Origin: Shewanella sp. HN-41
GTDB lineage: Bacteria > Pseudomonadota > Gammaproteobacteria > Enterobacterales > Shewanellaceae
NCBI RefSeq assembly: GCF_000217915.1
Contig: NZ_AFOZ01000037.1
Location: 124,001 to 188,000, forward strand
DNA length: 64,000 bases
Reading direction: 5' to 3'
Position numbers and translations under genes: made by a program. The stretch's first letter is position 1, and every line of letters begins with the position of its first letter. The notes beneath the pieces are model-generated. The model was given only the letters and a program-made list of their open reading frames with translations, made no database searches and was not told where the DNA came from. Below are positions 1 through 64,000 of this stretch, in pieces.

Positions 1-365
1 AGTTTGTCTTGCTTCAAACCGAAGGCAATATTCTCCGCAACAGTCATATGGGGAAACAGGGCATAGGACTGGAACATCATATTAATGGGACGTTCGTAGG
101 GCGGTAAATCGGTGATATCTTCACCATCAAGATAAATGCGGCCAGATGTGGGTTTCTCAAAGCCGGCTAACATGCGCAATAGGGTTGACTTACCGGAGCC
201 TGAGCCACCGAGTAAAGCAAAAATCTCCCCCTTATTAATAGTCAATGACACGTCATCAACTGCGCGGACATCGTCGAAGAGTTTGCTTACCCGCTCAATC
301 TTGAGCAGTACTTTTTCTTGCGTCTTTGTTGTCGGTTTATTGGTGACGCCCGAGGTGCTTGCCAT
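1..365 (-). CDS. potG: Putrescine ABC transporter ATP-binding protein PotG (5' part)
   Basis: N-terminal 121 codons of an ABC transporter ATPase; the rest lies outside the window. It would energise putrescine import at the inner membrane. A Walker A motif (GGSGSGKST) and a Q-loop (MMFQSYALFPH) are visible, with the segment between them typical of spermidine/putrescine transporters. The start at 365 opens with MASTSGVTNK, and a hydrophilic tail of about 20 residues precedes the ABC domain, as in PotG. It lies 170 bases downstream of potF on the same strand, so the two are probably cotranscribed with the permease genes beyond the edge. The choice of PotG over PotA rests on the potF neighbour. 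Confidence 0.88.
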   Translation of the reverse strand, partial: MASTSGVTNKPTTKTQEKVLLKIERVSKLFDDVRAVDDVSLTINKGEIFALLGGSGSGKSTLLRMLAGFEKPTSGRIYLDGEDITDLPPYERPINMMFQSYALFPHMTVAENIAFGLKQDK

Positions 366-535
366 AGTACTTCTCCACCCAAGCATTGATACGACAGTAC
401 GCCCAACACTTGAGATTTACACAATAAATTAATGAATAGAGGTTAAATCTGTTGCCCCCAGCCATGCAGAGGGGATGACCTATGTATTAAGTCAGTCGAC
501 CAAAGCAGGGGCAAGCAGAGCCTGCCCCGAATGGA

Positions 536-2257
<1,722 letters not shown>

Positions 2258-3613
2258 TTACACACTGAGGAGCAGGAACTCCCGCTCCCAAGAACTGACC
2301 ACACGGCGGAAGTTCTCAAGTTCGGCCTGTTTCACCGCCACAAAACCCGTAGTGAATGCTTCGCCTAAATATTCCTTACAGGCATCACTCTCCTCCATCG
2401 CCGCTAACGCTTCTTCTAAGGTTAAAGGCAAGCAATGCGGGTTATTGCTACGGCTTTCATTCGATTTACCCTGCACAGGCGTCGAAGGTTTAAGTCCTTC
2501 GACCATGCCGATATAGCCACATAACAAACTCGCTGCAATCGCTAAATAGCAATTAGCATCGGCTCCTGGGATACGGTTTTCGATACGACGATTTTGTGGT
2601 GACGATTCAGGAATACGTAGACCGCAAGTGCGATTTTCAACACCCCACTCTAAGTTAACTGGGGCAGATGTTCCGGGGAGGAAACGACGGAACGAGTTAG
2701 CATTCGGAGCCATCAGAGGTAATAACTCAGGAATAAATTTCTGTAACCCTGCGATATAACTCAAAAATAATGCGCTTTGAGTGCCATCCTCATTAGTGAA
2801 AATATTTTTACCTGTTTCTTTATTAATCACACTCTGATGAATATGCATAGCACTACCTGGCTCATCGGTCACAGGCTTCGCCATAAAGGTGGCACAAACA
2901 TCGTGCTTCAGAGCCGCTTCACGTAGGGTACGTTTGAAGATAAATACCTGATCGGCTAGAGATAAAGGGTTACCATGACTGAAGTTGATTTCCATTTGTG
3001 CTGGGCCATCTTCATGGATCAAGGTATCGATATCTAATCCCTGAATTTCACACCAGTCATACATATCTTCAAACAGAGGATCATATTCGTTGGCTGCATC
3101 GATAGAGAATGATTGACGGCCCGCCTCGGGTCTACCCGAACGGCCAATAGGCGGCTTAAGCGGTAAATCATGGTCATCACTACGGCGGGTCAAATAGAAC
3201 TCCATTTCCGGTGCAATAACAGGTTCCCAACCTTTCTCTTCGTAGAGAGATAGCACTTTTTTCAACACGTTACGTGGTGATAACTCAATAGGATTGCCCA
3301 TTCTGTCGTAGCAATCGTGGATCACCTGCGCCGTGGCTTCAATCGTCCAAGGCAACATAAAGACGGCGTTTTCATCGGGAACACAGACAAAATCAATATC
3401 CGCATCATCGAGTAAGCGGTAATAAATATCATCACCGACAAAGTCACCGGTGACCGTCTGCAACAGCACGCTTTCGGGCAAACGCATGCCCTTCTCATCG
3501 ACAAACTTATCTACTGGGGCGATTTTACCGCGGGCAATGCCGGTCATATCACTGATAACACATTCGACTTCTGTGATTTTTCGTTCTTTTAAAAAAGCGA
3601 TTAGCTTATTCAT
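2258..3613 (-). CDS. puuA: Gamma-glutamylputrescine synthetase PuuA
   Basis: Glutamine synthetase-fold ligase of 451 residues that joins glutamate to putrescine using ATP, the first step of the Puu pathway. Glutamine synthetase signatures are visible: the metal-binding EMEFYL stretch, the MEINFSHG region and the NRTCGLRIPESS nucleotide/glutamate region. I start it at 3613 (MNKLIAFLKERKITEVE); the reading frame extends 12 codons further upstream but that would overlap puuD. The gap to puuD is 2 bases, so they form one transcription unit. Glutamine synthetases and PuuA are close relatives; the neighbours puuD, puuR, puuB and puuC settle the assignment. Confidence 0.92.
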   Translation of the reverse strand: MNKLIAFLKERKITEVECVISDMTGIARGKIAPVDKFVDEKGMRLPESVLLQTVTGDFVGDDIYYRLLDDADIDFVCVPDENAVFMLPWTIEATAQVIHDCYDRMGNPIELSPRNVLKKVLSLYEEKGWEPVIAPEMEFYLTRRSDDHDLPLKPPIGRSGRPEAGRQSFSIDAANEYDPLFEDMYDWCEIQGLDIDTLIHEDGPAQMEINFSHGNPLSLADQVFIFKRTLREAALKHDVCATFMAKPVTDEPGSAMHIHQSVINKETGKNIFTNEDGTQSALFLSYIAGLQKFIPELLPLMAPNANSFRRFLPGTSAPVNLEWGVENRTCGLRIPESSPQNRRIENRIPGADANCYLAIAASLLCGYIGMVEGLKPSTPVQGKSNESRSNNPHCLPLTLEEALAAMEESDACKEYLGEAFTTGFVAVKQAELENFRRVVSSWEREFLLLSV

Positions 3614-3615
3614 TA

Positions 3616-4377
3616 TTATTTCACTCGAGTTGTAGCCCTGCGTCGGCATGCATCACCGAAGGCATTGAAAATAGACAGGTAAAATGGGTTTTCACTCACC
3701 TTCCATTCCGGATGCCATTGCACACCTAGGGCAAATTCTTTAGTACCTATTACGGAGAAAGCCTCCACTAATCCATCGGGAGCATAAGCTTCTGGCCGCA
3801 ACCCAACACCCAGACGCTCCACGCCTTGAGTATGAACAGAGTTAACCTCTGCAGAGCTACGGCCCCAAGCCTCGTAAATGACCCCCCCAGGCTCCACAGT
3901 GATACTGTGGGATGGCCCATATTGCACCTCTAACGAGGCATTTTTATCTTCTCTGTGTTCAATAAAACCACCCACCATATGTAATTTCTGATGCAAACTG
4001 CCCCCAAAAGCCACATTCATCTCTTGAAAACCGCGACAAATCCCTAGCACTGGCACGCCAGCAGCAATTGCGGCATGGATAAGCGGCAGCGTAGTCGCGT
4101 CACGTTTGGGATCATGGTGCGTCCCCTCCTCGCTGGGAAGGCCGGCATAGTGATGGGGTTCTACATTAGAAGGTGAACCAGTAAACAAAATGCCATCGAG
4201 TCGTGCCAAAATGGCTTCAATGGGTTGGTCCGACCCCAAAGATGGGATCACTAAGGGCCAACCTTTCGCGCCATTTACTACACCAAGTAGGTATTTTTCA
4301 CCCACTATATTAAAAGGATGTGATCCTAACTGCTGATTACACGCAATCACGCCAATGAAGGGCAACTCGACAGACAT
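3616..4377 (-). CDS. puuD: Gamma-glutamyl-GABA hydrolase PuuD
   Basis: Class I glutamine amidotransferase-like hydrolase of 253 residues that releases GABA from gamma-glutamyl-GABA. The nucleophile elbow GICRGFQEMN places the catalytic cysteine at residue 114, and QWHPEW near residue 220 supplies the histidine/glutamate pair. There is no synthase partner domain, as expected for PuuD. It immediately precedes puuA and lies downstream of puuR on the same strand. Facing GAACA-type motifs at 4409-4440, just upstream, are candidate PuuR sites. Confidence 0.92.
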   Translation of the reverse strand: MSVELPFIGVIACNQQLGSHPFNIVGEKYLLGVVNGAKGWPLVIPSLGSDQPIEAILARLDGILFTGSPSNVEPHHYAGLPSEEGTHHDPKRDATTLPLIHAAIAAGVPVLGICRGFQEMNVAFGGSLHQKLHMVGGFIEHREDKNASLEVQYGPSHSITVEPGGVIYEAWGRSSAEVNSVHTQGVERLGVGLRPEAYAPDGLVEAFSVIGTKEFALGVQWHPEWKVSENPFYLSIFNAFGDACRRRATTRVK

Positions 4378-4951
4378 AACTCACCTTAAGAATTCATTTT
4401 ACTAGCATAACGAACACTTCAACTTCAAACGTTCATTTTTTCACACAGTACACCGAATTCCCCCCCTAGGCAAGAGGTTAAGCAGTTGTTAAAGATTATT
4501 TAACATCGATAGGATATTTTTTATAAATAACATTATGTTATACAAAAAACTTGCCAATTAGGTGTGAATAAACCTCCTTTGCATAGGCCGAAATGGGCAA
4601 ATTATGCTAAATCGCAACTAAGGTTGGTCCAGATGACATGGGGCTAATTTGACCAATATTATTTACACAATGACAAAATATTTATACTAGTCGATAGGTT
4701 GAGCGAAGCTAAAAACGCCCCAAAATCGAGATAGGGCATCCCCTCGGCTCACATACTCCCTGATCCAGAGTAAAAGCCGAGTCGCATCATAAGGCTAAAT
4801 AACGGTTCCGAATTGTCGAGCGCGGTACAGGACGAACAGAGTATCGCTAAGCGGACCCTCTACGCCACCTATGGCGTTCAGGGAAGCTTACTCTAGATAA
4901 AATGAGGCGTGCCTACGTGCGATACCCTGCGATTGAACAAGGAATAATGAG
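4378..4951. other. puuD-puuR spacer with inverted repeats
   Basis: 574 bases without a gene between puuR and puuD, both read leftward. The part from about 4680 to 4930 is richer in G+C than the rest and contains several inverted repeats: CTCGGCT 4743-4749 with AGCCGAG 4775-4781, GTATCGC 4841-4847 with GCGATAC 4919-4925, and CGCCAcctaTGGCG at 4863-4876. No open frame with coding character is seen. It may be a structured leader for puuDA, a small RNA or a decayed repeat. Confidence 0.4.
4407..4440. promoter_or_regulatory. Candidate PuuR operator pair upstream of puuD
   Basis: AACGAACACTT at 4409 and, in the opposite orientation, AATGAACG at 4439-4432 lie 30-60 bases upstream of the puuD start. 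E. coli PuuR sites contain a TGAACA-type core, and AACGAACA recurs in front of puuB. Binding here is inference from this recurrence. Confidence 0.45.
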
Positions 4952-5509
4952 TTAGAAGTTTGCGGGTGTCGTCGCGCTCACCAGACGGCAAGGTTCATCG
5001 AAGGGGTTGCGAAATCTATGGGGCAGTTCGCTGTTAAAGTAGTAACTATCACCCGCCTCCAAGATATAAACCTCATCTCCCACGGTTAACTCGAATTTAC
5101 CTTCGATCACCATGGCGGCCTCTTCCCCTTCGTGTTTTAGCATCTCTTCACCCGTATCTGAGCCCGGAGGATAGGTTTCGCTCATCACTGACATAGCACG
5201 ATTCGGAAAGTCACGACCAATCAGCTTAAACTCCAATGGACCCGTCCCAATATCCAACAACTCATCGGAGCGATAAACAACCTTTTGCTCACTGTCAGAT
5301 GAGGCTTCAATGGAAAAAAAATCCACTAAAGACATAGGGATACCCGACAATACTTTTTTCAAAGAACTGACCGACGGGCTAACACTGTTTTTTTCGATCA
5401 TTGAAATCGTACTGTTAGTCACACCAGCACGCTTAGCCAGCTCTCGCTGAGATAAGCCTTTCATTTTTCGAACGGTTTTGAGACTGGCTCCAATATCCAA
5501 ATTTAACAT
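4952..5509 (-). CDS. puuR: HTH/cupin transcriptional regulator PuuR
   Basis: DNA-binding repressor of 185 residues. An XRE-type helix-turn-helix occupies residues 5-60 (KGLSQRELAKRAGVTNSTIS), and a cupin sensor domain covers about 105-180 (HEGEEAAMVIEGKFEL, then EAGDSYYFNSELPHRF). This two-domain layout and length match E. coli PuuR, which represses putrescine catabolic genes. It is divergent from puuB and upstream of puuD-puuA, so it probably controls both sides. GGGGAG abuts the start ATG, a very short spacing. Confidence 0.88.
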   Translation of the reverse strand: MLNLDIGASLKTVRKMKGLSQRELAKRAGVTNSTISMIEKNSVSPSVSSLKKVLSGIPMSLVDFFSIEASSDSEQKVVYRSDELLDIGTGPLEFKLIGRDFPNRAMSVMSETYPPGSDTGEEMLKHEGEEAAMVIEGKFELTVGDEVYILEAGDSYYFNSELPHRFRNPFDEPCRLVSATTPANF

Positions 5510-5645
5510 CTCCCCAAAGGCTCGGGTTCCCCCGATAGATGACGAACAGGTTGTTCAGGATAAACACCATCTAGAGCGCATTTTCGCCCCCAAGCGTGTG
5601 TTTTACAGCTTTCATTGTATTCTACATAAAAAGCGTGTTAAATAA

Positions 5646-5653
5646 AACGAACA
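5646..5653. promoter_or_regulatory. Candidate PuuR site upstream of puuB
   Basis: AACGAACA, followed by CTTTTTT, is identical to the motif upstream of puuD (4409). It lies in the puuR-puuB divergent region about 80 bases before the puuB start. The repetition within one pathway cluster suggests an operator; it is untested. Confidence 0.4.
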
Positions 5654-5730
5654 CTTTTTTGCGTCATGTTAAAAGTGTGATGAGTATACTGAGACAAGTC
5701 CAATTTACAATAAAAACAATTTTTGGAGCC

Positions 5731-7041
5731 ATGATGGCAAGTAAACCTCCAGTGCACAGCGAACAATACCCGCACTCATATTATGTAGATACGGCGAAGG
5801 AAATTTATGCGCACCCGCAGCTTGAAAGTGAAATCAGCGCCGATGTATGCATAGTGGGCGGCGGCTTTAGCGGCATCAATACCGCCATAGAACTCACGCA
5901 GCGTGGTATGAGTGTTGTGCTATTGGAAGCCAAGCGTATCGGTTGGGGGGCATCGGGGCGCAATGGTGGTGAACTCATTCGCGGCATAGGCCATGACCCT
6001 GCGCAATTCCAAAATGAAATTGGCGCTGAAGGGGTAAAAGCCATTCAGCAGATGGGGTTTGAAGCGGTGGAAATTGTGCGCAATCGCATACAAGAACATC
6101 AAATTAATTGCGATCTGCAAATGGGATATTGCGATTTAGCGGTTAAACCTCGCCATATGGATGAGCTTGAAGAAGAATTTAGCGCACTCAAGGCCATGGG
6201 TTATCAGCAAGAAATCAAGCTGCTAACTAAGGGACAATTAGGTGAAGTGATTGGCTCAGATTTTTATCAAGGTGCGCTAGTTGATATGGGTAGTGGCCAT
6301 CTGCACCCACTCAATTTAGCCCTCGGTGAGGCCAGAGTCGCCCGCAATCTTGGCACCCAGTTGTTTGAATACAGCGCCGCAGAGAAGATTATTCAAGGGG
6401 CTAGACCTAAGGTCATTACCGCCAAAGGAGCCGTCAATTGCCAATATTTAGTCTTGGCGGGCAATGCCTATATAGGCCATAAACTCAATGCTTATCTCGG
6501 AGGTAAAGTCTTGCCTGCTGGCAGCTACTTGCTGGCGACAGAGCCCTTAAGCGAAGCGCAATGCGCGAGTATCATCCCGCAGAATATGGCCTTCGCCGAT
6601 ATGCGAATTGCCTTAGATTACTTTCACTTATCTTCAGACCGTCGGCTGCTGTTTGGTGGCCTTTGCACTTATTCGGGTAAAGATCCTAAGGATATTGAGG
6701 CGGCATTGAGGCCCAACTTAGAGAAGGTTTTTCCGCAATTAAAAGGGGTACGCATCGATTATGAATGGGGCGGTATGATAGGTATCGGTGCTAACCGTAT
6801 GCCACAAATTGGTCGTCTGCCAGATGCCAATAATATTTTCTACGCCCAAGCCTATGCAGGACACGGCGTGAATGCCACACATATGGCGGCCAAACTGCTT
6901 GCCGAGGCCATTTGCCAACAGGCGGGACATTTCGATGTGTTCGCTAAAATCAAACACATGACCTTCCCCGGTGGCCCGACGTTCCGCTCACCTATGCTCG
7001 CGGCTGGCATGCTGTATCATAGATTTAAAGACTTATTTTAA
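5731..7041 (+). CDS. puuB: Gamma-glutamylputrescine oxidase PuuB
   Basis: FAD-dependent amine oxidase of 436 residues that oxidises gamma-glutamylputrescine to the gamma-glutamyl aldehyde. A dinucleotide-binding motif (VCIVGGGFSGINTAIEL) sits near residue 35, followed by GWGASGRNGGELIRGIG, the DAO-family flavin contact region. The open frame reaches back to 5596, but GGAG at 5725-5728 points to 5731 or the adjacent ATG at 5734, and the length then matches E. coli PuuB (about 426). It is transcribed away from puuR. Confidence 0.9.
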   Translation: MMASKPPVHSEQYPHSYYVDTAKEIYAHPQLESEISADVCIVGGGFSGINTAIELTQRGMSVVLLEAKRIGWGASGRNGGELIRGIGHDPAQFQNEIGAEGVKAIQQMGFEAVEIVRNRIQEHQINCDLQMGYCDLAVKPRHMDELEEEFSALKAMGYQQEIKLLTKGQLGEVIGSDFYQGALVDMGSGHLHPLNLALGEARVARNLGTQLFEYSAAEKIIQGARPKVITAKGAVNCQYLVLAGNAYIGHKLNAYLGGKVLPAGSYLLATEPLSEAQCASIIPQNMAFADMRIALDYFHLSSDRRLLFGGLCTYSGKDPKDIEAALRPNLEKVFPQLKGVRIDYEWGGMIGIGANRMPQIGRLPDANNIFYAQAYAGHGVNATHMAAKLLAEAICQQAGHFDVFAKIKHMTFPGGPTFRSPMLAAGMLYHRFKDLF

Positions 7042-7083
7042 CAGATTGTTTTAATGAACTATTTTAAGATTTATCACATGATA

Positions 7084-7108
7084 CCCATCGGATAAACAAG
7101 CCGATGGG
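7084..7108. terminator. Hairpin after puuB
   Basis: CCCATCGG (7084-7091) pairs with CCGATGGG (7101-7108) around a 9-base loop, 43 bases after the puuB stop. It is followed by only a few scattered T, so it is a weak terminator candidate. Confidence 0.5.
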
Positions 7109-7238
7109 CATTATTGTCATAAGCTCCAGTCAATTAAACATTCGTTATTTAGGTGCATGCTATTAAGGCAGCAATCACACAAAGCTTCGCTTAAAACCTA
7201 AGCTCCAAAGCCCTAGGGCCTAATCAGATTTGTCGTGG

Positions 7239-7751
7239 CTAATCGACTCTCGCTAATCTTTGCCGCTTTCTACGCCTTGCCCACAGGATAAAAGGGATAG
7301 ACCCGAGATAATGCACAACTAAGGCCACCACAACACCAAAGCCAATTCCACTCGTAGTTAAAGGTATCCCAGGTTTAAAGTTACTGATGGTTTTCTCAAG
7401 ATAATCAAAGCGCACGGGATTAAATATATAGGCGGTTTTCTCAAACAAATTACCCGTATTAAAAACCGTCATGCCCTCTGTTAGCGCTTTATAGTGCGCC
7501 AGAGTCTGCAACTTTTGCTCGGCGTCAGCACGCACACTAGGTTCCTCATTTTGCTGGTGACGGGCAATCATGGCCTCGGCATCGGCGTAATGGAACTCCT
7601 TAGCCGTTGCCTCGTAACCTGCTACCTGCCATCGAGTTGATTCATAGAGCCCAGCTAAAAATTGCTGATAATGATCAGCCAGTTGTGGTAATTGCAAGGC
7701 AATTACCAGAATCAACCCAAATACGAGCTTATCAAGCAATCTGCCAATCAA
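7239..7751 (-). CDS. DUF2937-like inner membrane protein
   Basis: Protein of about 170 residues with two hydrophobic segments, near residues 9-25 (LVFGLILVIALQL) and near 140-160 (GIGFGVVVALVVHYLGSIPFILW). The Arg/Lys-rich C-terminus (ARRRKRQRLARVD) is probably cytoplasmic. The middle is charged and probably extracytoplasmic. I choose the TTG at 7751 because a perfect AAGGAGG (7758-7764) lies six bases before it; the longer frame to 7778 has no such site. The family name is from memory of length and layout, and the function is unknown. Confidence 0.7.
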   Translation of the reverse strand: MIGRLLDKLVFGLILVIALQLPQLADHYQQFLAGLYESTRWQVAGYEATAKEFHYADAEAMIARHQQNEEPSVRADAEQKLQTLAHYKALTEGMTVFNTGNLFEKTAYIFNPVRFDYLEKTISNFKPGIPLTTSGIGFGVVVALVVHYLGSIPFILWARRRKRQRLARVD

Positions 7752-7838
7752 GGATAACCTCCTTGGTACTTTAGCCAAACAACACTGCGGTTATATAGAG
7801 CTTAACATCCACACTGGCTCAATCAATGCACGGCGCAA

Positions 7839-8696
7839 TTAGCACTCAATCGGCAGATCGGTACGACTGCCCCAATCCGCCCACGAGCCGTCATAGAGGA
7901 TGGGATTTGTATGCCCTGCGGCTACTGAAGCTAAGATCAAAATACACGCCGTAATCCCAGAGCCGCAGCTGAATATCCGTGCAGTTTTGTCCACAGCTAG
8001 CCCTTGATAAATAGCCTGTAACTCGCTGGCCGTTTTGATTTTATTGCCATCGAGCACTTGAGCGAAGGGTAAGTTAACCGAGCGTGGAATATGCCCTGAG
8101 CGCACACCGGGGCGCGGCTCACTCACTTGGCCTAGAAAGCGTGGCGCACCACGGGCATCGACAATCGCGGTTTCATCATCTTCGATACGAGATAGTACGG
8201 CCTCGGCATCCATCACCCGCTCGGGGTGGTATTGCAGTACATCGGCTAAAGCATCGACATCCGCCGGGCCGTAATCGACGCCTTCGGCTTGGTAACGCGA
8301 TGAGGTGATGCGGTCTTCTTCAATCCATTGGGGCAAGCCACCATCAAGCACATAAACTCGATTAAAGCCCATGACTTTAAAGGTCCACCACGCCCGTGGG
8401 GATGAATAAATGCCTTGATTATCATAGACAACGATAATACTGTCGGTCTCAATCCCAAGTTGCGCTATCCCTTGGATGAATTGCTCAAACGTCGGCAAGG
8501 CATGAATTTGGGTTGAAGTCATATCGCAAAACACATTTTCCAAGTCGAATCGACGTGAGCGCGGAATGCAGATAGGCTCATCGTAAACCAGTGGTTCTTT
8601 ACCAATAACGGTTTCCATACTGGCATCGAGCAAGACTAAATGGGGATCGGTGAGGTGTGCTTCGAGCCACTGCGTACTAACAAGTGGGTATTCCAT
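7839..8696 (-). CDS. sseA: 3-mercaptopyruvate/thiosulfate sulfurtransferase
   Basis: Two-domain rhodanese of 285 residues that moves sulfur from 3-mercaptopyruvate to a thiol acceptor in the cytoplasm. The N-terminal inactive rhodanese domain covers about 1-140 and the catalytic domain 155-285. The active loop reads CGSGITAC; the CGSG(V/I)TA form is typical of mercaptopyruvate sulfurtransferases rather than classical rhodaneses. Length and the RSGHIPRSVNLPF motif match E. coli SseA (281). It appears to be a single-gene unit. Confidence 0.88.
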   Translation of the reverse strand: MEYPLVSTQWLEAHLTDPHLVLLDASMETVIGKEPLVYDEPICIPRSRRFDLENVFCDMTSTQIHALPTFEQFIQGIAQLGIETDSIIVVYDNQGIYSSPRAWWTFKVMGFNRVYVLDGGLPQWIEEDRITSSRYQAEGVDYGPADVDALADVLQYHPERVMDAEAVLSRIEDDETAIVDARGAPRFLGQVSEPRPGVRSGHIPRSVNLPFAQVLDGNKIKTASELQAIYQGLAVDKTARIFSCGSGITACILILASVAAGHTNPILYDGSWADWGSRTDLPIEC

Positions 8697-8909
8697 AGCG
8701 GGTCCTTTTACTGTTATCTAAATCTGCTGCTAGTCTCTCACCAAATGCCGTAAAGCCCAAATATCGGCTTAACAAATTGTCTGCTTTGGGATTTTATTTA
8801 AAAGCGTCGACTCGATTTCATGCACTCAATCATTAAATTGCGGCGAAGCAGTGTTTCAAGATAGCTTTTCGAGACAGCCCTTTTGAAATAATCCTTTTCA
8901 ATATAGCCG

Positions 8910-9323
8910 CTACTTAATGACTTCAATTTTCACATCAATCAAGCCATAGGAAGTGTTACCTATGCTACTGAAAGCCGATTTAGACAGATCAATAATACGG
9001 CCACGCACGAAGGGCCCTCTATCATTGATTTTTACAATCACACTTTTGCCGTTATCGACATTGGTGACCTTAACGCTCGAACCAAAAGGTAACTTTTTAT
9101 GCGCCGCCGTCTTTAATTTATGTTGGTAAAGCTCACCGCTCGCCGTCTTCCTACTTTGGTGCTTATCCCCATAAAAGGAAGCCTGACCCGCTTCAGTGAA
9201 TCCCACCCAGTTACCATTTTCACCCGTCTGCATTGAAGAACAGCCAGCCAAAAAACTTAACAATGCCAGCACAGCTAGTTTGACGAAATTGAACGGCCTA
9301 ATTAGGTTTTGAAGTGTATTCAC
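8910..9323 (-). CDS. RlpA-like septal-ring lipoprotein (DPBB domain)
   Basis: Lipoprotein of about 137 residues with an RlpA-like double-psi beta-barrel. The signal peptide ends in a lipobox (LLSFLAGC), so the mature protein would be a membrane-anchored lipoprotein. The barrel holds GQASFYGDKHQSRKTASGE and VKINDRGPFVRGRIIDLS, the conserved family motifs. There is no C-terminal SPOR domain, so it is shorter than full RlpA. I favour the GTG at 9323, preceded by GAGGG six bases away; the upstream ATG at 9338 lacks such a site. A role in peptidoglycan cleavage is inferred from the family. Confidence 0.8.
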   Translation of the reverse strand: MNTLQNLIRPFNFVKLAVLALLSFLAGCSSMQTGENGNWVGFTEAGQASFYGDKHQSRKTASGELYQHKLKTAAHKKLPFGSSVKVTNVDNGKSVIVKINDRGPFVRGRIIDLSKSAFSSIGNTSYGLIDVKIEVIK

Positions 9324-9600
9324 ATGACACCCTCTCATAAGTAAACACTTTGCGACGAGCGATTAGCTCAGCAAAAGTCACAGGGAAATAACGAACAACC
9401 TTAGATAGCAAAGCACGAAGCTTACATCCTAAAAGATCAGAACAAGAAACAATAAATTTCCACGAGGCTACAGCAGTTGCACGCTAAAATCACGTACTTG
9501 CAGGTGAATACCCTAGGTTTCAAGTCAAAAGGTTGCGGACATATTGACTTAAAAACAGTCAGATATGTGTTGGAGACTAGTTTTTGGAGGACCTGTAATT
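9324..9600. other. Intergenic region upstream of the RlpA-like gene
   Basis: About 280 bases without a recognisable gene, between the lipoprotein gene and the degenerate cassette sequence. It contains the probable rlpA-like promoter. I see no strong repeats. Confidence 0.4.
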
Positions 9601-9615
9601 TTAGTTATTAACAGT

Positions 9616-9750
9616 TTAGCGTTTGCTGGTATCCACTAACACAGGCTTACCATGGCATTCGCTCGTCGTCTCGCTAATCACCATGGCTCACCGTTTTGGC
9701 TTTAGCGTAACCGTAGATTTAAAGGTCTTACGCAGCACGCTTTGGGACAT
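9616..9750 (-). pseudogene. Degenerate cassette-type small ORF with in-frame TGA
   Basis: Reading leftward from the ATG at 9750, the frame gives MSQSVLRKTFKSTVTLKPKR, a TGA (9688-9690), then continues in the same frame as AMVISETTSECHGKPVLVDTSKR to a TAA at 9616. The two halves total about 45 codons. The sequence lies immediately beyond an attC site on the cassette strand, so it may be a decayed third cassette. It could equally be non-coding; the two halves sharing a frame is the only coding hint. Confidence 0.35.
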
Positions 9751-9807
9751 GTCAGAGTTAGGGCGTCGGCACTATCAGGTGAATTTCGGATAAGAATTTC
9801 TATGGAT

Positions 9808-9928
9808 TAACGCCGCGTTAAGGGGTGAATAACTCGACCACCCAACCTAGCCCATTGTGCCGTAAACACTAAATTTGAATCAAATCAAGAATACCAAGCG
9901 TTGAGAATCCGTCTTAAACGCTTTGTTA
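9808..9928 (-). repeat. Integron attC recombination site (downstream of the 182-aa cassette)
   Basis: On the minus strand the site opens with TAACAAAGCGTTTAAG and closes with CTTAACGCGGCGTTA; the two ends are imperfect inverted complements about 121 bases apart, the architecture of attC. The interior carries further imperfect symmetry (TCAACGCTTGG, AATTTAGTGTTTACGGC) resembling Vibrio superintegron repeats. The TAA stop of the upstream ORF is part of the opening TAAC, as is usual in tightly packed cassettes. Confidence 0.85.
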
Positions 9929-10474
9929 GCTAGCAGAGTGACGACGAGCTGCTGCCTCATTCTCCATTACCACAAAATATGCATTGGGAGGCAATTGTTC
10001 ATAGTCCACGGCCTCTCCTCTATGGCCTTGCGCCCCGACTAATGTACCAAGCTCTCTACAGTTATATACGACCTGCCACACACAATTTAACTTGATAAAA
10101 CTAGCGCCAACACTGTCGATGTAAATAGCCCTTTTCTTTGGAAATTTCTCGTTATAGAACCACCATAGATATGGATACTGACCATTATCTAATGCATTTT
10201 CCAAAGCTTTCAGTTGAATATCTCGTAAAGTTTCACTTTGCTCATCTATGTTTAAGCCTTTAGCCCACCTTAGATTTACAGGGCATTCCCAACCGCAGTG
10301 AACATCTATATTTGATAGAATACGAAGTTCACCCACTGGCTGTGTGGGCGGAAATAATAAAATGCTAGCATTCTTACGAGATGATGCGAGGCGTAAGCGC
10401 ATACCCTTTAGCTCAGGAACATTGACCGTTGTATATTGTGACCACAGGTTTTCCAACCGTTCTATCATGCTCAA
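9926..10474 (-). CDS. Cassette-encoded hypothetical protein (182 aa)
   Basis: Soluble-looking protein of 182 residues with no signal peptide or membrane segment. I do not recognise the family. The centre is aromatic-rich (GQYPYLWWFYNEKFPKKRAIYIDS) and the C-terminal part contains PPNAYFVVMENEAAARRHSAS. Only 16 bases separate its start from the R' end of the upstream attC, and its stop codon is inside the downstream attC (9808-9928), so it fills one complete integron cassette. Cassette genes of this kind are usually horizontally acquired. Nothing in the sequence indicates a specific function. Confidence 0.8.
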   Translation of the reverse strand: MSMIERLENLWSQYTTVNVPELKGMRLRLASSRKNASILLFPPTQPVGELRILSNIDVHCGWECPVNLRWAKGLNIDEQSETLRDIQLKALENALDNGQYPYLWWFYNEKFPKKRAIYIDSVGASFIKLNCVWQVVYNCRELGTLVGAQGHRGEAVDYEQLPPNAYFVVMENEAAARRHSAS

Positions 10475-10492
10475 TTCTCTGTTGTACAGGCT

Positions 10493-10613
10493 AACGCCCG
10501 CCTAAGGGGCTGGCAACGCAGAACACTAAACTCAAACACAATAACCATAACCACCGCGGTTCAATGGGACTGGAAACGCCACGCGTTGACAGTCCCTCTT
10601 GAGGCGTTTGTTA
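10493..10613 (-). repeat. Integron attC site, near-consensus Vibrio cholerae repeat (VCR)
   Basis: On the minus strand the site runs from TAACAAACGCCTCAAGAGGG to CCCCTTAGGCGGGCGTTA; the ends are inverted complements. Between them are GACTGTCAACGCGTGGCG, CCAGTCCCATTGAACCGCGG and GTGTTTGAGTTTAGTGTT, which I recognise as the VCR consensus almost base for base. At about 121-124 bases, the length is also that of a VCR. The HAD gene's stop codon overlaps the opening TAAC. This is the strongest evidence that the locus is an integron-derived cassette array. Confidence 0.93.
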
Positions 10614-11432
10614 TATTTTTTTTCGCTTAAATAGTTGTAATAGGCCTTTTACTGTTACATCAAGTTGGCTACCCTCTTCGTAAACAGCTGGTACAACATA
10701 ATTTGCTCGCTCCTCAGCAATGAGCTTTTCTACTTTAATTTGAGTGCTAGAATCACTCCATTTCTTTTGGTCAAACACAGCCAATGAGAATCCACCTTGA
10801 TATCTAACCATTTTCATTGATGGAATGTCAGTATCACCATCACCAAAATATATCATTTTCTGAAATGGTATAGTTCGTTCACTTGGTTCGACAAATTTAT
10901 TAACAGCTGCATTATCCCAAGAGTTGTCGATCCCTTTATTTATTCGAAACAAAAACTGAGTCTTTGTAGTGTAATTAATTGCTTGCGCTGGCCAAATTGC
11001 TTTCTTACCATCTATAGAATAATGATATTTACAGGCGTATATTTTACGAAATTTTGAACCAATTACTGTACCCTGAATCATTGCATCTAAACCGCTTGAA
11101 ATAATGTAATGTTCAATATCTAACCCATGTAGTTTTCCATACTCATTAATTCTGTCAAACCAAGTATCGACACCAGGGAAGAGTGGGATGCATTTACCAT
11201 GCTTTATTAAGTTATCGTTACTCAATTCATCCGACTCTAATTGATTTGCTTTTTCGGCTAACAAGCCAAGATAAGCAAGAATCTCATCACCGTCATCATT
11301 TTGAGCTCTACTCTTCACTTCCTTCCAAAAAGCTGCAACATCATCGATGCCTAGCGACGTCATTAAACCATGTTGCGCACAATCTCCTTCAGCTAAAGTA
11401 CCATCAAAATCATAAATTAATGCACATTTCAT
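10611..11432 (-). CDS. Cassette-encoded HAD-superfamily phosphatase
   Basis: Haloacid dehalogenase-type hydrolase of about 273 residues. Motif I is DFDGTLAEGD with the nucleophilic aspartate at residue 8; the motif II region is IISSGLD; motif IV is YFGDGDTDIPSM, binding Mg. The long insert between motifs I and II is a C1-type cap, as in phosphoserine phosphatase relatives. I start at 11432 because AGGG lies five bases before it; the frame extends to 11480 without a better site. It ends exactly in an attC, so it is an integron cassette gene. The substrate is unknown. Confidence 0.82.
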   Translation of the reverse strand: MKCALIYDFDGTLAEGDCAQHGLMTSLGIDDVAAFWKEVKSRAQNDDGDEILAYLGLLAEKANQLESDELSNDNLIKHGKCIPLFPGVDTWFDRINEYGKLHGLDIEHYIISSGLDAMIQGTVIGSKFRKIYACKYHYSIDGKKAIWPAQAINYTTKTQFLFRINKGIDNSWDNAAVNKFVEPSERTIPFQKMIYFGDGDTDIPSMKMVRYQGGFSLAVFDQKKWSDSSTQIKVEKLIAEERANYVVPAVYEEGSQLDVTVKGLLQLFKRKKI

Positions 11433-11800
11433 ATGTTCCCTCATACTTTCTAAAAAATATAACATTTTATTCGTGCGCATGCGCGTTTACCTAGTTAGAC
11501 CAGTGAAAACGCGCACGGTTAACTACCTGTATGCAAAGAACTTATCAGCTTTCAGCCGAATACACCATCTGGAAAAACGCGCATGCGCGTTTTCCAAACC
11601 TATTAACTAAAATTCAGTTACTATATTCACCTGATTTTATGGGGTTTTATTTATTGTGTATGGAATTAGTGCGCACTGATATTGTCTGAAAATCATACCA
11701 AAACACCTAAATTTAAATATTACTGTATACTCATACATTGTTAGTCGATTTCTGGTAAGGCCAAACTTAGGCAAATAGATAAGAATATCTATGGCAGCAG
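11433..11800. other. Leader region of the cassette array with GC palindromes
   Basis: AT-rich spacer between the HAD cassette and a short repeat. Two copies of the palindrome GCGCATGCGC occur, at 11475-11484 and inside a perfect 16-base palindrome AACGCGCATGCGCGTT at 11576-11591, with a related AACGCGCAC between them near 11509. No integrase gene or clear attI is visible. It may hold the promoter driving the cassettes. Confidence 0.45.
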
Positions 11801-11894
11801 TTGTGGGAATTTTCGGTTGAGCTAACGAGCCGAAACACGGAAAGGGGCAATATTTTTTTAGCTAAACGAACAGCAGAAGTGTTAGTTAAGATTG

Positions 11895-11985
11895 GCATTG
11901 TTGCAACTGTGACCGTTGGCGGCATGGATGCCGCCGTCGAGCCTATAGGGATATATTTACGGCGAGTCACTGGGGAAACAATGGC
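11895..11985. repeat. Short intergenic repeat-like element with strong hairpin
   Basis: GGCGGCATGGATGCCGCC at 11918-11935 is a perfect 8-base-pair hairpin with a two-base loop, followed by TCGAGCCTATAGGGATATAT and TTACGGCG. This layout reminds me of a dispersed Shewanella intergenic repeat. A 71-codon frame spans it (11801-12016, GTG start), but there is no ribosome binding site and I do not treat it as a gene. Confidence 0.4.
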
Positions 11986-12049
11986 AATAAATGCAGCACA
12001 ACTGACGATTCAATAATCTTGCTTTGGGGCAAAACCGCCCTAAAAATAA

Positions 12050-12083
12050 AAAACCTCTTTCCATGTAATATGAAAAGAGGTTT
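12050..12083 (-). terminator. Rho-independent terminator of puuC
   Basis: AAAACCTCTTT pairs with AAAGAGGTTTT around a central loop, giving a strong stem with A/T tracts on both sides. It lies about 70 bases after the puuC stop. It would work on the minus strand, where it ends in a T-run. Confidence 0.8.
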
Positions 12084-12151
12084 TAATATTGAGCGAAAGC
12101 GGCTCCTTCTCTTATATAGACAAAAAAAGATCGGTTATAAAAACAGAACGC

Positions 12152-13648
12152 TTATAGCACGATCCAAGTCGCTTTCAGTTCTGTGTATTTGTCGAAGGAA
12201 TGCAGAGATTTATCTCGGCCATTACCTGACTGTTTATAGCCACCGAACGGCGCTGTCATGTCGCCGCCATCGTAATGGTTGATCCACACCATGCCAGCGC
12301 GCAAGGCTTTGGCGGTTTTATGGGCCTTGCTGATATCCGATGTCCACACGCCAGCGGCTAAACCGTAGATGGTATCGTTGGCGATTGATATCGCTTCTTC
12401 CATGCCATTAAATTCAATGACAGAGAGCACAGGGCCAAAGATCTCTTCGCTGGCAATTTTCATTTGGTTGTTTACGTTAGAAAATACCGTTGGCTGCACA
12501 TACACACCGCCCGTGTCGGCCATCACTTGGCAGCCACCGTGGACTAAGGTTGCACCTTCGTCTTTACCCGCTTTGATGTAACTGAGTACTGTGTCTAACT
12601 GTTGTTTATCGACAACGGCGCCGCTAACAGTGGCAGGATCGAGTGGATGCCCCGGATGCCATGATGTTAACTCCTCTGCAATCAGCGCGATAAGCTCATC
12701 TTTCACCCCGGATTCCACCAGCAAACGCGAACCAGCGGTGCAGACTTCACCTTGGTTAAAGGCAATCGCTTCGGCCGCAGCAACGGCGGCGGCTTTCAGA
12801 TCTGGCGCGTCATTAAAGACGATATTGGGGCTCTTGCCTCCCGCCTCTAACCACACGCGTTTCATGTTCGACTCGCCTGCGTAAATCATTAATTGCTTAG
12901 CAATTTTGGTGGATCCTGTGAATACCAGCGTATCCACATCCATATGCAGAGCTAAGGCTTTACCCACGGTATGGCCAAATCCTGGCAACACATTTAATAC
13001 ACCCTGTGGGATCCCTGCTTCGATGGCTAATTGCGCCATACGGATAGCCGTTAAGGGTGATTTTTCAGAGGGTTTTAACACCACACTGTTACCCGTGGCA
13101 AGCGCGGGCCCGAGCTTCCAACACGCCATCAGCATAGGGAAGTTCCACGGCACAATCGCGGCCACAACCCCAACAGGTTCACGGGTGATCATGCCTATTT
13201 CATTGTGGGCGGTTGGTGCGAGTTCATCGTAAATTTTATCAATCGCTTCGCCAGACCAGCGAATCGCACGGGCAGCACCCACCACATCCACAGCCTTGGA
13301 GAAACGTATCGGTTTACCCATGTCGAGGGTTTCTAACAGCGCGAGTTCATTGGCATTGGCTTCGAGTAACTCGGCGAAACGGATCATCACTTGTTTGCGT
13401 TTTACCGGAGACTGCTGCGACCAAACACCGGACTCGAATACGCTGCGGCCATTGGCAACCGCAAGATTGGCATCCGCAAGATCGCAACTCGCCACTTTGG
13501 CCAGCAAGCGGCCATCGATTGGGCTAATACAGTCAAAGGTATTACCCGAAACGGCATCTTGGTATTCGCCATTGATAAACGCCTTGCCATTAATAGACAG
13601 GCTGGCAGCAAGACTTTCCCATTCGCTGCGTTTCTTCGGTGTGCTCAT
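12152..13648 (-). CDS. puuC: Gamma-glutamyl-gamma-aminobutyraldehyde dehydrogenase PuuC
   Basis: NAD(P)-dependent aldehyde dehydrogenase of 498 residues that oxidises the PuuB product to gamma-glutamyl-GABA. The catalytic cysteine sits in NQGEVCTAGSR near residue 300, with the activating glutamate in WLEAGGKSPN near 268 and the nucleotide loop FTGSTKIAKQL. Length and motifs match PuuC. GAGG precedes the ATG by five bases. It is separated from puuB by about 5 kb holding unrelated genes and the cassette array, and is divergent from bauA, so the shared 279-base spacer holds both promoters. Confidence 0.88.
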   Translation of the reverse strand: MSTPKKRSEWESLAASLSINGKAFINGEYQDAVSGNTFDCISPIDGRLLAKVASCDLADANLAVANGRSVFESGVWSQQSPVKRKQVMIRFAELLEANANELALLETLDMGKPIRFSKAVDVVGAARAIRWSGEAIDKIYDELAPTAHNEIGMITREPVGVVAAIVPWNFPMLMACWKLGPALATGNSVVLKPSEKSPLTAIRMAQLAIEAGIPQGVLNVLPGFGHTVGKALALHMDVDTLVFTGSTKIAKQLMIYAGESNMKRVWLEAGGKSPNIVFNDAPDLKAAAVAAAEAIAFNQGEVCTAGSRLLVESGVKDELIALIAEELTSWHPGHPLDPATVSGAVVDKQQLDTVLSYIKAGKDEGATLVHGGCQVMADTGGVYVQPTVFSNVNNQMKIASEEIFGPVLSVIEFNGMEEAISIANDTIYGLAAGVWTSDISKAHKTAKALRAGMVWINHYDGGDMTAPFGGYKQSGNGRDKSLHSFDKYTELKATWIVL

Positions 13649-13927
13649 GATGACCTCTTAATAGTTCGCATAGGTGTGGTTTATCGTTCATCAACAAATA
13701 ATAGTGACCTGTGGCGACGTTAACGTAAATGCTCAACATCATCACAATCATAATTTGGGCTTCAGATTACGCTGTTTGAACAATAAAATTCAATATTTTT
13801 TACAAAAATAGCTTTTTTGCCACAAATAACTGCACACAGATCTTCCATGTTCATTATTTCTAACATAGCATAGCAAATATTAGCCACTCTAAAACAAGAC
13901 CCGATACTACAGGACAAGGTAGACACT

Positions 13928-15268
13928 ATGGCCGATTTGCAGCTCAACTCACTCAGCAATGCGTCCTCCCTAGAACATTTCTGGATGCCCTTTACCGCCA
14001 ACCGTCAGTTTAAGGCCAATCCGCGATTACTCGCCAAGGCCGAAGGCATGTATTACACGGATATTGATGGCAATAAGGTATTAGATGCCACCGCTGGTTT
14101 ATGGTGTTGTAACGCAGGCCACGGTCGCAAAGAAATTAGTGAAGCGGTCAGTAAACAAATTCAACAGATGGACTACGCGCCCTCCTTCCAAATGGGTCAT
14201 CCGATCGCCTTTGAACTCGCCGAACGTTTAACCGAGCTGAGTCCTGAAGGACTCAATAAGGTCTTCTTCACTAACTCAGGCTCTGAGTCCGTCGATACCG
14301 CGCTTAAGATGGCTCTTTGCTATCACAGAGCCAACGGTCAAGCCTCGCGTACTCGCTTTATCGGCCGCGAAATGGGCTACCATGGTGTGGGCTTTGGTGG
14401 CATCTCTGTGGGTGGCTTAAGCAATAATCGTAAAGCTTTTAGCGGCCAATTATTGCAAGGCGTCGATCACTTGCCCCATACCTTAGATATCCAAAATGCG
14501 GCATTTACCCGAGGATTATCGCCCTTTGGCGCGGAAAAAGCCGAGGTATTAGAACAGCTAGTGACCCTGCATGGCGCCGAGAATATTGCCGCCGTAATCG
14601 TTGAGCCTATGTCTGGTTCTGCGGGGGTAATATTACCCCCTCAAGGTTACTTAAAGCGTCTACGTGAAATCACTAAAAAACACGGTATCCTGCTGATTTT
14701 TGATGAAGTCATTACCGCCTTTGGTCGCGTTGGTGCCGCCTTTGCGAGCCAGCGCTGGGGCGTTATTCCGGATATGATCACCACGGCTAAAGCCATCAAT
14801 AACGGCGCTATCCCTATGGGCGCTGTGTTTGTGCAAGATTTTATCCACGACACTTGCATGCAAGGCCCTATTGAGCTGATTGAGTTCTTCCACGGCTACA
14901 CTTATTCGGGTCACCCTGTGGCCGCAGCCGCAGCACTTGCCACCCTATCCATTTATGAAAATGAGCAATTATTCGAGCGCAGTTTTGAGCTTGAACGCTA
15001 TTTCGAAGAAGCGGTGCACAGCCTCAAAGGGTTGCCGAATGTGATCGATATTCGCAACACCGGACTCGTCGCGGGAATTCAATTAGCCCCTAACGCCCAA
15101 GGCGCGGGTAAACGGGGTTACGGGGTGTTTGAACACTGCTTCCGCCACGGCACCTTAGTGCGAGCCACGGGCGACATTATTGCCATGTCACCACCACTGA
15201 TTGTCGATAAACGCGAAATTGACCAAATGGTCAATAGCCTAAGCGATGCCATTAACACCGTTGGATAA
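13928..15268 (+). CDS. bauA: Omega-amino acid (beta-alanine)-pyruvate aminotransferase
   Basis: Class III PLP aminotransferase of 446 residues that moves the terminal amino group of beta-alanine to pyruvate. The PLP lysine is K288 in TTAKAINNGAIP and the pyridine-contacting aspartate is D259 in LLIFDEVITAFGRVG. The N-terminal FWMPFTANRQFKA and the LDATAGLWCCNAGHG stretch are typical of beta-alanine-pyruvate transaminases. The downstream mmsA-type gene would consume the malonate semialdehyde, as in the Pseudomonas bau operon. Action on putrescine or GABA is possible given the puu neighbours. Confidence 0.85.
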   Translation: MADLQLNSLSNASSLEHFWMPFTANRQFKANPRLLAKAEGMYYTDIDGNKVLDATAGLWCCNAGHGRKEISEAVSKQIQQMDYAPSFQMGHPIAFELAERLTELSPEGLNKVFFTNSGSESVDTALKMALCYHRANGQASRTRFIGREMGYHGVGFGGISVGGLSNNRKAFSGQLLQGVDHLPHTLDIQNAAFTRGLSPFGAEKAEVLEQLVTLHGAENIAAVIVEPMSGSAGVILPPQGYLKRLREITKKHGILLIFDEVITAFGRVGAAFASQRWGVIPDMITTAKAINNGAIPMGAVFVQDFIHDTCMQGPIELIEFFHGYTYSGHPVAAAAALATLSIYENEQLFERSFELERYFEEAVHSLKGLPNVIDIRNTGLVAGIQLAPNAQGAGKRGYGVFEHCFRHGTLVRATGDIIAMSPPLIVDKREIDQMVNSLSDAINTVG

Positions 15269-15334
15269 TAGCGCCAGCGGTTCGTCCACTCATATTTAAC
15301 ACCCCGCTGCGGCGGGGAATATCAAAGGTTTACT

Positions 15335-16825
15335 ATGCTCAAGATCACCCACTTTGTTAATGGTCAGCACACCCCTGCCAGTACTAGAACTCAAGATCTT
15401 TTTGAACCCGCCACTGGAGAGTGTCACGGTCAGGTTTCACTCGCAAGCGCAGCGGAAGTCAGCGATGCCATAGCTATCGCTAAAACCGCCTTTGAAACCT
15501 GGTCACAGGTGACACCACTGAATCGTGCTCGAGTGCTATTTAAATTCAAAGCCCTAGTCGAGCAACACCTAGATGAGATGGCGCAGCTTATCACCCGCGA
15601 GCACGGTAAAGTCTTAGATGATGCAAAGGGCGAGCTTATCCGTGGTCTCGAAGTGGTCGAATTTGCCTGTGGGATTCCGCATTTACTTAAGGGTGAGCAC
15701 ACCCAACAAGTCGGTGGCGGCGTCGATTCTTGGTCAGTCAATCAAGCTTTAGGCGTTGTCGCAGGCATAGCGCCCTTTAACTTCCCCGTGATGGTTCCCA
15801 TGTGGATGTTCCCAATCGCGATTGCCTGCGGTAACACCTTTATTATGAAACCCTCGGAAAAGGACCCAAGCTCGGTGATGCGTATTGCCGAGCTACTTAA
15901 AGAAGCGGGTCTTCCCGATGGCGTGTTTAACGTGATTAACGGCGACAAAGAAGCCGTCGATACCTTACTCACCCATAAAGATGTGCAAGCGGTGAGCTTT
16001 GTGGGCTCCACTCCGATTGCCGAATACATCTACAGCACAGCTTCTAAATATGGCAAACGCGTACAAGCCTTAGGCGGCGCGAAAAACCATATGTTGCTCA
16101 TGCCAGATGCGGATTTAGATCAAGCCGTTAGCGCCTTAATGGGCGCCGCTTACGGCAGTGCTGGCGAGCGTTGTATGGCAATTTCAGTCGTACTCGCGGT
16201 AGGCGATGTGGGCGATGCTTTAGTGGAAAAACTGCTACCGCAAATCCAAACCTTAAAAGTCGGTAACGGCCTGACGCCAGAGATGGAAATGGGCCCGTTG
16301 ATCTCAAAACAGCACCTTGCCAAGGTAACCCAATATGTTGAAGCCGGTGTGCAAGAAGGCGCAACGCTGCTAGTCGATGGCCGTAAACTGAGTGTTGAAG
16401 AAAATCCACAGGGCTATTTCCTCGGCGCCTGTCTGTTCGACCATGTCACGCCTGAGATGAGCATCTACCGCGAAGAAATCTTTGGCCCAGTGCTCTCGAT
16501 CGTGCGCGTGAAAGATTACCCAACCGCGCTTGAGCTTATTAACCAACACGAATTTGGCAATGGTACGGCGATTTTTACCCAAAGCGGTGAAGCGGCACGG
16601 CATTTTTGCCACCATGTACAAGTCGGTATGGTTGGGGTGAACGTGCCGATCCCAGTACCAATGGCTTTCCACAGTTTTGGCGGCTGGAAGCGTTCACTCT
16701 TTGGGCCGCTGCATATGCATGGCCCCGACGGCGTGCGTTTTTATACCAAACGTAAAGCGATTACCGCTCGTTGGCCCGTGGGTAAACAGACTCAAGCCGA
16801 GTTTGTGATGCCAACGATGAAATAG
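15335..16825 (+). CDS. mmsA: Methylmalonate/malonate-semialdehyde dehydrogenase (CoA-acylating)
   Basis: CoA-acylating aldehyde dehydrogenase of 496 residues. The catalytic cysteine is C280 in SAGERCMAIS. The general-base glutamate of ordinary aldehyde dehydrogenases is absent (ALGGAKNHMLLMPDAD), which is diagnostic of this CoA-dependent family. After bauA it would turn malonate semialdehyde into acetyl-CoA and CO2; a role in valine or inositol breakdown is the family alternative. The 66-base gap to bauA contains a small GC hairpin (15302-15317) without a T-run, so cotranscription is likely. Confidence 0.88.
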   Translation: MLKITHFVNGQHTPASTRTQDLFEPATGECHGQVSLASAAEVSDAIAIAKTAFETWSQVTPLNRARVLFKFKALVEQHLDEMAQLITREHGKVLDDAKGELIRGLEVVEFACGIPHLLKGEHTQQVGGGVDSWSVNQALGVVAGIAPFNFPVMVPMWMFPIAIACGNTFIMKPSEKDPSSVMRIAELLKEAGLPDGVFNVINGDKEAVDTLLTHKDVQAVSFVGSTPIAEYIYSTASKYGKRVQALGGAKNHMLLMPDADLDQAVSALMGAAYGSAGERCMAISVVLAVGDVGDALVEKLLPQIQTLKVGNGLTPEMEMGPLISKQHLAKVTQYVEAGVQEGATLLVDGRKLSVEENPQGYFLGACLFDHVTPEMSIYREEIFGPVLSIVRVKDYPTALELINQHEFGNGTAIFTQSGEAARHFCHHVQVGMVGVNVPIPVPMAFHSFGGWKRSLFGPLHMHGPDGVRFYTKRKAITARWPVGKQTQAEFVMPTMK

Positions 16826-16855
16826 CCGAATTTAAGCAGAACAAGGAGATCGCAA

Positions 16856-17227
16856 GTGACTGTGAGTATCAACGCCATTATTCGCTTTGCTACGGCGCAA
16901 ACAACCGCCCAAACCTATCAGTTACCAGCGGAAAAGTTGCTCTCAGGCAACCCAACCCAAGGGATAGAGAATCATTATTCTAGTCCTTGTGATCAATTCC
17001 ACAGTGGAATTTGGCAAAGTGAATCAGGCGCTTGGAAAATAAACTACACTGAGTACGAGTACTGCGAGATCCTCGAAGGCCGGAGTGTGATAACCGATCT
17101 TCAAGGCCAATCGCAGACGTTCACTGTGGGTGACAGATTTATCATACCCGCGGGTTTTCAAGGCACTTGGGAAGTCGTGGAGCCCTGCCGTAAGGTTTAC
17201 GTCATTTTTGAGCAAAAGCAAGACTAA
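16856..17227 (+). CDS. Small cupin-domain protein
   Basis: Single-domain cupin of 123 residues, starting at a GTG preceded by AAGGAG. The fold is visible as YEYCEILEGRSVITDLQG, then FTVGDRFIIPAGFQGTWEV, near residues 63-110. This resembles the cupin_3/EutQ-like group. The usual histidine metal ligands are sparse, so catalysis is doubtful. It follows mmsA by 30 bases and probably belongs to the bau operon; a binding or accessory role is inference. Confidence 0.75.
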   Translation: MTVSINAIIRFATAQTTAQTYQLPAEKLLSGNPTQGIENHYSSPCDQFHSGIWQSESGAWKINYTEYEYCEILEGRSVITDLQGQSQTFTVGDRFIIPAGFQGTWEVVEPCRKVYVIFEQKQD

Positions 17228-17228
17228 A

Positions 17229-17246
17229 GGGGCTGATTTGAGCCCC
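17229..17246 (+). terminator. Hairpin after the cupin gene
   Basis: GGGGCT and AGCCCC form a six-base-pair stem starting two bases after the cupin stop. No T-run follows, so it is a weak terminator or a processing hairpin. Confidence 0.4.
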
Positions 17247-17406
17247 AGTAAAACAGCTAAGTTATCTTAGCAATAACTCGCCATGAGGTCACAGCAACGG
17301 GTTTTCCTAGGCTGTTGTTTGGCAAACCAACGGATGCACTTGCGCCATAAAATATGCCATGGCAGCCAGTAACATCCGAGTCAACAAAGAAAATGGGAGA
17401 AATACC

Positions 17407-18129
17407 GTGTATAACAATCTGAATAAAAAACGGCTGGTACAGCTTGTCGGACTCGCGCTAACCACGACCCTATTCTCCGGCATGGCCGCCGCCGAAGTAA
17501 CAGGGGAAATTAGTCTCACTAACGACTATCGTTTTCGCGGCGTATCACAAACCGCTGGCGATCCTGCCCTGCAAGGCGGTATCGATTGGAGCTTCGACTC
17601 GGGTTTCTCTGTCGGCGCTTGGGCAAGTAACGTGGATTTTGATGAGCCTGGTTATAACGGCCCTGATATCGAATACGATTTCTATGTCGCCTATGGCGGC
17701 GAGATCAACGAAGATCTGACCTACGACCTCACCCTGAACCGTTATAACTACTCAGGCGAGAGTGATATTGGCTACTTTGAAGCCACGGTCGGCATGGATT
17801 ATAAAGGCTTTCGCGCAGCTTATTGGTACACCGATGACTACGGTGGCAGTGATTTAGACTATCACTACGCTGAGCTCAACTATTCCTATGAGTTTATAGA
17901 GAACTGGAGTCTCGATCTGCACTACGGCTACAACGTTGGCGATGCTCTGGACGACGGTGAAGGCTTTGATAGTTATTCTGATTATTCTATCGGCGTATCA
18001 ACTGAGTTAGCTGGTTTTGGTTTATCACTTGCTTGGTTAGCCACAGATCTTAGCGGCGATCAAAAGGTTTCTGATGGCGTATTTAAAAACTCAGATACTG
18101 CTCTCGCTAGTGTAAGTTACGCATTCTAA
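17407..18129 (+). CDS. TorF-family putative outer membrane porin
   Basis: Outer membrane beta-barrel protein of about 240 residues. A signal peptide (KKRLVQLVGLALTTTLFSG) ends at MAAAE, and the mature chain alternates aromatic and polar residues and ends in ALASVSYAF, with the terminal phenylalanine expected for an outer membrane barrel. The opening ISLTNDYRFRGVSQT is the family signature (TIGR02001/TorF). I prefer the GTG at 17407 with GGGAG upstream; the ATG at 17359 would add a charged extension before the signal. The cargo is unknown. Confidence 0.82.
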   Translation: MYNNLNKKRLVQLVGLALTTTLFSGMAAAEVTGEISLTNDYRFRGVSQTAGDPALQGGIDWSFDSGFSVGAWASNVDFDEPGYNGPDIEYDFYVAYGGEINEDLTYDLTLNRYNYSGESDIGYFEATVGMDYKGFRAAYWYTDDYGGSDLDYHYAELNYSYEFIENWSLDLHYGYNVGDALDDGEGFDSYSDYSIGVSTELAGFGLSLAWLATDLSGDQKVSDGVFKNSDTALASVSYAF

Positions 18130-18155
18130 TCATCCTTCGTTGATATCAAAATAAA

Positions 18156-18184
18156 AAGCCCTCGTTTACCGAGGGCTTCTTTTT
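18156..18184. terminator. Bidirectional terminator between the porin gene and nagP
   Basis: AAGCCCTCG and CGAGGGCTT form a nine-base-pair stem around a short loop, with AAAAA before and TTTTT after. It sits between convergent genes ending at 18129 and 18202 and can serve both. Confidence 0.88.
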
Positions 18185-18201
18185 GCCATTTAGCAACTGG
18201 T

Positions 18202-19506
18202 TTACCAATGACGCATCCTATGACCTTTCACCGCGTAGAACAGAATGAACAGATAACAGGGCAACATCACCATATAACCCCCCTGCATGCCCATATCCGT
18301 CGCCGAGCTCATTAAACCCCAAGACACAGGACCAAAGGCGCCACCTGCAATCCCCATGATGAGAAGCGCAGAACCTGTGCTGGTCAATTTACCCATACCA
18401 GACAAGGCTAGCGGCCATACTGCAGGCCATACGATCGCATTGGCTAAACCGAGGAAAGCAATCATTAACAGCGTGTCGGGCAGTGCGACACCACCAAAAG
18501 GTACTAACACAACATTGGCGATAGCGTAGGAGTTATTGTCGCCGAACAAAATCCCGCATGTCAGTAACAAACCTAGAATGGCCGATACCATCAAGGCCTT
18601 AGGTTGTGAAATAAAGCGAGGAATTAATAGGATGCCCAGAGTGTAACCTAGCACCATACACACCATGGTATAGGAGGTCATCACGCCGTAATGTTCAACC
18701 CCGAGTGATAACGCAAAAGTGCCGATAGTGTCACCGGCGATCACTTCCACCGCGACATACACAAACAGCGCCAGCACGCCAAAAGCTAAGTTAGGGTGAG
18801 ACAGCGCCGCCTTAAGTTGGCCTTTTTCAGTATTTTCAGCCGCTTCATCTTCATTGGATAATTCTGGTAATGGGGATTTTTTCACCGCTAATGCCAAAAT
18901 GCCAATAAAAATCGCCATGCCTAGATACGGCAAGACTAAACCGTCAGCCATTTCATCAATTTGAACTTGAGTCAGTTCAGTACCAATACGGCTTCTAAAG
19001 CTATCTAAAATCAACGCCGAGAACACCATAGGTGCAATCACACCCGCACCTTTGTTCAAAATACCCATCACGCTCACACGGGCAGCGGCGGATTCTTCAG
19101 GGCCTAAACGCACCACATAGGGGTTAACCGCAGTCTGTAATAGGGTTTGGCCTGTGCCCATCACTAATTGGGCCAATAGGAACAAGGCAAATATTTGGGT
19201 TTCCGCGGCGGGGATAAACAGTAAACCCGCCAGCATCATTACGCCCATGCCGATCGCCATACCATTCTTATAACCGACTTTGCGAATAAGCCAAGCGGAT
19301 GGCAGTGCAGTAAAGGTCACTGCAATATAGAAAGAAAACAGGATCAACGACGCTTGAAAGGGATTGAGTTGCAATATTTGTTTCAAATACGGCATCAAAG
19401 AACCATTCAACCAAGTGGCGAATCCGAGGATGAAAAAGAGAGCGGCCACTATGGCCATGGGGAGAAAGCTGCTTTTCTGCTGGCTTTTATCGAGTGTCAT
19501 TTCCAT
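18202..19506 (-). CDS. nagP: N-acetylglucosamine transporter NagP
   Basis: Major facilitator of the FucP-like sugar-proton symporter family, 434 residues with about twelve membrane segments. The N-terminal region FFILGFATWLNGSLMPYLKQ is the family signature. It would import N-acetylglucosamine across the inner membrane, replacing the PTS route. It has its own upstream NagR-type palindrome (19662-19679) and is downstream of nagX on the same strand. Substrate specificity is inferred from the nag cluster. Confidence 0.9.
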   Translation of the reverse strand: MEMTLDKSQQKSSFLPMAIVAALFFILGFATWLNGSLMPYLKQILQLNPFQASLILFSFYIAVTFTALPSAWLIRKVGYKNGMAIGMGVMMLAGLLFIPAAETQIFALFLLAQLVMGTGQTLLQTAVNPYVVRLGPEESAAARVSVMGILNKGAGVIAPMVFSALILDSFRSRIGTELTQVQIDEMADGLVLPYLGMAIFIGILALAVKKSPLPELSNEDEAAENTEKGQLKAALSHPNLAFGVLALFVYVAVEVIAGDTIGTFALSLGVEHYGVMTSYTMVCMVLGYTLGILLIPRFISQPKALMVSAILGLLLTCGILFGDNNSYAIANVVLVPFGGVALPDTLLMIAFLGLANAIVWPAVWPLALSGMGKLTSTGSALLIMGIAGGAFGPVSWGLMSSATDMGMQGGYMVMLPCYLFILFYAVKGHRMRHW

Positions 19507-19661
19507 AAACCTGCTTCTTATAGTAATTAATTATTTAGGTGATAACGGGGTTTAAATTAATGCCTAAGTTCCCGAATATCCGTATCACGACTCGTCCGCA
19601 ATGGCTAATGTTATCATCCAAACGCGCCATTGTTTCAGTGATGTTAAAACAAATAACACAA

Positions 19662-19679
19662 AAAGACAACGCTGTCATT
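19662..19679. promoter_or_regulatory. NagR operator upstream of nagP
   Basis: AAGACAACGCTGTCATTT, differing by one base in the left arm from the other copies in this locus (core TGACARCGYTGTCA). It lies about 155 bases before nagP. A LacI-type palindrome with central CG fits the NagR protein encoded at 38294. Confidence 0.85.
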
Positions 19680-19767
19680 TGTGATTTACTACTCGATTTT
19701 TCCTGACACCGGCATTTCATTCGCAACTAAAATCCTAATAAGGCATTAGTCATATCCAAGTTAATAA

Positions 19768-19798
19768 TAAGCCGCAGACACAAAATGCCTGCGGCTTA
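19768..19798 (-). terminator. Hairpin after nagX
   Basis: TAAGCCGCAG (19768-19777) pairs with CTGCGGCTTA (19789-19798), 24 bases beyond the nagX stop. On the minus strand it is followed by TTATTAA rather than a clean T-run. It probably closes the nagK-B-A-X unit. Confidence 0.65.
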
Positions 19799-19821
19799 CC
19801 GAGATAAATGGACCTAACAGG

Positions 19822-20976
19822 CTAAATTCGTACAAAAATATTGCGGCAATACAACCAATATAAGACCAGCCATTGCACCGCAAGCAAGCTGACAACCGCA
19901 GCTAACGCTTGAGCGCTTTCTGGCAAGGCCAGCACTAAGCCGCCAAACACGCTTTGGGCGATATATTTCCAATCCACTAAGCTCGACGCTAAGTAAATAA
20001 TGATGGCGTTCGTGCCTATCACCACAAAGAAAAATGCGGCTTTTTGCCACTTAAGCACATCGACTAAGGCATAGAATACCGCCAGCAGTACCATGCTCCA
20101 GCCCGACGTCACCAGCACAAATGAACTGGTCCACAGCTCTTTATTGACAGGAATGACACCATCTAGCAGCCAACCCAAGGCTAAGCAGACGCCACCCGCA
20201 GCGGCGAGTAATCCCACTTTGGCCCACTCACCTTGAGGATGGGATTTAACAATAAAGTGACCGACAAACACACCCGCTAACGCATTGACTACAGCGGGGA
20301 TTGTCGACAGTAAACCTTCAGGATCGAGTGTGCGTCCCTGATAACTCACGCCGGGCAATAAAATCGAATCGATATAGGCATTGATGGATTCCGTTGGCGA
20401 GAGCACGCCCGCCTGTCCACCGGAAAAAGGTAACCAAAGTTGTATTGCGCCGTAACCGAGCAAAATGCCCAAGGCGACGATAATTTGGGTTCGTAGACTC
20501 GTATGCCACACCAATAACGCGGCAAAGAACCATGCAAAGGCGATTCGACCTAACACACTGGCATAGCGAACCTTTTCAGGATCGGCAGGTGCGCCCGTTC
20601 CCCAACCGTGATTGTATAAAATACCCAGTAGCAGCAATAACAAGAGTCGTTTAATCCCGTGACGATACACAGGTAATCGCTCACTCAAGGGTAATTTATC
20701 TAACCGTTTGGGAGATAAACCTAAGGCTACACCTGAGAGGAAAATAAACAGCGGAAAGATCAAATCGTAAAATCGAAAGCCGTGCCATTGGCTATGGTGC
20801 ATCTGTTCATCACCCCATTGCCAACCGGCCCAGCCCGTTAAAATAAGCAAGCCACCAAACAGGGCCTCACCGCCCAAGATCCAAAACATATCGAAGCCGC
20901 GCAGTGCATCCAGCGACATCAACCTAGGCTTAGTCACTTTAATTGTTGCAGTCTCATTGGGGGCTGTCGTAGCCAT
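19822..20976 (-). CDS. nagX: NagX, DUF5009/acyltransferase-like membrane protein
   Basis: Polytopic inner membrane protein of 384 residues with about ten hydrophobic segments. It begins PRLMSLDALRGFDMFWILGGEAL, the signature shared with the catalytic domain of lysosomal heparan-alpha-glucosaminide N-acetyltransferase. In bacterial nag clusters this protein is called NagX; its biochemical role is unresolved, with transmembrane acetylation or transport of glucosamine proposed. It lies 140 bases downstream of nagA on the same strand, probably in one operon. Confidence 0.85.
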   Translation of the reverse strand: MATTAPNETATIKVTKPRLMSLDALRGFDMFWILGGEALFGGLLILTGWAGWQWGDEQMHHSQWHGFRFYDLIFPLFIFLSGVALGLSPKRLDKLPLSERLPVYRHGIKRLLLLLLLGILYNHGWGTGAPADPEKVRYASVLGRIAFAWFFAALLVWHTSLRTQIIVALGILLGYGAIQLWLPFSGGQAGVLSPTESINAYIDSILLPGVSYQGRTLDPEGLLSTIPAVVNALAGVFVGHFIVKSHPQGEWAKVGLLAAAGGVCLALGWLLDGVIPVNKELWTSSFVLVTSGWSMVLLAVFYALVDVLKWQKAAFFFVVIGTNAIIIYLASSLVDWKYIAQSVFGGLVLALPESAQALAAVVSLLAVQWLVLYWLYCRNIFVRI

Positions 20977-21115
20977 GCCATTATCCTTTATTATTGTTAT
21001 TCAACGATTTTTGCAAACTCGTTGTAAAAATACAGGCTGTACAATAAAAAAACTTAGCCCCTGTCATCAAAATACGACAAGGGCCAAGGTTAACGCTTTA
21101 CTGACTCAACGCACA

Positions 21116-22252
21116 CTAAGGGCGAACATAAACTGCATTTCCAGCAATATAGTTTGCCTGCACTTTGTTTTGCGCATCGAGCAAGACAAAATCGGCCCTA
21201 TGTCCCAGTGCTAAACGGCCAGCCTGCTGATCTATTCCGAGGAACTGCGCGGGATATAGTGCCGCCATTCTTAAGGCTTCCGCCAAAGGTAAACCTAACA
21301 AGCTCACGGTATTATTGACCGCAGTCACCATATCGAGCACACAGCCCGCCAGCTCACCTGTCACGGCATTTAATCTGTCACCGACTCTCAACACTCGAGT
21401 ACCAAAGAGCTCGAAGCTAGTCTCATCGTCCATACCAACTGGCGGCATTGCATCCGTGACTAACATTATCTTGCCCCTAGGTTTTGCCCGTAGTGCAACC
21501 TTTGCCGCAGCGGGATGCACGTGGTGACCATCGACAATCAAACCACACCAAGCGGTTTCACTCTCAATCGCCGCGCCAACCATGCCCGGCTCACGGGAAC
21601 CCAGTGGTGACATCGCATTATAAAGGTGCGTAAAGCCCGTCGCGCCTGCCGCTAATGCTGCAACAACTGTGTCATAATCGGCATTAGAATGACCCAAACA
21701 CACCTTAACGCCCGAGGCGACAAGCGTGCGGATCACCTCTGGCGACACATTCTCAGGCGCAAGCGTGACGACTTTAATCCCCAGATCTTGACGACAAAAT
21801 ACCGCGAGTTCAGCCTCGGTGATTTCGCGAATAAACCCCTGCGGATGTACACCTTTTTTAGGCACAGATAAATGTGGCCCTTCAAAATGTACCCCTAAAA
21901 CGCCAGCGCTGCCTTTGACTAAAGCCTCGGCCACCGCATCGGCCGCATTGACCATCACACTGACATCATCGGTAATAAGCGTAGGTAAAAATCCCGTCGT
22001 GCCAAAACGCGCATGGGCACGGCCGATAGTTTCAATGCAACTAACACTCGGATCGGCATTGAATAATGCCCCGCCGCCGCCGTTCACTTGCACATCGATA
22101 AAACCAGGCACCAGCGTTCCAACTTGGCGGATTTCCTTCGCGCCTGAGACGGTATCAAACGCCAGAATGTGCCCGTCTTCGACAGTCACAGGCACATCTT
22201 GATGGAAATACTCACCATCGAAAATACGCTCGGCGATCAAGGTGATTTTCAT
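21116..22252 (-). CDS. nagA: N-acetylglucosamine-6-phosphate deacetylase NagA
   Basis: Amidohydrolase of 378 residues that removes the acetyl group from GlcNAc-6-phosphate. Family motifs are in order: GFIDVQVNGGGG (about 52-63), the metal-ligand FEGPHLS, CLGHSNADY, FTHLYNAMSP, and VTDAMPPVG with the catalytic aspartate. It lies between nagB-II (56-base gap) and nagX and works with them to give fructose-6-phosphate. Confidence 0.93.
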   Translation of the reverse strand: MKITLIAERIFDGEYFHQDVPVTVEDGHILAFDTVSGAKEIRQVGTLVPGFIDVQVNGGGGALFNADPSVSCIETIGRAHARFGTTGFLPTLITDDVSVMVNAADAVAEALVKGSAGVLGVHFEGPHLSVPKKGVHPQGFIREITEAELAVFCRQDLGIKVVTLAPENVSPEVIRTLVASGVKVCLGHSNADYDTVVAALAAGATGFTHLYNAMSPLGSREPGMVGAAIESETAWCGLIVDGHHVHPAAAKVALRAKPRGKIMLVTDAMPPVGMDDETSFELFGTRVLRVGDRLNAVTGELAGCVLDMVTAVNNTVSLLGLPLAEALRMAALYPAQFLGIDQQAGRLALGHRADFVLLDAQNKVQANYIAGNAVYVRP

Positions 22253-22307
22253 CGCAAACCTCTTTCAATAAATAACACGGGTAGCTTAAGGCTTAAATTT
22301 AGGCAGC

Positions 22308-23306
22308 TTAGAGCGTTTGGGTCACTTTTTTAAGTCCAGCCGGTTGATCGGGATCGATACCACGGGCGATCGCAACCGCAGCCACGTCGATATAGAAACG
22401 TTGTAATAAGGCTAACGGCGCCACACGGGGGTGAATATCGGTGGAGGTTTGATTCAGATGCACTAAATCGGCACCGCGTTGGCTCACGTTTTCAATCTGT
22501 TCGATGTGGCTAGCGTAGGATTCATCGCCAATACATACATCGACGATAGTGAGTTTTTTCTCAACTAAGGTCACAGGGCCGTGGAGGAACTCGGCGCTGC
22601 TGAATGCTTCGGCATGGATTGAACACACTTCTTTCAACTTAAGCGCGATTTCCTTAGATACCGCATAACCTAAACCACGGCCGAGTACGACTAAGTTCTT
22701 CACGTCGGCAACGGATTCAGGCGTGAGTTGTGGCTCAGCGTCCACCGCCGTTTGCAGCGCTTGGGGTAAAGAAGCAACGGCGCTAGCAAGCGATGCGCTT
22801 TGAGTCCAAGCGGCGGCAAGTTGTAAAATCGCCGACAAGGTCGCGAGGTAACTCTTAGTTGCGGCAACCGCTTTTTCTTCGCCAGCACGTAAAGGCACAA
22901 CAACATCAACGATATCTTTAATCGGTGCGGTTTCATCATTGACTAAGGCAACACAGAAAGCGCCAGCATTTTTTGCCATCCGCGCCTGGGCCAAAATATC
23001 AGGGCTACGGCCAGATTGTGAAATCACAATCACTAATGCGCCTTCGAGTTTCAAGGTCTTACCATACACACTCGCCACTGAAGGGGCGGCGGCAAAGGTC
23101 GGTATGCCCGCTTCGATTTCAAATAAGTACTTAGCGAAAACACCCGCATGATCCGATGAGCCTCGACCAACGATCATCACGAAACGGGGATCGAAGGCAC
23201 GCAGTTTTTCACCTAACTGCTGCATGATTTCAACGTTAGCTTCTAACTGACCAGCGATTTTTTGCGGTGCGGTGCGAGCTTCTTGCTCCATAATAGTGTT
23301 TGTCAT
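22308..23306 (-). CDS. nagB2: Glucosamine-6-phosphate deaminase, SIS-type NagB-II
   Basis: Two-SIS-domain deaminase/isomerase of 332 residues converting glucosamine-6-phosphate to fructose-6-phosphate. The MxQEAR N-terminal motif (IMEQEARTAPQ), the first SIS motif VMIVGRGSSDHAG and the second NLVVLGRGLGYAVSKE match the GlmS-like isomerase family rather than classical NagB. I place the start at 23306 behind AAGGT; the frame reaches 23327 and would overlap nagK. It follows nagK directly in the operon. Confidence 0.9.
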   Translation of the reverse strand: MTNTIMEQEARTAPQKIAGQLEANVEIMQQLGEKLRAFDPRFVMIVGRGSSDHAGVFAKYLFEIEAGIPTFAAAPSVASVYGKTLKLEGALVIVISQSGRSPDILAQARMAKNAGAFCVALVNDETAPIKDIVDVVVPLRAGEEKAVAATKSYLATLSAILQLAAAWTQSASLASAVASLPQALQTAVDAEPQLTPESVADVKNLVVLGRGLGYAVSKEIALKLKEVCSIHAEAFSSAEFLHGPVTLVEKKLTIVDVCIGDESYASHIEQIENVSQRGADLVHLNQTSTDIHPRVAPLALLQRFYIDVAAVAIARGIDPDQPAGLKKVTQTL

Positions 23307-23323
23307 GTCTTTTACCTTCAGGT

Positions 23324-24259
23324 TCAAATACAGGATTTGGCTTCAGTGCCTATTTGCACTGACAACGACTTATTAAATTCTTGCTGGGCGAAATACATAG
23401 CACCGAGTTCGGGTGGTGCTAAGGTTTCTGAAATCCTGGCAACCACATCGGCACCGAGCCAAGCTTGTAAAGGCTCAGCAAGGCCACCGATCATCGAAAA
23501 ACGCACCGGATTTAGGCTAAATAACTTACGCGCCATGTCGCTAATATAATCTGCGCCCTCTTGCACTATGGCAGTCGCAACGGCATCACCATCATTGGCG
23601 CAATCGAGCACACTTCTGGCTAATGCGGCGTAGCAACTTGATGATTTACCTGCTAGATTTTCGACAATCCCGAGTGCATCGGTGACGTTAAAGTAATTAA
23701 GCAGTATATCGGTTAATCGGGTCGGCGCGGCAAAACCATCGAGTGCTAACAACACGTGTTCGGCGGCTTTTAATCCAAGCCAAGCACCGCTGCCCTTATC
23801 GCCTAATGCAAAACCATAGCCGCCAATACTCAAGCTGGTATCACCAACATGGGCATAACCGCAAGAGCCAGTGCCCGTGATGATCACGGCGCCATCGGCA
23901 CCGCGGTGGGCACCAATACAAGCCGTATGCAGATCTGTGGTGACATACATGGCCGCAAAAGGATGCTGCCAGTTGATCACGTCTTGATATAACCTAGGGA
24001 CATTGACGCCAGCAAGACCAAGACCCGCCACCAGCAAGTGACTATCGCTCTCGTTCATGCCCGCATCCAGCAACGCCAGGCGAGTCGATGCTTCAATGGA
24101 TTCAAATGTTTGTGCAAGACCATGCAGTGGATTTGCGCGTCCAGCAACACCTGTCCCTAAAACGGTACCGTCTGCGCAGTAGATGGTGGCGCGACATTTG
24201 CTGCCGCCGCCATCGACACCTATAAACAGTTGTTGCTCTTTTGTCTGGACTAACCCCAT
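23324..24259 (-). CDS. nagK: N-acetylglucosamine kinase NagK (BadF/BadG family)
   Basis: ATPase-fold sugar kinase of about 311 residues that phosphorylates cytoplasmic GlcNAc. The phosphate-binding motif is FIGVDGGGSKCRATIY near residue 13, followed by GAVIITGTGSCGYAH and GDKGSGAWLG. This is the BadF/BadG-type kinase of Shewanella nag clusters, unrelated to E. coli NagK of the ROK family. The start at 24259 has AGAGGGG just upstream; a GTG five codons earlier is possible. It is first in nagK-nagB2-nagA-nagX, with a NagR palindrome about 100 bases upstream. Confidence 0.88.
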   Translation of the reverse strand: MGLVQTKEQQLFIGVDGGGSKCRATIYCADGTVLGTGVAGRANPLHGLAQTFESIEASTRLALLDAGMNESDSHLLVAGLGLAGVNVPRLYQDVINWQHPFAAMYVTTDLHTACIGAHRGADGAVIITGTGSCGYAHVGDTSLSIGGYGFALGDKGSGAWLGLKAAEHVLLALDGFAAPTRLTDILLNYFNVTDALGIVENLAGKSSSCYAALARSVLDCANDGDAVATAIVQEGADYISDMARKLFSLNPVRFSMIGGLAEPLQAWLGADVVARISETLAPPELGAMYFAQQEFNKSLSVQIGTEAKSCI

Positions 24260-24354
24260 GACACCCCTCTTCACCTATCAATGCAGCGCTACCGTTGCTT
24301 ATTATTTGCCGTTAATACAGCGCTCAATTTTAGTTAACTCAATGTTACAGCAAA

Positions 24355-24372
24355 AATGACAGCGTTGTCATT
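24355..24372. promoter_or_regulatory. NagR operator upstream of nagK
   Basis: AATGACAGCGTTGTCATT, a near-perfect 18-base palindrome with a central CG. It lies 98 bases before nagK and just past the 3' end of the chitobiase gene, so it probably controls nagK-nagB2-nagA-nagX. Confidence 0.88.
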
Positions 24373-24481
24373 TACTTTTTTAAATGATTTATGATCTAAA
24401 CTCAAATTTAGGAAATCACTGACACAGAAAAACAAAAAGGCTGCATTTTATTATTAAAATACAGCCAGATACAAAACCGAT

Positions 24482-27163
24482 TTAGTCAACGATTAAACTT
24501 CGGCCTTTACGAATACCATCGGCAGCAATGGCGCGGATCTCAATCGGTGCAGTAACCGCCTGCCCCGCTTGATAAGCTTGCCATTGGCCATTGAGGCTAC
24601 GGTATTCGAGTTTAAGGCCGGGATAGGCGATATTAGCAAACAGTTTACCGTCACGGATCTCGGCGCCGACCGTCGGTACGCGATAATCAATCCCCGCTTT
24701 ATCTAGCTTGATAAACTCTTTATGGCCTAAAGTATTCGCGAGTTGTTGCCAATCTTTTGCCTGTGCATCACGCATGGCTAAGGTAAAAGCGCCCGAACTT
24801 TGGTTATACACAGCGCCTTGATATTGATAGGGCACTTCCCACGCGGCTTGATGCCAAGCACGCTCGGCTAACATCAACAAACGCGGGAACACCATGTATT
24901 CAAGCGTATCGTCACTGCGGATCGACTCGCTCCAAACCTGCCCTTGCAAGCCAGTAAAAGGTTTACCTTTCTCCCTTGGACCCGAGACTTTGTTACCCGC
25001 CCCATCGAGTTTTATTCTGTCATCTGCTTCGAACGGCTGATGTTGAATATCGGTCCATTGCTCGGCATTGGCGGCCAAGTTGTCTGGCATAAAGCTAAAG
25101 ACTTTATGGCTGTTGGTCGCGCGACTCGCCCAGTAATAGCCATGCTCCTTAGGATCGGCCTCATAGGGGAAGTCAAAGTACAACACCTCAGGATTAGAGA
25201 GCACGGTTTCCCAACCAAGATTCGCCTGCTGATTAGCGCGCTCATGACCTTTATGGGCAATCACATCCCAAATATTGGACTGCACCTTAGCAGGCATATT
25301 CTCAGGGCGAACATGGCTCATGCCATCGCTCCACCCCGCAGCTTCAATACCTTTATTCGCCAACTGATTTGAAATCCGCTCAATAAAATAAGCGCCTAAG
25401 TCATCTATCGACTTAACGCCTTTATCGTTATTGGCGACAAATGCTAAACATTGGGGTGATTGTTTCCAAGCTCCCGCCGTTTCATCGGCACCAATGTGGT
25501 AACGCGTCAATGGTTGACCCGCGGCTTGGTGTAACTTGGCAATCTCATCAATCACTTTATCGACAAACTGATAGGTCGATTCCATGCAGACGTTTAGCGT
25601 GTTGTCGTCGTAATACTGCACCGAGGAATAAACGGTTTTATCGTCGGCATCCGAGAGCAGATAAGTCTTAGCCTCTGCGGTTTTTCCTTCGGTGAGTAAT
25701 TTACGGTAGCGCGCATCCATCGCTTTAATCGCCGCGCGGCTATGACCCGGCATATCCATCGATGGGATCACCTGAATTTGCCGCGCAGATGCATATTGGA
25801 GAATATCGATATAATCTTGTTTGGTGTAATAGCCATTGACGCTAGTATCGCCAAACGGCCCACTGCCTAACTGCGGTAATAAGCAGGTATTTTCATCTAA
25901 ATCATGGCAACGTTTACTGCCAATGTCGGTTAATTCAGGCAGACCATCGATTTCTAAACGCCAACCTTCATCGTCAGCCATGTGCAAATGCAGCTTATTG
26001 AGCTTATAAGCCGCCATTTGGTCGAGCAAATCCAGCAACAATTGTTTGCTGTGGAAATTGCGTGCTACATCGATGTGCATACCACGGAACGGATAGCGTG
26101 GGCTGTCTTCAATGGTCATGGCATTGACTTTCAGCGAATTCACATCCACAAGGCTTGCTAATGATGACAAACCGTAAGAGAGGCCCGCCGCATCGTTGGC
26201 AGCGATCACAATTTCAGTTGGCTGAATATCTAAGCGATAACTGCCCTCATCCCCTTTTTGGCTGGCAAATTTCACCGTAATGCCACTCGCAGATTCAGCT
26301 ACACCCAGGCGAGCTAAACGTGCCACCGCCGCCGCAACTTGACTCTTTTGCTCTGGGTTATCTTGCTGATATTCGAGCTTAATACCACCAGCAAGGGATA
26401 CTGGTGTATCGGTTGAATGGAGCTTCACCTTTTGTGGCGTTGGGATAATGGTATCCACAGCCAAGGCGGCATCTTCGCTCACTGCTTGATTATTGATAAA
26501 TAACTGTGCGGCATCGGCTGGCGCGAGTTTATCCGTTTCAGTGCGTTGATATTGGGTTTTAAAATTCGTAAACCCTTCAACATACGGACGCGTCTCTAAA
26601 CCCGTTTCAGCATCTTTACCCACTTGAGTGCTGGCGATAATGACGGGTTCTAATCCGTTTGCAGTGAGGTAATAGTTTGGCATAGCGTCGGTTTCAGCCA
26701 ATTGCCACGGCTCACCACGGAACGTCAGTTGCTTTTTCTCGCCCTTAACAAATCCCTTAAAAGCGGCCGTTGGCGTAATACGATGTAAATCGCCTTTAAC
26801 GTGCGTTATCGTCAATTCACCGCTTTCAACCGATTGCACTGGGCGCATTTGGCTTAAATAAATTTCCCAATCCTGGCTGGCTAAATCCATACCGGGCACG
26901 AAATCAATTTGAGCGACAAAACAGCGACCATCGGCTTTATCTTTTAGGCACTTATCATCTGGCACATTGGTCACAACACGGTAAGTTACGACTAACGAAT
27001 CCCCGAGTTGTTGTAACTGCACTTGAGTTAATGCGTCCTGAACTTGCTGTGTTTGAGCCACAGCCTTATCGGCTGACGCTGCGGAAGGCGTCACAGGCGC
27101 CTCGGAACAGGCCGTTAATCCTAAAGCCAGTAAAATGGCGCTTGCTGAAAGTGTTTTTTTCAT
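24482..27163 (-). CDS. Beta-N-acetylhexosaminidase (chitobiase), GH20 lipoprotein
   Basis: Glycoside hydrolase family 20 enzyme of 893 residues that releases GlcNAc from chitobiose and chito-oligosaccharides. A lipobox (ALGLTAC) puts the acylated cysteine at residue 19, so it is membrane-anchored outside the cytoplasm. Domains in order: an N-terminal chitobiase domain (about 45-230), GH20b (250-350), the catalytic barrel from PRYPFRGMHIDVARN (about 352) with the catalytic pair in YHIGADETAG, and a C-terminal Ig-like domain. It follows the chemoreceptor gene by 28 bases, so it is third in that operon. Confidence 0.92.
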   Translation of the reverse strand: MKKTLSASAILLALGLTACSEAPVTPSAASADKAVAQTQQVQDALTQVQLQQLGDSLVVTYRVVTNVPDDKCLKDKADGRCFVAQIDFVPGMDLASQDWEIYLSQMRPVQSVESGELTITHVKGDLHRITPTAAFKGFVKGEKKQLTFRGEPWQLAETDAMPNYYLTANGLEPVIIASTQVGKDAETGLETRPYVEGFTNFKTQYQRTETDKLAPADAAQLFINNQAVSEDAALAVDTIIPTPQKVKLHSTDTPVSLAGGIKLEYQQDNPEQKSQVAAAVARLARLGVAESASGITVKFASQKGDEGSYRLDIQPTEIVIAANDAAGLSYGLSSLASLVDVNSLKVNAMTIEDSPRYPFRGMHIDVARNFHSKQLLLDLLDQMAAYKLNKLHLHMADDEGWRLEIDGLPELTDIGSKRCHDLDENTCLLPQLGSGPFGDTSVNGYYTKQDYIDILQYASARQIQVIPSMDMPGHSRAAIKAMDARYRKLLTEGKTAEAKTYLLSDADDKTVYSSVQYYDDNTLNVCMESTYQFVDKVIDEIAKLHQAAGQPLTRYHIGADETAGAWKQSPQCLAFVANNDKGVKSIDDLGAYFIERISNQLANKGIEAAGWSDGMSHVRPENMPAKVQSNIWDVIAHKGHERANQQANLGWETVLSNPEVLYFDFPYEADPKEHGYYWASRATNSHKVFSFMPDNLAANAEQWTDIQHQPFEADDRIKLDGAGNKVSGPREKGKPFTGLQGQVWSESIRSDDTLEYMVFPRLLMLAERAWHQAAWEVPYQYQGAVYNQSSGAFTLAMRDAQAKDWQQLANTLGHKEFIKLDKAGIDYRVPTVGAEIRDGKLFANIAYPGLKLEYRSLNGQWQAYQAGQAVTAPIEIRAIAADGIRKGRSLIVD

Positions 27164-27191
27164 GATTATCCTTATCTAGCTCCAGAAATGG

Positions 27192-28679
27192 CTACAATCT
27201 GAAGGAAGTTACTAACGTCCGCAGTCTTTCCCCTTGGTGAAACAGTCGCTCGCTCGAGTGCGCTAAGTGCTCGCTATCGAGTGAGGCTGAACCTGAGACA
27301 TTGGCAAGATCATTTAACGTACGAGAAATCGCTTCGGTGACGCAGGTTTGCTCCTGCGCCGCATGGGAAACTTCGATATTCATATTACTGATATTTGAGA
27401 CTAAATCAGTCACTTTAGTGAGCACTAACTTAATTTCTTCCGAGCGGCTTACGCCCTGAGTCGAGAGGGCTTGGCTCGCTTGCATCACAGTGACCGTTTC
27501 GGCCACTCGGCTCTGAACCTGCTGGATCATTTTCTGGATCTCACCTGTGGCTTGTTGGGTTCGGCTCGCCAGAGTGCGCACTTCGTCGGCGACCACGGCA
27601 AAACCGCGCCCTTGTTCACCCGCCCTTGCCGCTTCGATAGCAGCATTAAGCGCCAGTAAGTTGGTCTGTTCGGCAATGCTGTTGATCACCACGACCACTT
27701 CATCAATCTTTTGCGTTTCTTGCTGTAGCTGTGAAACGGACAGTGCCGAACGGGCTAGTTCAGATGCCAGCTTGCGGGTAATGTCTAGTCCAGAATCGAA
27801 CTGCCGCTGACTGTCATCGACCGCTTTATCGGCCTGACTCGCCGCATCCGCGGTGCGTTTGGCATTAATCGCAACTTCGTTAGCACTGGCGCTCAGCTGA
27901 GTCACCGCAGTCACTGCGGCCTCGGTTTCTTTTAGTTGGGTTTGCACGCGATCATTGTTGGTTTGCGACAGCGACCCCAGCGCTTTGGCATCGCCCAGTA
28001 ATTGTCCTGAGGTTTCGTGCACTCTGGAAATCGTGCCATGGATTTGCTCTACAAAACCATTAAATGCCTTAGCAAGCTGACCAATCTCATCCTGACTCTC
28101 AACGGGTAATCTGTGGCATAAATCGCCGTCACCACTGGCAATTTCTTCCATGGCGTGGACCACATTCTCCAGTGGATTAATCACTAAACGTTTAAGAATA
28201 ATGAAGATAACAATTAAACTGCCACCGAGAATTAACAGCGCCTGCAAGAAATAACCTAAGAGTAAATCAGACAACTGAGCGCGAATTGGTAACATAGAAA
28301 ACTGAATGGCCAATTGGCCCGTCGAATTACCTTGGTCAGCAAAGTGAATGTCACGTTTCACCAGATGCTCATCGGCTACCGTTTGAGCCTGTTGACTCTC
28401 GGCTAACACTTTACCGCGATGGTCGCTCACGACGATATGATAAATCTGCGCAGATTTAAGCATCACAGATAACACGGCTTGGATTTGTTCGTAATCGTAG
28501 GTGAAGATGGGCTGCGCCATGGTGACTTGCAAATTGGCGACGGTATTGTCTTCAAACTCAGTTTCACTGGCAGTAAGCTTATCGCTCGCCAACCAGTAAG
28601 ATGCGCCGAACAAAACGCTGACAATCATGAAAATCGCTGCTGCTAATCCAATCTGTACTTTTAAGGCTAATGTTTTCAT
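27192..28679 (-). CDS. Methyl-accepting chemotaxis protein of the nag locus
   Basis: Chemoreceptor of 495 residues. A membrane segment at about 8-30, a periplasmic sensor domain (30-140), a second segment near 142-165, a HAMP domain (165-220) and a signalling domain follow. The hairpin tip [20 protein letters not shown] is intact, so it should couple to CheA/CheW. The ATG overlaps the stop of the preceding solute-binding gene by one base (TAATG), which implies translational coupling. The pairing suggests chemotaxis toward chitin breakdown products, possibly through the binding protein. Confidence 0.88.
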
Positions 28680-29755
28680 TATTTTGCACCTTGCATACTA
28701 AAAAGATCTAACCATAGTTCTTTGCGTTCTATTGGTGTTAACGGACTTAAATCTGGCGTATCGAGACGGATAATGACCCGTTGTTCAAACTTAGCCTCGC
28801 GGTACAGTTGCTCAATTTTGAGCTCTCGATTGAACATCTCATCGAAGGAGCCATCGCGGATCATACTTTCCAGCCCAGCCAAAATGGCCGCCGCGAGTTC
28901 GGGGCGCTTAGGGGACACAAAGAAATAAGCCGGCGAGCGATATTGCAACAGAATATGGCTATCGACCTTAAGAGCGGGATCGGGGTGACTTGCGAGTTCG
29001 TCGCCAATTTCCTGGGCGCCGAGGGCAAGATAATCGAAACGCCCGCCTTCTAACATGGGGTATAAATTGGTGTATTGATAACTCGTGACGACGGGTAATC
29101 CATTGGTCTCTAGAATCGTGGCATCGGGCCAATAACGATTTTGCCCCGCCTTTAACTGCCTAAAATCCGCCACGGTTCTCACATTGGCAAATCGCGTTTC
29201 ATCCGCTTTGCGGATAATCAGCAGTCGATTACCGAGTAGCCCTTTAAACAATGGAATGCGCACGGGTAGCACAGTTTCTTCTAATTCTTTTGAGGTCATG
29301 CTCCAAAACACATCGACCGTACCTGCCAGAGCTTCTTCCACCTTGCGCTTTTGATTCATCTGAGTCGACATTTGCTGCACTTGATAGTCGCTATCCGAGC
29401 GGCGCAGCGCTTCCTTAAGCAAATTTAGCTGCCAAGTCTGCTGTATGGTGGTGACGATTGTTTTTGAAATCGGTGCCTGAGTGTGAGAAGCGTCAGACTT
29501 AATGGAGCCAGAGAAGCCAGAATTAGAGTTTGAATTTGAATTAGAGTTAGCGGCGATATGACTTGAGGCGATATCGGCGGCAAACACTTTGAAGGATGAG
29601 GCCGTCGAAATCCCCGTCAGAGCCATGATAAACAGTGACCAGCAAACAGCTCGTTGAGTGATGACGAGTATGGTCGTTAGTGTAAAAACATGACGAATGA
29701 CACTCGCCATATCCGTCGCAATGACGCGCATCGCAGCCGTTAAATGAATCGCCAT
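28679..29755 (-). CDS. Periplasmic solute-binding (SBP_bac_3-like) protein
   Basis: Extracytoplasmic binding-protein fold of 358 residues, from about residue 95 ([20 protein letters not shown]) to the end. The N-terminal 60 residues are unusually long and hydrophobic in patches, and a Ser-Asn repeat follows at about 72-81. There are no transporter permease genes nearby. It is translationally coupled to the chemoreceptor and probably serves as its ligand-presenting partner. The start is uncertain: an internal methionine near residue 44 would give a more ordinary signal peptide. Confidence 0.75.
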
Positions 29756-29867
29756 AAATTGCAGCCTCTTTTTATTATCTGGTTTTTACCAGTGAGTTTT
29801 ATTTATCTATGCCGCTAACGTTCAAATGCTGAGGTAGGCAGTTGAGTAATCCCGTAAAAACATCCTA

Positions 29868-29902
29868 AAAAAATGGCTGGGCACTGCTTACAGTACCCAG
29901 CC
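29868..29902 (-). terminator. Terminator-like hairpin in the leader of the binding-protein operon
   Basis: On the minus strand GGCTGGGTACTG pairs with CAGTGCCCAGCC around TAAG, followed by ATTTTTTTAGG. This is a well-formed intrinsic terminator. It lies between a NagR operator (30044) and the first gene (29755), so it would act as an attenuator or end a short leader RNA. Confidence 0.7.
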
Positions 29903-30040
29903 CACGCTAGTTTCTGGGGAGAGACTATCAAAATATCAAAGACAAACGTATCGCCGCCCGACAGCAATACTCCTGCCAAACACATGATAAGGAGACCTCA
30001 TCCTCTCATGCAGACCTTACAAACAACGTATCACACAAGC
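29903..30040 (-). ncRNA. Possible short leader RNA ending at the attenuator-like hairpin
   Basis: About 140 bases between the NagR operator and the terminator hairpin. There is no supported ORF: a 56-codon frame crosses the hairpin but lacks a ribosome binding site on this strand. If transcription starts near the operator, it would give a short NagR-controlled RNA. This is inferred from layout only. Confidence 0.3.
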
Positions 30041-30041
30041 A

Positions 30042-30059
30042 GATGACAGCGTTGTCATT
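30042..30059. promoter_or_regulatory. NagR operator upstream of the binding-protein/chemoreceptor/chitobiase operon
   Basis: GATGACAGCGTTGTCATT contains the same 14-base core (30044-30057) as the nagK site. It is 289 bases before the first gene and 144 bases from the next operator (30188). Confidence 0.85.
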
Positions 30060-30185
30060 ATTAAAGTACACAAGAAAGAACAGGATTTCTACATTTTTTG
30101 ACAATTATTACTATTTTAATGAAAATATATACTTAATTCATATTATTCATACGCTTAAAATATTTAATTAATTTATTCAAGCTTA

Positions 30186-30203
30186 TGTGACAACGTTGTC
30201 CTT
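30186..30203. promoter_or_regulatory. NagR operator upstream of the TauE-like gene
   Basis: TGTGACAACGTTGTCCTT contains the perfect palindrome GACAACGTTGTC at 30189-30200. It lies about 50 bases before the TauE/SafE-like start, which places that gene in the proposed NagR regulon. Confidence 0.8.
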
Positions 30204-30249
30204 CATTGGTAACATGGCGATAACATGACAAAGATCACGGTAGCTATCG

Positions 30250-31174
30250 ATGAGTCCCCTTAACACATTAGTGCCCAGCAATACCCAACCGGCACCGCGC
30301 TTAACTCGGCACTACCGAAACCTCAGTTTGATATTGCTACTTTGTGGAGCTTGGTTATTTTGGGCGAGCCATTTTCATTCGCCATTTGATCTTATCCAAG
30401 AATATGGACGCTTTGTTTTTCTGGGTATTACAGGAGCGATATTTGCCAACGCCACAGGCGCTGGTGGAGGGGTGATTTTTATCCCTGTGTTTAGTCACTT
30501 AGGCTTTAGTGAATCACAAAGCATCTCGACTTCTTTTGCCATTCAATGTTTTGGCATGACGGCGGGCGCACTATCTTGGTCTTGGTATTACGCTAACCAC
30601 CATAAGCACAACCATCAGTGGCAATATTTTACCCCCTTAGTGTTACTTGCCAGCCTGTGCTCGGTAAGCGGGCTATGGAGCAGTTATTTACTGGCGTTAC
30701 CGTCCCCTACCTCTTTGCATCAAAGCTTTAGTGTGTTTTCGATTGTGCTCGGCGTGGCCATCATTTACAGCAGTCTTAAAAAGGCATCCGCTAACACTAT
30801 TACTCTTAACTGGCTCGATTACCTCAGCATTATCGCCATTAGCTTTTTTTGGCGGCATAATCACCACCTGGTTATCGGTGGGCGTGGGTGAGTTAATCGT
30901 TATCTATCTAATGCTACGCGGTTTATGTGCCAAGATGGCCATAGCCACTGGCGTAGTGGTATCGGCTGTTACCGTCTGGTCGGCAAGCCCGGTGCATTTA
31001 GCCAGCAGCAGCGATGCTAACTTTTACTTAGTCTTGTTTGCGGGCCCTGGCGCAATTATCGGCGGACTGCTGGCGCGTAAACTGGCGCTTTACCTTCCCG
31101 TTATCAAGCTCAAACTATTTTTTTCAAGCTGGATTATATTAACCGGCGCAGCGATGTTGATAAAGGTGTGGTAA
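30250..31174 (+). pseudogene. TauE/SafE-family membrane transporter, frameshifted
   Basis: Sulfite exporter TauE/SafE-type membrane protein, about 307 residues if restored. The first frame runs from 30250 to 30891 and carries the glycine-rich GITGAIFANATGAGGGVIF motif. The second half (SFFGGIITTWLSVGVGELIVIY, the repeated half-motif, to the stop at 31174) is in the +1 frame. They join at a run of seven T (30844-30850), where six would restore the frame. The real substrate is unknown; in a NagR-controlled setting it may export an organic acid or sulfonate. Sequencing error and true mutation are both possible. Confidence 0.82.
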
Positions 31175-31337
31175 GACAAACGATACCAGCTTGCAACGAT
31201 ACCATCTTGCTGTAGTGGCATATCGAATTTTCAATGTGGGTGACACTCATCTCTATGCACGAGGTTGCAAATCTCAGCTGAAAAAATAGCCAGTAAACAC
31301 TGGCTGCTTTGTTAAAATAGAGCTGAGTTACGCTAGA

Positions 31338-32897
31338 CTATATCGCTTGAAAACCATATTGATAAACTTTATCAATCAATTGCCTATGTGTTGGTAATTC
31401 AAGCTTTAATCGCTCAGTTAGCTGATTAATTTCATCAAATTTGGCTTGAGCAACATCTCCCTCCGCATAAGCACTTTCATTGCCCTTTAAGCTGGTATTA
31501 AAGCCTAATCCATATAAGACAAATAAATAGCTATCTAACACAAACGGCTCAAATGCATAATCAAAGTCGTACTTAGTCGGCGCTTGATATTGCCATTGAG
31601 CGAGCTTTTCTTTAAGCGTTGCTGGAATCGATGCAGGATCGACATTGTCACGCCAATATTGGGTATCACGTCGACCCGAAATACAGTAATGAAGCTTGAT
31701 AAAGTCGATACTTTTATCCCAACGTAACTTGAACGTCGCATTGAATTTACGTTCTGTATATTCAAGCGAAGCTCTAGCTCGTGGAAAGGCATCCGCAAGC
31801 ATATTGGCAGCCGCTTCAACTAAAAAGATTGCTGACGCCTCAAGGGGTTCAATAAAAGCGGCTGACATGCCGATGGCCACACAGTTGCCTTTCCAGAATT
31901 GCTCACGATAACCCAAATTTAAAGGGATTTTACGAACCTCTAACCCCTTGGCTTGCTCGCCAACATAATCACGCAGCACCTGCTCAGCGCGTTCATCTGT
32001 GGTATGACGACTCGAATAAACGTATCCCACCCCGCGACGATTATGCAGACCGATATCCCATGTCCAGCCAGCTTCGTGAGCCGTCGCAATTGTGTGACTC
32101 GCAATAGGCGCATCGGCATCAGCGTAAGGCACCTGCATCGCCAGTGCAGTGTCATTGAAGATGATGTCATCAATTTTATGCCAGCCAACACCCAGAGCTT
32201 GCCCCAACAGCAAGGCTCGAAAGCCAGAGCAATCGACAAAAAAGTCTCCCACAATTTCGCCTGCGGTATCCGTACTCACCGCAGTAATATGGCCTTGCTC
32301 ACCTAAATGCACATCGACAACGTTTGCACTGATAAATTTGACGCCTAGCTTTTCGATGCAATGGCGTTTTAAAAATTCAGCGAATTTATTGGCATTGAGA
32401 TGATAAGAATAGTTTTGAATCGCACCATAACTTGGGGTGGTAATTTTTTTGGGTGCCAAACCTAACATACTGATCCGGCTCTGAGTTGTGGTAGCCAAAT
32501 CATAAGGTAAATTCGACTGTCCTAGTAGCCAGTACGGCGCCAAACTAAAATTATACGCAGAGTGAAACACCGCGCTTAGGGGATGGAAGTAACTATGAGA
32601 GGTACCTGGCGCCGGCGTTTCCCGCCAATTGACGAACTCAGCACCTTGTTTAAAGGTTGCATCGCACTCACGCATAAACTCACTTTCGTCCACCCCGATC
32701 ATCTGCAGTGTGTTGCGGATAGTCGGCCATGTGCCCTCACCCACACCTAGAATAGGGATTGTTGGTGATTCAATAAGCGTAATTTGCACACTGGCAGAAT
32801 CGCGACTGTTCAGCTTTTTTGCCAGAATAGCTGCCGATAACCAGCCCGCAGTTCCACCACCGATAATGACAACTTGGTCTATGCTGTGGGTGCCCAT
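31338..32897 (-). CDS. Tryptophan halogenase-family flavoprotein (second copy)
   Basis: FAD-dependent halogenase-fold protein of 519 residues. The nucleotide-binding motif is VVIIGGGTAGWLSAAILAKK at 9-28. The GVGEGTWP loop follows, then a lysine in ATFKQG at the position of the catalytic lysine of PrnA-type halogenases. The usual WxWxIP motif appears as GWTWDIG, with Asp and Gly in place of the usual Ile-Pro. It is last in the TonB receptor-halogenase-SapC-halogenase series and similar to the copy at 33641. Real halogenation is unproven for such receptor-linked members. Confidence 0.85.
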   Translation of the reverse strand: MGTHSIDQVVIIGGGTAGWLSAAILAKKLNSRDSASVQITLIESPTIPILGVGEGTWPTIRNTLQMIGVDESEFMRECDATFKQGAEFVNWRETPAPGTSHSYFHPLSAVFHSAYNFSLAPYWLLGQSNLPYDLATTTQSRISMLGLAPKKITTPSYGAIQNYSYHLNANKFAEFLKRHCIEKLGVKFISANVVDVHLGEQGHITAVSTDTAGEIVGDFFVDCSGFRALLLGQALGVGWHKIDDIIFNDTALAMQVPYADADAPIASHTIATAHEAGWTWDIGLHNRRGVGYVYSSRHTTDERAEQVLRDYVGEQAKGLEVRKIPLNLGYREQFWKGNCVAIGMSAAFIEPLEASAIFLVEAAANMLADAFPRARASLEYTERKFNATFKLRWDKSIDFIKLHYCISGRRDTQYWRDNVDPASIPATLKEKLAQWQYQAPTKYDFDYAFEPFVLDSYLFVLYGLGFNTSLKGNESAYAEGDVAQAKFDEINQLTERLKLELPTHRQLIDKVYQYGFQAI

Positions 32898-32912
32898 AAA
32901 ACCTCGCTTAAG

Positions 32913-33614
32913 TTAATCAGCTAACTTTAATAAGTTGTTTACTTGGTTCAGCGAAATTAACGCAGCATAAATCGGACCTAAAAACGCAGCCTGCTTCAGG
33001 CCAATAAATTCAGCATCGCTGAGCTGGTTTAACAAGGCTTCATTCATGATGTAACATCCTGTTAGCTCATACGGTTTTCCGTCTTTATTGTTGATGGTAA
33101 GGCTTTGTGGTTGGATAAGTTTTAATTCAACAATTCGATTTATAAACGATTGAGTAACTGTGTTTTTTTGAGCCCAATTTACGGCAGCCTCTCCACGACG
33201 ATTTAAAAACTCACTGGCTTTAGCATCATTAAAAAGCGCATCGCCATCCTGAGTGCTCACCAACGGGCTTGACTCATCAATACAAATAACGAAACGATCA
33301 CTGTCGTTGGCATCATTCACTTTTACCGCAGCTAATGGATAATGACGCAAACATTCAGGTACGTATGAACCTAGCCACGTGTCATTTTTGCAAAATAGAT
33401 TTTGCTGAGGTTTTAAGCCCGTCAATACACAACTTCTAAACTGACCAGTTTCACTGTCTTTCACAAATACAATCGGAAAGTTGGTCGCCGCTAAGGCAAA
33501 CTCATGTACCGCTATTGGCAGTAAATGTCGCGCTTTAGCATGTGGATAACTGGTATCGGTAACCAGTTTTAACTGATGATGTTTTTGGCTATCTAAGGCA
33601 ACTAATGCTGTCAT
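32913..33614 (-). CDS. SapC family protein
   Basis: Protein of 233 residues with the SapC-family pattern: LLPIAVHEFALAATNFPIVFVKD near residue 30, LGSYVPECLRHYPLA near 82 and RFVICIDESS near 106. It has no clear signal peptide. In other Proteobacteria SapC-type proteins accompany TonB receptors and halogenase-like proteins, as here; the shared function is not established. It sits 15 bases upstream of the second halogenase and 26 bases after the first. Confidence 0.8.
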   Translation of the reverse strand: MTALVALDSQKHHQLKLVTDTSYPHAKARHLLPIAVHEFALAATNFPIVFVKDSETGQFRSCVLTGLKPQQNLFCKNDTWLGSYVPECLRHYPLAAVKVNDANDSDRFVICIDESSPLVSTQDGDALFNDAKASEFLNRRGEAAVNWAQKNTVTQSFINRIVELKLIQPQSLTINNKDGKPYELTGCYIMNEALLNQLSDAEFIGLKQAAFLGPIYAALISLNQVNNLLKLAD

Positions 33615-33640
33615 ATTTTTATTCTCGTTATTGTTGTGAT

Positions 33641-35191
33641 TTAAATAGATGAAAATCCAAACTGGGCGACTTTTTGTAACAACGCTCGTTGTCCGGGTAA
33701 CTCTTTTGCTAAATATTCGGTCACTTGTTGCACTTTGTTAAAATGCTCCGCAGCTTTAACGTCTTCAGTGTAACGATACTCTGCAACGCTCTGGGGTTTA
33801 AAGCCCATTCCGTATAGGACATATTGATAACTTTCCATCGGAAACGGCTCATAGACATGGGCAAAATCGTAGGCACTAATACAGTGCTCTTGCCAATTAC
33901 CGAGCAGGGTTGTCAACGACTCAGGGATCGTTGACTTACATTTATTAGCCTGCCAAAACGGCGTCGAACGCTGCGATAACAAATAATGCATTTTGATGAA
34001 ATCAATGGTTTTTTGCCAGCGGAACATAAATGATTCATTGAATTTTTGCTCGGCAAATAAAAGACCTTGGCGCCGTGATGGCAACTGATCGGCTATCATG
34101 TTGCCTGCTGCTTCAATCAAGAAAATAGCTGATGCTTCTAATGGCTCAATAAACGCGGCAGAAAGACCCACCGCCACACAGTTTTTATGCCAAAACTTAT
34201 TACGATAGCCCAAATCAATCTTAATTTTGCGTGCACTAAGCCCTGTCGCAGCATCACCAATATAGCGTCTTAATGTCGCCTCAGCCTCTTCATGGCTCAC
34301 GTGTTTACTCGAGTAGACATACCCCACGCCACGGCGGTTTGTAAGAGCAATATCCCATATCCAGCCCGCATCTTGGGCTGTTGAATGAGTACAGGCATTG
34401 ATAGGCGCATCATCTGAATCGTATGGCACTTGAATGGTAACCGCATGATCGGTTAACAAAGTGTCGGCAACTGAGGTAAATCCAATGCCAAGCGTTTCTC
34501 CGATAAGCAAGCTCTTAAACCCGGTGCAATCGACAAAAAAGTCGCCAGCAATTGCGCCACTATTATCGGTTTGTACTTCAGCAATATAACCGTCACTTTC
34601 GAGACGAACATCTGTGACATTGGCAGCAATAAACTTGACGCCAAGCTTATTGATGGCGTGACGTTTTAATAAATCGGCAAACTTTCCAGCATCTAAATGA
34701 TACGCATAGTTTTGCAACCCTTCGTAGGGTTTGGAGGTGATTTTTTTCGGCGCTAACCCGAGTTCAGCAGTTTTTATTTGAGCGCTGACAGCTTGGGCGT
34801 AACTTAACGAATTACCAGCGCAGCCTTTTAACCAATAAGGCGCGAGGTTGAACTGAGTGGGATCAAAAATGGAGGTAAAAAGGTGATGATACTGATTAGG
34901 CTCAACGTCAGTTTGCCAGTTGATAAACTTAGTCCCTTGTTTAAATGTGGCATTACATTGCGTTAAAAAATCTGCCTCATCGATTCCCAGCTTGGCTAAG
35001 GTTGCGCGCATTGTCGGCCAAGTTCCTTCACCAACGCCTATTGTTGGGATATCAGGGGATTCAATGACACACACTTGAATATTATTAGGGTTGGCACTGT
35101 TAAAGGCGCGCGCTAAGTTCGCTGCAGTTAACCATCCGGCCGTCCCGCCACCGACTACGACTACTGATTTTATCGACTCTGAATGCATCAC
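33641..35191 (-). CDS. Tryptophan halogenase-family flavoprotein (first copy)
   Basis: Halogenase-fold flavoprotein of 516 residues, clearly paralogous to the protein at 31338 (same VVVVGGGTAGWLTAANLARA, GVGEGTWPTMRATL, ATFKQG and NRRGVGYVYSSKH blocks). The WxWxIP position reads GWIWDIA. It lies 106 bases downstream of the TonB receptor, with a strong hairpin between them. Duplication within one operon suggests distinct substrates or a hetero-oligomer. Confidence 0.85.
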   Translation of the reverse strand: MMHSESIKSVVVVGGGTAGWLTAANLARAFNSANPNNIQVCVIESPDIPTIGVGEGTWPTMRATLAKLGIDEADFLTQCNATFKQGTKFINWQTDVEPNQYHHLFTSIFDPTQFNLAPYWLKGCAGNSLSYAQAVSAQIKTAELGLAPKKITSKPYEGLQNYAYHLDAGKFADLLKRHAINKLGVKFIAANVTDVRLESDGYIAEVQTDNSGAIAGDFFVDCTGFKSLLIGETLGIGFTSVADTLLTDHAVTIQVPYDSDDAPINACTHSTAQDAGWIWDIALTNRRGVGYVYSSKHVSHEEAEATLRRYIGDAATGLSARKIKIDLGYRNKFWHKNCVAVGLSAAFIEPLEASAIFLIEAAGNMIADQLPSRRQGLLFAEQKFNESFMFRWQKTIDFIKMHYLLSQRSTPFWQANKCKSTIPESLTTLLGNWQEHCISAYDFAHVYEPFPMESYQYVLYGMGFKPQSVAEYRYTEDVKAAEHFNKVQQVTEYLAKELPGQRALLQKVAQFGFSSI

Positions 35192-35255
35192 ATCTACCTC
35201 GGGGTACGCTGGATTACTACCTTATCCTACAACAGCGAACAGATCACTTTAATGC

Positions 35256-35286
35256 AAAAAAGGAAGGCAGATGCCTTCCTTTTTTA
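35256..35286 (-). terminator. Strong hairpin between the TonB receptor and the first halogenase
   Basis: AAAAAAGGAAGGCA and TGCCTTCCTTTTTT form a 14-base-pair stem, an intrinsic terminator on either strand. It lies inside the presumed operon, so downstream genes would be expressed at a lower level or from their own promoter. Confidence 0.85.
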
Positions 35287-35297
35287 TCAACACTTAG

Positions 35298-37865
35298 TTA
35301 GAAACGCAGTGCCGCTTTCAGTGAGTAACGAGAACCGTTGTCGGTTGTTACACGCAGAGTTTCAGCGCCTGTACTATGACGTTGGAAAGTGATTTCATTG
35401 GTTAAATTCACACCTTCTAACGAAATATCTAAATAATCAGTTACATGGTAAGTGATTGACGCATCTAAGAAGTCCTGAGAATCAAAGCTGTCAGCACCAG
35501 CACCAATCGCCGTACCTTCCGCGAAGAACTCACTACGCGCGGTATACGCGATACGTGCAGTGATGTAATCGCCTTCATAGTAACCTGTTACGTTGTAAGA
35601 GTTACGTGATGAACCAGGAAGTATAATTGTTGAGCCGTCGTCAGTTTGACCTTTTGCATCAACATAAGTGTAGTTAACTAGTGCACCTAAACCATTGTCG
35701 AAACTGGTTTGCCATTGCATTTCAAAGCCTTCAATCTTACCGCCACGACCTTGATCTGGAACAACCACTTCATAGGTACCTGGTACTGGTACGTTTACGA
35801 GATCTTCAGAGATGGTCTTGCTGCTAATGAAAGATGCAATATCTTTGCTAAATAGCGCTGCAGACAGCATGGATGATTCGTCGTAGTACCATTCAACACC
35901 GATATCCATTTGTGTCGCACGGAATGGATCTAAACCTGGATCACCACGGCGAGTTTGCAAACGACCACTTTCTGGTGGAGTTGTTGGTAAGCCGCTGTAA
36001 CCTGGTGCCAATTGGCTGTAACCAGCACGCGTCATGACTTTCGCTGCTGACATACGTAAAATGACGTCATCCGCGAGATCGATGGCTAAGTTGAAGCTAG
36101 GCAAGAAATCGCTGTATTCACCAGAGAAGGTATTGATTGCAGTCAAATTACCGTTATAAGCGCTACCATCAGTTTTGGTGTTGACATAACGAATGCCCAC
36201 GTTACCACGGTAGTTTTCACCGTCGAAGTTACCTTGTGCATACGCTGCGAAAATATCTTCTTCAATTTTGCTGTAGTTCCCTAATTCTTCTGTCCATGCC
36301 GTCACAGAATCATTCAGAGCATTCCAATACGCTAGACCATCAATTTTTACGTAAGATGTTGGTGAACCACCAGTAACAACTTCGTCGAAATCTTCAAGTA
36401 AGCCATCGGAGAACTGATCGATATTAGTAATACCGCTGATATCACCTAATGTCGCGCCGTAGCTCTTATAAGTGTTATCGTGTGAGCGGAATTTTAAACC
36501 CGTTTCAACACTGGTAATCGCACCAAAATCAACATCAAGTTTCAGATCAACTTGAGCATAAACTTCTTCATCTTCAAGTTTAGTTTCAGTCAGTGAACCG
36601 CCTTGGAAGTCCTGCCAGCTAGCATCAGTCAAGCTCACACCGTTAGGTACCAGCTTCATTGAATCAGGTAAATCCATATCAACGTCTACTGTGATACCAT
36701 TGGTACCATTAATAGGCTGACCCCATAAACCGTTAGCGTTACCACCGTTGCCACCGTCAGCAAACGTTGTACCGATAGCACCACTTAACACGTAACCGTT
36801 GCCGGTGTACTCAGTCGTTAAATCGATAACGGTACTGGTCATTTCTGCACGACGAGTGTTGGTGTCTTGTGCCAACCAAGCGGCATTATTGACAGTACCT
36901 GTTAACGGTAAACCGTTAGGTGCAACACGAGCGCCTGCTGTATTGGTCATAGTGCTGCCGTCAGCACCAATGACTAAGAAGTTTTGGTTAGTGTTAGTAG
37001 CGTCAATTTGAGTGCGAAATGCATGCAACGAGAAACCAAGGTCGTCACTAGGTTGGAATTGAGCTGTGATATCAAATGCATCGCGAGTACGATCTTGATC
37101 GAAACCAGCAATACCTGATGCTGACCAACCCTCTTCCCAATAGTTTTCAGACTTACGACCACGACCAATTTGTTCTAAGGTAGAAACCATACCTAAGATA
37201 CCAAAGGTCTCGTTGTCGTTTTTCCAGCTAAATAAACCACTTCCGCCTAGACCATAATCACTGTCTGCAAGTGAGTTAGTGTTAGCTTCAGCTGATAAAA
37301 ACACGGTATTAGAATCTAAAGCCAAAGGCTTACGAGTATGCAGAATAACCGTACCACCCACCCCACCCTCGTCTAAAGAGGCAACTGGCGACTTAAACAC
37401 TTCAAGGCCAGCGATCATTTCTGATGGCATGAGGTCCATGTTAAAACCACGGTCATTTGAACCTTGAGAGAACCAAGCTGTTGATGCAACGTATTGACCA
37501 TTCATCAATACTTGAGTCAAGTTAGGATCGACGCCACGAATTGATACTTCGGCACCTTCACCCACGAAACCGCGGTTAATCGATACACCAGCAACGCGTT
37601 GTAATGACTCAGCAACGTTTTTATCTGGGAATTTACCGATATCTTCTGCTGAAATTGCATCAACCACAGCATTTGAAAAGCGCTTCTCGTTCATCGCGGC
37701 TTTGTTAGAAGCCCGCATACCGCGAACTTCAATTTTTTCAATATTTTCTGTTGCTGCGGTGGTTGCCGCAGCATCTGCAGCGACAGCGCTGATAGATACA
37801 GCACTGCCGAGTAGGATTGCAATATTTGTAGCTAGTACACTTTTCTTAAAGGTTGATGGTCGCAT
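35298..37865 (-). CDS. TonB-dependent receptor, probably for chitin oligosaccharides
   Basis: Outer membrane receptor of 855 residues. The signal peptide (KKSVLATNIAILLGSAVSI) ends near AVAADA. A plug domain follows (KIEVRGMRASNKAAMNEKR, then VVDAISAEDIGKFPDKNVAESLQRVAGVSI), then a 22-strand barrel with a TonB-dependent C-terminus ending in YSLKAALRF. I start at 37865 (MRPSTFKKS) with AAGGG upstream; the frame extends to 37961 but that would put the NagR palindrome in the coding region. The ligand is inferred from the nag setting. Confidence 0.88.
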   Translation of the reverse strand: MRPSTFKKSVLATNIAILLGSAVSISAVAADAAATTAATENIEKIEVRGMRASNKAAMNEKRFSNAVVDAISAEDIGKFPDKNVAESLQRVAGVSINRGFVGEGAEVSIRGVDPNLTQVLMNGQYVASTAWFSQGSNDRGFNMDLMPSEMIAGLEVFKSPVASLDEGGVGGTVILHTRKPLALDSNTVFLSAEANTNSLADSDYGLGGSGLFSWKNDNETFGILGMVSTLEQIGRGRKSENYWEEGWSASGIAGFDQDRTRDAFDITAQFQPSDDLGFSLHAFRTQIDATNTNQNFLVIGADGSTMTNTAGARVAPNGLPLTGTVNNAAWLAQDTNTRRAEMTSTVIDLTTEYTGNGYVLSGAIGTTFADGGNGGNANGLWGQPINGTNGITVDVDMDLPDSMKLVPNGVSLTDASWQDFQGGSLTETKLEDEEVYAQVDLKLDVDFGAITSVETGLKFRSHDNTYKSYGATLGDISGITNIDQFSDGLLEDFDEVVTGGSPTSYVKIDGLAYWNALNDSVTAWTEELGNYSKIEEDIFAAYAQGNFDGENYRGNVGIRYVNTKTDGSAYNGNLTAINTFSGEYSDFLPSFNLAIDLADDVILRMSAAKVMTRAGYSQLAPGYSGLPTTPPESGRLQTRRGDPGLDPFRATQMDIGVEWYYDESSMLSAALFSKDIASFISSKTISEDLVNVPVPGTYEVVVPDQGRGGKIEGFEMQWQTSFDNGLGALVNYTYVDAKGQTDDGSTIILPGSSRNSYNVTGYYEGDYITARIAYTARSEFFAEGTAIGAGADSFDSQDFLDASITYHVTDYLDISLEGVNLTNEITFQRHSTGAETLRVTTDNGSRYSLKAALRF

Positions 37866-37922
37866 CTCGTTTCCCTTCCATAACTTTATTATCGTTTTAG
37901 TATTCATAACCATTCCCCAAGG

Positions 37923-37940
37923 AATGACAACGCTGTCATG
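37923..37940. promoter_or_regulatory. NagR operator upstream of the TonB receptor
   Basis: AATGACAACGCTGTCATG contains the core TGACAACGCTGTCA (37925-37938), 60 bases before the receptor start. It would place the receptor-halogenase-SapC genes under NagR. Confidence 0.85.
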
Positions 37941-38293
37941 TCTAGAGCAAACATTACACAATAATTAACAGCCTTGCCACAACAAAATAACGTAAGACGA
38001 AAAAAAATGTCATAAAGCGCAATTATTAAACAATGTTAATTTAAATTTCAATTGCAAAACATATAGTTATAAAAATTGCTGTAAAATTACAACCATCAAC
38101 GCTCCCGTAACAGAATAAAAATAATGCCAGTTTGTAACAATCTGCCATTGCTAAGCACCTTAAATGCTCGCACTATAAGTCCCACAAATATAAAAATGGC
38201 TACAAAATTGTAAGCTTGTAAATCGTTGTTAAAGCATTTACGTTCATGGAACAGCCAGCCCTTCGCGACCTTAGATAAAGAGTTTTTACATCA
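37941..38293. other. Divergent intergenic region TonB receptor / nagR
   Basis: AT-rich spacer holding the promoters of the receptor and nagR. No second operator-like palindrome, RNA gene or ORF is visible. Confidence 0.45.
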
Positions 38294-39310
38294 ATGAAAG
38301 TCACTATCAACGACGTAGCTAAATATGCTGGAGTGTCAATTAAGACAGTATCCCGTGTTACTAATAACGAACCATCGGTGAAGCAGGCCACTGTTGATAA
38401 AGTTACTGAGGCTATCAAAGCACTGAATTATCAACCTAATCTAGCGGCCAGAAATCTCGCGGGGACAAAATCTTATGCTATTGGTTTTATTTATGATAAT
38501 CCCAATGCCTATTACATCATTGATATGCAAAATGGGATTTTGTCGGCTTGTAAAGACAAAGGATATGAGCTGGTTATTCATCCCTGCAATGCAAAATCAG
38601 AGTCAATATGTGAAGAGCTAACGGCTCTCGTCAAGTATTCTAGACTTGCAGGTTTAGTGCTAACCCCGCCCCTTTCTGAAGATCCAACCGTGCTTAAAGC
38701 GCTCAATGATATTGACGCGAATTATGTTCGAATCATCGCTGGCGAGAATGTAAAAGATCAGGATGGGCTCACAATCCTTGTCAACGATAAATCCGGCGCT
38801 ATCGAAATCACCCAGCATTTAATCGATTTAGGGCATAAAGAAATCGCATTTTTAAGTGGTGATTTGCATCATGAATCGACCAAGGAACGATTACTCGGTT
38901 ATAAACAAGCATTAACAAAAAACCATTTAGCTCTGAATGAAGATTACATAATTGAAGGAAAGTATTCATTTGAGTCTGGTGTTGAAGGTGCTAACAATCT
39001 TATCAAGCTTAAAAACCGCCCAACAGCCATAGTCGCATGTAACGATGAAATCGCCGCAGGGGCACTTTTTGCAGCGCGTTTAGCGGGTTTAGATATCCCC
39101 TTAGATCTTTCTATTGTCGGGTTTGAAGATAGTCCTTTCTCCCGTCAAACTTGGCCTAAATTGACAACGGTGCATCAACCCAACTCAGAAATTGCACAGG
39201 TCGCAACAGAGCTACTTATCGCGAAGCGTCGAGAGCAAGATGCAAAATATGCGAAGACCTTTACACCTGAACCTGTGATCCGAGATTCATCTGCAGCACC
39301 AAAGCACTAA
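38294..39310 (+). CDS. nagR: LacI-family regulator NagR
   Basis: LacI-type repressor of 338 residues. The helix-turn-helix MKVTINDVAKYAGVSIKTVSRV occupies residues 1-22 with the hinge NYQPNLAARNLAG near 50-60, and the sugar-binding core ends with VVAC- and IVGFEDSPFSRQTWPKLTT-type motifs. Its location beside the GlcNAc regulon and the five CG-centred palindromes fit NagR. The effector is presumably a GlcNAc derivative. No copy of the operator is seen in front of nagR itself. Confidence 0.9.
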   Translation: MKVTINDVAKYAGVSIKTVSRVTNNEPSVKQATVDKVTEAIKALNYQPNLAARNLAGTKSYAIGFIYDNPNAYYIIDMQNGILSACKDKGYELVIHPCNAKSESICEELTALVKYSRLAGLVLTPPLSEDPTVLKALNDIDANYVRIIAGENVKDQDGLTILVNDKSGAIEITQHLIDLGHKEIAFLSGDLHHESTKERLLGYKQALTKNHLALNEDYIIEGKYSFESGVEGANNLIKLKNRPTAIVACNDEIAAGALFAARLAGLDIPLDLSIVGFEDSPFSRQTWPKLTTVHQPNSEIAQVATELLIAKRREQDAKYAKTFTPEPVIRDSSAAPKH

Positions 39311-39316
39311 TATTAG

Positions 39317-39362
39317 CCAATGCTCTAAATAAAACAGAGAGCATTGGCTCTCTGTTTTATTT
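39317..39362. terminator. Bidirectional terminator with alternative stems between nagR and ndh
   Basis: AAATAAAACAGAGAG (39327-39341) pairs perfectly with CTCTCTGTTTTATTT (39348-39362). CCAATGCTCT (39318-39327) can alternatively pair with AGAGCATTGG (39338-39347), which would disrupt the first stem. It lies between two convergent genes. Confidence 0.85.
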
Positions 39363-39377
39363 AGCAACCCACTAAAT

Positions 39378-40667
39378 TTAATGTAATTTAAGTTTAGGCC
39401 GTTGCCACTTTAATAGTTTTTGTGCAATGCGATAAACGATCGCTGAAAACCAACCATAAAGACTTGCTAAGTGCCTTTGATATAAAGAAATATACATAAT
39501 TCGAGCAATATGGCCCTCGACAAAGAAAGTGCCAGAGCGTAAGTTCCCCATCAAATTTCCCACTGCAGAAAAGCGGCTCAATGATACCAGCGAACCATAA
39601 TCTTTGTATTCAAAGGCCTTTTCTGATTTTCCTTGTAACCGATTAACAATATTGCTAAATAGCGTGTCCGCCATTTGTGCCGCGGCTTGAGCTCTTGGAG
39701 GAACCGCTTGGCCCGATTCAAGGATTAATAAAGCGCAGTCACCTAGTGCATAAATGTCCTGATGGCCCTTTACTCGCATACAAGCATCTACTTCAACTTG
39801 ATTGCGCGATGTGATGGGGAGTTTTGTGAAATTTTGAAAAGCTTTAGGTCCTTTAACCCCTGCAGCCCATACTTTTAATCCGGCCTCAATCACATCGCCA
39901 TCTTGGGTGATAAAACCATCACGCGTCACTTCCTTTACTTGCACACCAATATGTAAGCGTATACCGATTTTATCTAGTACAGCTTGGGCTCGAGCACTCA
40001 CTCGTTCTGGTAACTGCGGAAGTATTTTAGGAGAGGCTTCAATCAAGTGCACATCGAGATGATGCTTCGAAATGTTCAGATAACCATATTCTTTAACTGA
40101 CTCAATCACATGATGAAGTTCTGCTGCTAATTCGACTCCTGTAGCCCCTGCACCCACAATACCGATACTCACTCTTTCCTGAGTTTCATTTAACTGTAGC
40201 AAAGCATCGAGCAATTTATGATGGAACAGATTCGCATTCTCTAAGCTATCGAGAAATATACAATGCTCTTCAGCACCTAATGTGTTGAAACTATTAGAGA
40301 CACCACCCAATGCAAGCACAAGATAGTCATACTCTATTTGGCGTGGCTCTAATAGCAGTTCTCCTCCATCACTATAAACTGCAGCTAATTGGATAATTTT
40401 AGCATCGGGCTCGCATTGTTCTATTTCACCTCGAATATAGCGGTAACCATTTTTAAGTCCATGATCACGATAGAGTAGTCCCTCAATTGATTGATCAATC
40501 ACACCAACAGCGACTTCGTGTAATTTAGGCTTCCATATATGAATAGGACTTTTGTCAATTAAGCACACATCGACGACATCACTACCGCCCCATTTTCGGC
40601 CCAACTTAGATGCAAGCGCTAAACCCGCGGCGCCGCCCCCCACAATCACTATTCTTTTTGTAACCAA
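39378..40667 (-). CDS. ndh: Type II NADH dehydrogenase
   Basis: Membrane-associated flavoprotein of about 429 residues that passes electrons from NADH to quinone without pumping protons. The FAD motif is RIVIVGGGAAGLALASKLG at the N-terminus, followed by HIWKPKLHEVAVG, the NADH motif IGIVGAGATGVELAAEL near 170, and the C-terminal FAD contact IYALGDCA. I favour the TTG at 40667 because GAGG lies eight bases before it; the frame also reaches a GTG at 40688 without a ribosome binding site. Confidence 0.9.
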   Translation of the reverse strand: MVTKRIVIVGGGAAGLALASKLGRKWGGSDVVDVCLIDKSPIHIWKPKLHEVAVGVIDQSIEGLLYRDHGLKNGYRYIRGEIEQCEPDAKIIQLAAVYSDGGELLLEPRQIEYDYLVLALGGVSNSFNTLGAEEHCIFLDSLENANLFHHKLLDALLQLNETQERVSIGIVGAGATGVELAAELHHVIESVKEYGYLNISKHHLDVHLIEASPKILPQLPERVSARAQAVLDKIGIRLHIGVQVKEVTRDGFITQDGDVIEAGLKVWAAGVKGPKAFQNFTKLPITSRNQVEVDACMRVKGHQDIYALGDCALLILESGQAVPPRAQAAAQMADTLFSNIVNRLQGKSEKAFEYKDYGSLVSLSRFSAVGNLMGNLRSGTFFVEGHIARIMYISLYQRHLASLYGWFSAIVYRIAQKLLKWQRPKLKLH

Positions 40668-40825
40668 AATAACAACCTCAACAACCACGTTTAAGTGGCT
40701 AAGTTATACCATGTTACTGATAAGAGATAACTACTTTAGTCAAGTAAAGCTAGCGGTTTTCCATTAAAGATATTTCAGAATAGGCATATTGAGTACATTC
40801 CAATAACGCTGGCAGCCCCAATAAA

Positions 40826-40845
40826 AAAGGGCCTTAAGGCCCTTT
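40826..40845 (-). terminator. Terminator of glnB
   Basis: AAAGGGCCTTAAGGCCCTTT is a perfect palindrome 18 bases after the glnB stop, with A/T tracts on both sides. Confidence 0.85.
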
Positions 40846-40862
40846 AAAATCACATTGATAGC

Positions 40863-41252
<390 letters not shown>

Positions 41253-41447
41253 TTACACGGGCTTACGTCAATATTGAAGCACATACGCTGCTTTGCTCAT
41301 AAAACACAGTTTCTACAAAACCGCGGTTAGCACATAAAAGTCTAAGAAAAGTCCCCTGCTGAGGCTCAGAGATTTTATACTTACAATCTCATCGTTCTCG
41401 ATCCATTCGCTCGCAGGATGCAAGCGCAATACAGACAAGGAAGTGTT

Positions 41448-41960
41448 ATGAGCATTTATCCAAAAGGCTTTAGCCTTCTCGAACTTATTACCACTCTATC
41501 AGTATCAACCATCCTATTGGCTATAGGTGTATCACCCTTAACAGATTTTTATACCCGATATCGGGCCGATAGCAGCATACGGCTGATCCAACAAACATTG
41601 CAGTTTGCACGTAATCAAGCAATTTCCTTCAATATGAGGGTAACAGTCTGCGCTCTTATCGACGGAAAATGCGATTCAAACTGGCAAGCTGGCCTCACTG
41701 TTTTTATTGACACTAATAATAACAATCAACTGGATAGCAGTGATAGAAAGCTCTATACCACTAATGCGTTTCACTCAAAAGATACTGTTACATACAATCG
41801 TGCGGTAATTCGTTTTTTACCAGATGGATTAGCTTCTGGCACCAATGGAACGCTTAAATATTGCCCATCCAGTCCGACAAGCCCATATTCACAAGCAATC
41901 GTTATTAATCAAGCAGGTAGAGCTCGTATTTCAACAGATAGCAACATAAATTGTACTTAG
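41448..41960 (+). CDS. GspH/FimT-family minor pseudopilin
   Basis: Type IV prepilin-like protein of 170 residues. The leader peptide MSIYPKG is cut before FSLLELITTLSVSTILLAIG, with Glu5 present in the mature form, and FARNQAISFNMRVTVCALIDG follows. GspH/FimT proteins are minor pilins that prime pilus assembly. The ATG at 41448 has AAGGA upstream. It is the first of two related genes, 177 bases apart, convergent with the main pil operon. Confidence 0.82.
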   Translation: MSIYPKGFSLLELITTLSVSTILLAIGVSPLTDFYTRYRADSSIRLIQQTLQFARNQAISFNMRVTVCALIDGKCDSNWQAGLTVFIDTNNNNQLDSSDRKLYTTNAFHSKDTVTYNRAVIRFLPDGLASGTNGTLKYCPSSPTSPYSQAIVINQAGRARISTDSNINCT

Positions 41961-42137
41961 CTTAAGCTGCGCTAAGAAACGGGTAAGGGTTTATATCTTG
42001 AAAATGCACCGCACTCAATATCATCGTAAGGAAGCTATTTCATATCAAAAACATAAGATTAAAAAGGCACTAGTTAGATACTGAAATCAACAGCATTCTC
42101 GCTTATACTCTATGGAAGATAAGTGAGGATTGCTCGT

Positions 42138-42620
42138 ATGCAAAACAAAATGGTAGGTTTTACCTTAGTTGAATTGATGGTCACTATTGCAGTTGCAGCA
42201 ATTTTATTAACCGTTGGAGTACCGTCACTGGTCACTCTCTACGAAGGTATGCGAGTCAATAACAACATTACAAAAATCCACGACATTATGGTCTTTGCTC
42301 GCAATCAGGCAGTGAGTTATGGAACCACAGTCAATGTATGTCCCTTTGCTACAGCAACCTCCTGTGGGACGTCAACAGACTGGAGCAAAGGAATTCGTGT
42401 ATATATCGGAACTGATAAAGAATTGCGGGTTATTGATGGCTTCCATTCGAGCGACAAAATTAAAGGTTCTATTAATTCGCTAACATTCTCAGCTGACGGC
42501 CTTTCTTCTGGAGGAACATTAATTTATTGCCCTGGAGGAAAGACGGCGGAATCGAAGGGCGTTATAGTAAATGCTGGTGGCATCATTTCGTACGGTTCTA
42601 ATGGCAGTAGCTGTGCCTAA
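42138..42620 (+). CDS. GspH/FimT-family minor pseudopilin (FimU-like)
   Basis: Prepilin-like protein of 160 residues. The leader MQNKMVG precedes FTLVELMVTIAVAAILLTVG with the conserved Glu5, then FARNQAVSYGTTVNVCPF. It is similar to the gene at 41448 (same leader type, FARNQA block and GLSSGG/GLASG ending) and probably arose by duplication. GAGG lies nine bases before the ATG at 42138. The FimU- or FimT-type role is not separable by eye. Confidence 0.82.
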   Translation: MQNKMVGFTLVELMVTIAVAAILLTVGVPSLVTLYEGMRVNNNITKIHDIMVFARNQAVSYGTTVNVCPFATATSCGTSTDWSKGIRVYIGTDKELRVIDGFHSSDKIKGSINSLTFSADGLSSGGTLIYCPGGKTAESKGVIVNAGGIISYGSNGSSCA

Positions 42621-42952
42621 GTATTGACGCTAGACGCATTTAAAACTTGCATTTGACATCACCGCAGCTCTCAAATCCAAAAAACACTTGGCTTTTTTCC
42701 TAAAAAATAAACAACTATGAGGCTATGTCTAAGAACACGGATAAAGGTTTTCCCTCTTAATTTCATTGTCACCATCCGCCTTGCATTGGCATATAATGCT
42801 AATGCAAGCACAAAAACCAATTTAATAAACTATTAGTAATACAAAACCAGAACACTTAGAAAACTATATCATTATGTGGAATTAAATTTTATGAACCATC
42901 AATAAATAAACCTTTAAAAAAGGATTTTTATTAACACAGCGCGAACGAATAC
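42621..42952. other. Convergent intergenic region between fimU-like and tapY2 genes
   Basis: About 330 bases of AT-rich sequence between convergent genes. There is no convincing terminator hairpin, ORF or RNA gene. Confidence 0.4.
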
Positions 42953-43252
42953 TTATCTAAGCGTAATTTTATCTAATTGCTTGCTCTCGTCACTGGTAAA
43001 TTCTTGGCTTAGAGGAACACACTCAACAACATCTTTAATAAAATACTTTTTACCATCAGAGGCGGTTAGCTGCTTGCCTGGTAAACTGGCAATATTCAGG
43101 TTAACGTCTTTTACCTTCCAACGATAAAAAACCACTTTATCCCCTTTAGATGCCGTAATGTGACATTTATAGTCCTGTGCTGACTCACTCGTCGCAGCAA
43201 CGGACACACAAGAAAAAAGACCTAACACTAAACCAATAAGAAATCTGCTCAT
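42953..43252 (-). CDS. tapY2: TapY2-family type IV pilus-associated protein
   Basis: Small secreted protein of 99 residues with signal peptide MSRFLIGLVLGLFSCVSVAA. The mature part (YKCHITASKGDKVVFYRWKV to CVPLSQEF) has two cysteines and matches the small protein found after pilE in Shewanella and Aeromonas pilus operons. Its ATG overlaps the pilE stop by four bases (ATGA), showing translational coupling. The function is unknown; location supports an accessory pilus role. Confidence 0.75.
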   Translation of the reverse strand: MSRFLIGLVLGLFSCVSVAATSESAQDYKCHITASKGDKVVFYRWKVKDVNLNIASLPGKQLTASDGKKYFIKDVVECVPLSQEFTSDESKQLDKITLR

Positions 43253-43656
43253 TTCCAACACTCCGCTGACGGGCCTTTTACACCCGCTGATGTCATAGTA
43301 ATAGTTGCACAAGTGGAATCTCGACTTGCTTGGTTCCCTTTCGCTGTTGCCGTAATCGTAAACGAGCTCGTACCAGCAGAAGCAACACTATAATATCCAT
43401 GCTCAGTAACAAAGGGGTTTGCCAATCCAAGCTTTGTCATATCTGTCGCATAAGCACGATTATCCAAGTAATATTGCTCCTGCAAATTTGCCACATTCAT
43501 TACCGCAGCAACACCTTCCGAGCGTCCACTCTTGATGACATAGTCAATATACGATGGATAGGCAATCGCAGCTAAAATACCAACTATAACAACGGCGATC
43601 ATCACTTCAATCAAAGTAAATCCCTGTAAACTATTATTTTTCATTAACATCGTCAC
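43249..43656 (-). CDS. pilE: Minor type IV pilin PilE
   Basis: Prepilin of about 135 residues. The leader MKNNSLQG is cut before FTLIEVMIAVVIVGILAAIAYPSYIDYV, the classic pilin N-terminal helix with Glu5. Cysteines near the C-terminus (STCATI to AECWK) form the D-region pair. The frame starts at a GTG overlapping the pilY1 stop; ATGs at 43650 and 43644 are alternatives. It is coupled to pilY1 and tapY2. Confidence 0.88.
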   Translation of the reverse strand: MTMLMKNNSLQGFTLIEVMIAVVIVGILAAIAYPSYIDYVIKSGRSEGVAAVMNVANLQEQYYLDNRAYATDMTKLGLANPFVTEHGYYSVASAGTSSFTITATAKGNQASRDSTCATITMTSAGVKGPSAECWK

Positions 43657-46600
43657 TCATCAATATGGTAATAAATTTTATTGGTCTTTAAACCACTGCC
43701 TAATTCGATCGTACCTTTACATTCGCCATTATCACACTCTCCTTTACCCACTCCGATAACATAAGCTTTCGGCTCTTCACCCGGCTCAGGTCTAGGGATC
43801 ACAATTTGAGGTGTATCAGGGACTCGCTCCCCTACTTCATAATAGAGAGTGTTAGATGTTCTTGTTCCTTTATGTAAATCAAATACATAAAGCCGACCCT
43901 GTCCTGAAAAGCCACAAACTCCAGCATCTAAATCCACTAATTGATTAGTTGGTGGCACAAATGAGGTAAAATAAACTTTTCCGTCAAATATTAACGATGA
44001 AGAAAGGCTCTTCTCACCTATTGTAGGAAAATCATAGTACCAGCCTCTTTTTTCACCAAAAGCAATATTTTCGCTCTGCGATGCAGGGGCTGATGAGGTG
44101 ACATCATATAAATTTGAAATGGTTAGTGGTGCAGGTACATCTGTTCCAGAATATTGTTTTGTCACAACATTCCTATCCTGAAAAACATAGAACATATCGT
44201 TAGTTGCAGTGTCTAGCGGATGTGTTCTGTTTCCTGTTCCAACGGTAACAGCATCATATGGAATACTTTGATATGATAAAACACCATTTTCTGAATGAAG
44301 ATTATTAAATTGGGTTTGCGCGACCGTTGGTTCAGCGAAAAACATTCTATTATCTGGCGAACTATCTGAACTAATTGATGCAAACTTAAAAATAGACCAA
44401 GTAGAATTAACTGCCGAAGGTAAATCCATACGCCACACATTGCCATCAACATCCGTTGCATAGATACGATCAGTTAATCCATCGTTATTACTATCTAATA
44501 TAGCAACCTTATTAGGAATACTCCCCATTCCCGCGGCTGTAAAACTATATTTATATGTACCAGTCTCTGCATCAACTATATAAATTGTGGATCCTGAACC
44601 ATCTGATGAGGCCATACCTCCCCCAAAAACTAATACAGGTTTGGCATATCCTGGAATAAAAGTCACTACTGGTTCAGACCACGATTGGCCTAGCTCTTGA
44701 AAACTATCAGTAGAGTCAATTTTCCACATGAATTTAGGAGAATCTGGTGATGTAATATCTAAAGCATAGTAGGAAGCCCCCCCTCGACGCATCCCCAAAA
44801 ATACCCAAGCTTTATTAACCTCACCATAAGAATTAGTTTCAGTATATGCAACAGGAGATAAATCCATACCGTACACACTATGCACTCTCGTTGGGGAGTT
44901 TTCACGCAACCGAGAAACATTTCCCCATAACTCTGGAGGGATAAATGCCCAAGACTCTTTCACATTTCCAACAGAAAAATCACTACTACCTGTATCAGAG
45001 TCCATAAACATATGGACTAATCCCTGATTTGTACCGACTAAAACTCGAACATCAAGGTTCTCGGAAGTGACATTTCCATCTGAATCTTTAGTTGCTTTTT
45101 TACCAAAATTGATTGCCAAGGGTTTTGAATGGAGTGGATCCCCCATAATATCTTCCCTAGCATCTGTGGTACTCTCATTATTATTATCATCATCTACATC
45201 AACACCATAGAGCCAATCCAAATCAGCTTGGGAGTAATTAATTACAAAGTCTGTAGAACTAATATCTGTCAAGCTAGAGCCACTAAGGGATTTGAGTTGT
45301 CTATTTTTAAGGGTACTTCTCAAAATTGGCAACACACCTCCCGAATTGACTTTATTGCCATCGGGGGCGTTGGCAGGACAAGTATTCCAGTAGGTACAAG
45401 TGCTCGAAGCTATATTCCCATTAGTATCGATTGCATTTGTAACACCACCAGGCCCCACAATTTCACCCGCAGAATTAACCTTTAACTTTTTCAGATTACC
45501 ACTCCACCGAGGACCCTCTCCAGGTAAAAACATTGCAAAATAAGCCGAATTATATGTCTGCGTTTTATCGAAATTATTACTTGCAATACTGGGGGAAGTA
45601 AAAGATGAGTCAATTGATAAAATTGATTTTAATACATCATCCATTGCCTGTACTAAATCTAAGCCATTTTTGGCGACATAATAGCCCTTAGAAATTCCTT
45701 GAGCATTTCTGGAATTGCCGCCTCTAAAGGCTGTTTCCTCCAACAATGCCGCAGCAACATCGGCACCATCAGAAAAACCAATAGTAAAGGTCCTCACATT
45801 TTGTTTGTTATCAATACCATTAGCATCAGTAACGCCAGCAACCAAATCATTATTGGCCATGTATGCGGCTAAAGCGGGTAAATAACTGGTCTCCTTCACA
45901 CCTTTATCATTAGTAAATTCGAAGCCACTGTAATCAGCTTGAATTTTAGCGGAGCCGGTTAATGATTGAATCGCAAGATCGGCAGAATGATCTAAGGTCG
46001 GCGCACCATCAGTAATGTAAATAATATAAGCAGTATCAGGGCACTTTTTAAATGGTGTGGTGTAATTACCGGAGCTAAGAATACTCGGTGGACTATTGGG
46101 AACATAACCACTAATAGTATACTTCCCCTTGGCATTACTATCTTTATTACCAAAAGTTACAGGTCCTCCACTAAAATACTGATAAGCTTCATAAAGCGTT
46201 TCACAGAGGGGGGTATTTGTCTGTGCAGGCATCCCATTAATTAATGACAGGAGTGCTGTCTGATTCGCACTTGTTAACTCCTTGATATCCGAAACGATTC
46301 TTCCACCATCCGCATCTCCTTCTGCAGCATAATTTAAATTAAATATAGCCAATCCAGCGTCAATATCTATACTTAAATCCGTTAATGCCGTTGATATTGC
46401 ATCTTTAGCAACATCTAGTCGAGTGCCAGTCCCACCACTATTTTGTCCTTCTTCTGTTTGGGTGATCCATTTGTACCAAACTAAATAGTGAGCAGTGTAA
46501 AGTGTGACAGGAGAGCCTTTTCCGAAATCTGTACCTGCTAGGCTTGCGTCCCGCGCAGCACTATCAGAACCTGTGGTATACATAGCTTTTTGGTCCACAG

Positions 46601-47204
46601 GATATCCCGGAGCATAAGACGTTGTTGAGTTTCCTTGTTTATTAGCCCCTGGATTTTTCGGTTCACTTTCCATTATATCTTGATAACAATCAACAATTTG
46701 ACCTTGGTTAAATCCTTCATTTTCAGCTAAAGGGGTCCATCTACCAGAATTACCACTGGCTTTAAACTCGCGTAGTAACCCTGTGTAACGCCCCCTGCTC
46801 ACTAATGCTTCCGCAGCCTTTTGACAATTATTATTATCTGCATAAAATCGACGAGAATCACTTGGCACATCGGGTGTAGGCATATTACTGGTATTATCAA
46901 TCCCTCCTGCATTCCAATAGATCCCTTTTTCATTAATATAGCCAGAATAATCAGCTAAATAATTCTCAAAACCGAGCGCATATGAGCATGTTTTACCTAC
47001 ATTTTCTGCTGAACAATAAGAGCTGACAGCATTCTGATCTTCAGTGGACATACTCCCTGAATTATCAAATATAAATAACACTTGTGGACGCTTGCCAGTT
47101 TTTACGGTGGAGTCAACAAGATAAAGCTCTGTATCATCTGCATGTATTTGCCCCGCAATAATCACCATCGCAACAATCAGAGCACAAAAAATTTGTTTCA
47201 ACAT
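43653..47204 (-). CDS. pilY1: Pilus tip adhesin / assembly protein PilY1
   Basis: Large secreted protein of 1183 residues with signal peptide (FCALIVAMVIIAGQIHA). A von Willebrand A-like region begins at VLFIFDNSGSMSTEDQ, with the MIDAS motif DxSxS, and a PilC-type beta-propeller occupies the C-terminal half with a calcium-binding loop DSNNDGLTDRIYATD near 920. It mediates adhesion and surface sensing at the pilus tip in relatives. It sits in the pilV-W-X-Y1-E-tapY2 operon, separated from pilX by four bases. Confidence 0.92.
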   Translation of the reverse strand: MLKQIFCALIVAMVIIAGQIHADDTELYLVDSTVKTGKRPQVLFIFDNSGSMSTEDQNAVSSYCSAENVGKTCSYALGFENYLADYSGYINEKGIYWNAGGIDNTSNMPTPDVPSDSRRFYADNNNCQKAAEALVSRGRYTGLLREFKASGNSGRWTPLAENEGFNQGQIVDCYQDIMESEPKNPGANKQGNSTTSYAPGYPVDQKAMYTTGSDSAARDASLAGTDFGKGSPVTLYTAHYLVWYKWITQTEEGQNSGGTGTRLDVAKDAISTALTDLSIDIDAGLAIFNLNYAAEGDADGGRIVSDIKELTSANQTALLSLINGMPAQTNTPLCETLYEAYQYFSGGPVTFGNKDSNAKGKYTISGYVPNSPPSILSSGNYTTPFKKCPDTAYIIYITDGAPTLDHSADLAIQSLTGSAKIQADYSGFEFTNDKGVKETSYLPALAAYMANNDLVAGVTDANGIDNKQNVRTFTIGFSDGADVAAALLEETAFRGGNSRNAQGISKGYYVAKNGLDLVQAMDDVLKSILSIDSSFTSPSIASNNFDKTQTYNSAYFAMFLPGEGPRWSGNLKKLKVNSAGEIVGPGGVTNAIDTNGNIASSTCTYWNTCPANAPDGNKVNSGGVLPILRSTLKNRQLKSLSGSSLTDISSTDFVINYSQADLDWLYGVDVDDDNNNESTTDAREDIMGDPLHSKPLAINFGKKATKDSDGNVTSENLDVRVLVGTNQGLVHMFMDSDTGSSDFSVGNVKESWAFIPPELWGNVSRLRENSPTRVHSVYGMDLSPVAYTETNSYGEVNKAWVFLGMRRGGASYYALDITSPDSPKFMWKIDSTDSFQELGQSWSEPVVTFIPGYAKPVLVFGGGMASSDGSGSTIYIVDAETGTYKYSFTAAGMGSIPNKVAILDSNNDGLTDRIYATDVDGNVWRMDLPSAVNSTWSIFKFASISSDSSPDNRMFFAEPTVAQTQFNNLHSENGVLSYQSIPYDAVTVGTGNRTHPLDTATNDMFYVFQDRNVVTKQYSGTDVPAPLTISNLYDVTSSAPASQSENIAFGEKRGWYYDFPTIGEKSLSSSLIFDGKVYFTSFVPPTNQLVDLDAGVCGFSGQGRLYVFDLHKGTRTSNTLYYEVGERVPDTPQIVIPRPEPGEEPKAYVIGVGKGECDNGECKGTIELGSGLKTNKIYYHIDE

Positions 47205-47208
47205 AGCT

Positions 47209-47643
47209 TTAATTTCCTGTTAGCACTTGCTGCTCGACACCAGAAACAACAGTTAGCGAGCCAAGGTTATCCCTGCCGAAAGTCACAGAACTACTAATTT
47301 CAATTCTTCTACAACTGACCAAATTAGCGCCCGTTGCATTTGAAGTTCTTTGACAGCCGACATCACGTACACCTGTATCAGGTAATGGTTTTAATTTTTG
47401 ACTGCTATTAAAAACTGCCGTATCGGTTTCGGCACTTAGGTTGGCAAACTGTTCGCCAGAATAATCAGAAATAACTTGCTCTAAACCACCATCAGCAATG
47501 GCCTTTGCTTCAATTCTTTCTGCACCAGCACCAGACATCCGCAGCGATTGAGTCGAATTAACAGCTAAAGCAACACCAATGACCGTCATAATGATCAAAA
47601 CAATTAATGCGAAAAACAGCACTACACCTTTTTGCTTCTTCAT
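47209..47643 (-). CDS. pilX: Minor pilin PilX
   Basis: Minor pilin of about 144 residues. The leader KKQKG precedes VVLFFALIVLIIMTVIGVALAVNSTQ, the PilX-type helix, which lacks the usual Glu5. I start at the ATG at 47643; the frame extends to 47655, abutting pilW. It is part of the priming complex at the pilus tip. Confidence 0.87.
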   Translation of the reverse strand: MKKQKGVVLFFALIVLIIMTVIGVALAVNSTQSLRMSGAGAERIEAKAIADGGLEQVISDYSGEQFANLSAETDTAVFNSSQKLKPLPDTGVRDVGCQRTSNATGANLVSCRRIEISSSVTFGRDNLGSLTVVSGVEQQVLTGN

Positions 47644-47655
47644 GCACAACTCCAA

Positions 47656-48651
47656 TCAACTACGTATCAGTACTGGATTTTCCAGTACTATTGTTGTGGA
47701 CATAATTTTACGACGATAATGATCATTTACAGGGATAGTTATTTGCTTATCACCAAGCTGATATTTAGTTTCATTGGTATAACTTCTATCTTGATTAATA
47801 GAACGAACCAATATAAAAACCTTAATGGCCACAAGCCTTTGAAAACCTTCATTATCCCACATCAACTCAGTCACATTTTCTGCAGGCATAAAACTATCAG
47901 GTGTACTATCACCATCATTATCAAATCCATACAAAAACCGAATATTTTCTATGCCTTCAACTAATTGCTCATCGTTACTCATACCTGTGCTGGTTAAAGT
48001 TTTACGCCGCAAAATAGGTATTCCACTTGCATCATCAGCAATGAAGTACACATGATGCTGATACTCCCAAATCCTCGAGTTTTCTATCGTTGCGGCAGGG
48101 TTCTCACCAACAAAAAATGCCACTTGTGATGAATTTGATGCGGCATAAATTGCATTGTTATCGCCCTTTAATACACTTGGACCAAGAAAGCGTTTTAACT
48201 GCAAAATATCAGTATCAACTTTCACATCACCATTATCCAAACAACTAAGATGCTCACTCGTGGAGGTGTTTTCGTACCCCCAGAGCCGTCTAAAATGTGC
48301 AGGTTTATCGTTAGGTAAAGTTGCGTTATTTAAGCCAGCCCCAACACAATCAGAAGTTAAGGCAGCAACCTCAACATTTGTATTAATTCCAACAACAAAA
48401 TCGGTCCCAGTTAAGTCCCCCATAAAACCTAACTGACTGATATCCCGTTCCATAATGGCTAATGCGATACGACCATTTTCCTGTAATTGGTTAAATTGAC
48501 TGGTTGTAGTGACATTGGATGACGACATACTAAACATAGTGAATACGCCAGTCGTTAAAAATAGACCTATAACCATAGCAACCATCAATTCAACGAGTGA
48601 CATCCCCGTTTGTCTATTCATAACGACAAATTTTGTTAAACTAAAGGTCAT
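47656..48651 (-). CDS. pilW: Minor pilin PilW
   Basis: Minor pilin of 331 residues. The leader MNRQTG (about residue 11) precedes MSLVELMVAMVIGLFLTTGVFTMF with Glu5 of the mature form, and the C-terminal part contains a LVEGIENIRFLYGFD block typical of PilW. The frame start at 48651 directly follows the pilV stop; the ATG at 48621 would give a more typical leader. It is part of the pilus tip complex. Confidence 0.88.
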   Translation of the reverse strand: MTFSLTKFVVMNRQTGMSLVELMVAMVIGLFLTTGVFTMFSMSSSNVTTTSQFNQLQENGRIALAIMERDISQLGFMGDLTGTDFVVGINTNVEVAALTSDCVGAGLNNATLPNDKPAHFRRLWGYENTSTSEHLSCLDNGDVKVDTDILQLKRFLGPSVLKGDNNAIYAASNSSQVAFFVGENPAATIENSRIWEYQHHVYFIADDASGIPILRRKTLTSTGMSNDEQLVEGIENIRFLYGFDNDGDSTPDSFMPAENVTELMWDNEGFQRLVAIKVFILVRSINQDRSYTNETKYQLGDKQITIPVNDHYRRKIMSTTIVLENPVLIRS

Positions 48652-49203
48652 CTAAATCACCGTTTGAATCGTAAAAACACGTCGTCTATTATTCGATGTA
48701 CCACATTCGATGCTTCCAATACCATCACTCGTTTCACTAATTCCACGCCATGTCATTGTAACTGAAACTGAATTGCCATTAACTTTTATGCATGCTGTAG
48801 GTGTATCCAATCCACCCACATTTTGAGTACCCACGACTTCATCTTCACCAGAAAAGGCTGAGCGCCATTCGTATAAATCCCAAGCAACCAATTGAGCAGG
48901 AGAGCAGAGAGTCCCGCCCTCACAGGCTGGCGATGCAGGTGTGATAGTCGTTTTAGCGCCTATATAGTCCCCAGCATAACTAGCGAGCTGCGTTCGATTA
49001 AGCTTCATCCGGTTGATGATGTCGTTGGCATAGTAGGAGGCCTGTGTCTGCTGAAATGACTCGAAGCTACTTCGCTTTGCGACAATGTGCAGATTAAAAA
49101 TACCTATTAAGCCAATAATTAAGATCACTAATGCGACAAGCACTTCTATTAATGAGAAGCCTCGTTGAAATCTTTTTTGTGTCAAATGTTCGAATTCTGT
49201 CAT
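48652..49203 (-). CDS. pilV: Minor pilin PilV
   Basis: Minor pilin of 183 residues and first gene of the minor pilin operon. The leader MTEFEHLTQKRFQRG precedes FSLIEVLVALVILIIGLIGIF with Glu5. The body includes QTQASYYANDIINRMKLNR, the PilV-family region. No obvious regulator sits upstream; 213 bases separate it from ispH. Confidence 0.88.
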   Translation of the reverse strand: MTEFEHLTQKRFQRGFSLIEVLVALVILIIGLIGIFNLHIVAKRSSFESFQQTQASYYANDIINRMKLNRTQLASYAGDYIGAKTTITPASPACEGGTLCSPAQLVAWDLYEWRSAFSGEDEVVGTQNVGGLDTPTACIKVNGNSVSVTMTWRGISETSDGIGSIECGTSNNRRRVFTIQTVI

Positions 49204-49366
49204 ATTTTTGACAAGCTTTTCAGCAATTTACCCTTTAAAAATCTTAATCTTACGATAAAAACACCATCAACAGTTAATAATAGATGACTAAAATGTAAGT
49301 AGCCAGTAACAATAGCATATAAGCCTTGATGTCATTATGCTTTGTATGAATTTTGGAAATTTTTGC

Positions 49367-49400
49367 TAATAAAAAAGAGGCCTTAGCCTCTTTTTTATTA
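49367..49400 (-). terminator. Terminator of ispH
   Basis: TAATAAAAAAGAGGC and GCCTCTTTTTTATTA form a long perfect stem 17 bases after the ispH stop, with T-runs in both directions. Confidence 0.9.
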
Positions 49401-49416
49401 GCAACATTGAAGTGGA

Positions 49417-50373
49417 TTAGCGTAATTCAGCTGGAACAGCAAAAACAGTGTCCTCTTTACGACCTTCAACTTCGGTCACAACACTCGGAGCCAACTTGGC
49501 TATCGCTTGAACTACTTGTTGTACTAATACTTCGGGGGCAGACGCCCCAGCAGTAACAGCTACACGCGTCACATTATTAAACCAGCTTGATTCAACATCA
49601 TCGGCAGTATCAACGAGATATGATTGAGTCCCCGTCTTTAACGCCAGCTCACGCAATCGATTCGAGTTAGAGCTATTCTTTGAACCCACCACAATCAATA
49701 AATCTACATCAGCTGACAAATTACGCACCGCATCTTGGCGGTTTTGAGTCGCATAACAGATATCATCTTTACGTGGACCTTCGATCGAGGGGAAGCGCTT
49801 TTGTAGGGCCGCAATAATATCTAAAGTATCATCAACCGATAGCGTTGTTTGGGTTACAAAGCAAAGATTGTCAGGATTACGAACGACGAGAGTATCAACA
49901 TCAGCTGGGGATTCAATCAGATAAACACCACCGTTAGGGTTATCGTATTGCCCCATTGTCCCTTCTACTTCAGGGTGACCTTCATGGCCAATTAAAATGC
50001 ATTCAATCCCTTTACGGCTCGCTCGGGTGACCTGTAAATGCACTTTAGTGACTAAGGGGCAAGTTGCATCAAAGACCCTTAATCCACGAGTCTTAGCCTC
50101 AGCCCTCACCGCTTGAGAAACTCCATGGGCACTAAAGATGACTATATTATTATCAGGAACTTGGTCTAACTCTTCGACAAAAACAGCGCCGCGGTCTTTA
50201 AGGTTTTGAACCACATAACGGTTATGGACCACTTCATGGCGAACATAAATCGGTGGCGAAAATAACTCGAGCGCACGCTCAACAATGCTAATGGCGCGAT
50301 CCACACCAGCACAAAAGCCGCGAGGATTGGCCAGCATAATATTTAAACTTGGGCTAGTAGGATCGAATTTCAT
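49417..50373 (-). CDS. ispH: 4-hydroxy-3-methylbut-2-enyl diphosphate reductase IspH
   Basis: Iron-sulfur reductase of 318 residues catalysing the last step of the MEP isoprenoid pathway. The three cluster cysteines are visible in [13 protein letters not shown] (about 21), [12 protein letters not shown] (about 105) and [11 protein letters not shown] (about 205), and the catalytic ATTLSVDD region is QTTLSVDD. It is the last gene of the murJ-ribF-ileS-lspA-fkpB-ispH operon, one base after fkpB. Confidence 0.95.
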
Positions 50374-50374
50374 C

Positions 50375-50797
50375 TTACAGTACCTTCACCACATCGAGTT
50401 CAAAAGTGACTTTGCGTCCCGCTAAGGGGTGATTGAGATCGACGGTAATCGAATCACCTGCAACCTCACGCACAATCCCAGGGATCTCACTGCCGCCAGG
50501 GCCCGCGAAACTCACGATAACACCAACCTCTAACGCCATATCGGCAGGGAAACGGGTTCTATCCATATAGTGAATCGCATCGGGATTAGACGCTCCAAAC
50601 GCATCGACAGCTTCAAGCGTAAAGCTATGCTTATCGCCTTCATTCAAGGATACAAGCTGCGCCTCGAATGCCGGACTTAAGGTACCATCACCGATGTTTA
50701 AGCGGGCAGGCTTACCAGAGGCTTTAGTGCTGTCGGCGGTCGAACCATCTTCAAGCACAATATTCATATGGCACAATAACGAACGTGTCACAGTCAC
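50375..50797 (-). CDS. fkpB: FKBP-type peptidyl-prolyl isomerase FkpB (SlpA)
   Basis: SlyD/FkpB-type isomerase of 140 residues. The FKBP core [24 protein letters not shown], then [15 protein letters not shown], is interrupted by the IF-domain insertion usual for this group. A GTG start overlaps the lspA stop by one base, with GAGGTG upstream. It is in its conserved place between lspA and ispH. Confidence 0.9.
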
Positions 50798-51309
50798 TAC
50801 TTCACCTCTTCGGTTTTATCTTGTTCGGATTTGCTGTTAAAAAACGAATCCCAAATGATCAATACGGCACCGATAAAAATTGCAGAGTCTGCAATATTAA
50901 AGGCAGGATAATGGCTCTTACCCCAATAAAAATCGATAAAGTCCACCACAAAACCGTGCATCAATCGATCGATTAAGTTACCTAGGGCGCCACCAATCAC
51001 TAAGGTATAAGCTAAGTTCAACTTCCATAATGAAGCCGATTGCTTACGCAACCAAAGAGTTAATAAGGAGCTAAAACCCACTGCAATTACAGTAAACAAC
51101 CAACGCTGCCAACCACCGGCTTCACTTAAAAAACTAAAGGCTGCACCATAGTTGCGGACATAAGTAAAATTAAAAAAGGGCAATAACGGCAACGATTCGA
51201 ATAAATCAAAATTGGCTAAGACCCATTGTTTGGATAGTTGATCGGCCAAAAACACCAATACAACTACCCAATACCAACGTAAGCCACTGTCTTTCCAAGT
51301 TAATGGCAT
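50797..51309 (-). CDS. lspA: Lipoprotein signal peptidase LspA
   Basis: Integral membrane aspartic peptidase of 170 residues that removes signal peptides from prolipoproteins. Four membrane segments are visible, and the catalytic aspartates lie in GGALGNLIDRL and FNIADSAIF. It follows ileS by nine bases and overlaps fkpB by one. Confidence 0.94.
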   Translation of the reverse strand: MPLTWKDSGLRWYWVVVLVFLADQLSKQWVLANFDLFESLPLLPFFNFTYVRNYGAAFSFLSEAGGWQRWLFTVIAVGFSSLLTLWLRKQSASLWKLNLAYTLVIGGALGNLIDRLMHGFVVDFIDFYWGKSHYPAFNIADSAIFIGAVLIIWDSFFNSKSEQDKTEEVK

Positions 51310-51318
51310 ACAGATCCT

Positions 51319-54141
51319 TTACGCAAACAGACGAACTTCACCGTCACCTTCAATGTTTGTTACGCAGCGGGTACACAAAGTTGGGTGAGCCTCGATAGTG
51401 CCGACTTCTTCTCTATGATGCCAACAACGCTCACATTTCTCAGCAGTACTTGAAGCAACTACTAATTTTAGTGACGCCAGCTCAGTTTCAACCGCATCAC
51501 TTGTTGCATCCGTTAAAGGCAATACTTTAGCTTCAGAGGTCAATAACACAAATCTTAGTTCATCGCCGATATGGGTTAATTGTTCAGTCAAAGCGGCATC
51601 GGCAAACAAGGTCACTTCAGCTTCTAATGAGCCACCGATACGTTTATCACGGCGAGCTTGTTCAATCACTTTGTTGACTTCGTTGCGCACAGTCAGCAGT
51701 TGCTGCCAATAGTCGTCGCTAAGATCTGTCGCTAAGGTGACCGATTTCAAGCCTTCATACCATTCTTGAGTAAAGACATAGGCATCACGCTCACCAGGCA
51801 ATAGTTGCCATACTTCGTCGGCAGTGAAACTTAGAATTGGTGCAATCCAACGCACCATGGCCTCAGAAATCAAATACAGTGCCGATTGACAGCTACGGCG
51901 GGCATGGCCTTCTTGCTTAGCCGTATATTGGCGATCTTTGATGATATCTAAGTAGAAACTACCCAGTTCAACTGAACAGAACTGCATTAATTTCTGTGTC
52001 ACACTATGGAAGTTATATTGCTCAAAAGCCTCGATAATTTCCTGCTGTAGTGCTGCTGCACGGCGAACAACCCAGCGATCGAGTGCCACCATGTCTTCTA
52101 CGGCAACTAAATCCTTTGCAGGATCAAAACCATTTAAGTTAGCCAATAGGAAACGAGCGGTGTTACGAATACGACGATAAGCATCGGCGCTGCGATTTAA
52201 GATTTCATCGGAAACCGTCATCTCACCGCTATAATCTGTGGCCGCAACCCATAAGCGCAGAATATCGGCGCCTAATTTATTAGTCACAGTTTGTGGTGCA
52301 ATCACGTTGCCGATAGATTTCGACATTTTACGACCTTTACCATCGACGGTAAAACCGTGAGTAAGCACTTGTTTGTATGGGGCTTTGCCATTCATTGCTG
52401 TTGAAATCATCAAAGATGACATAAACCAACCGCGATGTTGGTCACTACCTTCAAGGTATAGATCAACACCATGACCATGAAATTCAGGGCGAGCGGCAAT
52501 AACAGACGCAAATGTAGAACCTGAATCGTACCAAACGTCCAAAGTATCGGTCACTTTACGGTATTGTTCGGCTTCTTCGCCCAGTAATTCGGCAGCGTCG
52601 AGATCCCACCAAGCTTGGATACCTTCCTGCTCAATGCGATTGGCTACACGTGCCATTAACGACACGCTGTCAGGGTGCAACTCTTCAGTTTCTCGATGCA
52701 CAAATAAGGTAATAGGCACGCCCCAAGTACGTTGACGCGAGATACACCAATCAGGGCGATTCTCGACCATCTTCTCGATACGGCTTTGGCCCCAATCAGG
52801 GATCCACTGGGTCTGTTCGATTTCTTTTAATGCCTGCGCTCGCAACCCGTGATTATCCATAGAAATAAACCACTGCGGCGTTGCACGGAAAATAATCGGT
52901 GTCTTATGACGCCAGCAATGTGGATAACTGTGACGATAGGCAACATGGTGTAGCAATGCGCCTTTTTCTTTCAGCAGCGCAACCACATTGTCGTTGGCTT
53001 TAAAGACATGCTGGCCCGCAAAAAATTCAGTATCAGGCTTATAAACACCGTTATCGCCAACGGGGTTTGCCACTTCTAAACCGTATTTTTGACCGACAAC
53101 AAAGTCGTCTTGGCCGTGGCCTGGCGCAGTATGAACAATACCAGTACCCGCATCCGTGGTGACGTGATCGCCTAAAATAGCAGGTACATCAAAGGCTAAG
53201 AATGGGTGATTGAAACGTACCAATTCAAGCGAGGCCCCTTTAACCTTACCTAATACCTTGTGGCTCTCGGCGCCATAACGGCTTAAACAAGCCTCAGCTA
53301 AGACGTCGGCTAAGATCAATGCTTGTGTCACATCATCTTTAACGAATTCAACCAAGCTGTAATCAAGCTCTGGGCTTAAAGATAAGGCACGGTTTGCAGG
53401 CAAAGTCCATGGTGTGGTTGTCCAAATCGCCATAGAGACTGGATGTGAATAATCGCTTATCCCGAACTTAGCGGCAACAGCCTTGCTATCTGTGGCGATA
53501 AAAGCCACATCGATGGCTGGAGAAGTTTTATCTTCGTATTCTACTTCAGCTTCAGCCAATGCAGATCCACAGTCAGTACACCAGTGAACAGGTTTCACCC
53601 CTTTGTGCAAGTGACCGTTTTCAATCACTTTTGACAAAGAGCGCACAATATTAGCTTCGGTTGAAAAATCCATGGTGAGATACGGGTTGTACCAATCACC
53701 GAGCACACCTAGGCGAACGAAGTCTTCACGTTGGCCATTCACTTGCTCAGCCGCGTATTTACGGCATTCCTCACGAAATTCTGCCGCAGAAATTTTTTGG
53801 CCAGGCTTACCGACTTTTTGTTCAACTTTGAGTTCAATTGGTAGACCATGACAATCCCAACCCGGCACATAAGGCGCATCAAAACCTGACATGGTTTTTG
53901 ACTTAACAATGATGTCCTTAAGGATTTTATTTACAGAGTGACCAATATGAATGCTGCCATTCGCATAGGGTGGACCATCATGCAAAATGAAGGGAGTGCG
54001 GCCAATTCGACTATCGCGGATCTGCTGGTACAGACCATCTTTTGTCCAGCGCTCTAACATCTCTGGCTCGCGATTTGCCAAATTACCACGCATCGGAAAC
54101 TCTGTTTCCGGCAAATTCAAAGTAAATTTATAGTCGCTCAT
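51319..54141 (-). CDS. ileS: Isoleucyl-tRNA synthetase
   Basis: Class I aminoacyl-tRNA synthetase of 940 residues. The HIGH motif appears as [16 protein letters not shown] (about 58-73), the KMSKS motif as [10 protein letters not shown] (near 600), and a C-terminal zinc knuckle as [10 protein letters not shown] to CTRCV. The editing domain is present. It lies 32 bases after ribF in the conserved operon. Confidence 0.96.
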
Positions 54142-54173
54142 TGATCCTATACCGTTAATTAAACTGATAAATT

Positions 54174-55109
54174 TCAGCCTGCATCATTACCAAATAAAGC
54201 CCTGGCCTCATTTGCATCATTCAAAATCTGTTGTTTTAGCGCATCCAATGAATCGAAGGGTTGTTCATCCCTCAACTTTGCCACCAATTCAACCTCAACA
54301 TGTTTGCCATAAATGTCATCGTCAAAATCAAATAAATGAACTTCGAGCTGACACACTTGACCGTTTACCGTTGGGCGAAAGCCAATATTGGCAACCCCTT
54401 CATAAATGTCACTATCATCCCAATATAACTTAACCGCAAACACCCCACGCACAGGCACAACATTACGTTTAAGTGCAATATTGGCAGTAGGAAAACCTAT
54501 GGTTCTACCAATTTTTTGCCCGTGGGCAACCCGACCACTCAGGGTAAAAGGATGACCTAACAGACGCCGGGCCTGTTCAAGGTTTCCCTTAGCCAATTGC
54601 TCACGCACAGCCGTGGAACTCACCCTTTGTGAGCCAAGCATAAAACTTTGTGTACTGACTACGGTAAAACCATAGCGAGCGCCCGCTTGCATCAGCATTT
54701 CAAAATTGCCTTTACGCCCTTTGCCAAAGCAAAAATCATCGCCGATGACAAGGTATTTCACCCCAAGCTTACGAACCAACAGTTCTTCGATAAAATGCTC
54801 GGCAGGTTGATCGGCAAAAGCGCGATTAAAGTTAACACATACTAACCGCTCGACGCCCAACTCATCGAGCAAAATAACCTTATCTCGCAATAAGCTCAAA
54901 CGGGCGGGAGCATTCTCACCACTGAACAATTCCTGTGGCTGAGGTTCAAACGTCATCAAAGTTGATGGAAGCGATAACTGCTTGGCCTTCTGCACTAAGT
55001 TTGCAATCACTTGTGCATGACCGCGATGGACGCCATCAAAATTACCTATAGTCAAAACACACCCGTGGTGGGATGACAAAATGTTATGTATACCGCGGAT
55101 TAATTCCAT
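54174..55109 (-). CDS. ribF: Bifunctional riboflavin kinase / FAD synthetase RibF
   Basis: Two-domain enzyme of 311 residues that makes FMN and FAD. The N-terminal adenylyltransferase domain begins [13 protein letters not shown] (about 20-32), and the C-terminal kinase domain contains GFPTANIAL and [12 protein letters not shown] start at the ATG at 55109 ([10 protein letters not shown]); the longer frame to 55178 would overlap murJ. It lies 65 bases after murJ. Confidence 0.93.
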
Positions 55110-55174
55110 AACGTTAGACAACTGCCAAGCGCAAATCGGCTGATTATATAACAGCTCGCGATGAGAATCAGCAA

Positions 55175-56733
55175 TCAAACTCCCCGTTTAATAGACCAAG
55201 GACGAATTCCAAGCAAAAGTAGCCCAAGCAGATAGGTCATCGCTCCCATAGAAATCAAACCTATCAAGGCTTTGGTGCGATCGATCAGATGCCACTCTAA
55301 CCATTGTGATTGCGAAGGTAAAAAGTAGTGTAAGACTACCACCATAAGGGCTGTCGAGACCACGGCTTTAACAAAAAACACTATCGTTGGCCGTGAAATT
55401 CGATAAACGCCAGCTAAATGCAGCCCACGGTACAGTAATGTGGCGTTGAGTAAAGCCGACATCGAGGTCGCAATCGCCAACCCAACATAGCCAAAAGGTA
55501 TCGCAAACAACAAGTTGAACCCCATATTAGTGATCATGGCAATAATGCCATAACGAACGGGTGTCTTAGTATCTTGGCGAGAGTAATACCCTGGAGCCAG
55601 AACCTTTATCAACATAAAACTAAGCAAACCGCTGCCATAAGCCATCAAACTATAGGATGCCATTTCAACATCAGTGATTGAAAAAGCACCGCGCATAAAC
55701 AGGACCATTAACATAGGTTTAGCTAATACAATTAACCCCATCATCGCAGGTAATCCAAGCAAGAGGATGGCTTTTATTCCCCAGTCCATCGTCAACCCAA
55801 AACCATCCCCTTCGGCATTAACATGGTTTCGTGATAATGCGGGTAAAATTACGGTTCCGATAGCAATGCCAAACAAGCCTAAGGGAAACTCCAACAAACG
55901 ATCAGAGTAGTACAGCCAACTTATGGAACCTGTCATCAAAAAACTGGCGATAAATGTATCAAACAACAGGTTTATTTGTGAAACCGAGACCCCAAATAAT
56001 GCGGGTATCATCAAGGTTCTAATCTTTACCACACCGGGGTGATGCCAACCCCAAGAAGGTTTAACAAGGGCCTTTTCCCGTAAAAGAAATGGAATTTGGA
56101 ATAGAAACTGGATCAAACCACCACAAAACACCCCCCACGCCAAGGTAATCTCAGGCTGGGCAGACGTCGGTGCAAAAAACATTGCCGCCGTAATAATGGC
56201 CACGTTTAAGAAGACTGGGGTAAATGCCGATACCGCAAAACGTCCACGGGTATTTAAAATCGAGCCCGCCAACGCCGTAAAAGTAATAAACCACAGGTAA
56301 GGAAAGGTAATTTTAAGCACGACGGTTGCAAGTTCAAATTTAGCGCCGTCGGGCTCATTATTCAGCCAAGCGACAAACCAGCCGCCACCAAAAAGTGCAG
56401 ATAAAACAGGTGATGCAATCACACCAACTAAAGTCACTATTGTGACTAACAAACCAAGTGTCCCAGCCACCTTGCTCAGTAACACTCGGGTTTCATCCGA
56501 AGAGTGCTTTTCTTGGTATTCTGTTAAAACTGGAACGAAAGCTTGTGCAAATGCTCCCTCGGCAAACAATCGACGCAAAAAATTTGGAATTTTATTGGCG
56601 AAGAAAAAACGTCCGCACTGGTACCCGCACCCATTAAATTTGCAACAACAACATCTCGGACCAAGCCTAAAACACGAGATATCAATGTCATAGCACTAAC
56701 GATCATGCCAGATTTTAATAATTTTTTACTCAA
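55175..56733 (-). CDS. murJ: Lipid II flippase MurJ (MviN), frameshifted in this sequence
   Basis: MATE-like flippase that moves lipid II across the inner membrane, about 519 residues if restored. The start MSKKLLKSGMIVSAMTLISR is at 56733. After ADVF the frame diverges, and the rest (LRRLFAEGAFAQAFVPVLTEY to the stop at 55175) continues in another frame. The break is a run of six A on the plus strand (56604-56609); seven would give ADVFFFANKIPNFLRR and restore the protein. MurJ is essential in relatives, so a sequencing error is likely. It is first in the ribF-ileS operon. Confidence 0.88.
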
Positions 56734-56911
56734 TCGTCCCCCAGACCTACATCGAATTGATTAGGTGATTCATCTCAAAAAATCGACTCAGGCTCTGTCA
56801 CACCGCGGCAATAGCTGCTAGAATTGCGCCACATATTACACGAGTTGGGTTGAAGATAGCCAAGGCAGGTTGGATTAATTTATCTTTATGATGAATATTC
56901 AATCATAGTCA

Positions 56912-56940
56912 TTGACAAAGTGACTAAATGCAGGCATATT
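56912..56940 (+). promoter_or_regulatory. Probable sigma-70 promoter of rpsT
   Basis: TTGACA at 56912-56917 and CATATT at 56935-56940 are separated by 17 bases. They lie about 45 bases upstream of the rpsT start. Confidence 0.6.
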
Positions 56941-56985
56941 CCTCGGCCTTTAAAAGTATCAAATCCAGTTTTTAGGAGTTGCACC

Positions 56986-57252
56986 TTGGCTAATAGCAAG
57001 TCTGCAAAGAAGCGCGCGCTTCAATCTGAAAAGCGTCGTCAGCATAACGCCAGCCGTCGCTCAATGTTACGTACATACGTTAAAAAAGTAATCGCTGCAA
57101 TTAAAGCAGGCGATCACAAAACAGCAACAGAAGCTTTTGCTGCTGCACAACCAATCGTTGACCGTATGGCGACTAAAGGCCTTATTCACAAGAATAAAGC
57201 TGCCCGTCATAAGGCTCGCTTGAACGCTAAGATCAAAGCAATCGCTGCTTAA
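56986..57252 (+). CDS. rpsT: 30S ribosomal protein S20
   Basis: Ribosomal protein of 88 residues: [20 protein letters not shown] at the start, then a Lys/Ala-rich helical body ending KIKAIAA. It begins with TTG at 56986, with AGGAG seven bases upstream. E. coli rpsT also uses UUG, which makes this unusual start credible and consistent with S20 autoregulation. The open frame extends upstream to 56920 but is not coding there. It is divergent from murJ. Confidence 0.95.
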
Positions 57253-57271
57253 TATCTATAGCAAATAGAAA

Positions 57272-57295
57272 AAACCGGCAATTGCCGGTTTTTTT
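57272..57295 (+). terminator. Terminator of rpsT
   Basis: AAACCGGCAATTGCCGGTTT is a perfect palindrome followed by TTTT, 19 bases after the rpsT stop. Confidence 0.92.
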
Positions 57296-57312
57296 ATATC
57301 TGAAAAACACCA

Positions 57313-57609
57313 TTAATGACAATAAATGTTGTTCAGTAGATGGATCATCTCCCGTACCTCATCACTTTTCAGTGAATAAAATACCGTTTGCGCTTCTTTG
57401 CGTGTGGTTACTAAATTATCTTTGCGTAACCAAGCAAGGTGTTGTGATAGTGCCGATTGACTCAAGCCTAATTTTTTATTCATTTCGCCAACACACATCT
57501 CTCCTTCATTCAATAAATAACAAAGGATAAATAGACGGCGTTCGTTTGCGAGTGCCTTTAATAGCACTACGGCATGATCGGCTCGCTCCTGCATCAATTC
57601 AATATTCAT
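57313..57609 (-). CDS. ArsR-family regulator, YgaV/BigR-like
   Basis: Winged helix-turn-helix repressor of 98 residues. The recognition region is MNKKLGLSQSALSQHLAWLRKDNLV. It resembles E. coli YgaV and BigR in the LFILCYLL stretch and in the C-terminal NNIYCH (KNVYCP in YgaV). Cysteines at about 30, 40 and 97 could form a sulfane-sulfur or redox switch, as in that group. No obvious target is adjacent; the divergent M28 peptidase gene starts 136 bases upstream. Confidence 0.8.
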   Translation of the reverse strand: MNIELMQERADHAVVLLKALANERRLFILCYLLNEGEMCVGEMNKKLGLSQSALSQHLAWLRKDNLVTTRKEAQTVFYSLKSDEVREMIHLLNNIYCH

Positions 57610-57744
57610 TACGCACTTTTTCTCCTAAAACTAACCCCTGCGCTAATATAGCGTTGCCTTACAGATATAGTCGGGACATAAAGCACACTTTTTGCTAGAT
57701 TGTTTTTAAAAATGGGACATGCTTAATAAAAATAAAGGAAACCT

Positions 57745-59154
57745 ATGAAACCCTATCAGACAGCACTAATAACTGGCCTTTTAATTAGCGGTTTAGGTGC
57801 TTGCCAAAACCACATTGACAGGACACCTCAGCCAGATGAAGTCACTCAATTAACACAAACTGCATTATCCTCTTCGCTTGGATACGAGATAGTTGAATCC
57901 TTAACCGTTGAAGTTGGCCCAAGATTGGCGGGCAGCCCAAAGGATACTATTGCAGTCAACTGGGCTATGAATAAATTAACGAGTCTTGGATTTGATCGTG
58001 TTTATAAAGAACCTGTGCAAGTTCCAATATGGGAACGTGGTGAAGCTAAAGCGAGAATTATCTCTCCAACGGAGCAACCACTCGTCATCACCGCATTAGG
58101 AGGAAGTGTTGCAACACCCACTGAAGGCATTAAAGCTAAGATTGCACGCTTTGATAGCCTAGAAGCGCTGCAACAGGCAAACCCTGATGAAGTAAGAGAT
58201 AAGATTGCTTTTATTGACCAAAAAACCGAACGGCATATCACGGGTGAAGGTTACGGTAAGAGTGTCGCAGGACGCGCCAAGGGGGCCGTTGCAGCAGCAC
58301 AAAAAGGAGCCGTCGCTATCGTTATTCGCTCCATAGGCACAGATCATGATCGTATGGCCCATACTGGCATGATGCGTTATCAAGATGGCGTGCCAAAAAT
58401 TCCCGCAGCAGCCATGTCAAACCCAGATGCAGATTTAATCGATGCCATATTAAAACGTAATCCCAATGCCGTACTCGAGTTGCATATGTCACCAAAAGAC
58501 TTAGGATTTAACACCTCCTATAATGTGATAGCCGAGGTAACAGGCAGCAGTAAGCCCAGTGAAATCGTCCTTATTGGTGCTCATTTAGACTCATGGGATG
58601 AGGGCACGGGTGCTATTGATGATGGCGCAGGCGTCGCTATCGTCACGGCCGCGGCTAAGCACATTCAAGACCTTAACGTTAAACCCGCCCGTACAATCCG
58701 GGTCGTGTTATATGCCGCAGAAGAAATGGGGCTTATCGGTGGAAAAGCCTATAGCGATACCCATAAAACCGAGTTAGCTCAACACTATATTGCCGCAGAA
58801 TCAGACTTCGGTGCCGGACGGATTTATCAAATCGATACTAAAGTAAATGAAAGTGTCTTTGCTGAGGTCCAAACCGCCATTAGCCCTATGACTGCTAACG
58901 GTGTAACGCTGGGTAATAACCAAGCATCTGGAGGACCTGATGTGTCAATGCTGCCAGCATTAGGTGTGCCAGTTGCATCATTGAGGCAAGATGGTCATGA
59001 TTATTTTGATTATCACCATACCCCAAATGATACCCTAGATAAAATAGATCCTGCTGCACTGGCACAAAATGTCGCAGCCTATGCCCAATTTGCTTATATC
59101 ATGGCAAATTCAAATATAGTGCTAACACCTCTCGTTGCTGAGAGCAAAAAATAA
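57745..59154 (+). CDS. M28-family metallopeptidase lipoprotein
   Basis: Zinc aminopeptidase of 469 residues with a lipobox (GLLISGLGAC) at the N-terminus, so it is membrane-anchored outside the cytoplasm. The M28 core includes GAHLDSWDEGTGAIDDGAG (histidine and aspartate ligands, near 283-301), VVLYAAEEMGLIGG and the C-terminal DYFDYHHTPNDTLDKI with the last histidine ligand. AAGGAA precedes the ATG. Specific substrates are unknown; it probably clips peptides for nutrition. Confidence 0.9.
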   Translation: MKPYQTALITGLLISGLGACQNHIDRTPQPDEVTQLTQTALSSSLGYEIVESLTVEVGPRLAGSPKDTIAVNWAMNKLTSLGFDRVYKEPVQVPIWERGEAKARIISPTEQPLVITALGGSVATPTEGIKAKIARFDSLEALQQANPDEVRDKIAFIDQKTERHITGEGYGKSVAGRAKGAVAAAQKGAVAIVIRSIGTDHDRMAHTGMMRYQDGVPKIPAAAMSNPDADLIDAILKRNPNAVLELHMSPKDLGFNTSYNVIAEVTGSSKPSEIVLIGAHLDSWDEGTGAIDDGAGVAIVTAAAKHIQDLNVKPARTIRVVLYAAEEMGLIGGKAYSDTHKTELAQHYIAAESDFGAGRIYQIDTKVNESVFAEVQTAISPMTANGVTLGNNQASGGPDVSMLPALGVPVASLRQDGHDYFDYHHTPNDTLDKIDPAALAQNVAAYAQFAYIMANSNIVLTPLVAESKK

Positions 59155-59163
59155 TCCCACTAT

Positions 59164-59196
59164 AATAAAAGAGCAGCCTTAAGCTGCTCTTTTATT
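59164..59196. terminator. Bidirectional terminator between the M28 peptidase gene and yaaA
   Basis: AATAAAAGAGCAGC and GCTGCTCTTTTATT form a perfect 14-base-pair stem between convergent stops at 59154 and 59208. Confidence 0.92.
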
Positions 59197-59207
59197 AACC
59201 GCTTATT

Positions 59208-59984
59208 TTATAGCTGTGATTCTCTTAAAAAAGTCGGTTTGTTTGGCTTACTCAATTCTTCACTATAGTAATAACCTGCGGCATCGAATCCTTTTAACCC
59301 TTCAATTGAGTTAATTTGCTGCTTAATAATATAACGGGCCATCATTCCCCTAGCACGTTTAGCAAAAAAACTAATCACCTTATATTGGCCATTCTTCAAA
59401 TCTTTAAAGACTGGTGTAATGAGCTGACCTTCTAACTGCTTCACTTTAATGGCTTTAAAATACTCATTAGAGGCGAGATTAACAATGATGTCGTCACCTT
59501 GCTCTACTATGGCTTGATTAACCGCTTGGGTTAAAATATTGCCCCAAAATTCATAAAGATTCTTTCCCTTTGGATTGGTTAATGAGGTCCCCATTTCTAA
59601 ACGGTAGGGTAAAATCAAATCAAGAGGGCGCAGTAAACCATATAATCCCGATAAAATACGCAATTGAGATTGCGCCCTTTTCAACTCAGGAAACGATAAC
59701 GTATCGGCATCAAAGCCTGTATACACATCGCCTCTAAAAGCAAAAATAGCCTGTTTCGCACTTTCAAGGGTGAAATTCGGTTGCCACTCCCCAAAGCGAG
59801 CGGCATTTAGGCCTGCAATGTTATCACTGACTTTCATCAATGTGGCGATGTCACTTGGCGTTAACCGTCGGCAGACCTGGATCAACTCCTGACTATAGGA
59901 TAAAAAATCGGGGTGAGTATGGACTTGAGTCAGCGGTGGTCGCTCAAAATCTAAGGTTTTCGCCGGCGAAACCAATATCAACAT
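59208..59984 (-). CDS. yaaA: Peroxide stress protein YaaA
   Basis: YaaA/DUF328 protein of 258 residues. It begins [14 protein letters not shown] and contains [15 protein letters not shown] and [18 protein letters not shown], the family hallmarks. E. coli YaaA lowers intracellular iron during peroxide stress and has a helix-hairpin-helix DNA-binding fold. The start at 59984 has GGAG six bases upstream; the longer frame to 60044 is not supported. Confidence 0.93.
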
Positions 59985-60035
59985 CAAAAACTCCAACAGA
60001 AAATAATATACATCTATGATACGGAAGAGAGATAA

Positions 60036-60064
60036 AAAAACCACGCATTGACTGCGTGGTTTTT
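60036..60064 (-). terminator. Terminator of the AgcS symporter gene
   Basis: AAAAACCACGCA and TGCGTGGTTTTT form a 12-base-pair stem around a five-base loop, 41 bases after the symporter stop. Confidence 0.88.
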
Positions 60065-60104
60065 CCGATAGTGCTCATCTGTTAAAAACAACTCACGGGT
60101 ACGA

Positions 60105-61550
60105 CTAGCGACTCTCTACTGGCCTAGTAGCACTGACATCCTGCCAGATATCATTGTCTAGCTGATCCATCAGTTCAGGAAACTTACTGCGATCAAACTC
60201 CGGTATCTTACCCGCCTTGAGCTGCTCACGATAATCATTAATCACTCGAATAGCTAAACCCGACAATAGCAATAACGCCACAATATTCACAGTAGCCATC
60301 AGCCCCATAGACACATCCGCTAAGCTCCATACTAGGCTAATCTTAGCGACGGCTCCAAACATCACCATACCGAGAACACATAGTCGAAATAAAGGCAGTG
60401 CTTTTGTGCTGTTACCCGTTAAAAACATCACATTGGTTTCGGCGTAGGAATAATTCGCAATAATCGAAGTGAAGCAAAAGAGGAAAATAGCAACCGCAAT
60501 AAAAGCCCCCCCCCAGTCACCGACATGATTGGACATGGCATTAATCGTTAAACGAATACCATCATCACTGGAGCCTATATCACCGGAAAGTAAGATAATG
60601 GCAGCAGTTGCAGTACAGATAACAATAGTGTCGACAAACACCCCCATCATCTGTACGAACCCTTGGGAAGCGGGATGGTTGGGGTTTGGTGAAGCACTCG
60701 CTGCAACATTGGCGGCACTCCCCATTCCGGCTTCGTTAGAGAATAAGCCACGAGCTATACCTGCTTGCATAGCCTGCGCAACTGTATAGGCAACGCCACC
60801 AGCGGCGGCTTCTTGCCAACCAAAAGCACTTTTTACGATAAGACTAATGATCGCAGGTAATTGTTCTAGATTGAAAATAACAATGATAAAAGCGACTAAA
60901 ATATAGGCTAGCGCCATGATTGGCACAATAAACTCGGAGACTCGAGCCACTTTACGTAGACCGCCAACAATAACAAACCCACTCGCAATCACTAACCCGA
61001 TCCCAACATAGGTTGGGTCAAAACCAAACACCCGCTCCATTGCACCTGTGATGGTATTGGCTTGAACGGCATTGAAAACGAGTCCGAAGGCAATGATCAG
61101 GAAAAAAGCAAATAACACCCCCATCCACCTTTGTCCTAACCCCTTTTCCATATAGTAAGAAGGACCACCACGAAATTGACCATCATTATCACGTACTTTA
61201 TAAACTTGAGCCAGGGTGGATTCAACCATAGCAGTGGCCATCCCCAGTACAGCAATCAACCACATCCAAAATACGGCTCCTGGTCCCGCGGCCCCAATAG
61301 CAACCGCAACACCCGCCATATTTCCCGCCCCGACACGGGCTGCCATGCTGGTACAAAATACTTGAAATGAAGATAACCCACTATCGCAGCCTTGACGACT
61401 CATGCCCATGACTTTTAGAGAGTGTTTGAAGTGAGTAAGCTGAATAAACATCAGTCTAAGGCTGAAATAGAGACCCGCTCCAACCAGCCCATAAACTAAC
61501 AACTTACCCCAAAGCAGTGCATTCAAAAAATTAACAATGGTTTCTAACAT
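60105..61550 (-). CDS. Sodium:alanine/glycine symporter, AgcS family
   Basis: Inner membrane transporter of 481 residues with about eleven segments. AgcS hallmarks are ARVGAGNMAGVAVAIGAAGPG, FWMWLIAVLGMATAMVESTLAQ and GIARGLFSNEAGMGSAA. It would import alanine or glycine with sodium. It is divergent from the phosphoketolase gene. Confidence 0.92.
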   Translation of the reverse strand: MLETIVNFLNALLWGKLLVYGLVGAGLYFSLRLMFIQLTHFKHSLKVMGMSRQGCDSGLSSFQVFCTSMAARVGAGNMAGVAVAIGAAGPGAVFWMWLIAVLGMATAMVESTLAQVYKVRDNDGQFRGGPSYYMEKGLGQRWMGVLFAFFLIIAFGLVFNAVQANTITGAMERVFGFDPTYVGIGLVIASGFVIVGGLRKVARVSEFIVPIMALAYILVAFIIVIFNLEQLPAIISLIVKSAFGWQEAAAGGVAYTVAQAMQAGIARGLFSNEAGMGSAANVAASASPNPNHPASQGFVQMMGVFVDTIVICTATAAIILLSGDIGSSDDGIRLTINAMSNHVGDWGGAFIAVAIFLFCFTSIIANYSYAETNVMFLTGNSTKALPLFRLCVLGMVMFGAVAKISLVWSLADVSMGLMATVNIVALLLLSGLAIRVINDYREQLKAGKIPEFDRSKFPELMDQLDNDIWQDVSATRPVESR

Positions 61551-61984
61551 TATTTTACGTCTTCCCGTAGCAAATACTCCCCCTCTTCTACGCGGTAAAA
61601 GCGAGAGGCAAAATATTTGTGGTGAATGAATCCTTCCAGATTAAAGATAAGAATATCAGTAGATTTATTTCTTCAAATTATCCTTCCGTGAATTTACAAC
61701 AACACGGCTACCGAATTCAACGCGGCAAAATAGCACAGTATTCGAAATTACTCATGTGATCAAGCTCGTGTTTGCACACTTAAATGTCGCCATCATCACG
61801 ACCAATAACTTTCTCAAGTCTTTGTTAAAGCTAAATTAACAAATAGTTCTCATCGAACGACTATACTTAACAGCTAAAACAACTTTTAAAATTTGGATGT
61901 AGGGCACATTTTTGTAATAAAATTACAAATATAGTGTCTACATCGAAAACCCACATACTTTCGTCAGCTCTAGTGAGGCTTAAT
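61551..61984. other. Divergent intergenic region agcS-type gene / phosphoketolase
   Basis: 434 bases holding both promoters, with no ORF. The only strong motif is the HexR-like palindrome at 61911-61929. Confidence 0.5.
61911..61929. promoter_or_regulatory. HexR-like operator upstream of the phosphoketolase gene
   Basis: TTTGTAATAAAATTACAAA is a perfect palindrome apart from its central AAA. It matches the HexR consensus TGTAATwwwATTACA known from Shewanella central carbon genes. It lies about 55 bases upstream of the start at 61985. Confidence 0.7.
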
Positions 61985-64000
61985 ATGACGCACATACATG
62001 AAATTAATGCTCTAAAAAAATATGTCAGAGCAACCAACTTCCTCGCAACATCACAAATTTACCTAAAACAAAACGTCTTACATAAACGTCCACTAGCACA
62101 TTCTGACATTAAACCACGCTTACTCGGTCACTGGGGTACATGCCCAGGAATCAACTTTGTCTATGCCAACATTAACAGACTCATAGTCAAACATAATCGT
62201 CCATTCATCTATTTAGTCGGTCCAGGTCACGGTTTTCCCGCTGTACAGGCAAACTTATTCCTCGAAGGCTCATTAAGCCATTTTTACCCCGAGACCATTC
62301 CCTATAATGAAACGGGGATTGAAGACATTTGTAAAAAGTTTTCAGCCGCCTATGGTTACCCTTCTCACGCTAACCCAGAGGCACCAGGTCAAATACTCGA
62401 AGGCGGAGAACTCGGCTATTCACTCGCTGTCGGTTGGGGTGCAGTTTTAGACAACCCAGACCTGATTGCAACAGTATTAATTGGCGACGGAGAGTCTGAA
62501 ACAGGCCCACTGGCTGCATCTTGGTATGCAAACCGTTTAGTGTCACCAGCGACAAATGGTGCCGTCTTACCCATAGTCCATATCAATGGTTATAAAATTT
62601 CAGGCCCTACCCGCATGGGGCGCATGAGCCATGAAGAATTGGATCTAGAATTCCGTGGCCTTGGCTATTTCCCGATCATTGTTGACAGCGAGCAAGAAGA
62701 AGATGTCTACCTGCAAATGCTGAATGCTATGGATACCGCCTATAGCATGATCAATGAGATCCAACGTCGTGCTCGTAGCGGTGAAGATGTTGTCAAACCA
62801 CGCTGGCCAGTCATTTTGATGCGCACAGCAAAAGGCTGGACAGGTGTTAGCGAATATAATGGTAAAAAATTAGAAGGTAACTGTGAATCACATCAAGTGA
62901 TCGTCAATAAGTGCGCTACCGATAAAGGCCATCTTGAAGCTCTGGATACTTGGCTTGCCAACTATCATTTCCAAGAGCTGTACCATATGAATGACAAAGG
63001 TGAGCTGATTTTTGATGCTGACATTTGCTCTTTAATCCCACCTAAGCACTTAGCCTGTGGTCGCCAACATCTAACCTATGGTGGTGAAGTCGTAAGAGCC
63101 TTATCTAACCCAGATCTTGAGAAGCTTAGTTACGGTCCAGAGGTCCCACGTGGTCATCGAGGCTACTCAATGCTGAAAATGGGCGAGTGGATGCGTGACG
63201 CATTCAAACTCAACCGTGATCAACATAACCTACGCATTTTCAGTCCCGATGAAACTTACTCGAATCAATTGCAGGCGGTATTTGAAGAAACCGATCGAGC
63301 TTGGCAATGGCCAATCGAAAGTTGGGATGACGACATGTCACGTGATGGTCGCGTACTCGAATTGTTGTCTGAAAACTTACTCTTTGGCATGTTACATGGC
63401 TATACAGTCACAGGCCGTCACGGGATGTTCCCGACCTATGAATCATTTTCGCAGGTCGTCTCATCTATGGCGGATCAATACTGTAAATACGTTTATGCGA
63501 GCCAAGGAGTACATTTCCGCAAACCACTACCAGCCTGTAACGTTGTGCTCTCTTCATTGCTAGAGCGTCAAGACCACAATGGCTATTCGCATCAAAACCC
63601 CTCATTCCTTGGGGCAATGTTAGAAAAGCATCCAAAAATTATTTCGGCTTATTTGCCTGCTGATGCTAACAGCACGCTCGTTTACACAGAGCGCGCATTT
63701 GCGGATCGTGACAAACTCAACATTCTTGTCGCAGGTAAAAAAGAGCTGCCACAATGGCTCAGTTTAGAAGAAGCTCGCAAACAAGCTAAAGATGGTGTCA
63801 TGGTTTGGGATTTCGCCTCAGATGAAAATCCAGATATTGTACTGGCAGGTTGTGGTGATTATGTCACCCAAGAATGTATGGCATCTTTAGTATTAATTCG
63901 TGAGTTACTTCCAAGGGTCAGAATTCGCTTTGTTAGCGTAACCGAATTAAGCAGTGATGGCTTAGGTAGTCGCAAATTTAAAGAAAAACCTTGGTTAATG
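61985..64000 (+). CDS. xfp: Xylulose-5-phosphate/fructose-6-phosphate phosphoketolase (3' end missing)
   Basis: Thiamine diphosphate enzyme that splits xylulose-5-phosphate with phosphate into acetyl phosphate and glyceraldehyde-3-phosphate. The first 672 codons are in the window and the frame is open to the last base; complete enzymes have about 790. Motifs include YLVGPGHGFPAVQANLFLEG, GEGELGYSL-type EGGELGYSLAVGWG, LIGDGESETGP (thiamine diphosphate binding), and HQNPSFLGAMLEK. AGG lies six bases before the ATG. An acetate kinase gene often follows in other genomes. Confidence 0.92.
   Translation, partial: MTHIHEINALKKYVRATNFLATSQIYLKQNVLHKRPLAHSDIKPRLLGHWGTCPGINFVYANINRLIVKHNRPFIYLVGPGHGFPAVQANLFLEGSLSHFYPETIPYNETGIEDICKKFSAAYGYPSHANPEAPGQILEGGELGYSLAVGWGAVLDNPDLIATVLIGDGESETGPLAASWYANRLVSPATNGAVLPIVHINGYKISGPTRMGRMSHEELDLEFRGLGYFPIIVDSEQEEDVYLQMLNAMDTAYSMINEIQRRARSGEDVVKPRWPVILMRTAKGWTGVSEYNGKKLEGNCESHQVIVNKCATDKGHLEALDTWLANYHFQELYHMNDKGELIFDADICSLIPPKHLACGRQHLTYGGEVVRALSNPDLEKLSYGPEVPRGHRGYSMLKMGEWMRDAFKLNRDQHNLRIFSPDETYSNQLQAVFEETDRAWQWPIESWDDDMSRDGRVLELLSENLLFGMLHGYTVTGRHGMFPTYESFSQVVSSMADQYCKYVYASQGVHFRKPLPACNVVLSSLLERQDHNGYSHQNPSFLGAMLEKHPKIISAYLPADANSTLVYTERAFADRDKLNILVAGKKELPQWLSLEEARKQAKDGVMVWDFASDENPDIVLAGCGDYVTQECMASLVLIRELLPRVRIRFVSVTELSSDGLGSRKFKEKPWLM

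What the first reader, a model, noticed from the sequence alone, without database searches (positions are those of the whole stretch)
9808..11432. Orphan integron cassette array with VCR-type attC sites inside a polyamine region
Two minus-strand ORFs each end, to the base, in an attC site, and the one at 10493-10613 is nearly the Vibrio cholerae VCR consensus. No integrase gene is in the window, so this is a cluster of attC sites lacking an integron-integrase. A pair of cassettes of Vibrio superintegron type between rlpA-like and puuC in a Shewanella-like chromosome points to transfer and insertion at a secondary site.
Basis: partly seen in the sequence, partly recalled or inferred. Interest (0 to 1): 0.8.

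Follow-up and report, generated by a model that had tools for sequence, protein, structure and literature searches.

The report
Scattered integron docking sites in Shewanella
Two gene cassettes that looked like strays sit in one of a dozen copies of an integron docking site scattered over a Shewanella genome; related species often hold different cassettes, some resembling anti-phage defence genes, at the same places.

Summary
The first is a VCR, 91-95% identical to nine Vibrio VCRs; the second is an attC but not a VCR.

The interpretation changes. This is not insertion at a secondary site. Cassette A starts, to the base, behind a 150-bp sequence 91% identical to the one beside the integron integrase gene on another contig: an attI copy. 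The genome has 12 copies; 42 of 129 Shewanella genomes have at least one, up to 15. A shared right arm was found at 43 of 64 copies, 38 with the expected GTT junction. At 14 chromosomal sites shared between species, sequence agrees up to the crossover; first cassettes differ at 11 of them, once through an IS element. Identical cassettes occur at different sites.

Best reading: a distributed integron, many attI docking sites served by an integrase in trans. Here the integrase gene is frameshifted, 23 of the 42 genomes have no intI over cut-off, and how the sites spread is unknown.

The parts
11463..11612 (-). attI core, 150 bp, ending in AATAAAATG; crossover between 11463 (G) and 11462 (T)
   Evidence: 90.7% identical over 150 nt to the core beside intI on contig C32 (alignment); 86-90% at six intI loci of other Shewanella; pattern copy at C11:135460-135491; identity among 64 copies drops from 82% to 58% beyond position -150
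11613..11765 (-). left arm: possible vestige of an integrase-promoter region with a LexA-like TATACAGT box; no intI follows
   Evidence: shared with many dispersed copies; TACAGT in 54 of 64 left arms; no intI similarity in the upstream sequence held (2.5 kb for most) in 60 of 64 copies
10495..11462 (-). gene cassette A, 968 bp, from crossover to crossover
   Evidence: start and attC box complementary over 13 of 13 nt; boundaries from sequence
10611..11432 (-). cassette A ORF, 273 aa, HAD-like protein; PADLOC candidate defence family PDC-S34
   Evidence: PADLOC PDC-S34 E 3e-100; best NCBIfam match MtnX-like HAD-IB E 3e-9, below its cut-off; 7568 relatives at E 1e-3 or better among the 8000 candidates scored
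10490..10613 (-). attC of cassette A, VCR type
   Evidence: R1 116.5 bits, E 1e-29; 91-95% identical to nine Vibrio VCRs; fold z -2.7 for the + strand, the attC bottom strand
9811..10494 (-). gene cassette B, 684 bp
   Evidence: boundaries from sequence
9926..10468 (-). cassette B ORF, 180 aa from the ATG, orphan family
   Evidence: no Pfam, NCBIfam or PADLOC match at E 1; five relatives besides itself, 67-86% identical
9806..9928 (-). attC of cassette B (not a VCR)
   Evidence: R1 88 bits, E 7.5e-22; fold z -1.75 for the + strand
9744..9810 (-). right arm of the docking unit, TTAATCCATAGAAATTCTTATCCGAAA...ATGTCCC, starting directly after the last attC; a hairpin repeat follows to about 9640
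   Evidence: 3 of 27 mismatches to the right-arm consensus; found with 8 or fewer mismatches in 43 of 64 copies against 1 of 64 shuffles

Best explanation
The locus is one docking site of a distributed integron. A unit made of a left arm, a 150-bp attI core and a right arm, mostly without an integrase gene, lies at about a dozen places in the genome, many of them shared with related species. An IntI of the type encoded beside the same attI elsewhere in the genus acts in trans and inserts or removes cassettes at the G^TT point of each unit, so every site carries its own short array. SHOWN from sequence: the attI copies, precise cassette boundaries, attC sites, sites shared between species with different cassettes, and the same cassette at different sites. 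INFERRED: that IntI did this in trans, that expression is driven from each attI, and that the process still runs. In this strain the only integron integrase gene found is frameshifted in the assembly, so the sites may now be frozen or served by an incoming integrase.
For: Attached to intI: the window core is 90.7% identical to the one beside intI on contig C32; of 30 fetched intI loci, 6 have it at 86-90% over about 150 bp and 6 more have weaker or partial matches. Dispersed: 12 copies here, up to 15 per genome, 42 of 129 genomes, reversed-pattern control 0. Precise: G^TT at 60 of 64 copies and 55 different kinds of sequence after it; right arm in 43 of 64 copies against 1 of 64 shuffles, 38 of the 43 with GTT at the junction. 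Turnover: 22 species pairs at 14 shared sites agree at 12-15 of the 15 nt before the crossover; in 19 pairs (11 sites) the 15 nt after it agree at only 3-9 (one pair, L117/L138, because an IS element sits there); where both right arms were found (13 pairs) they agree at 20-35 of 35; right flanks match in 11 of 12 pairs tested. Same cassette, different site: L124 equals the second cassette of L145 at 99.4%, preceded by attI in one and attC in the other; in ANA-3, L120/L121 share 526 bp at 100% and L121/L123 375 bp at 98.9%. All 46 attC hits (38 in 30 of 47 relatives' loci, 8 in 4 of 10 own loci) lie downstream of an attI copy on its strand. In 42 copies 123 ORFs run with the attI, 5 against.
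Against: No intact integron integrase was found in this genome. Of the 42 genomes with the motif 19 have an intI over the cut-off, against 58 of 87 without it (counted by hand), so presence of any intI does not follow the motif. No empty unit was found in 129 genomes at up to 3 mismatches of one pattern, though a working system should sometimes show one. Sites are not all fixed: of the counterpart intervals examined, L262, L265 and L280 show no attI, and 3 of 11 ANA-3 sites fetched had no counterpart among the copies fetched elsewhere. No consensus promoter was found. The copies were chosen by a 32-nt motif that includes GTT, so G^TT and the last 29 nt are partly selected. 21 of 64 copies show no recognised right arm, and 17 of 47 plus 6 of 10 loci gave no attC hit at E 0.05 with this model. 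The 22 pairs are not independent (14 sites). An unrelated attI type also has extra copies in one genome. Homologous recombination through the flanks could replace cassettes too. No experiment.
Confidence: 0.78

Rival explanations
1. Remains of many complete integrons: a mobile integron (intI + attI) landed at many loci and lost intI each time, leaving the attI and a few dead cassettes (degraded integrons, as CALINs are usually explained).
For: Left arms keep a LexA-like box aligned with the intI promoter of C32. A published survey finds intI at different loci in different strains (PMC9229058, discussion read). CALINs have been proposed to be degraded integrons (PMC9024848, passages). intI is frameshifted here, and 23 of 42 genomes with the motif lack an intI over cut-off.
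Against: 60 of 64 copies show no trace of intI in the upstream sequence held. Contents differ at sites shared between species, with breakpoints at the crossover, which dead remnants would not do without an integrase in trans.
Confidence: 0.3
2. The unit is a transposable element (MITE-like or like an integron mobilisation unit) that carries attI and its cassettes as cargo; variety reflects transposition of differently loaded units.
For: High copy number with left and right arms; perfect palindromes in the core; sporadic presence of the core in Pseudoalteromonas, Vibrio injensis and Xenorhabdus; three counterpart intervals without attI.
Against: 8 of 11 ANA-3 sites fetched have a counterpart at the same place in another species, so recent jumping is not the main source of variety; no clean empty target or target duplication was found in the intervals examined; I found no transposase tied to the arms, but made no dedicated search for one.
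Confidence: 0.25
3. One reading: Vibrio-type cassettes inserted at a non-attI secondary site (attG-like).
For: Site 1 is a VCR and no integrase is near.
Against: The first cassette abuts a full attI core and the last one a right arm shared with other copies.
Confidence: 0.04
4. A recombination hotspot: contents are swapped by homologous recombination between conserved flanks after DNA uptake, and attC/attI are passengers.
For: Flanks are conserved on both sides in 11 of 12 pairs tested.
Against: Identity stops and resumes at the integrase crossover points; single cassettes, not whole intervals, are shared between different sites.
Confidence: 0.08

Closest known systems
CALIN / SALIN (attC sites lacking an integron integrase)
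   Same: Two attC sites with cassettes and no intI nearby; Shewanella was reported to be rich in CALINs and SALINs (PMC9229058, section 3.4 read).
   Different: Here a full attI copy and a shared right arm frame the array, which the CALIN idea does not include; IntegronFinder 2.0 says attI outside class 1 is poorly described and not detected (PMC9024848, passages).
Chromosomal integron of the Shewanella type (SonIntIA-like; name recalled and seen in PMC9229058)
   Same: Same attI core beside intI in several genomes, same cassette and attC logic.
   Different: Not one array at one attI but many short arrays at many attI copies; no intI in cis at 60 of 64 copies.
attG secondary-site insertion of cassettes (recalled; not read here)
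   Same: Cassettes outside the integron proper.
   Different: The target is a whole attI unit, not a short host sequence.
Integron mobilisation unit (MITE-bounded integron, recalled; search listing only)
   Same: Integron parts spread as a repeated unit.
   Different: No terminal repeats or target duplications shown here; many sites are shared between species.

Membership tests
CALIN | two or more attC sites | tested here: met
   two hits, E 1e-29 and 7.5e-22
CALIN | no integron integrase nearby | tested here: met
   the only hit over the family cut-off in the genome is on contig C32
Complete integron | intI in cis | tested here: not met
Complete integron | attI site directly before the first cassette | tested here: met
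   150-bp core shared with intI loci; recombination not assayed
Complete integron | Pc promoter reading into the cassettes | tested here: inconclusive
   no sigma-70 consensus site found in the window unit; the first listed ORF starts within 75 nt of the crossover in 35 of 41 copies
attG-type secondary insertion | target without attI features | tested here: not met
MITE / integron mobilisation unit | terminal inverted repeats with target duplication | tested here: inconclusive
   no clean empty site among the intervals compared
VCR (Vibrio attC) | high identity to Vibrio repeats | tested here: met
   site 1 only, 91-95% to nine VCRs
PDC-S34 candidate defence protein (cassette A) | profile match over the whole protein | tested here: met
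   E 3e-100, residues 2-269
PDC-S34 candidate defence protein (cassette A) | protection against phage | not testable with these tools
   needs a phage assay

The most novel reading that the evidence does not exclude
Shewanella runs one integron over many chromosomal attI docking sites: an integrase in trans moves cassettes between them, so each cassette sits near its own attI instead of being silent far down one long array. The scattered sites would then hold a set of defence and stress genes that are expressed at the same time and that can be exchanged one by one.
Probability: 0.55. Interest if true: 0.9.

Novelty: new variant of a known kind. Interest (0 to 1): 0.82.

Why it matters
CALINs and single stray cassettes are common and are usually read as wreckage. 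Here a set of them in one genus turns out to have an attI of their own, often at sites shared between species, with cassette turnover at the crossover. That gives a testable origin for stray cassettes and a different integron architecture (many short arrays, not one long one). It also shows a blind spot, since the standard tool does not look for attI outside class 1. Cargo includes a complete Hachiman pair (HamA and HamB) and several candidate defence proteins, so it bears on how defence genes are stored and swapped.

Tried and rejected
Secondary-site insertion: rejected, because an attI is present. Plain duplication of one integron: rejected as sufficient, since copies number up to 15 and 60 of 64 lack intI relics. 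Empty unit: searched with a junction pattern, none in 129 genomes and none in the held loci (only partial matches); the pattern covers one subtype only. Clean empty sites with target duplication: counterpart intervals fetched for several sites. L260 and L288 hold a diverged attI with a right arm, L274 a close attI, L261 a right arm without core, and L262, L265 and L280 neither (L285 was not read), so the boundaries of the unit stay undefined. The simple box-complement test for cassettes discriminates poorly: single-cassette matches at 16 of 38 sites against about 12% in shuffles, and chains of up to four, the window's two-cassette chain included (4 of 20 shuffles), arise often by chance; I rely on the covariance model and the sequence instead. 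In one search one of five measures (further pair types, 331 of 500 shuffles) does not exceed the shuffles. Rfam gave no attC match, which I take to mean that it has no such family. Promoter scan negative. Control with an unrelated Shewanella attI: 5 of 129 genomes, one of them (G008) with three matches, the third only 75 nt, so low-level copying is not unique to this attI type. One search listed 28 flank pairs; I used 22 and dropped six: three where the shared flank is intI itself, one within one genome, and two with short or uncertain flanks. None of the six shared a first cassette. Literature: searches (spoiled by the word 'attitude') listed nothing about dispersed attI; the library is open-access only and supplements could not be read.

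Full report
What was checked. The window is part of contig C11 of a 4.41-Mb draft genome. It belongs to Shewanella: relatives labelled 'same genus' include G112, whose attI places and contig length equal those of NC_008577.1, Shewanella sp. ANA-3. Two minus-strand ORFs end in attC sites as described. I built a covariance model from 14 attC sites, nine from a Vibrio plasmid, one from an S. xiamenensis plasmid and four from other Shewanella. The arm pairing was written by hand from the alignment and recalled attC anatomy: 95.8% of cells pair and 9 pairs show changes on both sides, against 45% or fewer paired cells when partners are slid; one of five measures does not exceed shuffles. In 64 kb it finds the two sites at E 1e-29 and 7.5e-22, the next hit at 0.35. 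In 14 comparison loci it finds one site, which lies in the array beside intI.

Upstream of cassette A the sequence ...GGTAAACGCGCATGCGCACGAATAAAATG^TTATATT... is 90.7% identical over 150 nt to that between intI and the first cassette of the integron on contig C32. That intI reads in two overlapping frames, so it is frameshifted in this assembly. The core, searched by BLAST in 129 Shewanella genomes, hits 90 at E 1e-3, some only weakly. As a 32-nt pattern with up to 3 mismatches it hits 42 genomes, 12 times here and 15 times in ANA-3, with no hit for the reversed pattern. In 394 genomes of the order it occurs in 12, from 2 of 114 genera, own genus included. An exact scan also finds it in five stretches from Pseudoalteromonas and one each from Vibrio injensis, Xenorhabdus, Marinomonas and Maribrevibacterium, one or two copies per genome; in the last two only the last 27-33 nt match, not the whole core. 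Three viral contigs also carry it (not followed).

Anatomy of a docking site. I fetched 64 copies: 12 of 12 here, 11 of 15 in G112, 11 of 13 in G113, 9 of 10 in G084, 12 of 13 in G059, 7 of 7 in G075, and one each of 9 in G054 and 8 in G083. Sixty have G^TT at the crossover, with 55 different kinds of sequence after it; the motif partly selects for GTT. Mean pairwise identity is 82-95% over 150 bp and 58-62% beyond (the last 29 positions are part of the search motif). Cores beside intI are as close to dispersed cores (85-90% on average, three tested) as those are to each other (88%). After the cassettes a right arm, consensus TTAACCCATAGAAATTTTAATCCGAAA, is found with 8 or fewer mismatches in 43 of 64 copies against 1 of 64 shuffled sequences; in 38 of the 43 the junction reads GTT, as an attC end would leave it. 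In 42 of those copies, 123 ORFs of 70 aa or more run with the attI and 5 against. The model finds attC sites at E 0.05 in 30 of 47 relatives' loci (38 hits) and in 4 of 10 own loci (8 hits); all 46 lie downstream of an attI copy on its strand. Shorter attC types may escape this model. No copy in 129 genomes is empty by the pattern used.

Shared sites, changing cassettes. Comparing flanks showed the same chromosomal sites in different species; 8 of the 11 ANA-3 sites fetched have such a counterpart. One site is occupied in this species, ANA-3, G084 and G113, each with a different first cassette. I compared 22 pairs from 14 sites. The 15 nt before the crossover agree at 12-15 positions. In 19 pairs (11 sites) the next 15 nt agree at 3-9; in one of these, L117/L138, because an IS110-family element sits there in L138. 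In three pairs the first unit is the same (L118/L130, L153/L162, and L152/L164 with a small indel). For the 13 pairs where both right arms were found, the arm agrees at 20-35 of 35, while 35 positions shortly before it agree at 5-13 apart from one identical pair. Right flanks match in 11 of 12 pairs tested. Conversely, single cassettes recur at different sites. The only cassette of L124 (ANA-3) is 99.4% identical to the second cassette of L145 (G084), preceded by attI in one and by an attC in the other. In ANA-3, sites L120 and L121 share 526 bp at 100%, ending at the right arm, and L121 and L123 share 375 bp at 98.9%. This is the footprint of site-specific recombination rather than of exchange through the flanks. 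Not every site is shared: among counterpart intervals examined, L262, L265 and L280 have no attI.

The window's own site. Of 30 puuC loci fetched, six more distant relatives (G084, G112, G113, G054, G083, G002) have rlpA within 0.25-0.45 kb of puuC and none of this cargo; 14 others matched only at puuC and are uninformative. Six closer relatives have 1.6-6.7 kb of other DNA between rlpA and puuC. G012 and G061 have VCR-like stretches of 66-70 nt at 86%. G012, G061, G077 and G076 match the distal part of my right-arm query (from about position 60), which is also a common repeat, not its diagnostic start. G071 and G064 match neither. G087 has the attI core at 87% followed by different sequence, but its contig ends. 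Cassette A encodes an HAD-like protein matching PADLOC PDC-S34 with thousands of relatives. Cassette B is an orphan with five relatives besides itself, including Ferrimonas aestuarii at 86% and Vibrio vulnificus at 76%.

Cargo in general. I scanned 98 of 117 distinct cassette ORFs (those of L138, L155, L166 and L167 were left out). Matches include a complete Hachiman pair, HamA 271 aa and HamB 1043 aa, between attI and right arm of L135; a NERD+UvrD protein of type C3a187 in L144; PDC-S31 in L142; partial matches to ThsA in L117 and PDC-S57 in L129 (ten proteins, four without a match); also PD-T4-6, PDC-S71, TIR and SIR2 domains and five acetyltransferases. Only 25 of 104 PADLOC and of 31 Pfam families were listed, so I give no fraction of defence genes.

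Limits. An intI over the cut-off is present in 19 of 42 genomes with the motif (this frameshifted one counted) and in 58 of 87 without (by hand), since many intI types with other attI sites exist. So about half of the genomes with docking sites have no such integrase now, and present activity is not shown. Trans action, expression and spread are inferred. The origin of the dispersed units is open: left arms retain a box like that of the intI promoter (54 of 64), which points to an integron that lost intI before or during dispersal, but 60 of 64 copies have no intI relic and no clean empty target was found.

Known work. A 2022 survey of 304 Shewanella genomes reports many CALINs and SALINs and intI genes at varying loci. 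In what I read of it (abstract, passages found, section 3.4 and the whole discussion) CALINs are not linked to attI copies; the words MITE, dispersed and repeat do not occur in its main text (PMC9229058). [quoted passage not shown] My searches listed no paper on scattered attI sites. Reports on attG sites and on defence genes in integron cassettes are recalled, not read.

Noticed in passing
L152, L153, L154, L155, L161-L164 (G059 and G075), first about 330 bp after attI: A unit 95-100% identical between copies sits first behind eight docking sites in two species (also in L182). It starts G^TTCTTGACC or nearly so, I saw no long ORF in it, and it matches no Rfam family at E 1. It may be a promoter or RNA cassette.
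   Followed up: partly
L138, L166, L167 at the attI crossover: An IS110-family element (340-aa transposase, Pfam match checked in L138) lies at or within a few bases of the attI crossover in three genomes, so it may target attI.
   Followed up: partly
L009 9870-10830 (contig C32): The only integron integrase gene over the cut-off in this genome is split over two overlapping frames; a draft-assembly error cannot be excluded.
   Followed up: no
L260, L266 (same place as L233), L288: Diverged attI subtypes, two ending in ...ATAAATACTAAGACG^TT (L260, G087) and one degraded (L288), also precede cargo, so docking sites are undercounted by the motif.
   Followed up: partly
window 11844-12032; L229, L230, L231 and others: A repeat of roughly 190 bp...GGGGCAATAGCTTTTTAGC..., lies between puuC and the docking site, in two or three tandem copies in some relatives.
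   Followed up: no
G008:C1:1643502, 3523142, 3477073: An unrelated Shewanella attI type also matches in three places in one genome, one full, one 93% identical and one of 75 nt only.
   Followed up: no
L225, L226, L227: Three IMG/VR viral contigs carry the attI core at 83-93%.
   Followed up: no
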